Source: Methanosarcinaceae archaeon
GTDB taxonomy: Archaea; Halobacteriota; Methanosarcinia; Methanosarcinales; Methanosarcinaceae
Direction of reading: 5' to 3'
Assembly (NCBI GenBank): GCA_016932675.1
Contig: JAFGCK010000110.1
Span: forward strand, 1-40,990
Length of the DNA: 40,990 nt
Below are positions 1 to 40,990 of the stretch, one piece after another. The notes under the pieces were generated by a model, which searched no databases, was not told where the DNA came from, and worked only from the letters and a program-made list of their open reading frames with translations. Both the position numbers and the translations under genes were made by a program. Position 1 is the stretch's first letter, and each line of letters begins with the position of its first letter.

Positions 1-42
1 CTGATTCGTGTACTTGATTTTTTTTGATTCCTTTTCGCTCAT
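1..42 (-). CDS. Possible 5' end of a gene running off the left edge
   Basis: An ATG on the minus strand at 42 opens a reading frame that stays open to the window edge and would begin MSEKESKKIKYTNQ. The composition is Lys/Glu rich, as in many archaeal protein N-termini. There is no clear Shine-Dalgarno site upstream, only A-rich DNA, so it would have to be leaderless or weakly initiated. Fourteen codons are too few to name a family. The roughly 370 bp of AT-rich DNA between it and exodeoxyribonuclease III would then be a divergent promoter region. Confidence 0.35.
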   Translation of the reverse strand, partial: MSEKESKKIKYTNQ

Positions 43-411
43 GTTTTTTTTTGTATTTGTCTAGGTTTATATTGATTTTGATTATTGTCAACAAACATCA
101 TTTAACAACCAATGCTAAAAAACAATTGATATTGTCATAACGTTGTCATTTTATTATATTACTATATTAAATAATTTTTTATCATAATCATATATTTAAA
201 CCGCTAATCTTTGTTGCTAATATCATCGTTATTGTTTAAATCTTGCTATCGAAAATTACCCGGTTCCCGGATCTCAGGCTTTAAGGGGACATTGAACGGA
301 TTTCTATGGATGCATGTCAAAAGGGAACTCAAAAGGGAACATCTGTCATGAAAGGGGAAACTTAATTAGATGTGCCTTACCCTATAAGTAAAAACAATTC
401 GTGCAGGGATA
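43..411. other. AT-rich intergenic region with repeated short motifs
   Basis: No convincing gene is seen here. The stretch is very AT rich up to about 250, then more mixed. It holds TTGTCA three times (85-90, 132-137, 143-148; the last two as TTGTCAT, 11 bp apart) and a perfect tandem 12-bp direct repeat (TCAAAAGGGAAC at 317-328 and 329-340), followed by a looser similar block near 348-361. A TATA-like CTATAAG at 382-388 lies about 25 bp before the ATG at 412, so the exonuclease mRNA may have almost no leader. Confidence 0.5.
317..340. repeat. Perfect tandem 12-bp direct repeat upstream of exodeoxyribonuclease III
   Basis: TCAAAAGGGAAC occurs twice with no spacer, about 70 bp upstream of the gene and upstream of the predicted TATA element. 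Tandem 11-12 bp spacing puts both copies on nearly the same DNA face, as expected for an activator or repressor site. Its role is inference; the repeat itself is seen directly. Confidence 0.5.
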
Positions 412-1188
412 ATGATGAAAAAGATCAGGATGATCTCCTGGAATGTCAATGGTATCAGGTCAGTCCAGAAGAAAGGTTTTGTAGAGTGGCTGGAAAAAGA
501 GCAGCCTGATATTCTGTGTATTCAGGAGACAAAGGCCCGGAGGGAGCAGTTGAACGGTGATCTTCTGGAAGTCGAAGGCTATCATACTTATTTTGCCTCG
601 GCAGAAAAAAAAGGTTACAGCGGTGTTGCACTTTATAGTAGGATCGAGCCTGAGAGCATCAAATGCGGATTCGGGATCGAGAAGTTCGATCGTGAAGGAA
701 GGACGCAGATAGCTGACTACGGCGATTTCATATTGTTCAATATATATTTCCCAAACGGTAAGGCATCAAAAGAAAGACTGGAATATAAAATGGAGTTCTA
801 TGATGCCTTTCTTGAATATGCCGATGTCCTGAAGGGCAGGGGTAGGAAACTTATCATATGCGGAGATGTCAACACTGCACACAGGGAGATAGACCTCGCA
901 CGCCCCAGGGAGAATGAAACGATCTCCGGTTTTCTTCCGGAGGAGCGGGAATGGATAGATAAACTGCTAAGCCATGGTTATGTTGATACGTTCAGGCATT
1001 TTCACAAGGAACCTGAACAATATACCTGGTGGAGCATGCGCACACGGGCAAGGGAAAGGAATGTCGGCTGGAGGATCGATTACTTCTATGCCAGTGAAAA
1101 TATCATGGACAATATCACTGATTCCTACATACTGCCGGATGTTATGGGCTCGGACCACTGCCCGATAGGTCTTGACATTGAGTTCTGA
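412..1188 (+). CDS. xth: Exodeoxyribonuclease III (AP endonuclease family)
   Basis: This is a 258-residue protein of the ExoIII/APE1 endonuclease-exonuclease-phosphatase fold, which cleaves DNA 5' to abasic sites and degrades 3' ends during base excision repair. It opens with the strand-1 motif [10 protein letters not shown], then has IQETKA (metal-binding Glu), the catalytic [12 protein letters not shown] block in mid-protein (Asp and Asn of the active site) and the C-terminal [12 protein letters not shown] with the catalytic Asp-His pair. The length is normal for the family and all key residues are present. Two ATGs are possible (412 and 415); a TATA-like element 25 bp upstream suggests a very short leader. 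The gene is monocistronic and ends 8 bp before a convergent gene. Confidence 0.93.
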
Positions 1189-1196
1189 CCCAGGTG

Positions 1197-1655
1197 CTAT
1201 CTCTGTCCTGCAGCATTCAGTGCCAGTTCTGCGGCTTCTTCAGGGGAGCATGCTTTGACGGTCCCTTCGATGTCCCATTTTGAATCGAGGATCACAACTG
1301 TCTTCCCCATTTTCAGGGAATGGGCTATCTCGGAAAGGGTCCCGTATCCCCCTCCCACAGCTACCAGGGCATCGCATGACTGTGCAATGATGGCATTCCT
1401 TGCATGGCCCATGTTGCTCAGGATTGCGATATCGATATAAGGGTTTGGGCTTTGACGGCTGTCTCCCGGGACTATCCCAACGGTGATGCCACCTGCTTTT
1501 TTTGCTCCCCTTGCAGAGGCCTCCATGACGCCTCCAAGCCCCCCGCAGATCAGGAACGCACCATTTTTTGCGATCTCATATCCCACTTCCTCTGCCTTTT
1601 GCTTTAGATCTTCATTACATGTGCCTGCACCGATGATCCCTATCTGTAGTTTCAT
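1197..1655 (-). CDS. TIGR00725/LOG-like Rossmann-fold nucleotide-binding protein
   Basis: This is a roughly 152-residue protein of the TIGR00725 branch of the LOG/lysine-decarboxylase-like superfamily. It starts MKLQIGIIGAGTC, then shows CGGLGGVMEAS and VAVGGGYGTLSEI, the family's two glycine-rich nucleotide/phosphate-binding motifs. Related LOG proteins release cytokinin-type bases from nucleotide monophosphates, but the substrate of this branch is not known. A longer frame reaches an ATG at 1703 and would overlap the upstream gene by 14 bp. I prefer the ATG at 1655 because an AAGGT ribosome site sits 7 nt before it and the Rossmann strand then begins at residue 3. It is probably cotranscribed with the Tsr3-like gene upstream. 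Confidence 0.8.
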   Translation of the reverse strand: MKLQIGIIGAGTCNEDLKQKAEEVGYEIAKNGAFLICGGLGGVMEASARGAKKAGGITVGIVPGDSRQSPNPYIDIAILSNMGHARNAIIAQSCDALVAVGGGYGTLSEIAHSLKMGKTVVILDSKWDIEGTVKACSPEEAAELALNAAGQR

Positions 1656-1689
1656 GTCCATGACCTTCTGCTGGTTATTGGATGATGGC

Positions 1690-2202
1690 TTAGATATAAT
1701 CATTCTGTATCCTTAGTATTTCTTTGCTGTCCTTAGCATTTGAATATTCTTCAAGCGGCTCCTGGTTCAGTTCCAGGAATGTGTGCCCCCAGTTGAATTT
1801 GCTCATCACTGCCTGTGCCTGTTCTTTATGGCCAAGTATATATAGGGTTGCTGCAAAGGCTTCTGCTGATGTGAGCTTGAAAGGTCTCCCGAAATTCACG
1901 GGATTGCCTGCTACCAGAAAGGGAAGTGCGCGGTGCTGGAGTTCAAGCTTTATAAGTTGCGGGAAAACCTCTTCAACATGTTCCCATGAGCAATCAAGCA
2001 CCGTGATGCCTTTTTCGGCATTGTCGTGCGGAGACAGGGCTTTTTCTGCCATAGGGTCCAGCAGGATCGATCCTCCGGGTATACGGTTTATTTTTTCCAA
2101 GAGCTGTGCAAGCCCGAAACGCGCCATCTTCTTTCCAGTACATTTTTTCGGGTCACATTGGCCTGCATGGTAAATGAAGAGTTTGACGTCTTTTTTTTTC
2201 AT
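1690..2202 (-). CDS. tsr3: Tsr3-like rRNA aminocarboxypropyltransferase (DUF367/RLI domain)
   Basis: The protein of about 170 residues matches the archaeal/eukaryal Tsr3 family, which transfers the 3-amino-3-carboxypropyl group of SAM to a hypermodified uridine of small-subunit rRNA. Recognisable segments are the N-terminal beta strand with [14 protein letters not shown] followed by [17 protein letters not shown], and the conserved [27 protein letters not shown] block that forms much of the SAM site, ending with [11 protein letters not shown]. The likely start is ATG at 2202; a GTG at 2211 is an alternative. A TATA-like ATTTATAGG (minus strand, about 2225-2233) would put transcription initiation almost on the start codon. 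The next gene downstream on this strand follows directly. Confidence 0.88.
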
Positions 2203-2281
2203 TGTTTGCACTGTAGGTGTGATCCTATAAATTGCTTGGTTTTACCGGCTTCAAGTCAAATATTATAGATAGCTATTTATA

Positions 2282-2289
2282 TTTATATA
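2282..2289 (+). promoter_or_regulatory. Predicted TATA box of the minD-like/pilus operon
   Basis: TTTATATA in the gap between two divergent genes. A start site about 25 bp downstream (near 2312) would leave a leader of some 30 nt before the ATG at 2345. Assigned by position and sequence only. Confidence 0.5.
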
Positions 2290-2344
2290 ACCATTTTTTA
2301 CTGAATATCTCTTAATTACACAATGTTCGATCTTGGGGTGTTTC

Positions 2345-3136
2345 ATGACCGCAAAAATATACTCAATCATATCAGGAAAAGGTGGTACTGGTTCCACCAC
2401 TGCTGTTATTAATATCGGGGCTGCTCTTGCAGGATTTGCACAAAAGACACTTATAGTTGATGCTGACCTGGGCATGCCGACCATAGGGCTGATGCTTGGT
2501 CTTGAGACCAGGATTACATTGCATGATGTCCTTTCAGGCGAAGCTGAGGTCAGGGACGCCATCTATGATGGACCCAACAACCTGAAGGTATTGCCGGGGA
2601 GCATATCTCTTCAAAGTTTTATGAACACAGACCAGGAAAGGCTGGCGGAAGTGATCGAAAGTGTCAGGGAGGATTTCGAGTTCATACTCATTGATTCTCC
2701 CACAGGTATCAGCAAGAACTCATTGTCTGTGATCTCCCTTGCTGATGAGATCATACAGATGATGAACCCCGATATAGCGTCCCTCGCAGGTGCAATGAAG
2801 GTCAAGGCGATCGCAGACTCCATGAGCAAACAGTTTTTCGGTGTCATAGTGAACCGGACCGGGACAATAAATAATGAATTGAGCGCAGAGCGTATAGAGA
2901 CCACGCTGGGTCTCAAGATCCTTGAGAATCTTCCGGAAGATCCCAATGTCAAGAACTCGGTTGCATTCAAGGCACCGGCAGTGGTCAAATATCCGGGCTC
3001 CCCAGTATCGGTAGGCTTTAACAGACTTTCTGCGGAGATCGCAGGTATAAAGGTGCCTGCTGTTGAAACGTTTGTTGAGGAAAAGAGCAAGAAACAGAAG
3101 GGCAAAAGGGCATTCATGTCCATGAAACGTAAGTGA
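2345..3136 (+). CDS. MinD/ParA-like ATPase family protein with altered P-loop, pilus operon
   Basis: This 263-residue protein has the MinD/SIMIBI fold. N-terminal residues read IISGKGGTGSTT: the deviant Walker A signature lysine (GKGG) is present, but the P-loop lysine expected in GK[ST]T is serine. The switch/A' strand LIVDADLGMPTIGLMLG and the Walker B strand FILIDSPTGIS are intact. The C-terminus is Lys-rich (KSKKQKGKRAFMSMKRK), a possible membrane or partner contact in place of the usual amphipathic helix. I chose ATG 2345 over the upstream TTG at 2333 because GGGGTG lies 5 nt before it. It is followed by the secretion ATPase and two TadC-like genes, so it likely positions or regulates that machine, as CpaE/TadZ does in Tad pili. 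Whether it hydrolyses ATP is doubtful. Confidence 0.85.
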   Translation: MTAKIYSIISGKGGTGSTTAVINIGAALAGFAQKTLIVDADLGMPTIGLMLGLETRITLHDVLSGEAEVRDAIYDGPNNLKVLPGSISLQSFMNTDQERLAEVIESVREDFEFILIDSPTGISKNSLSVISLADEIIQMMNPDIASLAGAMKVKAIADSMSKQFFGVIVNRTGTINNELSAERIETTLGLKILENLPEDPNVKNSVAFKAPAVVKYPGSPVSVGFNRLSAEIAGIKVPAVETFVEEKSKKQKGKRAFMSMKRK

Positions 3137-3218
3137 GGGATGTCTGTGTGCGATCCATGGGACAATATGAATTGCTCAGTTTCCGGGCCAGGGATAATAT
3201 CTTTAGGGGCTGATAATA

Positions 3219-5324
3219 ATGGATGATGGGATATTTAGAGATAAAAATGACAAAAAGGATACTTCTGATCTTCCTGAAGATAGTGACAAGGCCGAAACAT
3301 CCATATCTTCAACAGGCGGCGAAGACGCTCCATCGCCGGACAGGAAGGAAATGGAAGAAGAACTGGCTGTTGAAGTAGAGGCTGATGAAAGTCTGACATC
3401 ACTCCCGGAAGATGACAATGCTTCATATCCATTGCAGGAAGGCCCCTCTGATTCCGTTCCGCTGGAAGAGAGCCTTGCTGATGACAATACCTTTGAAGCA
3501 GTTCCTTTTGCTGATGAGGATATATTTGTGGATGAACTTGCCGATCTGATACTTCCTGCTGATGAGGTTGTAAGTATCGAGGAACTAAAAAGCAGGATTG
3601 ATGTCACGGCAGCTGGCATCTTGTATCTGGATGAAGTATCCGATGAGCTGGAGCTTAAGTGGGAGCAGGTGGCAAAGGAGATATTAGAGGAAGAGCCTGT
3701 TGAAGAAGAAACTGTTTATGATGAGGAAGAGTCCGAGACTCTCGTGGACCGCATCAACAAGCTTTTTGCAAGAAAAAAGATCAATACCGACCCTTATAAT
3801 ATGATCGAGCACGGTCCTATAGTTGATTTTACAATCCCTGCTGACAGTCCTTATAAAGAAGTGGAATTATACGAGGTAAATCCTCCCTATGGATATGTGA
3901 GGATCGCCTATAATCCCAATTCACACGAATTCCAGTACCAGGCCTTAGAACCCATACTTACGGAGAAAGAAAGGGAACTCCTTGATGCCATCAAATTAAA
4001 GTTCGTAGAGACCCTTGACATAAATCTTAAAGAGACATCCAGGAAGAATGCGGAGGAATATCTGCGTGACAATCTGATAGCATACCTTCAGGAATATCAG
4101 ATCGACATTTCGCCCAAAAAACGTGAGAGGATAACATATCATCTTATACGGGACTACGTGGGATATGGTGAGATAGATGTTCTGATGAGGGACGGCTCCC
4201 TGGAAGATATTTCCTGTGATGGTCCGGATACTCCCATATATATATATCACAAAGAGTACAACTCCGTTCCTACCAGCATAGAGTTCATTGGGGATGATGA
4301 GCTGGATTCCTTCGCCATAAGGATCGCACAGATATGCGGAAGGCATGTATCCATCGCAAACCCTCTTCTGGATGCCACCATGCCCGATGGGTCCCGTATA
4401 CAGCTAACACTTGGAAGGGAGATCACTACCCGTGGAAGTACTTTTACCATCAGGCGGTTCAAGGATAATCCGATAACTCCTACGAATCTCATTGATTTCC
4501 ATACATTCTCCACTGCAATGATGGCCTATCTGTGGCTTGCGGTCGAATCCAATAAGAGTCTTATCTTTGCAGGTGGTACAGCATCAGGAAAGACCACTGC
4601 AATGAACGCGGTTTCCCTTTTCATCCAGCCGGAAATGAAGATAGTTTCCATTGAGGACACCAGGGAACTCAATCTTTCCCATCCCAACTGGATACCTGGT
4701 GTCACAAGGCAATCATTTTCAGGCGATGGAAAAGGTTCAATTGAAATGTATGAGCTGCTGAGAGCATCCCTGAGGCAGAGGCCTGAGTACATACTCGTGG
4801 GTGAGGTCCGAGGATCTGAAGCCTATGTACTGTTCCAGGCAATGTCCACAGGACACACAACATTTTCCACAATGCATGCAGACTCGGTACAGTCGGTGGT
4901 TCACAGGCTTGAGAACCCGCCGATCAATGTTCCAAGGATCATGATCCAGGCACTAGACCTTGTATCTATACAGGTTCAGGTAAAGGTCGCGGATGAGCGT
5001 GTCAGGAGATGTAAGACACTCACCGAGATCGTCGGTGTCGATCCGAGGACAGGTGAATTGCTTACCAACGATGTATTCTCGTGGGATGCTGCAAAGGACC
5101 TGTTCCAGTATTCAGGAAGGTCCTATGTGGTGGAAAGTGTCATGGAAAGCAGGGGATGGACCGAAGAGAGGGTGCGTGAGGAGCTGAAACGGCGTCAGGA
5201 TATCCTTGAATGGGCGCGTGATAAGAAGATCACCCACTTCAGAGAATTTGCAAAGCTAGTGGTCACCTACAACCGTGAACCAGAGACAATTATGAAAATT
5301 GTAAGGCAGGATCTGTATGGCTAA
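3219..5324 (+). CDS. Type II/IV secretion system ATPase (GspE/TadA/VirB11-like)
   Basis: This 701-residue cytoplasmic hexameric ATPase would power pilus assembly or secretion. Residues 1 to about 190 are an acidic, low-complexity, Ser/Asp/Glu-rich extension that looks disordered. The N2-type domain follows (about 215-430; GYGEIDVLMRDG, then the ISCDG segment). The motor domain has Walker A GGTASGKTT (residues 452-460), the Asp box SIEDTREL, Walker B ILVGEVRGSEA and the His box TTFSTMHADS. All catalytic residues are present. GGGGCTGAT precedes ATG 3219. The stop overlaps the start of the next membrane gene by 8 bp, which implies tight coupling of motor and platform protein synthesis. Archaeal pilus ATPase is the best call; the substrate pilin is not in the window. 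Confidence 0.92.
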   Translation: MDDGIFRDKNDKKDTSDLPEDSDKAETSISSTGGEDAPSPDRKEMEEELAVEVEADESLTSLPEDDNASYPLQEGPSDSVPLEESLADDNTFEAVPFADEDIFVDELADLILPADEVVSIEELKSRIDVTAAGILYLDEVSDELELKWEQVAKEILEEEPVEEETVYDEEESETLVDRINKLFARKKINTDPYNMIEHGPIVDFTIPADSPYKEVELYEVNPPYGYVRIAYNPNSHEFQYQALEPILTEKERELLDAIKLKFVETLDINLKETSRKNAEEYLRDNLIAYLQEYQIDISPKKRERITYHLIRDYVGYGEIDVLMRDGSLEDISCDGPDTPIYIYHKEYNSVPTSIEFIGDDELDSFAIRIAQICGRHVSIANPLLDATMPDGSRIQLTLGREITTRGSTFTIRRFKDNPITPTNLIDFHTFSTAMMAYLWLAVESNKSLIFAGGTASGKTTAMNAVSLFIQPEMKIVSIEDTRELNLSHPNWIPGVTRQSFSGDGKGSIEMYELLRASLRQRPEYILVGEVRGSEAYVLFQAMSTGHTTFSTMHADSVQSVVHRLENPPINVPRIMIQALDLVSIQVQVKVADERVRRCKTLTEIVGVDPRTGELLTNDVFSWDAAKDLFQYSGRSYVVESVMESRGWTEERVREELKRRQDILEWARDKKITHFREFAKLVVTYNREPETIMKIVRQDLYG

Positions 5325-6240
5325 TCTCTACTTTACTTTTGCGTTTAACTTATTCGGAAAGTACTACACGCAGAAAAGGTCAGAGTATTTCGACCTTCGA
5401 CACAATCTGTTAAAGAACAGGATGGATATGTCATATGATACCTATCTCTCAGGTGCATTGCTGACTTCCATAATCGGTTCGATAGTTGCTCTTTTATCTT
5501 TCCTTTTAGTCATCTCCCTTCTGGGAGTTCCCGAGTTCAGGGCCACCAGGATCACATTCCCTGTGTGGACCGGTCCTATTCTGGAGTATAAATCCATCCT
5601 TATCGTCATCATAGGTAGTATTCTTGTCACGGGAATTGTTTTTCTGGTGGTCTATAAGTTGTTCACTTTGTATCCTGTCCTTATGGCAATGGACAGGAAG
5701 GGAAAGATCGATCAAATGCTCCCCTATGCTGTGAACTATATGTCTGCAATGTCCGGAGCAGGTGTATTGCCTGTTGATCTTTTCAGGTCCCTTGCAAACA
5801 ACCCGATCTATGGAGAGGTAGCGACGGAGTACCGCTATATGGTACGTGACCTTGAAGTGCTTGGTACAGACCTTGTAACGGCCATGAAAAACCTTGCAAT
5901 GACCACTCCTTCTATTATGTTGCAGGATTTCCTTCAGGGAGCGATAACCGTTGTAACTTCCGGAGGGGAGCTAGAGACATATTTCCAGATAAAAACCGAG
6001 CAGTACCTTATGGAGAACAGGCAGCGTCAGAAGGAATTCCTTGAAACGCTGGGGCTGCTGGGTGAGACCTATGTCACCGCTTTTGTAGCGGGTCCTCTTT
6101 TCCTTATCGTCGTCATATCCATCATGTCGATCATGGGCAATGCAGAAATGCTCTTTCTGTATCTGATAATCTATGCGATCATTCCAGTAGGAAGTATCAT
6201 GTACGTTGTCCTGATAAGCAGTATGACCCCGGAGGCCTGA
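5317..6240 (+). CDS. Type II secretion system F / TadC-family pilus platform protein (first copy)
   Basis: This 307-residue integral membrane protein belongs to the GspF/TadC/FlaJ superfamily, the inner-membrane platform turned by the secretion ATPase. Predicted membrane segments are near residues 44-67 and 88-113, with two more at 245-270 and 275-300. The cytoplasmic T2SSF helical domain between them contains the conserved MLPYAVNYMSAMSGAGVLPVDLFRSLA segment. The gene begins inside the end of the ATPase gene (8-bp overlap), and its stop is one base before the next gene. A pair of adjacent F-type proteins, as here, is typical of Tad-like and many archaeal pilus systems, where they probably form a heteromer. 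Confidence 0.9.
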   Translation: MANLYFTFAFNLFGKYYTQKRSEYFDLRHNLLKNRMDMSYDTYLSGALLTSIIGSIVALLSFLLVISLLGVPEFRATRITFPVWTGPILEYKSILIVIIGSILVTGIVFLVVYKLFTLYPVLMAMDRKGKIDQMLPYAVNYMSAMSGAGVLPVDLFRSLANNPIYGEVATEYRYMVRDLEVLGTDLVTAMKNLAMTTPSIMLQDFLQGAITVVTSGGELETYFQIKTEQYLMENRQRQKEFLETLGLLGETYVTAFVAGPLFLIVVISIMSIMGNAEMLFLYLIIYAIIPVGSIMYVVLISSMTPEA

Positions 6241-6241
6241 T

Positions 6242-7234
6242 ATGAATATCATGGAACTATTCAGGAAAGACGTGCCTTATAATGATGTGAACCTTACCGA
6301 GGAGGAGCTTTGTGCACTTGAAGACTCCATGGTCGGCAGGAAGATCGAGGGATCAAAGAAAAATGTGCTTTTGAAGGAGTTTCTCAAGAAACCTGGAGCT
6401 ACACTCTTCAGGCATCCTGAATATACATTTATCATCAGTGTCCCTGCTGCTTTGCTGGTATTCATATTCGGAATGTATGTTACATGGGGTACAGTTCTTA
6501 TAGATGACGTTATCATTTTCAGCGTACTGACCTCTATAACACCCCCTGCGATCGCCTATGATAAAAAGTACCGGTATACGAGTAAGATCGAGGAATACCT
6601 GCCGACCTTCCTCAGGGATATCTCAGAGATGAGCAGGGCCGGCCTGACACTTCCAAGATCGGTTAACACGGTCTCTAAAGGGGAATACGGTGATCTTACA
6701 ACGGAGGTCAGGCAGATGGATCTTTCGATGTCATGGGGAGTTTCCTTCGAACGCACCCTTCGTAATTTTGCAGACAGGGTACCAACTCCTATTATAGTGA
6801 GGTCCGTGTCCCTGATCACTCAGGCAAGCAGGGCCGGTGGAAGTGTTCCCTCTGTGCTGGAAGCTGCAGCCCGCGATGCAAGAGAGGTCAAACTGCTTGA
6901 GCAGGAGAGGCGCGGTAACATGATCGTCTACGTGGTGATCATTTACATGTCCTTCTTTGTCTTCCTCTTTGTAATTGCCATGCTGACATCTACATTTGTC
7001 CCTGTCATGGCAGAGGCAGGAAAAGCGGCTTCAGCAGCTGGTGCAGGTAGCCAGTTCATAGGTGCTTTCGATCCGGCAGAGTACACCCGTCTCATGCTGC
7101 ATACTGCAGTGATACAGGGTTTCATGAGCGGGCTTGTTGCAGGTCAGATGGGGGAAGGAGCCGTTACAAAGGGACTGAAGCACTCTATCATCATGACACT
7201 GATAGGCTGGTTGGTCTTTACATTTGTCATCTAA
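6242..7234 (+). CDS. Type II secretion system F / TadB-like pilus platform protein (second copy)
   Basis: This 330-residue partner of the preceding gene has the same fold. It begins with a short charged cytoplasmic segment, then membrane helices near 59-78 and 82-100, the T2SSF domain with YLPTFLRDISEMSRAGLTLPRSV, and further helices near 228-252 and at the C-terminus (MTLIGWLVFTFVI). A strong GGAGG ribosome site (6231-6235) lies inside the last codons of the previous gene, 6 nt before ATG 6242. It closes the operon and overlaps the end of the convergent fumarase beta gene by 8 bp. No prepilin or prepilin peptidase is nearby, so those components must be encoded elsewhere. Confidence 0.9.
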   Translation: MNIMELFRKDVPYNDVNLTEEELCALEDSMVGRKIEGSKKNVLLKEFLKKPGATLFRHPEYTFIISVPAALLVFIFGMYVTWGTVLIDDVIIFSVLTSITPPAIAYDKKYRYTSKIEEYLPTFLRDISEMSRAGLTLPRSVNTVSKGEYGDLTTEVRQMDLSMSWGVSFERTLRNFADRVPTPIIVRSVSLITQASRAGGSVPSVLEAAARDAREVKLLEQERRGNMIVYVVIIYMSFFVFLFVIAMLTSTFVPVMAEAGKAASAAGAGSQFIGAFDPAEYTRLMLHTAVIQGFMSGLVAGQMGEGAVTKGLKHSIIMTLIGWLVFTFVI

Positions 7235-7802
7235 GACCGGAAAAGACCTTTGCGGCCTTTTCCTCTATTTCTGAAAAAAGGTCATTGCCCTTTGCATCAA
7301 TGCCAACTATAAGCGGGCCGAAGTTCTCGACTTCAAGTTCCCACACAGCCTCGGGCATACCCAGGTCAGGCCAGTGGACCTCTCTTACGTTTTTTATGTT
7401 CCCGGCAGCAAGGGCCCCACATCCGCCGGTGAATGCAAGGTATACGCACCTGTTTCTCAGCGATCCGGTGACATTGGTCATACCACCTTTCCCTATCAGT
7501 GCAAGAACATTGTGCTTTTCCAGAAGCTGCGGTGTCATTGCCGACATGCGTGAGCTGGTAGTTGGTCCTGCTGCTATTGCTTTCCATCTCCCCTCTCTTT
7601 TCTGCATGAGCGGCCCGCAGTGGTAGATCACCGCACCTTCAAGGTCAAAGGGAAGTTTCTCTCCCTTTTGGGTCATTTCAAGTATGCGTGCGTGTGCCTC
7701 ATCCCTGGCAGTGAGTATGGTCCCGGTAATGTAGACAACATCGCATATGTTAAGTCTGAGTATATCCTCCATTTGCAGAGGTGTACTGAGATGGTATTCC
7801 AT
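7227..7802 (-). CDS. fumB: Fumarate hydratase class I, beta subunit
   Basis: This 191-residue C-terminal subunit of a two-subunit iron-sulfur fumarase interconverts fumarate and malate. It has LNICDVVYITGTILTARDEAHARI near the N-terminus, then AVIYHCGPLM, the IAAGPTTSSRM segment and IGKGGM, all typical of the TtdB/FumA C-terminal domain that binds the dicarboxylate. The length is normal for the separate-subunit form. The start ATG shares one base with the stop of the alpha gene (TAATG), so the two subunits are translationally coupled. In methanogens this enzyme belongs to the incomplete citrate cycle and connects oxaloacetate/malate to succinate and 2-oxoglutarate synthesis. A TtdAB-like tartrate dehydratase is less likely in this context. 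Confidence 0.9.
   Translation of the reverse strand: MEYHLSTPLQMEDILRLNICDVVYITGTILTARDEAHARILEMTQKGEKLPFDLEGAVIYHCGPLMQKREGRWKAIAAGPTTSSRMSAMTPQLLEKHNVLALIGKGGMTNVTGSLRNRCVYLAFTGGCGALAAGNIKNVREVHWPDLGMPEAVWELEVENFGPLIVGIDAKGNDLFSEIEEKAAKVFSGLR
7239..7263. terminator. Stem-loop shared by the convergent pilus and fumarase gene ends
   Basis: GGAAAAG (7239-7245) pairs with CTTTTCC (7257-7263), with an inner CC/GG pair and a TTTGC loop. It lies just past the pilus operon stop and within the last codons of the fumarase beta gene, so it could end transcription in either direction. There is no long T run, so an archaeal termination role is inference. Confidence 0.4.
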
Positions 7803-8638
7803 TATTCATCAGCTCCCAGTGTGACGGATGCGTGACGGTTGGCCCAGCACTGGATGTTCACTGCAACGGGAAGAGAGGCTGTGTGGCAGAAGGCCTTTTT
7901 CACATGTACTGCAAGGGCGGTGGTATCTCCTCCAAGCCCCATGGGTCCGATGCCAAGGGAATTGATGTCGTCAAGTATGCTTCTTTCAAAATCGTCCATA
8001 TCATCCGTATCTTCCAGCAGGGCCGATTTGGCAAGCCTTGCTGCCTTATCGAAGGATCCGCCAATGCCCACACCAACAATGATCGGCGGGCATGGCTTCC
8101 CACCGGCCTTCAGCACGGTTTCAAGAATGAAACGCCTGATGTCTTCTGTTTCCGTGGGATTGAGCATTCTAAGGGCACTCATGTTCTCAGAGCCTGCTCC
8201 TTTCGGGGCAACTGTTATCCTGATGTTTTTCCCGTCCATGAACTCGTACCTGATGTCCGGTATCCCCTCCCCGGTATTGTCCCCGCTGTTATGGCGGTCC
8301 AGGGGGTCTACAGCATTGGGGCGCAGGGGAATGGATCCTGTTGCCTGCCTTACCCCTTCCACTATTGCGTCCTCCAGGTTGAAATCAATCCTTGTCTCCC
8401 TTCCGATCTCAACAAAAAAGACGAGTATGCCGGTATCCTGGCACATGGGTATACCGTTCCTAGCTGCAATATCTATGTTCCTGAGTATGCTTTCCAGCTG
8501 CGCCCTTGCAACAGGCGAGGATTCCCTCTGCTTTGCAGCTTCAAGGGAATCCACGACATCCCGGGGAAGGACGGTCTCGGCACTTTTCAATATGTCCATG
8601 GTAGCAGCGACAACATCATCATAGGAAATATCAGACAA
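7802..8638 (-). CDS. fumA: Fumarate hydratase class I, alpha subunit
   Basis: This 278-residue N-terminal subunit carries the [4Fe-4S] cluster of the class I fumarase. Candidate cluster cysteines lie in MCQDTG, GKPCPP and the C-terminal FCHTASLPVAVNIQCWANRH. GDNTGEGIPDI and APKGAGSENMSAL are strongly conserved family segments. The start is TTG at 8638, supported by a ribosome-binding site, AGGTGATCC, that is a full-length complement of the archaeal 16S 3' end just upstream. The gene is first in a two-gene operon with the beta subunit. Confidence 0.92.
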   Translation of the reverse strand: MSDISYDDVVAATMDILKSAETVLPRDVVDSLEAAKQRESSPVARAQLESILRNIDIAARNGIPMCQDTGILVFFVEIGRETRIDFNLEDAIVEGVRQATGSIPLRPNAVDPLDRHNSGDNTGEGIPDIRYEFMDGKNIRITVAPKGAGSENMSALRMLNPTETEDIRRFILETVLKAGGKPCPPIIVGVGIGGSFDKAARLAKSALLEDTDDMDDFERSILDDINSLGIGPMGLGGDTTALAVHVKKAFCHTASLPVAVNIQCWANRHASVTLGADE

Positions 8639-8641
8639 AAA

Positions 8642-8650
8642 GGATCACCT
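8642..8650 (-). promoter_or_regulatory. Full-length Shine-Dalgarno site that fixes the TTG start of fumarase alpha
   Basis: On the minus strand AGGTGATCC lies a few bases before TTG 8638. It is a nine-base match to the 16S anti-SD (GGATCACCT), unusually strong for this window, and may compensate for the weak TTG codon. Confidence 0.8.
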
Positions 8651-9092
8651 TTGGATATTCAGCGCAGGATACGGTTTTGAGGTCCTGCATACCTGAGTGG
8701 GCGTATTCGGGTATTCTGTCATTTCAGGGTAGTAGGGTCTTATGTTATTTATTTAGATGCTATTGTTGTAACGGATAGTTACAGAGGCCTCTATGAACTG
8801 TAGTTCGATCAAAAACATATAGCTATACTGTATTATTGTCACAGGGCCTTTGTAGGGACGATCTGACCAAATATACTTCGCCTTATATGGAAAATGTAAA
8901 AGGACTCAGGCAGTTTGCTTTCAGCCTGTCACAGATCATGCGGGCCGGGTGTGTGTACGGATCTTTTAATGATGCAGGATGCCTGGCACCGTTACCATGA
9001 CATAGTTCTCTGCAAGATAAGTGACTTTAAAAATGAAGTTATATTTTCCGATATAAAAAATGTACCGTAATTCAGGTAAACTATTATAAAAA
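8651..9092. other. Intergenic region upstream of fumarase and downstream of tRNA-Leu
   Basis: No gene is supported. The fumarase promoter should lie here: AAATAAATA on the minus strand near 8743-8753 is a plausible TATA element giving a leader of about 80 nt. A 10-bp palindrome AGAGGCCTCT (8783-8792) sits in a longer imperfect inverted repeat (about 8776-8800). A minus-strand open frame across 8966-9295 runs through the tRNA and is not a gene. Confidence 0.5.
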
Positions 9093-9178
9093 TGGTGCGG
9101 GAGAAGGGATTCGAACCCCCGAACGCCTGCGCGAGCAGATCTTGAGTCTGCCACCGTTGACCGCTTGGTTACTCCCGC
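9093..9178 (-). tRNA. tRNA-Leu (anticodon CAA)
   Basis: The minus strand folds as a class II tRNA. The acceptor stem GCGGGAG pairs with CTCCCGC, discriminator A73 is followed by an encoded CCA (9093-9095), and the T arm carries GGTTCGAATCC. The anticodon stem GCAGA/TCTGC encloses loop CTCAAGA, so the anticodon is CAA, reading UUG leucine codons. The long variable arm and A73 fit leucine rather than serine. I see no intron. A TATA-like TTTATAATAAATA on the minus strand (about 9209-9222) lies about 37 bp upstream and is the likely promoter. Confidence 0.95.
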
Positions 9179-9591
9179 AGATGAATATTCCGGTCCCTCT
9201 ACAGCGGTATTTATTATAAATCTATCTGTTACCGGTATCTGGTATTGCTGGTCCGTATCACTGTCAATTGCAGGGCCGTGCATATATGGATGCAAAGAAT
9301 GAAATTGCTTTTGAAGTCCTGCATGCTTTATTTTTTGTATTTCATGGACAATTTATCTGATGACCGCAATGGATCTGAGTTTCTTTTGGACACTTTGTTC
9401 TTTGTGAAGCCGGTCAGGTCGTGTAAATTTAAAAACGTATTTTCTTTTCAGTATTTTTATTACTGAAGAAAATTCACTAACGATCAGGTTAAATATCTGT
9501 TTTTCAATATTATTTATTATACAGATCGGTCCCTGACCGGGTCAGTAATCATGATTAAGATGCTGGGGGTAATTTTATCAGAAGGAGCAGA
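9179..9591. other. Intergenic region with GGTCAGG-type motifs before the small wHTH gene
   Basis: An open frame at 9245-9466 has no ribosome site, an implausible aromatic/Cys-rich composition and no recognisable domain; I do not call it. The region holds the tRNA promoter on one side and, on the other, TTTATTATAC (about 9512-9521) as a TATA element for the wHTH gene. Short related motifs occur at about 9412 (GGTCAGG), 9483 (ATCAGG) and in the palindrome at 9533-9545. Confidence 0.45.
9533..9545. promoter_or_regulatory. Palindrome CTGACCGGGTCAG over the predicted transcription start of the wHTH gene
   Basis: This is a perfect 13-bp inverted repeat (six-base arms around a central G), about 20-25 bp downstream of a TATA-like element. 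That is where a bound repressor would block initiation. The next gene encodes a winged-helix protein, so autoregulation is an obvious guess, but it is only a guess. Confidence 0.45.
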
Positions 9592-9804
9592 TTGGATATT
9601 ACGCTTGCTATTCTAAAGATCGCTATGAATGGCGCTAAAAAGACTCAGATCGTCTATGGGGCGAACCTGAATTCAACAATAGCCAACAAATATCTTGAAA
9701 GACTGGAGGGCGATCAGCTGATCGAACAAAGGGGCAATATGTTCATTACCACCGACAAGGGGCGCGTATATAAGGACCTGGCCAGCGAGCTGGTTGTCGG
9801 CTAG
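9592..9804 (+). CDS. Small winged-helix DNA-binding protein (HTH_45/ArnR1-like)
   Basis: This protein of about 70 residues consists of a single winged helix. Its helix 2/recognition-helix region is KKTQIVYGANLNSTIANKYLERL, followed by the wing GNMFITTDKGRVY. Such small wHTH proteins are common in methanogens and are presumed transcription regulators. The start is uncertain. TTG 9592 follows AAGGAG by 4 nt. However, the frame is open upstream to 9559, and upstream codons read IRRSR, which resembles the usual start of this family (Met-Arg/Lys-Arg-Ser-Arg, from memory); there ATC 9577 stands where Met would be, with GGGGGT 6 nt before it. The target is unknown. Confidence 0.7.
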   Translation: MDITLAILKIAMNGAKKTQIVYGANLNSTIANKYLERLEGDQLIEQRGNMFITTDKGRVYKDLASELVVG

Positions 9805-9841
9805 CTGCCAGACCATATCTCATTACGTTCCGGGTACCAGC

Positions 9842-10303
9842 TCATATAAGTCCCAGCATATCCGACAGTTTAAGCATGACATTTACCACCTGGAATTTGA
9901 TGTTACCAACAAAACCCACAGGCTCAATAACGATGTCCCCTTTTTCCATTGCTTCGTAGAATACCGTCATCGGTTCACCTGATGAGAGCAACTGGTCTAC
10001 AGCACTCTCTTTTGCAGTTACTGTCACTGTAGCTCCTATGTCCTCCTCTGGGCCGAACTCTTCGAATGTTGTGATGATTGCATCCTCTGTGACCGCATTG
10101 ATGTGAAGCTCTGAACCATCGTTCATCTCTATCAGAAGATGGATAAGCTCACCCCCAAGCATGCTCTTTAACAAAAAGGGTACATGGTCTGCATTTTCGT
10201 TGTATTCGGCCACTTTAAGGTCAAGTTCATTGAACGTGACAGCACTTGCAGGCTGCATGAATATCGCCAGCAAAAGTAAGAAAATAACTATTGCTTTTCT
10301 CAT
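9842..10303 (-). CDS. Secreted protein of unknown function
   Basis: This 153-residue protein begins with a clear signal peptide (charged MRK, hydrophobic core IVIFLLLLAIFMQ, then PASA as the likely cleavage site). The mature part is small, acidic and lacks cysteine; its last third, DIVIEPVGFVGNIKFQVVNVMLKLSDMLGLI, is hydrophobic and could be amphipathic or membrane-associated. I recognise no domain or family. It is transcribed alone and divergently from polC, from a TATA-rich stretch on the minus strand (about 10346-10360). It is probably a small cell-surface or pseudoperiplasmic protein. Confidence 0.7.
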   Translation of the reverse strand: MRKAIVIFLLLLAIFMQPASAVTFNELDLKVAEYNENADHVPFLLKSMLGGELIHLLIEMNDGSELHINAVTEDAIITTFEEFGPEEDIGATVTVTAKESAVDQLLSSGEPMTVFYEAMEKGDIVIEPVGFVGNIKFQVVNVMLKLSDMLGLI

Positions 10304-10387
10304 TTTATTCTTCCCGTATTATTCCATATCCAATCATGCATCAATGTATATATATTTATCAATTATATATTAAATAGTAATCTGTAA

Positions 10388-10397
10388 TTTTTATATC
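10388..10397 (+). promoter_or_regulatory. Predicted TATA box of polC
   Basis: TTTTTATATC, which would start transcription near 10420 and leave a leader of about 50 nt with a GAGGT ribosome site at 10462-10466. Position-based assignment. Confidence 0.4.
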
Positions 10398-10472
10398 ATA
10401 ACAATACTTTTTATCTCTGAACGCTTACATGCACAGATCAGGCGATCACAGATTCAACACAGAGGTTCTTAA

Positions 10473-13400
10473 GTGGGCGAGATAGTAGTTAGTGACTCAA
10501 TGAAGGCTTATTTTGAAAGTCTTGAGTCCAGACTGGGGCGGGAGATCGAAATAGCCAACAGGGCACGTTCAAAGGGCAGGGACCCAAAACCAGTGATAGA
10601 GATACCCCTTGCCAAGGATCTTGCAGACAGGGTTGAGAACCTGATCGGTGTCAAAGGGGTGGCTGAGCAGATCCGCAGGTTCGATGAGACAATGTCCCGT
10701 GAGGAAGGTGCCCTGGCCATCGGTAAAGCAGTAGCTGAAGGTGTTGTGGGTGAATTCCCTTCGAAGTCTGCTGCTATAGAGGCTGCGATCCGGGTTTCAG
10801 TTGCCATGCTTACAGAAGGTGTGGTGGCGGCCCCCATTGAAGGTATCGACCGCGTGGACATCGATAAGAACGACGACGGCACAGAATTCATAAGGATCTA
10901 TTACTCAGGTCCTATCCGCAGTGCAGGAGGCACGGCTCAGGCATTATCCGTACTTGTGGGAGATTATGTGAGGCGTGCAGTGGGCATTGACAGGTACAAG
11001 CCCCGCAGGGAAGAAGTTGAAAGGTATGTTGAGGAGATCCTTCTTTACAGGCGTGTGGCCACCCTGCAGTACACTCCTTCTGAAGCGGAGATCCGGCTCA
11101 TTGTTGAGAACTGTCCCATATGCCTGGACGGAGAACCCACCGAGGATGAAGAGGTGGAAGGTCACCGTAACCTGGAAAGGATACCGACCAACAGGATACG
11201 CGGTGGCATGGCTCTTGTACTTGCAGAAGGTCTTGCACTGAAGGCCCCGAAGATCCAGAAGCATGTCAGGAAATTGGAAATGGATGGCTGGGAATGGCTT
11301 GACAGTCTCATCTCCGGCTCAAAGAGCGGTGAAGGGGATCCCGGGGAAGAGTCAAAGGGCATCAAACCCAAGGATAAATACCTCGCAGACCTGATAGCAG
11401 GAAGGCCGGTGTTCTCCCACCCCATGCGCCCGGGCGGTTTCAGGCTCAGATACGGTCGCTCAAGGAACACTTCCTTTGCCGCAGCAGGGATCAGCCCTGC
11501 AAGCATGGTCCTGCTGGACAGCTTCATAGTGGCAGGCACCCAGCTAAAAGTCGAGCGCCCCGGTAAAGCGGCAGGTATGGCTCCGGTCGATTCCCTGGAA
11601 GGTCCCACCGTGCGGCTGATATCGGGAGATGTGATCAGGGTCGACGATGAGAAGCTTGCCATCAGGATACATCCGGAAGTTGAATATATTATAGACATAG
11701 GTGAGATACTGATCAACTATGGTGATTTCCTCGAGAATAATCATCCGCTTGTTCCTTCTTCTTACTGTTTTGAATGGTGGGTGCAGGAATACGAAGAACT
11801 GGTTCCCGGGGAAATAAGGGACGAATCCTTACTCAGGGATCCCACGCAGGAGGTCGCACTCGGCTTATGCGATGAGCATAATGTCCCTCTGCATCCCAAG
11901 TTCACGTATCTCTGGCATGACATCAGGACGGGGGAACTGGCGGCATTGTCTTCTTTCATTGCAGAGCTCGGCCATGTTGACAAAGAGCTTTCCTGTCTTA
12001 CAATTCCGTATGAGATAGCCCTTGAGAAGGGGATAAAGACCATACTTGAGAACCTTCTTGTGCAGCATTCTGTAAGGGAAAAAAAGATATCCATAGCAGA
12101 GCCCAGGCCACTGATCAGGTGTCTTGGATTGGATGATAGTCTTTCCAGAACATGGGATTCACTCCCATCGGAGGATATCCTTGAGTCTGTATGCAGGATA
12201 AGCGGCCTTAATGTCCGTGCACGCGCCCCCATCAGGATAGGTGCGAGGATGGGCCGCCCTGAGAAGTCCAACAAGAGAAAGATGTCCCCTGCGCCCCACG
12301 TGCTGTTCCCTATAGGGGAAACCGGTGGCAATACAAGGAAGATGGAATCTGCAGCCGGCTATAAGTCCTCCATGAATGGCAAAGTGGGTGTCATCCGCGT
12401 TGAGCTGGGAGAGCGTGTTTGCCCTTCCTGCGGAAAGGTAACGTATGAATATCGCTGTGATTGCGGAGAGTTCACTGTTCCGAGGTTATTCTGCCCAAGA
12501 TGCGGGATCTCTGTACAAAAAGAGGAATGCCCCAGGTGCGGGACAAAGACCACATGTGTGAAAATGCAGAACATAGACTTCAGGAGTATATACCAGAAGG
12601 CTTTCGAAAGGCTTGGCGAGAGGGACAACATCGAACTGAAGGGTGTCAAGCGCATGATGTCAAAGAACATGACACCCGAACCTCTTGAAAAGGGGATTCT
12701 CCGGGCAAAATATGAACTGTTCACTTTTAAGGATGGCACTGTAAGGTATGACATGTCTGATATTCCCCTGACGCATATACGACCTGATGAGCTCAGTGTG
12801 CCCGTTGTGAAACTGAAGGAGATCGGTTACACCGAAGATATCTATGGCGATCCTCTGGAGCGTGATGACCAGATCATCGGTCTTAAGGTGCAGGACCTTG
12901 TTGTCTCATATGACTGTGCTGAATACCTTTTGCGTACAATGCGCTACATTGACGACCTCCTTGTGAAATATTATGGTGATGAGCCATATTACAGGGCTGA
13001 GACCATTGACGACATGGTGGGGGCCATGCTGATGGGGCTGGCACCCCATACCTCCGCAGGGGTGCTTGGCAGGCTTGTAGGTTTTACCAAGGCATCTGTG
13101 GGTTATGCCCATCCGTTCTTCCATGCAGCGAAGAGACGTAACTGCGATGGGGATGAGGATTGTGTCATGCTTCTTCTGGACGGCCTGCTTAATTTCTCCC
13201 GTGATTACCTCCCCGAGAAGAGAGGTGGCAGGATGGATGCACCTCTTGTGCTTACAACAAGGATAGATCCGAATGAGGTCGACAAGGAGGCGCACAATAT
13301 CGATGTTTGTGATCATTATCCACTGGAGTTCTACAAAGCCACTCTTGAATATGCCAATCCCAAGGAGTTCGAGGACAAAATCGACCTTGTCAGCGGAAGG

Positions 13401-13895
13401 CTTGGAACTCCCCTCCAGTATGATAATTTCATGTTCACTCACCATACAACGGATATTGCTGCCGGTCCCCTGAACAGTGCCTATAAGACACTTGGAAGCA
13501 TGGTTGAAAAGATGGATGCACAGCTTGCACTTGCCGACAAGATACGTGCAGTGGACGCTTCCGATGTAGCGGAAAGGGTACTGGTGTCACACTTCCTTCC
13601 GGACATGTTCGGTAACCTGAGGGCATTTTCACGACAGAGTACGAGATGTCTGAAGTGTTCGGCCAAGTTCAGGCGACCGCCACTGACGGGTACCTGCCCC
13701 AGATGTGGTGGTAAGGTGATCCTTACAGTCCATGAGGGAGCTGTCAGGAAATATCTTGAGGTGTCCAGGTCAGTGGCCGAAAAATACAATGTTTCCAATT
13801 ATACCAGACAGAGGATAGATCTGATAGGCCTTGACATCAAGTCACTGTTCGAGAATGACAGGGCCAAGCAGATGGACCTGCTGGAATTCATGTGA
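10473..13895 (+). CDS. polC: DNA polymerase D (family D) large catalytic subunit DP2
   Basis: This 1140-residue DP2 subunit is the catalytic half of the euryarchaeal replicative polymerase PolD; its partner DP1 (exonuclease) is not in the window. Characteristic features are the N-terminal [18 protein letters not shown] motif, [14 protein letters not shown], a cysteine-rich zinc-binding stretch at about residues 650-690 (CPSCG, RCDCG, CPRCG, CPRCG), the catalytic NCDGDEDC at about 890-897 (metal-binding Asp residues of the two-barrel active site), and a C-terminal zinc ribbon CLKC...CPRCGG (about 1059-1084). The GTG start is supported by GAGGT 6 nt upstream. The length matches intein-free family members; I see no intein. 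The gene is monocistronic and convergent with mmp10. Confidence 0.96.
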
Positions 13896-13912
13896 TATAA
13901 ATGCGGGCAGTT

Positions 13913-15145
13913 CTATCTGGGCGGGAGTCCGAATGCATTTATCTCGTGTATGAGCTCTGTGAACTGTTCGACCTCAAAATCGAGGACTTCCTTTTTTGTC
14001 ATGCCGATGGACATTTCCCCGTCATAGGAAAGCATATCGGGCCCTCTGCGAACGAACCTGTCAACTCCGTCACGTGAGAGCACTTTTTGCGCTTCAGGGT
14101 CATGGACAAAAGCCCTTCCGGGAATGATCACTGTTTCCTTTACACCGGAAAGGTCAAGTTCCTGCAGGTCCTCGATAGTGATAAGGCATCCAATGTCCTT
14201 GCCTGCGGGAACCACATTGACAGTGTTCCCGAGTTTTTCGAATATCATTGAGAGCCTGTCGGCTGCTGCCCTGCTTGTCAGCAGTGTTGCCTCTTTTGCG
14301 ACAGCCGGGAGTTGTGCAAGTGCTTCTTCTTCGTTCCTGATCGCAAAAGGCGAACCTATCAGTGGGTCCTCGAGAGGTGTTCCTGTGATCCTCATACTGT
14401 GCCTTCCGGCAGCTTCACGGACAATGTCGGCGAACTCTTCGATACTGTGACTCTCAATTCCTTCCATAACGGGTGCGTTGCCAAGTATAAGCCCTTCTTC
14501 GCGCTTGTTGGCAAAACGCATGAGTATTGCTCCTTTAGCACCCATAAGCTCAAGATCGTCAAGTGTCCTGGCCAGTTCTTCTCCATCGTTCACTCCGGGG
14601 ATCAATACAATTGCAGCGTAGACATCACAGTTTGCGCAAAACCCTTTCAGCACCTGAAGTGATGCCTCGGGTTCAGGGTCATTCATGTATCTGCCTCTGA
14701 TTTCCGGGTCCGTTGAAAAGACGGAGAATGATACCTCGGTCACACCGTAACTGATATAGAACTCAGCTTCGTCCCCTTCGGTGAAACCTTTTCCGCTTGT
14801 GTAGCCCAGATGAATTGGATAACCGAACTGGGAAAGGTTGGCAACCAGTGGCATAAGTTCCGGATAGCAGCTGATATCGCCCCCTCCGCTGACCGTTATC
14901 CTGTCAATGTTCGCAGGATCGTGGACGAGCTTCTGATAGGTTTCCTGGAACACGAACTGTGCGGGCTTGAAACCGGAATAGGCTTCCCTTACGCCTCTTG
15001 TGCAGTAGTCACAACCTTTCTTAAAGGGTAAACAGTATTTGCAACCAAATGGTGGAATTTCCCTGACTTTCCTGAAATAACAATAGGTGCAGAATCCCTT
15101 GCAGTCAATACCCGGATTCCCACCCACATCTGCAGTGATCTCCAT
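13913..15145 (-). CDS. mmp10: Methanogenesis marker 10: radical SAM methyltransferase of McrA arginine
   Basis: This 410-residue protein belongs to the Mmp10 family, the cobalamin-dependent radical SAM enzyme that installs the 5-C-(S)-methyl-arginine in the active site of methyl-coenzyme M reductase. The radical SAM cluster motif is CKGFCTYC (Cys15, Cys19, Cys22). A second Cys set follows at Cys35, Cys38, Cys45 and Cys48 (GCKYC, GCDYC), a hallmark of this family. [14 protein letters not shown] is the SAM-binding GGE-like strand. The gene lies directly upstream of, and divergent from, mcrBDCGA, whose McrA product has the target arginine (Arg286). AGGAAC precedes ATG 15145, and a minus-strand TATA-like AGTATAAG lies at about 15173-15180. 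Confidence 0.93.
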
Positions 15146-15310
15146 AATGTTCCTGTAGATAAGATATGTGTTACTTATACTTTTGCGGGGAATTGCATCA
15201 TACAGACAAAGATCAGGTATTTAAATCTATTTTTTATCGACATACGAAATTATTTTTTTGACAAAATTAATTCCGTGTCCGGCAGTTACGGAACATCAGG
15301 TCACATGATG

Positions 15311-15324
15311 CAAAAGGTTTAAAC
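15311..15324 (+). promoter_or_regulatory. Predicted mcr promoter (BRE-TATA) flanked by an inverted repeat
   Basis: AAAAGG followed by TTTAAAC resembles an archaeal BRE-TATA pair; transcription would start near 15347. ATGATG (15305-15310) and CATCAT (15324-15329) flank it symmetrically, so a dimeric protein bound there would cover the TATA box. Confidence 0.45.
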
Positions 15325-15458
15325 ATCATCATTACTTAATACTCCCGATAATTCCCACTGGAAAGTTTTGCGTACAGAATATATGATGTGGTACAGAGCG
15401 AATGCTTATCATTGGATTGATGTACGTTTCCAGAATGGGTGATTTCTGAATAGAAAAT

Positions 15459-15464
15459 AGGAGG
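15459..15464 (+). promoter_or_regulatory. Strong Shine-Dalgarno site of mcrB
   Basis: AGGAGG lies 9 nt before the GTG at 15474 and supports GTG as the start codon of mcrB, an otherwise weak codon for one of the most abundant proteins in the cell. Confidence 0.8.
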
Positions 15465-15473
15465 AAAATATAC

Positions 15474-16778
15474 GTGTCTGATAAAGTAGACATTTACGAC
15501 GACAGAGGTAAACTGTTGGAAAGTGGCGTTGACATTATGGATCTTGCGCCAACAAGAAATGCAGCGATTCAAAATATCATTAAAGATACAAAGCGAACCG
15601 TTGCTGTAAACCTCGGAGGTATTGAGAAAGCACTGAAGACCGGCGCAATGGGTGGAGCAAAAAAGCAGATCCTTGGCAGGGAACTTGACTACGATATTGT
15701 AGACAATTCCGGTGCTATCCGGGACTCAGTAGAAAAACTCGTAAGCGTAAGCGAAGGCGACGACACCAATGTAAAGGAACTTGGTGGCGGAAAGCAGCTG
15801 CTCGTCCAGATCCCAAGTCTCAGGACAATGGTCGGTGCTGACTACGTATCCGCAAGTACCGTAACCGGTGCAGCAGTTGTCCAGACAATTATTGATATGT
15901 TCAACACTGACATGTTCGATGCACCTATTGTAAAGTCCGCTGTATGGGGAAGTTATCCGCAGACAATGGACATGAAAGGTGGAAACATCGCATCCATTCT
16001 CAGTATCCCACAGAACAACGAAGGTCTTGGATATTCCCTGAGGAACATCACAACAAACCACATAGCAGCGATCACCGGCAGGAAGGCAATGAATGCAGCA
16101 GCACTTTCAGCGATCTTCGAGCAGGTAGGTATGTACGAGATGGGTAATGCTGTTGGCCCATTCGAGAGGCACCAGTTACTTGGTTTTGCATACCAGGGTC
16201 TTAACGCTAACAACTTCGTCTATGACATCGTAAAAGAGAACGGTAAGGACGGTACTATCGGTACTGTTGTCCAGTCCACAGTGGACCGGGCTCTTGAAGC
16301 TGGTATAATCTCCGTTGACAAGACAGCACCATCCGGCTACAAGTTCTACAAGGCGAACGATGTCTCCATGTGGAATGCATGTGCGGCTGTCGGTCAGCTT
16401 GCAGCAACCATGGTCAACTGTGGTGCAGGCAGGGCAGCCCAGAACGTATCATCAACCATTCTCTACTTCAATGACATCCTTGAGAAGGAAACAGGTCTTC
16501 CAGGCTGTGACATGGGCAGGGCACAGGGTACTGCAGTAGGATTCTCATTCTTCAGCCACTCTATCTATGGTGGCGGCGGACCTGGTATCTTCAATGGTAA
16601 CCACGTTGTGACCAGGCACTCCAGAGGTTTCGCAATTCCCTGTGTATGTGCAGCATGTTCACTTGATGCCGGTACACAGATGTTCTCGATCGAGAAGACA
16701 TCGGCACTTGTCGGTAACGTATTCGGATCTATCCCGGAGTTCAAGGAGCCGATCAAAGCAGTGGCAGGAGCTCTCTAA
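15474..16778 (+). CDS. mcrB: Methyl-coenzyme M reductase beta subunit
   Basis: This 434-residue beta subunit of MCR, the nickel-F430 enzyme releasing methane from methyl-CoM and coenzyme B, is the first gene of the operon. Near the C-terminus, SFFSHSIYGGGGPGIFNGNHVVTRHSRG supplies active-site residues equivalent to Phe361, Tyr367 and His379 of Methanothermobacter (here Phe359, Tyr365, His377), which line the coenzyme M/coenzyme B channel. GTG start with AGGAGG upstream. Codon use is strongly biased (AAG, AAC, GTA and similar choices), unlike neighbouring genes, as expected for very high expression. Confidence 0.98.
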   Translation: MSDKVDIYDDRGKLLESGVDIMDLAPTRNAAIQNIIKDTKRTVAVNLGGIEKALKTGAMGGAKKQILGRELDYDIVDNSGAIRDSVEKLVSVSEGDDTNVKELGGGKQLLVQIPSLRTMVGADYVSASTVTGAAVVQTIIDMFNTDMFDAPIVKSAVWGSYPQTMDMKGGNIASILSIPQNNEGLGYSLRNITTNHIAAITGRKAMNAAALSAIFEQVGMYEMGNAVGPFERHQLLGFAYQGLNANNFVYDIVKENGKDGTIGTVVQSTVDRALEAGIISVDKTAPSGYKFYKANDVSMWNACAAVGQLAATMVNCGAGRAAQNVSSTILYFNDILEKETGLPGCDMGRAQGTAVGFSFFSHSIYGGGGPGIFNGNHVVTRHSRGFAIPCVCAACSLDAGTQMFSIEKTSALVGNVFGSIPEFKEPIKAVAGAL

Positions 16779-16817
16779 GACAGAAAACCCTCCTAAAATA
16801 TCACAAGGTAATTACAA

Positions 16818-17330
16818 ATGGTCAATTCTTCAGACACAAACTCTTCAGACACAAGCTTTTTGCAGCTTGAAGTTTCTCCTTCAAGACTGTTAAAGCCGGA
16901 AACAGCCCAGGCATTATTGAATGAGATCGTTGAGCTCGAAGGTATAATACGGCTGTTTGTCCATGGACCAGGGCTTCCTCAGACCGTTCCTTACGGACCC
17001 GCAAAAGGTGAACCTGTGCATCATCCTGCGAACACATTGATCGAAGTTGGAGGCCAGACCATGGAACTTGCTGTTTACGTAGGTGGCATCCGCTTGGAGG
17101 TTGCAGATGCTGATGTAAAGGAGCAGGTCAGGGAAGTTTGTGAGAGGGTGCTTCCTGTTCCCTTTGAGTTCAGGGAAGGCCACTTCATTCCGACAAGACA
17201 GACTGTTACGGATTACGCAAAGCGTGGACCTGGTGCAGATCCTGTGATGATCGGGATGACCGATCCGAAAGGAAAACTGAAAGATCATCCAGTATGTATC
17301 CTGAAATCTGAATCCAAGGGCAATGATTGA
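16818..17330 (+). CDS. mcrD: Methyl-coenzyme M reductase operon protein D
   Basis: This 170-residue McrD is not part of the mature (alpha-beta-gamma)2 enzyme but is thought to bind assembly intermediates or assist F430 loading. Recognisable blocks are LEVSPSRLLKPETAQALLN, the VHGPGLPQTVPYGPAKG segment and HPANTLIEVGGQ, with a C-terminal DPKGKLKDHPVCILKS. AAGGT precedes ATG 16818. The stop overlaps a possible TTG start of mcrC by two bases and lies 2 bp before its ATG. Codon bias is weaker than in mcrB, G and A, in line with a helper protein made in smaller amounts. Confidence 0.96.
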   Translation: MVNSSDTNSSDTSFLQLEVSPSRLLKPETAQALLNEIVELEGIIRLFVHGPGLPQTVPYGPAKGEPVHHPANTLIEVGGQTMELAVYVGGIRLEVADADVKEQVREVCERVLPVPFEFREGHFIPTRQTVTDYAKRGPGADPVMIGMTDPKGKLKDHPVCILKSESKGND

Positions 17331-17332
17331 AC

Positions 17333-17941
17333 ATGTTTGACCGGGAAACACAGGTTGTAGATTGCAGACACGGTATGGGTCTTGGCAGAGGTGGAGGACT
17401 TGCACAGCGCGGTACTCTGTCCGAAACAGGCAGGCCGGATGTTATTGCAATTGCAATGAGCCCAGGAAGAAGACATATCACCAAGCCCGTGTGTGAGCTC
17501 ACCTACGGGATGCGCAGAGAAGAGATCCAGGTAAGTGTGCTCGTGCTGAGCACCGGTTCAGGTGTTCCGGACACTAATCTGGGATCGGGTTCTTTTGGGA
17601 TAAACCCAGAAGAGATCGCACAGATCGACAGGCATAAGGTTGCCGTTATACACACCGGGAACATCCGGGACCATGTGGTCAGGAAGGTAAAGGCGATACT
17701 TGAAGAAGCCAGTGTTCCTGCAGTAGTTGTTTGCCAGATCCCCGTGGATTTCGAGGATTTTGCAATGGCAGGGGTAAGGACAAGGCTTGTAAAACCTAAG
17801 GATAGTGATATTTTAACAAAAGGAAGGGTGATGGAAATTGTGAGCGGAGTAACACGAGGGGAATCATGTTCAAGGGAAAAGCTGAACGAGCTCGTGAAAG
17901 CCGTGAAAAACACAATGAGATCATTAGAGAATCAGGAGTGA
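17333..17941 (+). CDS. mcrC: Methyl-coenzyme M reductase operon protein C
   Basis: McrC, about 202 residues, belongs to the MCR activation machinery; in Methanothermobacter it is a component of the ATP-dependent complex that reduces Ni(II)-F430 to the active Ni(I) form. Family segments seen are FDRETQVVDCRHGMGLGRGGGLAQRG, AMSPGRRHITKPVCELTYGMRREE and GSGVPDTNLGSGSFG. I take ATG 17333, which gives the usual MFDRETQ start; an in-frame TTG at 17327 has better spacing from AAGGG and overlaps the mcrD stop, so it stays possible. Six bases separate its stop from mcrG. Confidence 0.95.
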   Translation: MFDRETQVVDCRHGMGLGRGGGLAQRGTLSETGRPDVIAIAMSPGRRHITKPVCELTYGMRREEIQVSVLVLSTGSGVPDTNLGSGSFGINPEEIAQIDRHKVAVIHTGNIRDHVVRKVKAILEEASVPAVVVCQIPVDFEDFAMAGVRTRLVKPKDSDILTKGRVMEIVSGVTRGESCSREKLNELVKAVKNTMRSLENQE

Positions 17942-17947
17942 TTAATT

Positions 17948-18694
17948 ATGGCATATGAACTACAATATTATCCAGGAGCAACATCAGTTGCAGAAAATAG
18001 AAGGAAACACATGTCCGGAAAGGTCGAGAAGCTCAGAGACATTTCCGACGAGGACCTTACATTAGTACTTGGTCACCGTGCACCAGGCAGTGACTACCCA
18101 AGCACCCACCCACCACTTGCAGAAATGGGTGAGCCGGAATGTTCCATGAGGGAACTCGTTGAACCAACACCAGGTGCAAAGGCCGGTGACAGGATAAGGT
18201 ATGTGCAGTTCGCTGACTCAATGTACAACGCGCCAGCAACCCCATACTTCAGGTCATACAACGCAGCTATATGTTTCAGAGGCGTTGACCCCGGTACACT
18301 TTCCGGTCGTCAGGTAGTTGAGGCCCGTGAAAGGGACATGGAAGAGGTAGCAAAGTTCCAGATAGAGACCGAAATGACCTGTCCCGCACTCGCTGGCCTC
18401 AGGGGTGCAACAGTACACGGTCACTCACTCAGGCTTCCTGAGGACGGTGTAATGTTCGACATGCTCGACAGGTGCAGAAAAGAAGGCGATGTAATCATAA
18501 TGCACAAGGACCAGGTAGGCAGGCCGATCGACAAGAAGGTCAACCTCGGAAAGCCAATGTCCGAAGAAGAAGCAGCAAAGAGGACGACCATATACCGTGT
18601 TGACAATGTGTCATTCAGAGACGATCCAGAAGTCATTGAATGGGTACACAGGGTATTCGATCAGAGAACCAAATACGGCTTCAAGCCTGAATAA
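17948..18694 (+). CDS. mcrG: Methyl-coenzyme M reductase gamma subunit
   Basis: This 248-residue gamma subunit of MCR has typical segments: [18 protein letters not shown] at the N-terminus, [20 protein letters not shown] (with the acidic/His cluster at the active-site channel), and [24 protein letters not shown]. The C-terminus [16 protein letters not shown] is intact. Highly biased codons and short spacing from mcrC (6 bp) and to mcrA are consistent with the classic BDCGA order. Confidence 0.98.
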
Positions 18695-18708
18695 TTGAGG
18701 TGATGATA

Positions 18709-20427
18709 ATGGCAGACGACAGAAAGAGAATGTTTGCAAAACACATGGAGATTAAGTTCACTAAAGAACATGGTACTAACAAGATGGAAGGGGGAAAGAT
18801 CACTGACAAGAATGTAACATACTACAGGCTTGGTGTCGATCAGAACCCACGTAAGTTAGAAATGAAAAAGGCAGGTCAGGAGATCGCAAAGAAGAGAGGG
18901 CTTGTCGGTTATAACCCAATGATGCACTGTGGTGGTATACCACTCGGTCAGAGAGCACTCACACCATCTTTCCTTTCCGGTACAGATGACATGGTCGAGA
19001 TGGATGACCTTCACTACGTCAACAATGCTGCAATGCAGCAGATGTGGGATGACATCAGAAGGACCATAGTCGTCGGTATGGACCTTGCTCACGAGACCCT
19101 TGAGAAGAGGCTCGGTATCGAAGTTACACCAGAGACCATCAACCACTACCTTGAGACACTCAACCACGCACTCCCCGGCGGAGCGGTCGTTCAGGAGCAC
19201 ATGGTAGAGACCCACCCGGCACTTGTGGATGACTGTTACGTCAAGATGTTCACCGGGGATGATGATCTTGCAGACGAGATCGACAAGCAGTTCCTTCTTG
19301 ATATCAATAAGGCGTTCCCGGAGGACCAGGCAGAGCAGCTCAAGGCGGCGATCGGAAAGACCTCCTGGCAGGCAGCCCACATCCCGACCATTACCAGCAG
19401 GACCACAGACGGTGGTCAGACAAGCAGGTGGATGGCTATGCAGGTAGGCATGTCCTTCATTTCAGCATACAGTATGTGTGCCGGTGAAGCAGCAGTAGCT
19501 GACCTTTCATACGCAGCAAAGCACGCAGGAGTTATCCAGATGGGTGAAATGCTTCCGGCAAGGCGTGCACGTGCACCTAATGAACCTGGAGGAATTCCAT
19601 TCGGTCATCTTGCAGATGTCGTCCAGACAAGCCGTGTAGATGCAGATGACCCGGCGCATGTGGCTCTTGAAGTAGTCGGTGCAGGATGTATGCTTTACGA
19701 CCAGATCTGGCTCGGATCATACATGTCCGGCGGTGTAGGTTTCACCCAGTACGCAACAGCAGCATACTGTAACAACATCCTTGATGACAACCTCTACTAC
19801 AACGTTGACTATATCAACGACAAGTATGATGGTGCAGCAAAAAGAGGTACCGATAACAAGATCAAGGCAACCCTTGATGTAGTAAAGGACATTGCAACAG
19901 AGTCCACCATCTACGGTATCGAGAACTACGAGAAGTACCCGACAACCCTTGAAGACCACTTCGGCGGATCCCAGAGAGCAACAAGCCTTTCCGCAGCAGC
20001 CGGTTCCGCTGTAGCGATTGCAACAGGTAACGGAAATGCCGGTCTTTCAGGATGGTATCTTTGTATGTACGTGCACAAGGAACAACTCGGAAGACTCGGT
20101 TTCTTCGGATTCGACCTGCAGGATCAGTGTGGTGCTACAAACGTTCTCTCATACCAGTCCGACGAAGGTCTGGCTCTTGAACTGCGTGGACCGAACTACC
20201 CCAACTACGCAATGAACGTAGGTCACCAGGGTGGATATGCAGCGATCACCTCAGGTGCACACGCCGGACGTGGAGACGCATTCGCAGTCAACCCGCTGGT
20301 CAAGATCGCTTTCGCAGACAAGCTCCTGCCATTTGACTTCACACAGCCAAGGAAGGAGTTCGCAAGAGGCGCTCTCAGAGAGTTCGAGCCTGCTGGTGAG
20401 AGATCACTCATCATCCCGGCAAAATAA
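18709..20427 (+). CDS. mcrA: Methyl-coenzyme M reductase alpha subunit
   Basis: This 572-residue alpha subunit of MCR has every hallmark residue, numbered from ATG 18709. The axial F430 ligand Gln162 is in [11 protein letters not shown] (Methanothermobacter Gln147); Tyr348 is in [13 protein letters not shown] (Tyr333). Modification sites are all retained: His272 in AAKHAG (N-methyl-His), Arg286 in LPARRARAP (5-methyl-Arg, the Mmp10 target), Gly467 in LGFFGFDL (thioglycine), Asp472 and Cys474 in LQDQCGATN. Which are actually modified cannot be read from DNA. GAGGTGAT at 18697-18704 fixes the ATG at 18709; GTG 18700 lies inside that site. The residue after RAR is Ala (RAPNEPGG), where Methanosarcina, as I recall it, has Gly. 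Confidence 0.99.
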
Positions 20428-20440
20428 AATTAAAACAGGT

Positions 20441-20457
20441 GCAGGCTTAATGCCTGC
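20441..20457 (+). terminator. Probable mcr operon terminator hairpin
   Basis: GCAGGC-TTAAT-GCCTGC forms a six-pair stem with a five-base loop, 13 bp after the mcrA stop. It is followed by a pyrimidine-rich run with TTTCTCTTTTT, the pattern expected of a T-rich archaeal terminator. Confidence 0.65.
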
Positions 20458-20511
20458 TACTTTCTCTTTTTAGGTTCTGTTCTCTATTTTTATACTGTTT
20501 TACCCGGTTTT

Positions 20512-20530
20512 CCTGCAATAATTTTGCAGG
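20512..20530. promoter_or_regulatory. Perfect hairpin or operator between mcr and the HyuA-like gene
   Basis: CCTGCAA-TAATT-TTGCAGG is a perfect seven-base inverted repeat, shortly upstream of a TATA-like TTAAATATTG (20547-20556) that should serve the next gene. It could be an operator or a second mcr terminator (no T run follows, which favours operator). Confidence 0.4.
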
Positions 20531-20621
20531 TATAACGCAGCAATTCTTAAATATTGCAAAATCATACTTCCCATACCATCAATTATTGATATTGATCTTT
20601 ATTTTTAAGGAGTGAACAGAT

Positions 20622-22673
20622 ATGCAATACAGTCTGGGAATCGATGCAGGCGGAACGTTTACAGATGCGGTTATGGTCCGGGATTCAGATGGTGTTATCG
20701 TAGATAGTACAAAGGTGTTAACCACCTATCCTGATCCAATAGGTGGTATAAAAAAGGCCATCGATGAACTTGACCCTGAATTTGTCAAAAACGTAAAACT
20801 GGTATCTGTCTCAACAACACTTTCCACAAATACAATACTGGAAGACACAGGTTTCCCTGTTGGTGTTATACTGGTGGGTGACTATGTGATTCCCGAAGAA
20901 GGTTTCCCTGCAAAATATTACGTTCGCCTGAGTGGCGGTCACACGAGTAACGGAGAAGAGGCATTCCCCCTCGATGAAGAAGGAGTGAGAAAATTTGCAC
21001 TTGGGGTCAAGGACCAGGTATCAGCGTTTGCTGTATCATCCTTTTTCAGCAACCGTAACTCAGCGCATGAACTTCGGGTAAAACAGATCATTAAGGAACT
21101 GACCGGGTTGCCTGTTGTCTGCGGTCATGAACTTTCCCAGGAGGTCGGTGCATACGATCGTTCCATTACCGCTTATCTGAATGCCCAGCTTCTGCCTATC
21201 ACACACAGGTTTATCAAGTCCATTATGCAGGATATCCGCTCCCGCGGGATCAATGCCAATCTGCTGATGCTCAAATGCGATGGCTCTGTCGTAAGCATGG
21301 AAGAGGCTCTGGAAAAGCCTATCGAATCTATATTCTCCGGTCCTGCGGCCAGCCTGGTGGGTGCTGCATACCTCACCAAATATGACACATGTGCCATGGT
21401 GGATGTGGGCGGCACAAGCACTGATGTCGCACTTATCAAAAACGGGATTCCCGAGCTAAGCGACCAGGGTGCTGTGGTGGGTGGATGGAAGACCATGGTA
21501 AAAGCCATCAGGATGGAGACCTCTGCGACCGGCGGAGACAGTCATATCTGGATCAAGGACAGAAAATTCTACGTTGGACCAAGAAGGGTGATCCCTCTAT
21601 GCCGGGCAGCAGATGAGTACATTGGTTTTATGAACAAGCTAAAGGAAAGCAAGAACCCTTCGAGGAAATTACTCTGTGAGAATATACAGCCCACCAAGTT
21701 CTTTGTCAGGACCGGTTTTTTACCCATGGACCTCAGCACAATAGAAGCAGAGACATATGATGCCATTCAGGGTATGCCGGTATCATACACCGAACTCTTT
21801 GTGAGACTTAAAAAACAGCCAAGTGTCAGGGCGCTCGACACTCTGATCCAGAAACGCCTTATTCAGGCGATAGGCTTTACCCCTACAGATGCGCTCCATG
21901 TACTTGGTGATTTCAAACAATGGAATATAGAGGCTTCTGTGCTTGGTGCTGAAAGGCTGGCCAGGTTAATGGACACTAATAAAGAGGAACTCTGTGCTGA
22001 TATCAAGCGCAAGGTTGCACGGAATATGGCATCAGCCCTTGTGTCCTACCTGGTTGAGGGCATTCCTGAGCCAATAGTTGAGAAAATGCTCTCTGGCGAG
22101 AACTTCACCCGTTTTAAGGTAGAGACTCCAGTGGTACTTCTGGGAGGTCCGGTCGTTGCATTCAAGGAGGAGATGAAAAAGCTCATTGATGCCGAAATAG
22201 TCCTCCCCGAGCATTGCAGTGTAGGTAATGCTGTGGGGGCGCTTGTAGGAAAAGGTATCAAACGTGTGGAGATACTGGTCAAAAGGGACTTTGCACCCAT
22301 TACGGGTGAGAATGTTACTGACGAGGAGCTCAAGACTGCAAAAGAGGTTGTCAGGTATTTTGTGTTCGCTCCAGAGGACAGGCAGGTGTTTTCCGAATAT
22401 ATTGATGCTATCGACTTTGCAACAACGACAGCCACTAAGATCGTTATGGATTATATGAGATCTGCAGGCTACTCTGACAATGATGTTGATATAGAGGTCA
22501 CCAAAAAGGAACTGTCTATCAGGGATAGCGAGGAACCTGTAGAAACAAAGATAATAGTTGTAGGTGTCGGAATATCAAAGGTGGTTGTGGAAAAGGATGT
22601 TATCCCTGACTATATGCGAAAGAAGGCAATAAGCACCCGTGAGGCTGCTGGGCGCTCTTATTCAGGAAGGTGA
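20622..22673 (+). CDS. Hydantoinase/oxoprolinase family ATPase (HyuA-like)
   Basis: This 683-residue protein is of the HyuA type. The N-terminal Hydant_A_N domain begins GIDAGGTFTDAVMV (phosphate-1 loop of the actin-like ATPase fold), with STTLSTNTILE soon after. The central Hydantoinase_A domain has AMVDVGGTSTDVALI (phosphate-2) and IFSGPAASLVGAAYL. Known relatives open cyclic amides such as N-methylhydantoin or 5-oxoproline with ATP hydrolysis. The carboxylase-type partner HyuB is absent here, so the substrate is unknown. A strong AAGGAGTGA site precedes ATG 20622. The gene follows mcrA on the same strand but has its own promoter-like region. Confidence 0.85.
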   Translation: MQYSLGIDAGGTFTDAVMVRDSDGVIVDSTKVLTTYPDPIGGIKKAIDELDPEFVKNVKLVSVSTTLSTNTILEDTGFPVGVILVGDYVIPEEGFPAKYYVRLSGGHTSNGEEAFPLDEEGVRKFALGVKDQVSAFAVSSFFSNRNSAHELRVKQIIKELTGLPVVCGHELSQEVGAYDRSITAYLNAQLLPITHRFIKSIMQDIRSRGINANLLMLKCDGSVVSMEEALEKPIESIFSGPAASLVGAAYLTKYDTCAMVDVGGTSTDVALIKNGIPELSDQGAVVGGWKTMVKAIRMETSATGGDSHIWIKDRKFYVGPRRVIPLCRAADEYIGFMNKLKESKNPSRKLLCENIQPTKFFVRTGFLPMDLSTIEAETYDAIQGMPVSYTELFVRLKKQPSVRALDTLIQKRLIQAIGFTPTDALHVLGDFKQWNIEASVLGAERLARLMDTNKEELCADIKRKVARNMASALVSYLVEGIPEPIVEKMLSGENFTRFKVETPVVLLGGPVVAFKEEMKKLIDAEIVLPEHCSVGNAVGALVGKGIKRVEILVKRDFAPITGENVTDEELKTAKEVVRYFVFAPEDRQVFSEYIDAIDFATTTATKIVMDYMRSAGYSDNDVDIEVTKKELSIRDSEEPVETKIIVVGVGISKVVVEKDVIPDYMRKKAISTREAAGRSYSGR

Positions 22674-22720
22674 AGAGGTAAGACCTCCTCCTCTGCCTGT
22701 TCATAATTCTTCATGTCGGG

Positions 22721-23998
22721 TCAGGATAAACTAATATCCGCTCCAAGGGACTTCATTTCTTCAAAGAAGTCAGGGTAGGATATCTCCACGGATTCTATTG
22801 TATCGATGGTAGTGTCCCCGGCCACCATGCCGGCAACTGTCAGAGCCATCACTATCCTGTGGTCGTGCCAGCCGTGCAGGTCTGCGCCTCTGAGTGTCCC
22901 GCCTGTTATGGTAAGCTGGTCCGGATCTTCTTTGACCGTTATACCCATCCTGGTGAGTTCGAGAGCCATTGCATGCAGCCTGTCTGTTTCCTTATAGCGT
23001 ACATGTTCTGCATTCTCTATTACGGTCACGCCATCGGCGCATGCCGCCAGGACTGCGACCGTCGGTACAAGGTCGGGAGTTGCACCTGCATCGAATGTGG
23101 TTCCGTGAAGGCTGTTCCCTGTAACCCTGATAGTTCCTTTTGTCCTGTCCCACGATACATCTGCACCCATGCGCCTGAGCACTTCTATGAATTCAATATC
23201 ACCCTGTTTTGAGGGAAACATATTCTTTACCGTTGCAGTCGACCCTGTCATTGCGGCGGCTGCAAGAACATAGGATGCAGAAGAGAAATCCCCCGGAACG
23301 GTATACTCTTCCAGGTTATACTTCTGATTAGCAGGAATAATGAATTTGATATTATTCGTTTCCTCTAAAAGGATCTCACAACCTGCCTTTTCAAGGAGTT
23401 CTATTGTGACATCCACATAGGGTCTTGATTTCATTTCCCCTTTGATGGACAATGTAGTGCTCTTTGTTGTCAGGGGACATGCAATAAGCAGTGCAGAGAT
23501 GAACTGGGAACTGATGGACCCGTCGATGGTAGTAATGGCACCCTTTAGCCCTCCTCTTACTACCAGTGGTGCACATCCGTTATCACGTGTTGAATATGCT
23601 TCGACACCAAGCCGATTGAGTACATCGAGAAGAGGCTGGTTTGGGCGTGTCCTGATGGAACTGTCTCCTGTCAGTACGGTCACGCCGTCGGTGAGGGCTG
23701 CTATTGCGGTCATGAACCTGAGGGTAGTGCCCGAATTTGCAACGTCTATGATGTTGTCGGGAACATATGGCTTTCCGTTAATTCCATGAATGATCAGTCG
23801 GTCTTCCCTGCGTTCAATGTTTGCACCGAAAGCTTCGCATGCACGTATGGTTGCCAGGGTATCGGCAGATATGAGTGGTCTGTGAATCACGCATTCGTTC
23901 GATAGTGAGGCAATTGTTATAGCTCTGTGTGTATAGCTTTTTGAGGACGGTGCAAATACTTCACCATCGATTTTCGAGATGTTAACTGATACTTTCAT
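22721..23998 (-). CDS. aroA: 3-phosphoshikimate 1-carboxyvinyltransferase (EPSP synthase)
   Basis: This 425-residue enzyme transfers the enolpyruvyl group of PEP to shikimate-3-phosphate, the sixth step of chorismate synthesis. Motifs in order: SKSYTHRAITIASL at the N-terminus (substrate-binding Lys and Arg), ANSGTTLRFMTA, SSQFISALLIACPL, the KETDRLHAMALELTRMG segment and the C-terminal HDHRIVMALTVAGM. The length is normal and nothing is missing. It is transcribed alone, with a minus-strand TTTTATAACG (about 24033-24042) as likely TATA element. It ends near the convergent HyuA-like gene with 47 bp between. Confidence 0.95.
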   Translation of the reverse strand: MKVSVNISKIDGEVFAPSSKSYTHRAITIASLSNECVIHRPLISADTLATIRACEAFGANIERREDRLIIHGINGKPYVPDNIIDVANSGTTLRFMTAIAALTDGVTVLTGDSSIRTRPNQPLLDVLNRLGVEAYSTRDNGCAPLVVRGGLKGAITTIDGSISSQFISALLIACPLTTKSTTLSIKGEMKSRPYVDVTIELLEKAGCEILLEETNNIKFIIPANQKYNLEEYTVPGDFSSASYVLAAAAMTGSTATVKNMFPSKQGDIEFIEVLRRMGADVSWDRTKGTIRVTGNSLHGTTFDAGATPDLVPTVAVLAACADGVTVIENAEHVRYKETDRLHAMALELTRMGITVKEDPDQLTITGGTLRGADLHGWHDHRIVMALTVAGMVAGDTTIDTIESVEISYPDFFEEMKSLGADISLS

Positions 23999-24089
23999 TT
24001 TATCCCCTGATATAAAGTTGAGATAAGCAGGACGTTATAAAAGACTTTCTGGTATGGGATGCACTCTTTCCCCAAGCATTGAAATGATG

Positions 24090-24353
24090 CTATTTTTCAA
24101 CTATCCGTTCCGCTACAGTGATCAATTCATAGATGTGTCCTGATCGCCTGGCCAGTTGACGGTCTTCAAATATCCTGACCTGAGGAAGTAATGACTGGCG
24201 TGTTGTTCCCGGTGACCTGAGAATATCTCTCATATCTTTGTGGCCGTCCTGCAGAAAAAGAAGCAGGTTCTTTCTTTTCTCTGGCATGAACAACACATCA
24301 AGTAAAGGTTTTTTTATTGGATCCGCATCCTGTCCTGAATATACCGGGTCCAA
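24090..24353 (-). pseudogene. Truncated winged-helix regulator (N-terminal domain only)
   Basis: The 87-codon frame has KKPLLDVLFMPEKRKNLLLFLQDG, then DMRDILRSPGTTRQSLLPQVRIFEDRQL and YELITVAERIVEK. This matches the N-terminal HTH domain of the DUF1724-type regulator family abundant in Methanosarcinales (proteins of roughly 260 residues), but the frame stops where the DUF1724 ligand domain should begin, and neither shifted frame restores it. The only start is a TTG (24353) without a ribosome site. A decaying fragment is the simplest reading; a free-standing mini-regulator cannot be excluded. Confidence 0.55.
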
Positions 24354-24668
24354 GTTATTTATTCTGAGGTAAGCTACAAAAAACGTACTTTTTCAGTCAT
24401 TGGTATATAAGAGGATATCTGATCAGCTCTAAATTCCATCTTTCTAATCAGACAGCATTTGTTCATACCTGACCATGTACAGGTCTGCATTGATCTGTCT
24501 CGTGGGAAAAGGAATCCAGGAATGTTTCAGGCACGGATCAATTATAATACCCAATCGAAAGAAATAAGCCTGTATGTAGTATCCATTAATGAACCTGAAG
24601 ACAGGAAAAGATCGAATTTGTCTTCCGGCTTATTATATATGACCTGAAGTAGTGAGGTATGAATTTAC
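24354..24668. other. Intergenic region before the DUF488 gene
   Basis: A 62-codon open frame (24459-24647) has no ribosome site or recognisable domain, and I do not call it. TTATTATATATG near 24630-24641 is the probable TATA element of the DUF488 gene, placing the start of transcription close to 24660. Nothing else stands out. Confidence 0.45.
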
Positions 24669-25148
24669 ATGAACCCCATCCTTTACCTGCTGGCCTTACC
24701 GACCGGGCGAAAGGACCGTTGCTATACCATAGGATATGGTAACAGGCCCTTCGATGAATTCCTTGGAATGCTCCTTGCTAAAAGCATCACGGATCTTGTG
24801 GACGTCCGCAGGTATCCGCAGTCCACTTTCGAGAATTTCAATAAGGAATCACTGGAAAAGGTCCTCCCGAAGAATGGCATACGTTACATCCATTGTGAGG
24901 GGGTTGGAGGTATGCGTGATTCAAAGTACACTGAATACATGCACACTGACGAGTTCAGGAACAGTTTTGAAAGATTGCATCGATTCATTTCCAGGGTCAA
25001 TGGGGCCGATGGAAAGGTCATCCTGATGTGTGCCGAAAAAAGTCCAAAGGGATGTCACAGGCACTATCTCTCGAACAAACTTGAAGAAAATGATGTAGAG
25101 GTGATCCACCTGGTCGAACCGGGACAGATGGACCTCTTTAGTTTCTGA
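24669..25148 (+). CDS. DUF488 domain protein
   Basis: This 159-residue protein of the DUF488 family shows the family's sequence line: YTIGYGNRPFDEFLGML, LVDVRRYPQS, then YIHCEGVGGMRDSKY, and the C-terminal ILMCAEKSPKGCHRHYLS, whose conserved Cys and His residues look like a metal or catalytic site. No biochemical function is established for the family that I can name. GAGGT precedes ATG 24669 by about 10 nt and a TATA-like element lies just upstream, so the leader is short. It is convergent with htpX (7 bp apart). Confidence 0.82.
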   Translation: MNPILYLLALPTGRKDRCYTIGYGNRPFDEFLGMLLAKSITDLVDVRRYPQSTFENFNKESLEKVLPKNGIRYIHCEGVGGMRDSKYTEYMHTDEFRNSFERLHRFISRVNGADGKVILMCAEKSPKGCHRHYLSNKLEENDVEVIHLVEPGQMDLFSF

Positions 25149-25155
25149 TTTTATA

Positions 25156-26010
25156 TCACATTGCACGAAGGCGTCTGATACGTTCCTCTGTGGCAGGGTG
25201 GGTTCTGAAAAGGCTCATCAGTGTGTTTCCTTTCAGGGGATTTACGATGAACATGTGTGCAGTGCTTTCAGACGCATGCACGTCCCCTCTTCTCTCCCTG
25301 TAGTTCGCAGAGCCGTATTCCAGTTTTTCCAGGGCGTTTGCCAGGGCCCATGGCTTTTGTGATATTCGGGCACCTTCGGCATCGGCTGCAAATTCCCTTG
25401 ACCTTGAGATGGCCAGCTGGATGATTGTAGCTGCCAGGGGTGCAAGTATTGCCAGTGCGATGAAGCCTGCAATGTTGTTCCCCTCGTTGTCCCTTCCACC
25501 TATGCCTCCGAAGATGGCTGCCCACCTGGCCCATGATGCAAGCATGGTGATGACACCTGCTATGGTTGCGGCTACTGCACTGATGAGCGTGTCACGGTGC
25601 TTGACATGTGCAAGCTCGTGTGCAAGTACACCTTCGAGCTCTTCCGGGCTCAGCAGCTCAAGTATTCCTGTCGTTGCAGCAACAGCTGCATGCTGCGGGT
25701 CCCTCCCGGTTGCGAACGCGTTGGGCATGGATGTGTGGACAATGTATACCTTTGGCATTGGAAGGTTTGCACTCAATGCCAGCTTCTGGACGATGCCATA
25801 CAACTGCGGCTCTTCGGCAGATGTGACCTCACGCGCACGATACATCTTCAGTACTATCTTATCGCTATACCAGTAAGTTCCAAAGTTCAGTATGACCGCA
25901 AACAAAAAGGCGATCACCATGCCCTGCATGCCGCCTACAAGCCGTCCTATCAGGACCAGCAGGCCTGTAAGGGATGCCAGCAGGATAGTGGTCTTTAACA
26001 TATTCCCCAT
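25156..26010 (-). CDS. htpX: Membrane zinc metalloprotease HtpX (M48)
   Basis: This 284-residue M48B peptidase would degrade misfolded membrane proteins. Two N-terminal membrane helices (about 5-22 and 29-46) are followed by the metalloprotease domain with [13 protein letters not shown] (zinc ligands His131 and His135, catalytic Glu132) and the third-ligand region [14 protein letters not shown]. Two further hydrophobic segments (about 142-170 and 182-200) flank it. GAGGTAA lies a few bases before ATG 26010. All catalytic residues are present and the length is normal. Confidence 0.94.
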
Positions 26011-26156
26011 TATTTACCTCGTAGAGATATTTTTATCAGATTCTCAATGAGCGGTATACGATTGTTTGTACGTCTATATATACTTTTCTCAACAAGTGCC
26101 CGGCAGATCGCAGTAAAAAGTTAAACAAAAATAGGAGGGAGATATGAAGGCTGGCT

Positions 26157-26432
26157 TCATATCTCTTCGACGGATATGTTCTCTTCCAGATCCATGTCGC
26201 TTAGAAGGGTTTCAAGTTCTTCAAGCTCTGCTTCAAGATCCTGGATCTCGGAATCGGTCACTCCCACCATCTCATTATTAAGTGTCTCATCAGCAATGGA
26301 AATATCAGCGTTCTCCGTATCTTCCGAAACAACTTCGTCTTCAGAGGAAGCGTTGTCGGTACAACCTGACACTATCAGCCCAAGCACCAGAACTGCCAGT
26401 ACCACAATGCATTTTCGTTTCAACATAAGCAT
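26157..26432 (-). CDS. Small acidic lipoprotein of unknown function
   Basis: The frame codes for 91 residues. After MLMLKRK there is a hydrophobic stretch ending in the lipobox LIVSGC, so the mature protein starts at a lipid-anchored Cys24. The rest is dominated by Asp, Glu and Ser, with a predicted coiled coil near the end (LEAELEELETLLSDMDLEENISVEEI). GAGGAGATGA precedes the start (ATG 26432, or the second ATG at 26426). I recognise no family. It lies 55 bp behind the acidic coiled-coil secreted protein on the same strand, so the two may be cotranscribed and act together at the cell surface. Confidence 0.75.
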   Translation of the reverse strand: MLMLKRKCIVVLAVLVLGLIVSGCTDNASSEDEVVSEDTENADISIADETLNNEMVGVTDSEIQDLEAELEELETLLSDMDLEENISVEEI

Positions 26433-26487
26433 TCATCTCCTCAAATATACTTATTTTTAAGTTTATTTATCTCGGCTTAGGTACTGG

Positions 26488-27864
26488 TCAGGTCTCTGTC
26501 CCGGATGCTTCATCATCCCCTGCTTCATCGTCTGAAGCGTCATCATCTGCTTCATTGTCTGAAGCATCATCATCTGCTTCATTGTCTGAAGCATCATCAT
26601 CTGCTTCATTGTCTGAAGTATCATCATCTGCTTCATCGTCCTCATCATCATCTTGATCAGGTGTTGCCCATGCTTTCTCTTCAACACCATTTACGATGTA
26701 GGTCCCATCTCCGGAAAGCATTGCTGTTCCCTTTCCTTCAACCACAAGGTCCATATCAGTGCCCCGCAGCATTATTGTAAGGCGGGTGCCATTGATTGTC
26801 ACGTTGCCTGTGAGGTCGTGGTAGACAAATGCCCTGTTGTTGTCATCGCTGTTGCCCGAGTCCACATTTGAGGAATCGTAGCTTGCATCACTGGTGCTTA
26901 TAGAAGCATCTCCGGCCATATCCTTGATCACAAGCATTGCATCGGTTGCATTGAAGTCCAGGCTGAAGTTACCGGAAATGACTGCGGTTCCATTCCCGTC
27001 AGCTTCCAGTGTGCCTTCCCCGGTGAGTACTACAAGCCCCTCGCGGTGCTGCTTGAGTGCCTGAAGCATTTTCTTGAGGACATCATTTGCATCTTTGATG
27101 CTCTGGCCTGCCTGGTTCATATTGCCGGTGATGTCATCATTCCCATTACCGTTTGCGTATGCATTCCTGGCCTGTTCCTGATATTGTTTTGCTTCATTGA
27201 TATGTGCATTATAATCATCAAGCATCGCCTGGAGCCCGGTCACATCCTCTCCGTTCTCATCCAGACGGTCGATCTCATTCTGAAGGCGGAGTGCCATGTT
27301 CTCGGATGTCTTTATGACCGCGTTAAGCTTATTGTTGACTGCCCTGGCTGATGTGACCACTTTATCCTTGCGCGCATCATTCCAGATAGCCCTTATATCC
27401 CTGGCCGATCCAGCGAGCTCATTTCTTGTGCTTGCTGCGGCGATTTCATCCTTTTCAGCTATCAGCGCCGCGATATAGTCCTTATCATCAAGGTCCTTAT
27501 CATCAAGGTTTTTGATCATCCAGTCAATAGTGCTGTTAAGGTACTCTTTAGTGGCGTTAATGGCTTCCTCTGAGTCAAGGTCCTTGTTCCTGGCCTTTAT
27601 ATCCTGGAAGTCTTTCTTTGCCTGTGCATACCGGGCCTGCAGATTCTGTTCTGTTTTTATCTTATTCATCTCTGCAGCACGTGGCGCGTTCTCATCTGCA
27701 TTTGCTCTTGCCCTGTCGCGTTGCTGTATCTCTGCGCCGGAAGCACCGTCGTCATCCTCTTCTAATCCCTCATCAGAGTCTGCGAACGCCACTGCCGGGA
27801 TCACACTGGCCAGCATCAGCACAATAGCAATGTATGCAAATATCCTGATTCCTGATCTTGTCAT
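26488..27864 (-). CDS. Secreted coiled-coil protein with acidic repeat tail
   Basis: This 458-residue protein (ATG 27864, GAGGG 7 nt upstream) starts with a signal peptide (MTRSGIRIFAYIAIVLMLASVIPAVAFA) and then an acidic segment. Roughly residues 55-280 are Ala/Lys/Glu/Gln-rich helices that look like a coiled coil, with a small internal repeat NLDDKDLDDKDY. A beta-rich region follows, with several N-x-S/T sites and GTLEADGNGTAVISGNFSLDFNATDAMLVIKD, resembling other methanogen surface proteins. The tail is four copies of a nine-residue EADDDASDN-type repeat and has no hydrophobic anchor. Family unknown; likely an extracellular, possibly metal-binding or envelope-associated protein. Confidence 0.8.
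   Translation of the reverse strand: MTRSGIRIFAYIAIVLMLASVIPAVAFADSDEGLEEDDDGASGAEIQQRDRARANADENAPRAAEMNKIKTEQNLQARYAQAKKDFQDIKARNKDLDSEEAINATKEYLNSTIDWMIKNLDDKDLDDKDYIAALIAEKDEIAAASTRNELAGSARDIRAIWNDARKDKVVTSARAVNNKLNAVIKTSENMALRLQNEIDRLDENGEDVTGLQAMLDDYNAHINEAKQYQEQARNAYANGNGNDDITGNMNQAGQSIKDANDVLKKMLQALKQHREGLVVLTGEGTLEADGNGTAVISGNFSLDFNATDAMLVIKDMAGDASISTSDASYDSSNVDSGNSDDNNRAFVYHDLTGNVTINGTRLTIMLRGTDMDLVVEGKGTAMLSGDGTYIVNGVEEKAWATPDQDDDEDDEADDDTSDNEADDDASDNEADDDASDNEADDDASDDEAGDDEASGTET
26521..26640. repeat. 27-bp tandem repeat encoding an acidic nonapeptide
   Basis: Four full units begin at 26521, 26548, 26575 and 26602, plus a partial fifth at 26629; the second and third are identical and the others differ by one or two bases. 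They keep the coding frame and specify EADDDASDN on the minus strand. This is recent slippage-type expansion in the C-terminus of the secreted protein, not CRISPR. Confidence 0.9.
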
Positions 27865-27941
27865 ATATTGTCCCTCTAGTTCCTGTTTTTGATCATGTGT
27901 GTTTAAAGTTCTGTTCATTCATAGTGAATTTTCGTTTTTCC

Positions 27942-27981
27942 GCATATACAGTTCCGGAAGTTCCCGGGTAACTGTATATGC
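27942..27981. promoter_or_regulatory. Perfect 12-bp inverted repeat in the divergent promoter region
   Basis: GCATATACAGTT (27942-27953) and AACTGTATATGC (27970-27981) are exact inverse complements around a 16-bp GC-rich spacer that itself contains TTCCGGAA. Each arm contains TATA-like bases; the left arm read on the minus strand (CTGTATATGC) is well placed as TATA for the secreted protein gene. The site thus looks like an operator overlapping that promoter. Confidence 0.6.
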
Positions 27982-28102
27982 AATTCCGAGATTATCAGGT
28001 GAGTATATAAGCATTCTTTACTTTATGCAACTCTTGAATACTTCATTTATTGATTTAAAACCTTTTAATAGTTTATTTTGCTTGATAATACTTTACAAGA
28101 CC

Positions 28103-28111
28103 TTATTTTAT
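28103..28111 (+). promoter_or_regulatory. Predicted TATA box of the membrane regulator, leaderless transcript
   Basis: TTATTTTAT is centred about 26 bp before ATG 28133, and the ATG has no ribosome-binding site. The transcript would begin on or next to the start codon. Another TATA-like TGAGTATATAAGC lies at about 28000-28011. Confidence 0.4.
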
Positions 28112-28132
28112 CTATAAGAAACTATTATATGC

Positions 28133-28966
28133 ATGAACCAGATAAATATAGGTTCTGTGCCAACACAAAAAAAGCGATATCTGTTGTTCTTATTGCTTGC
28201 ATTTGCGCTCATGCCGCTTGCTGAAGCTGATAGCATGGCAACCATCCATGGTGCCATCTATGAATGGGACACGTTCGAACCCCTGGAGAATGTCATAGTC
28301 GAGGTGAATTCGACCCCTCCCCAGTCAATGCTTGCCCGCTATGGTATATATTCCTTTAACCTGGCGCCCGGAAATTACCTTATATCTGCCAGTTACTATC
28401 GCAATTCCACGCTGGTGCATCACACAGAGGAAGAGATCATAATAACAGACGATGGTGACTATGTGATAGATATCATTTTCCTCCCTACATATTATGAAGA
28501 AGGGGGAACGGATGGGACGGAGTTTGAGGAACTGGATGAACTTGCAGGACTTGCGGAAAGTGAGCCTTCTTCCGGAGATGAGCTGTTCCCCCCTGTCTTT
28601 ATCTATGTGCTTGCGTTCCTTATCATGGTGTTCGCAGGAGTATATCTTTTTTCCCGGCGTCATAAAGGAGAAAAAGAAGCTGGCCTCCGGGCTCATGACC
28701 CATATTCTGAAGAATATACGGAACACTTCCTTTCCGATGAACATGCCGACCTTCCTGCCGACCTTCAGGAAGTTGTGAATATAATTGCAAAAAACGGTGG
28801 ACGTATTACCCAGAAAGATCTGAGAAGCAGGCTGAAGCATTCCGAAGCAAAGGTCAGCCTTATGATCTCGGACCTTGAGAACCGTGGTCTTGTCCGGAAA
28901 TTTAAAAAAGGTCGTGGCAATGTTATCATCCTTAACGGGCCAGAAAAAGCAAACCAAAATGTATAA
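28133..28966 (+). CDS. Membrane-anchored winged-helix regulator with extracellular domain
   Basis: This 277-residue two-pass protein has a hydrophobic segment at about residues 15-33, then an extracellular region to about 150 with a carboxypeptidase-regulatory-like beta sandwich (IHGAIYEWDTFEPLENVIVEVN, YSFNLAPGNYLISASY) and an acidic linker. A second membrane segment (about 155-178, FIYVLAFLIMVFAGVYLF) ends in a positive RRHKGEK stop. The cytoplasmic part ends in a winged helix (DLQEVVNIIAKNGGRITQKDLRSRL, with wing GRGNVIILNG). This layout matches the COG2512-type membrane-associated archaeal regulators. It probably senses an extracellular cue and acts on DNA from the membrane. It is divergent from the acidic secreted protein, across the inverted repeat. 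Confidence 0.83.
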   Translation: MNQINIGSVPTQKKRYLLFLLLAFALMPLAEADSMATIHGAIYEWDTFEPLENVIVEVNSTPPQSMLARYGIYSFNLAPGNYLISASYYRNSTLVHHTEEEIIITDDGDYVIDIIFLPTYYEEGGTDGTEFEELDELAGLAESEPSSGDELFPPVFIYVLAFLIMVFAGVYLFSRRHKGEKEAGLRAHDPYSEEYTEHFLSDEHADLPADLQEVVNIIAKNGGRITQKDLRSRLKHSEAKVSLMISDLENRGLVRKFKKGRGNVIILNGPEKANQNV

Positions 28967-29030
28967 CTGTATCTAATGAGTATGGGTAGAAAATCATTGA
29001 ATTTGGTTAAATCTGTTTACGAGGGTACAC

Positions 29031-29546
29031 ATGCGAGTTTCAATGGACCTTGAGCTAAAAGATATCCCCGGCCAGTTACTCCTTGCGTTAAGGCCGATCT
29101 CCGATTTCAAAGGTAATCTGATCTCTGTGGTGCATCACCACGAAAAGAAAACTCCCCGCGGTACGATTCCCGTGCAGGTGGTCTTTGAGATAAAATCCGA
29201 TCATCTTGAGGACCTGATAGCCTGCCTTGAAAAAAATGGTGTCCGTGTCGTAAGCATGGACGAGAAGCGATACCTTGAGCATGGTGCATTCATACTGATC
29301 GGTCACATCGTTCACACGGATATACAGGATACCATTGACCGGATAGATAATACAGGCTATGCAGAGGTAGTTGACCTTAACCTGTCAATGCCAAAGATCA
29401 ATATGCCTTCATCAGCTTCCCTGAAAATAGATGCTGTGAGCAAAAAGGATTTGCAGTCTGTGGTTGAACTGTTGAAGTTCATTGCCAGGGAGAAGGACCT
29501 GCTGGTAATAGAACCCATAGAGAGCCAGTTGAGGTCGATCAAGTGA
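29031..29546 (+). CDS. ACT-domain protein paired with homoserine dehydrogenase
   Basis: This 171-residue protein has an N-terminal ACT-like domain (MDLELKDIPGQLLLALRPISDFKGNLISVVHHH) followed by a second regulatory half with IDRIDNTGYAEVVDLNLSMP. Such stand-alone ACT proteins bind amino acids. The GTG start of homoserine dehydrogenase overlaps its stop by 4 bp (GTGA), so it probably serves as a threonine- or methionine-responsive regulatory subunit of that enzyme, since the dehydrogenase itself has no C-terminal ACT domain. GAGGGT precedes ATG 29031. Confidence 0.85.
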   Translation: MRVSMDLELKDIPGQLLLALRPISDFKGNLISVVHHHEKKTPRGTIPVQVVFEIKSDHLEDLIACLEKNGVRVVSMDEKRYLEHGAFILIGHIVHTDIQDTIDRIDNTGYAEVVDLNLSMPKINMPSSASLKIDAVSKKDLQSVVELLKFIAREKDLLVIEPIESQLRSIK

Positions 29547-30538
29547 AAACGATACGTGCATCTATAATCGGATTTGGTGCTGTAGGCCAGGGTGTGGCGA
29601 ATGTCATTCTGCAGAAAAGCGATTACCTTCAAAAGGTAGGCATAGACCTCAGGGTCGTCGCCATAGCTGATTCAAGAACATCTGTCATCGACGGCGAGGG
29701 TGTTGACCTTTCCGTTGTCCTTGCCTCCAAAAAGGAGAAGAAGGCGGTGGGAACCGGGAAGATAAGCGGTATTGATATCATAAGGACAGTGGCTCACGAA
29801 CTTGTAATAGAGACCACCCCTACCAATATCGTGGATGGGGGCGTGGGACTGGTCAATATGCTTGCGGCCTTTGAGAGGGGCATGGATGTTGTAACCTCCA
29901 ACAAAGGACCGCTTGCCCTGAAATACGGAGAGCTCACAGAGGCTTCTAAACGCTCAGGATCCAGGTTCAAGTTCGAAGCAACAGTTGGTGGTGCCATGCC
30001 TGTCATCAATCTGGCATGTGACACACTTGCCGGGAACAGGATACTAAGCATGGAGGGCATATTCAATGGTACCTGTAACTATATTCTTACCCGCATGATG
30101 GAGGAACAGGCTCCCTATGAGCAGATGCTTGCAGAGGCCCAGGAACTGGGTATAGCCGAAGCGGATCCGTCATATGATGTGGAAGGGATAGATACGGCCT
30201 CAAAACTTGTGATCGTTGCAAACGTTATATTCGGTATGAACGCGACCTATAGGGATGTGACTGTTACAGGTATTACACGTATAACGCCCGAAGCCCTGTT
30301 GCTGGCACATAATAACGGATATGCCATCAAGCTGATAGGTGAGGTCAACGATGGCAGGATCAATGTTGCTCCAAAGCTGGTGCCATTGGGCAATCCTCTT
30401 GCGGTAGGTGGCACACTGAACGTGTTCTCCGTGCAGACCGATATATCCGGTCCAATCACCATCACTGGAAGAGGTGCCGGTTCCATAGAGACGGCCAGTG
30501 CCATTCTCAGCGATATTATCTCTCTTTACAAGGAATGA
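29543..30538 (+). CDS. hom: Homoserine dehydrogenase
   Basis: This 331-residue enzyme reduces aspartate semialdehyde to homoserine with NAD(P)H, the branch point to threonine and methionine. The Rossmann motif IIGFGAVGQGVANVIL opens the protein. The catalytic domain has FEATVGGAMPVI, IFNGTCNYILTRM, EADPSYDVEGIDTASKLVI (catalytic Asp/Lys region) and the C-terminal oligomerisation strands. It lacks an ACT domain, unlike longer bacterial forms; the preceding gene supplies one. The GTG start at 29543 lies inside the end of the ACT gene (translational coupling). Confidence 0.95.
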   Translation: MKTIRASIIGFGAVGQGVANVILQKSDYLQKVGIDLRVVAIADSRTSVIDGEGVDLSVVLASKKEKKAVGTGKISGIDIIRTVAHELVIETTPTNIVDGGVGLVNMLAAFERGMDVVTSNKGPLALKYGELTEASKRSGSRFKFEATVGGAMPVINLACDTLAGNRILSMEGIFNGTCNYILTRMMEEQAPYEQMLAEAQELGIAEADPSYDVEGIDTASKLVIVANVIFGMNATYRDVTVTGITRITPEALLLAHNNGYAIKLIGEVNDGRINVAPKLVPLGNPLAVGGTLNVFSVQTDISGPITITGRGAGSIETASAILSDIISLYKE

Positions 30539-30571
30539 AGTCAATATTATCCTTATATTTGAAAGATCATC

Positions 30572-32266
30572 ATGACAAGCTTTAGGGAATTTTCACAGGC
30601 CTGTAAGTTAATAGAAGAGACTCCCGGTTCTCTGGACATGACCTCTCTCGTTGCTGACCTGCTGAGCAGGGTCACTCCAGAGGAACTTCCGGTCATCACG
30701 CATTTTGTTATGGGCGAGGTATTCCCTGCCTGGAGCAATGAGGAAATAGGCGTAGGTGCAGGCATCCTCTATGCGGCTCTTGCAAGGTCATCAGGTCTTT
30801 CGGTAAGCCAGATCGAAGATCTGGTAAAAGAAACCGGCGATATCGGCAAAACAGCTGCCAGGGCACTGGACAGGAAATCTAAGGGACAGGCAACATTCTC
30901 GTCCTTCCTTACAGAAGAGCATGAGCTTTCTATTCTCGAGGTGTTCCAGCGTTTCCAGGCCATTTCAAAAGCTTCGGGTAAAGGCTCCCAGGCAGCCAGG
31001 ATAAAGAACCTGCAATATCTTTTCAATTCGGCCAGCTCTGAGGAAGTAGGCTATATTGCAAGGCTTGCTTTGGAAGACCTGCGGATAGGCGTAGGCGAAG
31101 GCATCGTGCGTGATGCTATTGGGGCCGCTTTCGATGTCCCGCCGGAGATAGTTGAGCGCGGATTCATGCTCACGAACGATCTGGGCCTTGTTGCAAGCAC
31201 TGCCAGGCAAGGTGGCACGGAAGCGGTTTCAGCACTTGGCCTGCAGCTTTTCCGTCCGATAAGGATGATGCTGGCACAGGTGATCCCCACGCTGGAAGCC
31301 GCACTTTTGGATATAGGCGAAGCAGTGATCGAATGGAAGTTCGATGGCGCAAGGGTGCAGATACACAAGGAGGGTGATAAGGTAAAGCTCTACTCGCGCC
31401 GCCTTGAGGACATAAGCAACTCACTTCCGGATATCGTTGCATCCGTCAGGAAATATGTCCATGCTGACTCGGCAATACTGGATAGTGAGGCGGTTGCAAT
31501 TGATGAAAACGGCAGGCCAAGGGCTTTCCAGGATATTCTCAAACGTTTCAGAAGAAAGTACGACGTACACTCAACAGCAAAGGAGATCCCTCTGACCCTT
31601 AATATTTTTGACATAATGTACCTGAATGGTGAAAGTCTTATTGATGAACCTCTTGTTAAAAGAAGGGAATTGCTTGCCTCCTGCGTGGAAAATTCCGATT
31701 CTGTTATCCAGGTCGACCGGCAGGTCATTACCGCTGACCCGGAGGTGATCGATACTGTCTATTCAGAGGCTCTCAAGGCGGGGCACGAAGGTATAATGAT
31801 CAAGAATCCGCAGTCTCCGTATTCTCCCGGGAAAAGAGGCAGGAACTGGCTGAAGAAGAAACCCCTGATGGAAACCCTCGACCTTGCAGTTGTGGGTGCG
31901 GAATGGGGATATGGAAGACGCACAAGCTTCATGGGTTCGTACGCCCTTGCATGCCATGACCCTGAAACAGGCCGCTTTTTGCCTGTTGGCAAGGTTGCCA
32001 CCGGCTTTTCCGATGAGCAACTTGCTGAGCTGACAGAACTGTTCTCAGACCATATTATAATGGAATCAGGCACGAAGATAGAGCTCAGGCCCGAGATCAT
32101 ATTTGAGATCGCCTTTGAGGAGATACAGAAAAGCAGCAATTATGAATCTGGCTATGCCCTGCGTTTCCCCCGACTTGTCAATGTCAGGGATGACAAATCC
32201 CTTGAGGATGTCGATACAATAGGGCGGCTTGAGGAAATGTACAGGATGCAGAGGGAAAGGAATTAA
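30572..32266 (+). CDS. lig: ATP-dependent DNA ligase
   Basis: This 564-residue archaeal/eukaryal-type DNA ligase I seals Okazaki fragments and repair nicks. The N-terminal DNA-binding domain (about 1-225) is followed by the nucleotidyltransferase domain with the active-site [13 protein letters not shown] (Lys256 forms the AMP adduct), motif III ([11 protein letters not shown]), motif IV (EGIMIKNP) and motif V (RNWLKKKP). The C-terminal OB domain ends with [14 protein letters not shown] and ALRFPR (motif VI). All six motifs are present. It begins 33 bp after hom on the same strand, so cotranscription is possible. Confidence 0.96.
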
Positions 32267-32321
32267 AGCTTCTTAAGTATTCAAACAAATAAACAAAAGC
32301 TATATTTATGTGCAGGGTTCT

Positions 32322-32717
32322 ATGAAAGCAAGATCGATCACATTTTTCCTGGTTGTATTGTTCATGGTCTTTGCGGGCTGTGTGGAAGACGGCTCCAGGG
32401 ACGTAACAGAGCTGGAAAAAGAGTTTCCGCAAGCAAATATTTCAGTATATGACAACAATGGAAGTGAAGCAAGAACAGTTGTCGTTTATCTTGAGAATTA
32501 CAGGTTCGACCCTTATTTGACAACAATTTCGGTTGGTGATACGGTCAGGTGGGTGAAAAAGGACCATCCCGCCCAGATCATCAAAAGCAATTTATTCCAG
32601 TCACCAACCATGAGAAAGGGTGACACTTTTAGTTTTACTTTCAATGATACGGGAAATTTTGACTACCAGATACTTTCACATCCCTGGGCTCCAGGTGGTA
32701 TTATTGTGGTGGAGTAG
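32322..32717 (+). CDS. Cupredoxin-like lipoprotein lacking blue-copper Cys and Met ligands
   Basis: This 131-residue protein has a lipobox FMVFAGC, so Cys20 is lipid-anchored. The mature part has the plastocyanin-type beta sandwich (NYRFDPYLTTISVGDTVRWVKKDHPAQI, then DTFSFTFNDTGNFDYQILSHPWAPGGIIVVE). His82 and His120 align with the two copper histidines. But the Cys position (YxCxxHP) is Ile117, the Met position is Ala123, and there is no other Cys. It cannot be a type 1 blue copper protein as it stands. An ATG at 32322 gives the best signal; GTG at 32310 is an alternative. It follows the ligase by 55 bp. Confidence 0.8.
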   Translation: MKARSITFFLVVLFMVFAGCVEDGSRDVTELEKEFPQANISVYDNNGSEARTVVVYLENYRFDPYLTTISVGDTVRWVKKDHPAQIIKSNLFQSPTMRKGDTFSFTFNDTGNFDYQILSHPWAPGGIIVVE

Positions 32718-32731
32718 ATCCCTGTTTGTTC

Positions 32732-33763
32732 TCAGATAAGGATATTTTCAAGCCCCTCTTCCCTTACGATCTGCAAAGCCATCTCCTTTTCTTCATTTGT
32801 GGGATGTCGGTTGATCTCAGGATACCTGCAAGCCAGGTACTCTGGTCTGTACTGGAACATCAGATTAAGTCGTACATGCGGGGTATTTGCAGCTATCCAT
32901 CTAATTATTGGCCGTGTGCAGCACTCGAGGTGACCGGGCATAAGCAGATGCCGGATGAGTATCTCTGCCTGGCCGCTGGCAATCTTGAAGTTATGTTCCA
33001 CCGTTGCCATGTAGTTTCTGATCTTTGAGTACCTGTGTGCACAGGTGTCATTGCCATATTTGAAATCTCCCAGATAAAGGTCGACGACGCCCTCAAGCAA
33101 TTTTGCAGCTTCCGGGGAGTAATACATGTTCGAGTTCCATATGACCGGTATATTGTTCCTGAGCTGCCTGATAGTTTTCAGTATGTTCATCAGATGGGGC
33201 GTGGGTGTGACGAAGTTGACATTCAGTGACCCCTTTTCACGCATGTGGTCAATGATGGCTGCCAGCTCTTCAGGTATGACGACCTTCCCGCTTTCGGGAC
33301 GGGTGGAGATGTCCCAGTTCTGGCAGAAAACGCAGGAAAAAACGCATCCAGTGAAGAAGATGGTATGTGAAGGTACAAGCTGTGCTTCCTCGCCCATATG
33401 CAGGAACTCGGAAGCATATCCTGATCTGTCGGTGAGCCTGCAAAAACCCTTCTCACCTGCACAGCGGTCGACCATACAACGATGCTGGCAGAGGCGGCAT
33501 GACCGGACGACCCTTTGCGATAATTCGATCTTAAGGTCCAGCAAGCTCTTTTCCGGGCCGGGAAGATCTATGCTCCTGTGGGCTCCGGAGATCTTCATGT
33601 ACAGTTCCCTGTATCTTTGCATTGCTTCTTCGTGGATACGCCACAGTTCCGTTTCCGGAAGGTCTTTTTCAAATGGAACATCTATATGTCGCAGGATAAT
33701 ATTTCTTGCAGGCAGACTGCTGGCATTTATCTCTGAGTACCACTCCATGAAAAGCTCAGGCAT
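32732..33763 (-). CDS. Radical SAM protein, PflX/pyruvate formate-lyase-activase-like
   Basis: This 343-residue protein of the COG1313 (PflX) group has a radical SAM cluster motif FFTGCVFSCVFC (Cys140, Cys144, Cys147), preceded by a Cys-rich N-terminal region (SCRLCQHRCMVDRCAGEKGFCRL, Cys89, 92, 96, 101, 108) which could hold a further cluster. NVNFVTPTPHLMNILKTI and VIWNSNMYYSPEA are typical of this group. No glycyl radical enzyme is seen nearby, so the substrate is not known. It starts at ATG 33763 and shares a 64-bp divergent promoter region with the PAP2-like gene. Confidence 0.85.
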   Translation of the reverse strand: MPELFMEWYSEINASSLPARNIILRHIDVPFEKDLPETELWRIHEEAMQRYRELYMKISGAHRSIDLPGPEKSLLDLKIELSQRVVRSCRLCQHRCMVDRCAGEKGFCRLTDRSGYASEFLHMGEEAQLVPSHTIFFTGCVFSCVFCQNWDISTRPESGKVVIPEELAAIIDHMREKGSLNVNFVTPTPHLMNILKTIRQLRNNIPVIWNSNMYYSPEAAKLLEGVVDLYLGDFKYGNDTCAHRYSKIRNYMATVEHNFKIASGQAEILIRHLLMPGHLECCTRPIIRWIAANTPHVRLNLMFQYRPEYLACRYPEINRHPTNEEKEMALQIVREEGLENILI

Positions 33764-33827
33764 AAGGATTATTTATGAATTATACTAATAAATAAAGCTG
33801 CCAGTGTAAATTTATGGGAAGTATTGT

Positions 33828-34673
33828 ATGTCAGCCATTGCCTTGATGACTATAATAGTACCGGTCGTAGTATTGCTTAATTTCATTGCATACTATCTAC
33901 TTGTACCCAGGAAATACAGGTCCATCTATGATGGGTCTGCTTATTCAGAGAAACTGGGAAGCTTCTTTTCATACAGTGTACTGCCATACTTCCTGATCGT
34001 TTCCTCTGTCTACCTGCTTGTAAAATTGGAGGTAGTGGTTACAGAACACCTTAATATCACTCCGTATTACAGACTTGCAGAGTTCATATTCTCCATGGAA
34101 GGGCACACTGTCAGCTCATTCCAGACCATAATGAGCCCTACACTGACGTATTTCAGCGCTTTCATCTACCTGTTCGGATTTTCCTTCCTTTTGATATTCA
34201 CCTTTGTGGTCCTGGTGTGCACAGGAAAGGTTTCCATCCTTCAGGAGTATTCCATTGCAGTTGTCCTGGCATACCTGATATCTTTCCCATTCTATATTTT
34301 CACACCCGTGAAAGTTACTGGTTATACTCTGCCAACAGTTATCCCTCTTCTTTACGAACTAAGCCCCATAATAAGTGAAGGTCTCAGAAGTGTGGACCCG
34401 CATTTTGACAATTGTTTCCCGAGCCTTCATGCAGCGCTTTCTATTATTGCCATGCTCCTGATAGTTCTGAGGACTGACCTGAAGGAATTGAAGATGGTTG
34501 TTGTAATACTGGCTTTGCTGATCCAGTTTACGATCTTCTATCTTGGTATACACTGGATAATAGATTTCATTGGAGGCATACTGCTTGCCTTGCTGTGTTA
34601 TTATGTCGCTACGAGGTACAGGGAAAGGATAGTCCGGAAGATGTCCATTATATGCGGTTTCTGGAAGGACTAA
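33828..34673 (+). CDS. PAP2-superfamily membrane phosphatase/transferase
   Basis: This 281-residue protein has about six membrane helices. The PAP2/IPC-synthase-like catalytic signatures are in the C-terminal half: CFPSLHAALS (catalytic His about residue 201) and FYLGIHWIIDFIGG (His about 242, Asp246). The first phosphatase motif (KxxxxxxRP) is not evident; FYIFTPVKVTGY stands in its place, as in the Aur1/IPC synthase-like subgroup (PAP2_3). It probably acts on a lipid phosphate or moves a polar headgroup at the membrane. The substrate is unknown. The start ATG 33828 has a TATA-like element (TAATAAATAAAG) about 40 bp upstream. Confidence 0.8.
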   Translation: MSAIALMTIIVPVVVLLNFIAYYLLVPRKYRSIYDGSAYSEKLGSFFSYSVLPYFLIVSSVYLLVKLEVVVTEHLNITPYYRLAEFIFSMEGHTVSSFQTIMSPTLTYFSAFIYLFGFSFLLIFTFVVLVCTGKVSILQEYSIAVVLAYLISFPFYIFTPVKVTGYTLPTVIPLLYELSPIISEGLRSVDPHFDNCFPSLHAALSIIAMLLIVLRTDLKELKMVVVILALLIQFTIFYLGIHWIIDFIGGILLALLCYYVATRYRERIVRKMSIICGFWKD

Positions 34674-34761
34674 AATATGAGGTGGTTTGCTGGCTGTTTT
34701 TAACCGGCATATATCCACTTTTACATTTCCGTGCATCATTCATGGTAAAGAGGGAGCCTGA

Positions 34762-35988
34762 ATGGAAGAGCTATCCGGCAGGACCGAAAGAAAGCATGAT
34801 GCCCAATGGGGAGGACTTGACCCGCAGCTATATGTTCTTTCCTTTTCGAAGTTCTTCAAGGACCTTGGTACAGGGATGCTTGCTTTCCTGATACCGCTCT
34901 ACATCGTTGACCTTCACAGTTTTGCTTTTTCAGACATGCCGGTTGTCGTAAAGGCAGGGATCGTTGCAACTGCTTTTGGGATCTCGAATGCGCTCTCCCA
35001 GCCATTTATGGGAAGGCTGTCAGACCGGCTTGATCAAAGAAAGATCTTTATCGTTACTGGGATGGTCGGGTTCACAGTACTCTCTTTCGTCTACGCCAAC
35101 ACAGATGAGTTCGAGTATGTTGTGTTTTTCCGCTTCGTCCAGGGAATTAGCATAGGTGCAACAGTTCCTGCCATTGTTGCAATGGTAACTCAGCTTTCCA
35201 CAAGTCATACAAGAGGTAAGGCAATAGGGATATATTCCTCACTACGCGGTTTCGGATTCGGGTCCGGATCTGTTCTCGGAGGTCTCATTGTAAACTACTA
35301 CGATTTCATTTCTGCATTTTATGCCTGTGCTCTCCTGGGCCTGGTGAGTACCTTTTCAGTATATTTCCTGGTTAAAGAGACCCATGAAATTCCTGCCAAA
35401 GGAGGGTGTGCAAAGGGACCTCCTGTAATGGATATCCAATTCCGGGTGCTTGCAGCTGCCATGTTCATGATGATGGCGGGCATAATGGTAATATTCGCTT
35501 TTCTTCCCGAATACAGGACAAGACTGGATGCCAGCGAACTCTCTCTCAGTATTGCGGTCTCTGCCTATGTGCTTTCAAGGGTACTTTTTCAGACCCCCAT
35601 GGGTGCTATTTCGGACAGGATGGGAAGAAAAAGGATGGTTGCCCTTGGTTTACTTATCAATGTACCCATCGTTGTAGCCCTTGGATACGTTGAGACTATA
35701 GTTCAGCTGATCATTTTACGTGCGTTACAGGGCATATCCATGGCAGCAGTGGAGACTCCTGTGATGGCTCTGGCGGTTGAGCTCACTGGCGGTTCAGGTG
35801 TAGGTTCAAAGGTCAGCACCATAACAGCTTCACAGGCTGCAGGTATGGCTCTGGGGCCGCTGATCGGCGGGTCGCTTGCAGGTTACGTATCTTTCAGAAC
35901 CCCTTTCTTCCTGTGTGGCGCCCTGATCATGCTATCCTTCTTACTGGTGCTGGCATTGATACGGGAGCCTGGACACGTTAATGGTTGA
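34762..35988 (+). CDS. Major facilitator superfamily transporter
   Basis: This 408-residue protein has 12 predicted helices. The loop 2-3 motif MGRLSDRLDQRKIF and its second-half counterpart MGAISDRMGRKRMV are classical MFS signatures; GSVLGGLIVNYY and LGPLIGGSLAGYVSF resemble drug/multi-solute efflux subfamilies. The substrate cannot be told from sequence. GAGGG precedes ATG 34762. The C-terminus overlaps the end of the convergent response regulator gene by 11 bp. The PAP2-like gene lies upstream on the same strand with an 88-bp gap. Confidence 0.9.
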   Translation: MEELSGRTERKHDAQWGGLDPQLYVLSFSKFFKDLGTGMLAFLIPLYIVDLHSFAFSDMPVVVKAGIVATAFGISNALSQPFMGRLSDRLDQRKIFIVTGMVGFTVLSFVYANTDEFEYVVFFRFVQGISIGATVPAIVAMVTQLSTSHTRGKAIGIYSSLRGFGFGSGSVLGGLIVNYYDFISAFYACALLGLVSTFSVYFLVKETHEIPAKGGCAKGPPVMDIQFRVLAAAMFMMMAGIMVIFAFLPEYRTRLDASELSLSIAVSAYVLSRVLFQTPMGAISDRMGRKRMVALGLLINVPIVVALGYVETIVQLIILRALQGISMAAVETPVMALAVELTGGSGVGSKVSTITASQAAGMALGPLIGGSLAGYVSFRTPFFLCGALIMLSFLLVLALIREPGHVNG

Positions 35989-36811
35989 CTGCCTGGTCTC
36001 TATTGCTATCAAACGAATAGTTCAAAAAAGACTTTTCTATATTCTTCCTTTCAGTTATATCATAGAATACGATAATAGTACCGATGATATCATTGTTCGA
36101 GTTTCGGATGGGGGCTCCGATCACATCTATGGGTGTTTTGTTATTCTCTCTGGAAACGAGCACAGTCTTGTCATGAAGGCCGTAAAAAGCACCTTCCCTC
36201 AGTACCTTCAGGGTCGGACTTGGCACAGTCTTGCCGGTATCTTCGCAAATGACCCGAAACACTTCTTCTATCGGTTTACCCCGGGCTTCTTCCTGTCTGC
36301 ATCCTGTGAGAGCCTGTGCAAGGGGGTTAACAATCTTTACTTTCCCTTCAGCATCTGTAGAGATGATGGCATCCCCTATGTTATTAAGAAGGGAATTTAT
36401 CCAGTTCTCGTTCTCAAGAATTTTTTCTTTTTCGAGTTCCCTCTTCTGAAGGGCGATCTCAATATTTGTTCTCAGTTCCCTGTCCTCAAAGGGCTTTAAG
36501 ATGTGTCCAAAGGAACCTGTCATTTTAGCTCTCGATATCGTCTTTTCATCGGAGTATGCTGTTAAATATATTACCGGGATGTCATAATGGTCATGTATTA
36601 TTTCGGCAGCCTGGATCCCGTCCATGTCTCCCTTAAGGACCACATCCATCAATATAAGGTCAGGGCAATGAACCCGCGCCATCTCGATGGCGTCCTCTCC
36701 GCTAGAGGCCATGCAGGGAACATTGTACCCAAAGCTTTCCAGACTATCTTTGATATCCATAGCAACTATTTTCTCATCCTCGACGATCATAATTCTTTCA
36801 TCTGTCATCAA
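35978..36811 (-). CDS. Response regulator with receiver and PAS domains
   Basis: This 277-residue protein has a receiver domain at residues 6-125 with acidic pocket EDE, phosphoacceptor Asp56 in LILMDVVLKG, YLTAY (Thr switch) and ILKPF (Lys). A helical linker and a PAS domain (about 135-255, ending FYDITERKNIEKS) follow. There is no DNA-binding or kinase output domain, so it may hand the signal to another protein, a common arrangement in methanogens. Its ATG overlaps the stop of the kinase gene upstream by 4 bp (ATGA), so the pair is coupled. Confidence 0.92.
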   Translation of the reverse strand: MMTDERIMIVEDEKIVAMDIKDSLESFGYNVPCMASSGEDAIEMARVHCPDLILMDVVLKGDMDGIQAAEIIHDHYDIPVIYLTAYSDEKTISRAKMTGSFGHILKPFEDRELRTNIEIALQKRELEKEKILENENWINSLLNNIGDAIISTDAEGKVKIVNPLAQALTGCRQEEARGKPIEEVFRVICEDTGKTVPSPTLKVLREGAFYGLHDKTVLVSRENNKTPIDVIGAPIRNSNNDIIGTIIVFYDITERKNIEKSFLNYSFDSNRDQAVNH

Positions 36812-38844
36812 TAGTCCCTTCTTTTGTAGGATAGTTCCTCGAAAGTTATTTTGAATGCACTGCCATTTTTTCTGTCAAGTTCGATCGTCCCTTCTATCTG
36901 TTCTACCAGAGAGTTGACCAGCTGCAGGCCAAGGGAATCTGTTTCTCTGAAATCCATGTATTCTGGAAATCCAATTCCATTATCGCTTACTTTCAGGATG
37001 AACTTACCGTTTTCAGGATACAGTTCTACATTGATCTCTCCGGTACCTTCCTTAAATGCGTATTTCAGGGAATTTGACACAAGCTCGGTAATGATCAGTC
37101 CAATTGGTATGGATGTATCTATGCCAAATATAATGTTTTTAATATTTATATGGGTTTTGATATCATCCGGTGAAAAACCATATGAGTTCACAAGATATTT
37201 GATCAGTTTTGGTATATAGGTCTGAAGGTCGATATTTTCAAGGTCGTTTGAATGGTAAAGGTTCTCATGGGCCAGTGCCATTGATTTTGCCCTGTGCTGA
37301 CTCTCCCTGAACGCCTCTATTACTTCTCTGTCCCTGAACCTCTTTGATTGGAGCCTCAGAAGACTGGACATTACCTGAAGGTTATTCTTAACCCTGTGAT
37401 GTATCTCTTTTAGCAGGATATCTTTCTTACGTGCGTCTTCGGACTGTTTTATCTCGGTGATGTCCTTTACAACAGACATTACTTCATCTTCCCCGCTTAC
37501 GACTATACGTACTTCAAAATCCCTCATCTCGCCTTTTACGGGTAACTGGTACTGCATAGTTTGCATTTTTCCAGTCCTCAGCACTTTCTCGATTATCACG
37601 AGCTCCTTTGCTGCAACGTCATGTGGCAGCAGGTCCTCTATCTTTATTTCCGGGGGCATGTTGGGTGATTCGTAAAGGCATTCCTCGGTGGAGAGCTTAT
37701 AGTTGAGGATGGTTCCGTCCTTTTTGATCTGGAACACCATGTCAGGCATCGCCTGAATGATCGCTTTTATGGTTGTATCCCTTTTTGATACAAGTTCCTC
37801 GGAATGCTCGAGGGATTCGAGCATCCTGTTTATTGAAATTATGAGCTTTGAGATCTCATCATCGCCTTCTTCAAATATACGCCTTGAAAAGTCCCTGCTT
37901 TCACCAATATGCCTTATATCTTCGTTGAGCCTGTTCAGACGCGCAAGATATGAGTTCTCCAGCAGGGACAGCACAACGATGCCGAACACAGCTCCTGATA
38001 GCAGGAGGGTCATTAAAAAGTATGCTATGGTTGCTTTCCCATGCATATAGATACTTCGTGGAATGCCCACATCAAGTATCATTGCAGGCTCTCCGTATAT
38101 ATCATTCATCAGAACGCTTCCGTAGATCCTACTTGCGTTCACAGGTCTTATGTATGCGTATTCCCCGGAATCCAGCAGGAGGTCCGGATCTTGCTGCATC
38201 CCCTCCGTATCAACTGCATGCCGGATATTAAGTTCAAGATTGTTCTCATCGGACAGGATACCTATTTCTTCTTCATCCAGGAAACGTCCCATCAGCACAG
38301 TACCGCCTATGGAATCATTACCATAGCCTGTAACTATGGGCTGGGATGTAATGATCATAAACTCCTCGTCAACATACAGCACTCCTGTCTTCCTGCCCTC
38401 TGGATCCAGGTGCTCCAGAAGGGATCTGTTCTCTTCAAGGTGATCGATAAGGTTTTGAGCTGACCGGACCTGGGTTCCTGGCTGGACTACCACAGATTTC
38501 GCATATACTAGCTCTCTGGATAAGTTGTAGAAAAGTACGAAATCAAACTTTTGATTGATGAAAGTTTCATCCATCAGGTAGTTGTCTATGTATCCCTGGT
38601 CATACTCCTGGACAAAATAATATGTCTCATCCCACACTGACCAGTCAACGGTTTTTTTTTCGAGGTTCTCTATTTCCGAACACATGGAATTTCTGGCACT
38701 CTGCATGTCCTTTTTCAGTTCTTCCTGCTCAAGGTGGCTAAAACTGTTCATAATGATCATCTGTGAGCTTATGAACAGAACAAATATCAATCCGACAAAT
38801 GTAGCACCGATAATTGCCAGGGTCTTTTTTCGCAGTGATGCCAT
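36808..38844 (-). CDS. Sensor histidine kinase (CHASE4-HAMP-PAS-HisKA_2-HATPase)
   Basis: This 678-residue membrane histidine kinase has TM1 (about 8-29), a large extracellular CHASE4-like sensor domain (about 45-260), TM2 (about 270-292), a HAMP-like linker and a PAS domain (about 360-460). The HisKA_2-type dimerisation helix follows with EIHHRVKNNLQVMSSLLRLQ (phosphoacceptor His at 482/483). The HATPase domain has an N box (ELVSNSLKYAF), DNGIGFP and SLGLQLV. All are complete. It is the first gene of a two-gene operon with the response regulator. The external ligand is unknown. The minus-strand TATA is probably TTTTATAAAAAATAC near 38891-38905, with a short leader. Confidence 0.93.
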   Translation of the reverse strand: MASLRKKTLAIIGATFVGLIFVLFISSQMIIMNSFSHLEQEELKKDMQSARNSMCSEIENLEKKTVDWSVWDETYYFVQEYDQGYIDNYLMDETFINQKFDFVLFYNLSRELVYAKSVVVQPGTQVRSAQNLIDHLEENRSLLEHLDPEGRKTGVLYVDEEFMIITSQPIVTGYGNDSIGGTVLMGRFLDEEEIGILSDENNLELNIRHAVDTEGMQQDPDLLLDSGEYAYIRPVNASRIYGSVLMNDIYGEPAMILDVGIPRSIYMHGKATIAYFLMTLLLSGAVFGIVVLSLLENSYLARLNRLNEDIRHIGESRDFSRRIFEEGDDEISKLIISINRMLESLEHSEELVSKRDTTIKAIIQAMPDMVFQIKKDGTILNYKLSTEECLYESPNMPPEIKIEDLLPHDVAAKELVIIEKVLRTGKMQTMQYQLPVKGEMRDFEVRIVVSGEDEVMSVVKDITEIKQSEDARKKDILLKEIHHRVKNNLQVMSSLLRLQSKRFRDREVIEAFRESQHRAKSMALAHENLYHSNDLENIDLQTYIPKLIKYLVNSYGFSPDDIKTHINIKNIIFGIDTSIPIGLIITELVSNSLKYAFKEGTGEINVELYPENGKFILKVSDNGIGFPEYMDFRETDSLGLQLVNSLVEQIEGTIELDRKNGSAFKITFEELSYKRRDY

Positions 38845-39053
38845 TGATTACACTATCCAGGAATTTAGGAGATGGCTTATATGAATTATGAAGTATTTTT
38901 TATAAAATTCGTTAAAAAATGATTTGTAACGTATATATAACTTGCGTAATCAGCCTGTTAACGCACACTGAAAAGTGTTTGATCTTTCAGCAAAAAAGAA
39001 AAAGAGACCTGCAAAACATGCGAAGGTTTGCGGAAAGCTGCAAAACTGCCTTT

Positions 39054-40373
39054 TTATCCTACTACGCTCATGTCTTCTATCCTGACCGAGGGTGTAACGG
39101 TCCCACCCACCTTGCGTATGTCGTTACCAGCCCCATTCATTTTTGTGAGCATATCGAAAATGTTACCCGATATCATCAGGGACCTGATGGGTCTGTCGAT
39201 CCTCCCGTCTTTGATCGTGAATGCATTCCTGGCTTCTACGGAAAAGTCTCCAGATATGGAATTTGCGGTATGGCCTCCTATCACGGTGTTTACCAATACT
39301 CCATTATCAGTGTCCGCTATGATGTCGGTACCTGGATGATCTATGATAAAGTTCCTTGGCCCGACCGAAGGTGTCGATAGATATGAGCTTCTCGAGGCGT
39401 TCCCGGTACTTTTCAGGTTGTCCTTGCCTGCTGTATATGAATCATAGAGATAGGACCTGAAAACACCTTTCTCGATCACAGTTGTTCTCTGTGAAGGTAC
39501 TCCCTCATCATCCGAGCTGCTTGTATCAATGCCACCTTCCAGCAGTCCGTCATCTATAATTGAGAGCTTTTCACTGGCCATATGCTCCCCTATCCTGCCA
39601 GTGAGGTTTGAGCGGCCTTTCTGTACGTTATCTGCATCTACCGAAGGTATGAAGGCATTTTCGAGGAGGTCGGAAAATGCGAAGGGGTACAGGATCACAT
39701 CTGTTCTCTGAGGCTCAATTGATATGCCGCCCCTTGACCTGTCTGCAAGTTCTGCAGCGCTTTTTCCAATGTCGTAGAAGTCAATGTCATTATTTCTTGA
39801 TATAGCAAAGTCATAGGCAGTGGAGATACTGTTCCCTGTTGTGATGACATCCGTAAAGCCAGAGATGCCCGTGGCACTTTCTTCGATCTCAATACCATTA
39901 GTGTTCATTATAAGCCGCTTGCCGAAGCTGCGGCTGAAATTCCCGGAAGTTACAACAATGTCAGGGATAGATCTTGCACCATCGATCATTTTCATGGCAA
40001 AGGACAGGCATATGTCAAGTTCCATCTTCTCCAGTTCCGGATCCCTTATTCCTGAAACATGTGGATATTCCCCGTTCGAAGGCAGCGATCTCCAGTCCGG
40101 ATCGCTGTCACGGACCCTGGCGGAACTTACAGCACTCTTTGCAGCATCCTCTATGCGGCTGATGGTGTTCGTACTGGCAAAACCAACAGCTCCCCTGACA
40201 ATGGCACGGATGCCCAGTCCCCGGGATATGTTCTCTTTAGCACCCTCTATCTCGTCCTTGCGGATATCGATCGAGGTCTTGTGATCTTCCATGATGAAGA
40301 TCTCTGCTTCATCTGCTCCGAGATCGCTGGCAGCCTTCAACCCCTTTTTTGCAAGTTCGTACATGTCCATCAT
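39054..40373 (-). CDS. tldE: TldE/PmbA-family protein
   Basis: This 439-residue protein is the TldE (PmbA) half of the TldD/TldE protease pair, which in bacteria matures the microcin B17 leader and CcdA; the archaeal substrate is unknown. The N-terminal KKGLKAASDLGADEAEIFIMEDHKTSIDIRKDEI and the mid-protein block AAELADRSRGGISIEP are typical, as is the C-terminal FSVEARNAFTIKDG. TldE normally lacks the HExxxH site, and I see none here. I take ATG 40373, whose A-T-G-A overlaps the tldD stop; an AGGTGGTG-like site lies just upstream. A longer frame to 40454 is only an open-frame extension into tldD. Confidence 0.9.
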   Translation of the reverse strand: MMDMYELAKKGLKAASDLGADEAEIFIMEDHKTSIDIRKDEIEGAKENISRGLGIRAIVRGAVGFASTNTISRIEDAAKSAVSSARVRDSDPDWRSLPSNGEYPHVSGIRDPELEKMELDICLSFAMKMIDGARSIPDIVVTSGNFSRSFGKRLIMNTNGIEIEESATGISGFTDVITTGNSISTAYDFAISRNNDIDFYDIGKSAAELADRSRGGISIEPQRTDVILYPFAFSDLLENAFIPSVDADNVQKGRSNLTGRIGEHMASEKLSIIDDGLLEGGIDTSSSDDEGVPSQRTTVIEKGVFRSYLYDSYTAGKDNLKSTGNASRSSYLSTPSVGPRNFIIDHPGTDIIADTDNGVLVNTVIGGHTANSISGDFSVEARNAFTIKDGRIDRPIRSLMISGNIFDMLTKMNGAGNDIRKVGGTVTPSVRIEDMSVVG

Positions 40374-40990
40374 GCACCACCTACCAGCGCTTCTGAGACC
40401 ATGAGGTGCGGTGACCCGTCTGTCACGGGTACCAGCTGTCCACCTTTTCCACATCTTCCTGAATTCATTTTCAGGTCGTCACCTACCATCTTCACATTGT
40501 TCAGTATCTCAAGTGTCTTGCCTGAAAGTGATACGTCCCTGAGGAGTGTCGTGAGTTCCCCGTTCTCGATGAGGTACCCTTTTTCGGCATTGAACTGGAA
40601 TACACCTTCTCCTGTGTTCACCTGTCCGCCCCGTGAGCCTATTAGGTATACGCCATTGCCGATTTCCTCGAGCATCTCCTCGAACTTCGAGCTTCCGTTA
40701 TCGATATAGGTATTGCTCATCCTGACTATGGGCCTGGAATGTCCCTGGGCTCTGCTGTGTCCGGGCCTGCCCCCGAGCTTTGCAGCAGTTTCCCTGGAAT
40801 GCAGATAGGATCTGAGTATCCCGCCCTCGATCACAACGGTCTTTTCAGCCTGGGTCCCTTCATCGTCAAAGGGGAAATAGCCGTATTCATGAAGTGTGGG
40901 GTCATCGATGATACTTATAAGGGGCGAGCCTATTCTCTGGCCTATCCTGTTCTCCAGGATAGAGCTTCCCTCAAGCACAAGGTCTGCCTC
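40370..40990 (-). CDS. tldD: TldD metalloprotease, C-terminal part (cut by window edge)
   Basis: These 207 codons reach the right edge without a start, so the gene continues outside. The first residues, EADLVLEGSSILENRIGQ, normally follow the zinc-protease signature HEAxGHASE of TldD, so that site must lie just beyond the edge. FDDEGTQAEKTVVIEGG and the C-terminal NSGRCGKGGQLVPVTDGSPHLMVSEALVGG are the usual TldD tail; the Cys in GRCGKGG corresponds to the third zinc ligand. It overlaps tldE by 4 bp, so the two subunits are produced together. Confidence 0.9.
   Translation of the reverse strand, partial: EADLVLEGSSILENRIGQRIGSPLISIIDDPTLHEYGYFPFDDEGTQAEKTVVIEGGILRSYLHSRETAAKLGGRPGHSRAQGHSRPIVRMSNTYIDNGSSKFEEMLEEIGNGVYLIGSRGGQVNTGEGVFQFNAEKGYLIENGELTTLLRDVSLSGKTLEILNNVKMVGDDLKMNSGRCGKGGQLVPVTDGSPHLMVSEALVGGA

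What the first reader, a model, noticed from the sequence alone, without database searches (positions are those of the whole stretch)
27942..27981. Perfect 12-bp inverted repeat between an acidic secreted protein and a membrane HTH protein
The arms are exact over 12 bases with a 16-bp spacer, and the left arm overlaps the probable TATA of the secreted protein gene. A site this good between divergent genes, one of which encodes a DNA-binding protein, strongly suggests local regulation.
Basis: partly seen in the sequence, partly recalled or inferred. Interest (0 to 1): 0.55.

Follow-up and report, generated by a model that had tools for sequence, protein, structure and literature searches.

The report
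Hairpin starting an archaeal mRNA leader
The inverted repeat is real, but it is best read as an RNA hairpin at the very start of a messenger RNA in a methane-making archaeon, kept across related species by matching changes in both arms, rather than as a binding site for the neighbouring DNA-binding protein.

Summary
The perfect 12-bp inverted repeat is present at 27942-27981 and is unlikely by chance (0.027 expected per window). The TATA box of the secreted-protein gene is at 28005-28010, so the inferred transcription start (27981-27983) coincides with the outer end of the repeat. The repeat is then the first 40 nt of the mRNA and folds into a near-continuous stem (-21.9 kcal/mol, z -7.3).

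The promoter is conserved in 22 of 27 genomes of the genus, inferred to be Methanolobus. The exact repeat is not conserved, but most leaders pair their first ~15 nt with a downstream segment at very variable spacing. Each 5' end pairs with its own leader far better than with other species' leaders (-16.9 vs -11.2 kcal/mol; 0 of 20,000 permutations). A control arm just upstream shows nothing. Leaders found by promoter alone obey this in 5 of 7 cases. That pattern fits RNA structure, not a dimer operator.

Most likely function, inferred and untested: a 5'-terminal stem-loop protecting the mRNA of a cell-surface protein from 5'-end-dependent decay. Blocks near both TATA boxes are better candidates for the membrane wHTH protein. 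Against: 8 of 32 genus leaders fail the test, and standard consensus folding failed.

The parts
27942..27981 (-). 5'-terminal stem-loop of the secreted-protein mRNA leader (the reported inverted repeat, 12-bp arms plus inner CCGGG/UCCGG pairs)
   Evidence: position relative to TATA
27865..27983 (-). inferred 119-nt 5' leader (transcription start inferred at 27981-27983, not measured)
   Evidence: fixed 21-nt spacing from TTATAT to TTGCA; TATA-to-start spacing of 19-22 nt in M. psychrophilus from a passage of PMC5378194
28005..28024 (-). conserved BRE/TATA promoter element AAAGTAAAGAATGCTTATAT (block A)
   Evidence: only hit in own genome with up to 3 mismatches; 22 of 27 genus genomes
27870..27877 (-). 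likely ribosome-binding site (AGAGGGAC), outside the hairpin
   Evidence: read; unpaired in the fold
26488..27864 (-). acidic secreted protein, 458 aa; no Pfam hit over cut-off, no NCBIfam hit, no solved relative
   Evidence: model mean pLDDT 62 with no PDB fold match at E<=0.001
28157..28966 (+). membrane wHTH protein (DUF7343 domain), with probable true start GTG 28157 rather than ATG 28133
   Evidence: DUF7343 9.7e-18; conserved GTG in 23 of 24 loci; upstream in-frame ATG in only 5 of those 23
28076..28095 (.). conserved intergenic block B (TTTTGCTTGATAATACTTTA), candidate regulator site
28116..28132 (+). conserved block C, probable BRE/TATA of the wHTH gene
   Evidence: about 26 nt upstream of GTG 28157

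Best explanation
The inverted repeat encodes a stem-loop that begins at, or within about 2 nt of, the 5' end of the mRNA for the acidic secreted protein. RNA polymerase starts at 27981-27983 (inferred from the TATA box). As soon as about 40 nt are made, the 5' end folds back on itself. The stem hides the 5' end, while the ribosome-binding site 64 nt further on stays single-stranded. The likely job is to shield the message from 5'-end-dependent decay such as the 5'-3' exonuclease aRNase J, giving steady, high expression of a cell-surface protein. Supported computationally: the repeat, its place relative to a conserved promoter, and co-variation of the two arms across the genus. Inferred: the exact start site, folding in the cell, and protection from decay.
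For: Fold of the 40 nt: -21.9 kcal/mol, z -7.3. Whole leader: z -4.6. The promoter plus TTGCA at fixed 21-nt spacing is found in 22 of 27 genus genomes (28 sites; 0 with the reversed pattern). Pairing of the first 18 nt with the rest of the leader is within the best 5 of 100 shuffles in 19 of 24 leaders and 5 of 7 leaders found by promoter only. Two more examined later both missed. Own versus swapped partners: -16.9 vs -11.2 kcal/mol, z -9.5 (31 leaders); z -8.6 with one per similarity cluster (21); control arm z -0.3. The stem starts in the first 3 nt in 26 of 31. Among 61 TATA-like sites of the window, 4 (this one included) pass the same test at 2 of 40, and this one has the most stable pairing. 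An RNase J family gene scores 468.8 bits against a cut-off of 400 in this genome. 5'-3' exonuclease activity is reported for Methanolobus psychrophilus aRNase J (passage of PMC10470531). 5' hairpins stabilise bacterial mRNAs (passages of PMC3997798).
Against: No transcript, start site or half-life was measured. M. psychrophilus aRNase J is reported to unwind RNA, so a stem need not stop it. RNAalifold on MAFFT alignments found 0 pairs for 10 leaders and 8 pairs in a poor register for 6; I attribute this to 3' arms that sequence alignment cannot put in register. The G-U versus A-C asymmetry that would prove action on the RNA strand is inconclusive (26:17 against about 19:19 in shuffles). 8 of 32 genus leaders fail the shuffle test (L012, L015, L017, L018, L058, L061, L027, L065). 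Related leaders are not independent.
Confidence: 0.6

Rival explanations
1. The leader hairpin is a regulated RNA switch or a protein- or small-RNA-binding element, for example sensing temperature, salt or a ligand, rather than a passive 5' shield.
For: Structure is kept while sequence and loop length vary. In 12 of 31 leaders the loop carries ACYACCAA, a possible recognition motif. Temperature-dependent 5' leaders are reported in M. psychrophilus (passages of PMC5378194).
Against: The window's own leader lacks the loop motif. The ribosome-binding site is 64 nt away and unpaired. No Rfam family matches there (the only hit in the window is a tRNA). The pairing that competes with the terminal stem in the L013-type leaders is not kept in all of them.
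Confidence: 0.22
2. The repeat is a DNA operator for the divergent wHTH protein or another dimeric regulator, blocking transcription at the start site.
For: The perfect repeat lies over the inferred start site, between divergent genes, one encoding a wHTH protein. In several relatives the first 12 nt are themselves nearly palindromic (e.g. TTGCAGGTGCAA).
Against: The repeat is not conserved, spacing varies widely, the half-site has no genome-wide excess, and the hairpin is absent in the sister-genus locus that keeps promoter and gene pair (L026). Conserved blocks A and B lie elsewhere.
Confidence: 0.13
3. The hairpin is the start of a separate small RNA or a processed leader RNA acting elsewhere.
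For: Many small RNAs are reported in M. psychrophilus (195, abstract passage of PMC5378194). The element is compact and stable.
Against: Nothing here shows a separate transcript. The loops, where targets would pair, vary most.
Confidence: 0.03
4. Chance inverted repeat without function.
For: One such repeat somewhere in a window is expected in about 2% of random windows.
Against: Orthologous leaders in other species form stems at the same place.
Confidence: 0.02

Closest known systems
5'-terminal mRNA stem-loops of bacteria (E. coli ompA leader; 5' hairpins of Bacillus mRNAs)
   Same: Stem at or very near the 5' end, upstream of an accessible ribosome-binding site; here too ahead of a surface-protein gene (the ompA parallel is recalled; the general statement is from passages of PMC3997798)
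   Different: Archaeal; stem length and loop vary greatly between species; protection not shown
5' leaders that stabilise methanol-pathway mRNAs in Methanosarcina mazei zm-15 (Cao et al. 2014)
   Same: Same archaeal family (recalled); long 5' leader linked to mRNA stability
   Different: Other genes; the paper is not held, and its content is known here only from a reference and one sentence in PMC4762005 and from recall
Divergent operator and autoregulator pairs (wHTH regulators of the MarR/TrmB type)
   Same: Divergent gene pair with a wHTH protein
   Different: The repeat is neither sequence-conserved nor fixed in spacing, and it lies downstream of the TATA box of one gene only

Membership tests
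5'-terminal protective mRNA stem-loop | Stem begins within a few nt of the transcription start | tested here: met
   Start inferred, not mapped: TATA spacing; stem start in first 3 nt in 26 of 31 leaders
5'-terminal protective mRNA stem-loop | Ribosome-binding site outside the stem | tested here: met
   Window leader only: 27870-27877 unpaired
5'-terminal protective mRNA stem-loop | Structure maintained by selection | tested here: met
   Swap test with control arm; shuffles. Misses: 8 of 32 genus leaders; RNAalifold on MAFFT alignments failed
5'-terminal protective mRNA stem-loop | Longer mRNA half-life because of the stem | not testable with these tools
   Needs half-life measurements
DNA operator of the wHTH protein | Conserved sequence and spacing of half-sites at orthologous promoters | tested here: not met
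   the exact repeat was found in the window genome only, and spacing differs between relatives
DNA operator of the wHTH protein | Binding by the wHTH domain | not testable with these tools
   Needs EMSA or footprinting
Known RNA family (riboswitch or other) in Rfam 15 | Match over gathering score | tested here: not met
   only one tRNA (9096-9178) in the window
Intrinsic terminator | Hairpin followed by a run of T, at the end of a gene | tested here: not met
   Read: between two divergent starts, with no T run after either arm

The most novel reading that the evidence does not exclude
A genus-specific family of archaeal leader RNAs, always starting at +1 behind one dedicated promoter motif, controls a small set of acidic and calcium-repeat-like surface proteins. 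The terminal stem is a co-evolving scaffold and the loop (ACYACCAA in one branch) is read by an unknown protein or RNA, so that surface-protein output is set by mRNA lifetime.
Probability: 0.18. Interest if true: 0.6.

Novelty: new member of a known kind. Interest (0 to 1): 0.4.

Why it matters
What sets mRNA lifetime in archaea is poorly understood, and clear, evolutionarily supported 5'-end elements are scarce in the papers I could search. This locus offers a compact case: one promoter motif, one leader stem starting at +1, many related species with naturally compensated arms, and a genus in which both transcription starts (PMC5378194) and the 5'-3' exonuclease aRNase J (cited in PMC10470531) have been studied. 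It also corrects a tempting operator reading.

Tried and rejected
Operator reading: half-site search in the genome gave no excess; exact repeats at orthologous sites were absent; spacing varied.

Consensus folding with standard tools failed (0 pairs; 8 pairs, two with both sides changed, in a poor register), so I relied on swapping arms between species, which needs no alignment.

Strand asymmetry (G-U versus A-C mismatches) as proof of RNA-level action: inconclusive.

A competing hairpin in the L013-type leaders (first bases with an inner UCAACCGCAAA): seen in L013, L014, L020 and L024 but degraded in L016 and L022 and lacking in L054 (read by eye), so not pursued.

Rfam gave only a tRNA. What the acidic protein is: no Pfam hit over cut-off, no NCBIfam or PDB sequence match; the model is poor (mean pLDDT 62, helical bundle plus beta region) and matched no PDB fold at E<=0.001. 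Papers on DUF7343: none held.

Rows dropped before counts: 24 of the 30 orthologue loci L002-L031 gave a leader by the promoter motif. L019 and L027-L031 did not; L027 was added later by hand, and the same genome as L019 gave L044. L065 was fetched for genome G020. G018 was not examined further. The 31-leader tests include sister-genus L026 and exclude L027 and L065. Leaders L009, L010 and L017 were cut at 110 nt because no start codon was located, and L058 and L059 were also cut.

Full report
WHAT IS THERE. The inverted repeat is exact as described: arms 27942-27953 and 27970-27981, 16-nt spacer. It is the only repeat of its class in the window, against 0.027 expected in Markov copies, and the full repeat is unique in the assembly. 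The spacer pairs too, so either strand can form a stem of about 17 pairs with a 2-nt bulge, near -22 kcal/mol, better than all 200 shuffles.

WHERE IT REALLY LIES. The secreted-protein gene runs on the minus strand from ATG 27864. The conserved promoter element AAAGTAAAGAATGCTTATAT lies at 28005-28024 on that strand, and no other site in the genome matches the consensus within 3 mismatches. From the end of TTATAT, 21 nt lead to TTGCA at 27983-27979. A dRNA-seq study of Methanolobus psychrophilus places BRE/TATA about 19-22 nt from the start in 81.6% of primary transcripts (passage of PMC5378194). The start is therefore inferred at 27981-27983, and the repeat forms the first 40 nt of the message. 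The ribosome-binding site (27870-27877) is 64 nt beyond the stem and unpaired in the predicted fold.

RELATIVES. The wHTH protein is found in 56 of 60 related genomes. The promoter and TTGCA at fixed spacing, up to 3 mismatches, occur in 22 of 27 genus genomes, 28 sites in all, with no hit for the reversed pattern. They lie upstream of secreted acidic proteins, either the 400-aa kind of the window or a smaller kind of about 100-120 aa with DEDGDGICDN-like repeats.

THE TEST. The exact repeat is not conserved. What is conserved is that the first bases of the leader pair with a later segment. Using the first 18 nt as one arm, the pairing energy falls within the best 5 of 100 shuffles in 19 of 24 leaders from the orthologous locus (misses L012, L015, L017, L018, L026) and in 5 of 7 further leaders found through the promoter alone (misses L058, L061). 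Two leaders with degenerate promoters examined later both missed (L027 13 of 100; L065 18 of 100). In all, 24 of 33 pass, or 24 of 32 within the genus. In a background check on 61 TATA-like sites of the window, 4 passed at 2 of 40, this site included, and this site had the most stable pairing.

CO-VARIATION. If the pairing were a by-product of composition, the 5' arm of one species would pair equally well with another's leader. It does not: own -16.87, swapped -11.18 kcal/mol, none of 20,000 permutations as low (31 leaders). One leader per similarity cluster (21) gives z -8.6; without the window (20), z -8.0; the seven promoter-only leaders alone, z -4.6. An 18-nt control arm between TATA and start gives z -0.3. 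Stems begin in the first 3 nt in 26 of 31, and several 5'-arm positions show three or four different Watson-Crick pairs across species (that per-position table leaves out L015, L026, L058 and L061). The distance between arms runs from a few nt to about 90 nt, which suits an RNA hairpin and does not suit a dimer operator.

RESULTS AGAINST. RNAalifold on MAFFT alignments did not recover the stem. The strand-asymmetry test was inconclusive. A quarter of genus leaders fail. Sister-genus L026 keeps promoter and gene pair but has a 33-nt leader without a hairpin, so this looks like a genus-level feature. The permutation test does not model the tree, although the flat control arm argues against an artefact of relatedness.

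THE wHTH PROTEIN. It has an N-terminal signal-like segment, a weak carboxypeptidase-regulatory-like region, one probable transmembrane segment (read from the sequence) and a DUF7343 winged helix (9.7e-18). Its conserved start is GTG 28157: the GTG was located in 23 of 24 loci and only 5 of those 23 have an upstream in-frame ATG. Phylogenetic footprinting shows three conserved blocks: A at the secreted-protein BRE/TATA, B at 28076-28095 and C at the wHTH TATA. A and B share TACTT repeats and are the better candidates for regulator binding; this is inference.

MECHANISM. I commit to a 5'-terminal stem-loop that protects the message. The ingredients exist: an RNase J family gene in this genome, 5'-3' exonuclease activity reported for M. 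psychrophilus aRNase J (passage of PMC10470531), and bacterial precedent for 5' hairpins stabilising long downstream regions (passages of PMC3997798). The same passage says the Methanolobus enzyme can unwind RNA, so protection is not assured. A stabilising 5' leader in M. mazei (Cao et al. 2014) is cited second-hand (the paper itself was not held).

NOVELTY. No Rfam family matches. My searches of held papers for Methanolobus with UTR and stem-loop, archaeal mRNA stability with stem-loop, RNase J and leader hairpins and terminal hairpins listed no description of this element. I read listings and abstract openings, plus passages in five papers (PMC5378194, PMC4762005, PMC6705878, PMC10470531, PMC3997798), not whole texts. 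It is a new member of a known kind.

Noticed in passing
window 28133-28157: The wHTH gene probably starts at GTG 28157 rather than at ATG 28133; the GTG is conserved in 23 of 24 loci and follows a TATA box so closely that the mRNA may be nearly leaderless.
   Followed up: yes
window 28076-28095 and 28005-28024: Two conserved blocks with repeated TACTT (5 bp apart in block A, 10 bp apart in block B) beside the two promoters, also present in sister-genus locus L026; possible wHTH binding sites.
   Followed up: partly
leaders in L013, L014, L016, L018, L020, L021, L022, L024, L037, L054, L057, L059: Loop motif ACYACCAA in 12 of 31 leaders, ahead of the small secreted-protein genes; not in the window leader.
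   Followed up: partly
window 26511-26640: Tandem 27-bp repeats (4.8 copies, 93% matches) encoding the acidic C-terminus of the secreted protein.
   Followed up: no
genomes G004, G011, G017, G022 (two sites each) and G024 (three sites): More than one copy of the promoter, usually 2-3 kb apart (in G011 on two contigs, in G024 one copy about 23 kb away), suggesting tandem duplication of the leader-plus-secreted-protein unit.
   Followed up: partly
window 26488-27864: The secreted protein is modelled as a helical bundle followed by a long beta region; low confidence (mean pLDDT 62) and no PDB fold match at E<=0.001.
   Followed up: partly
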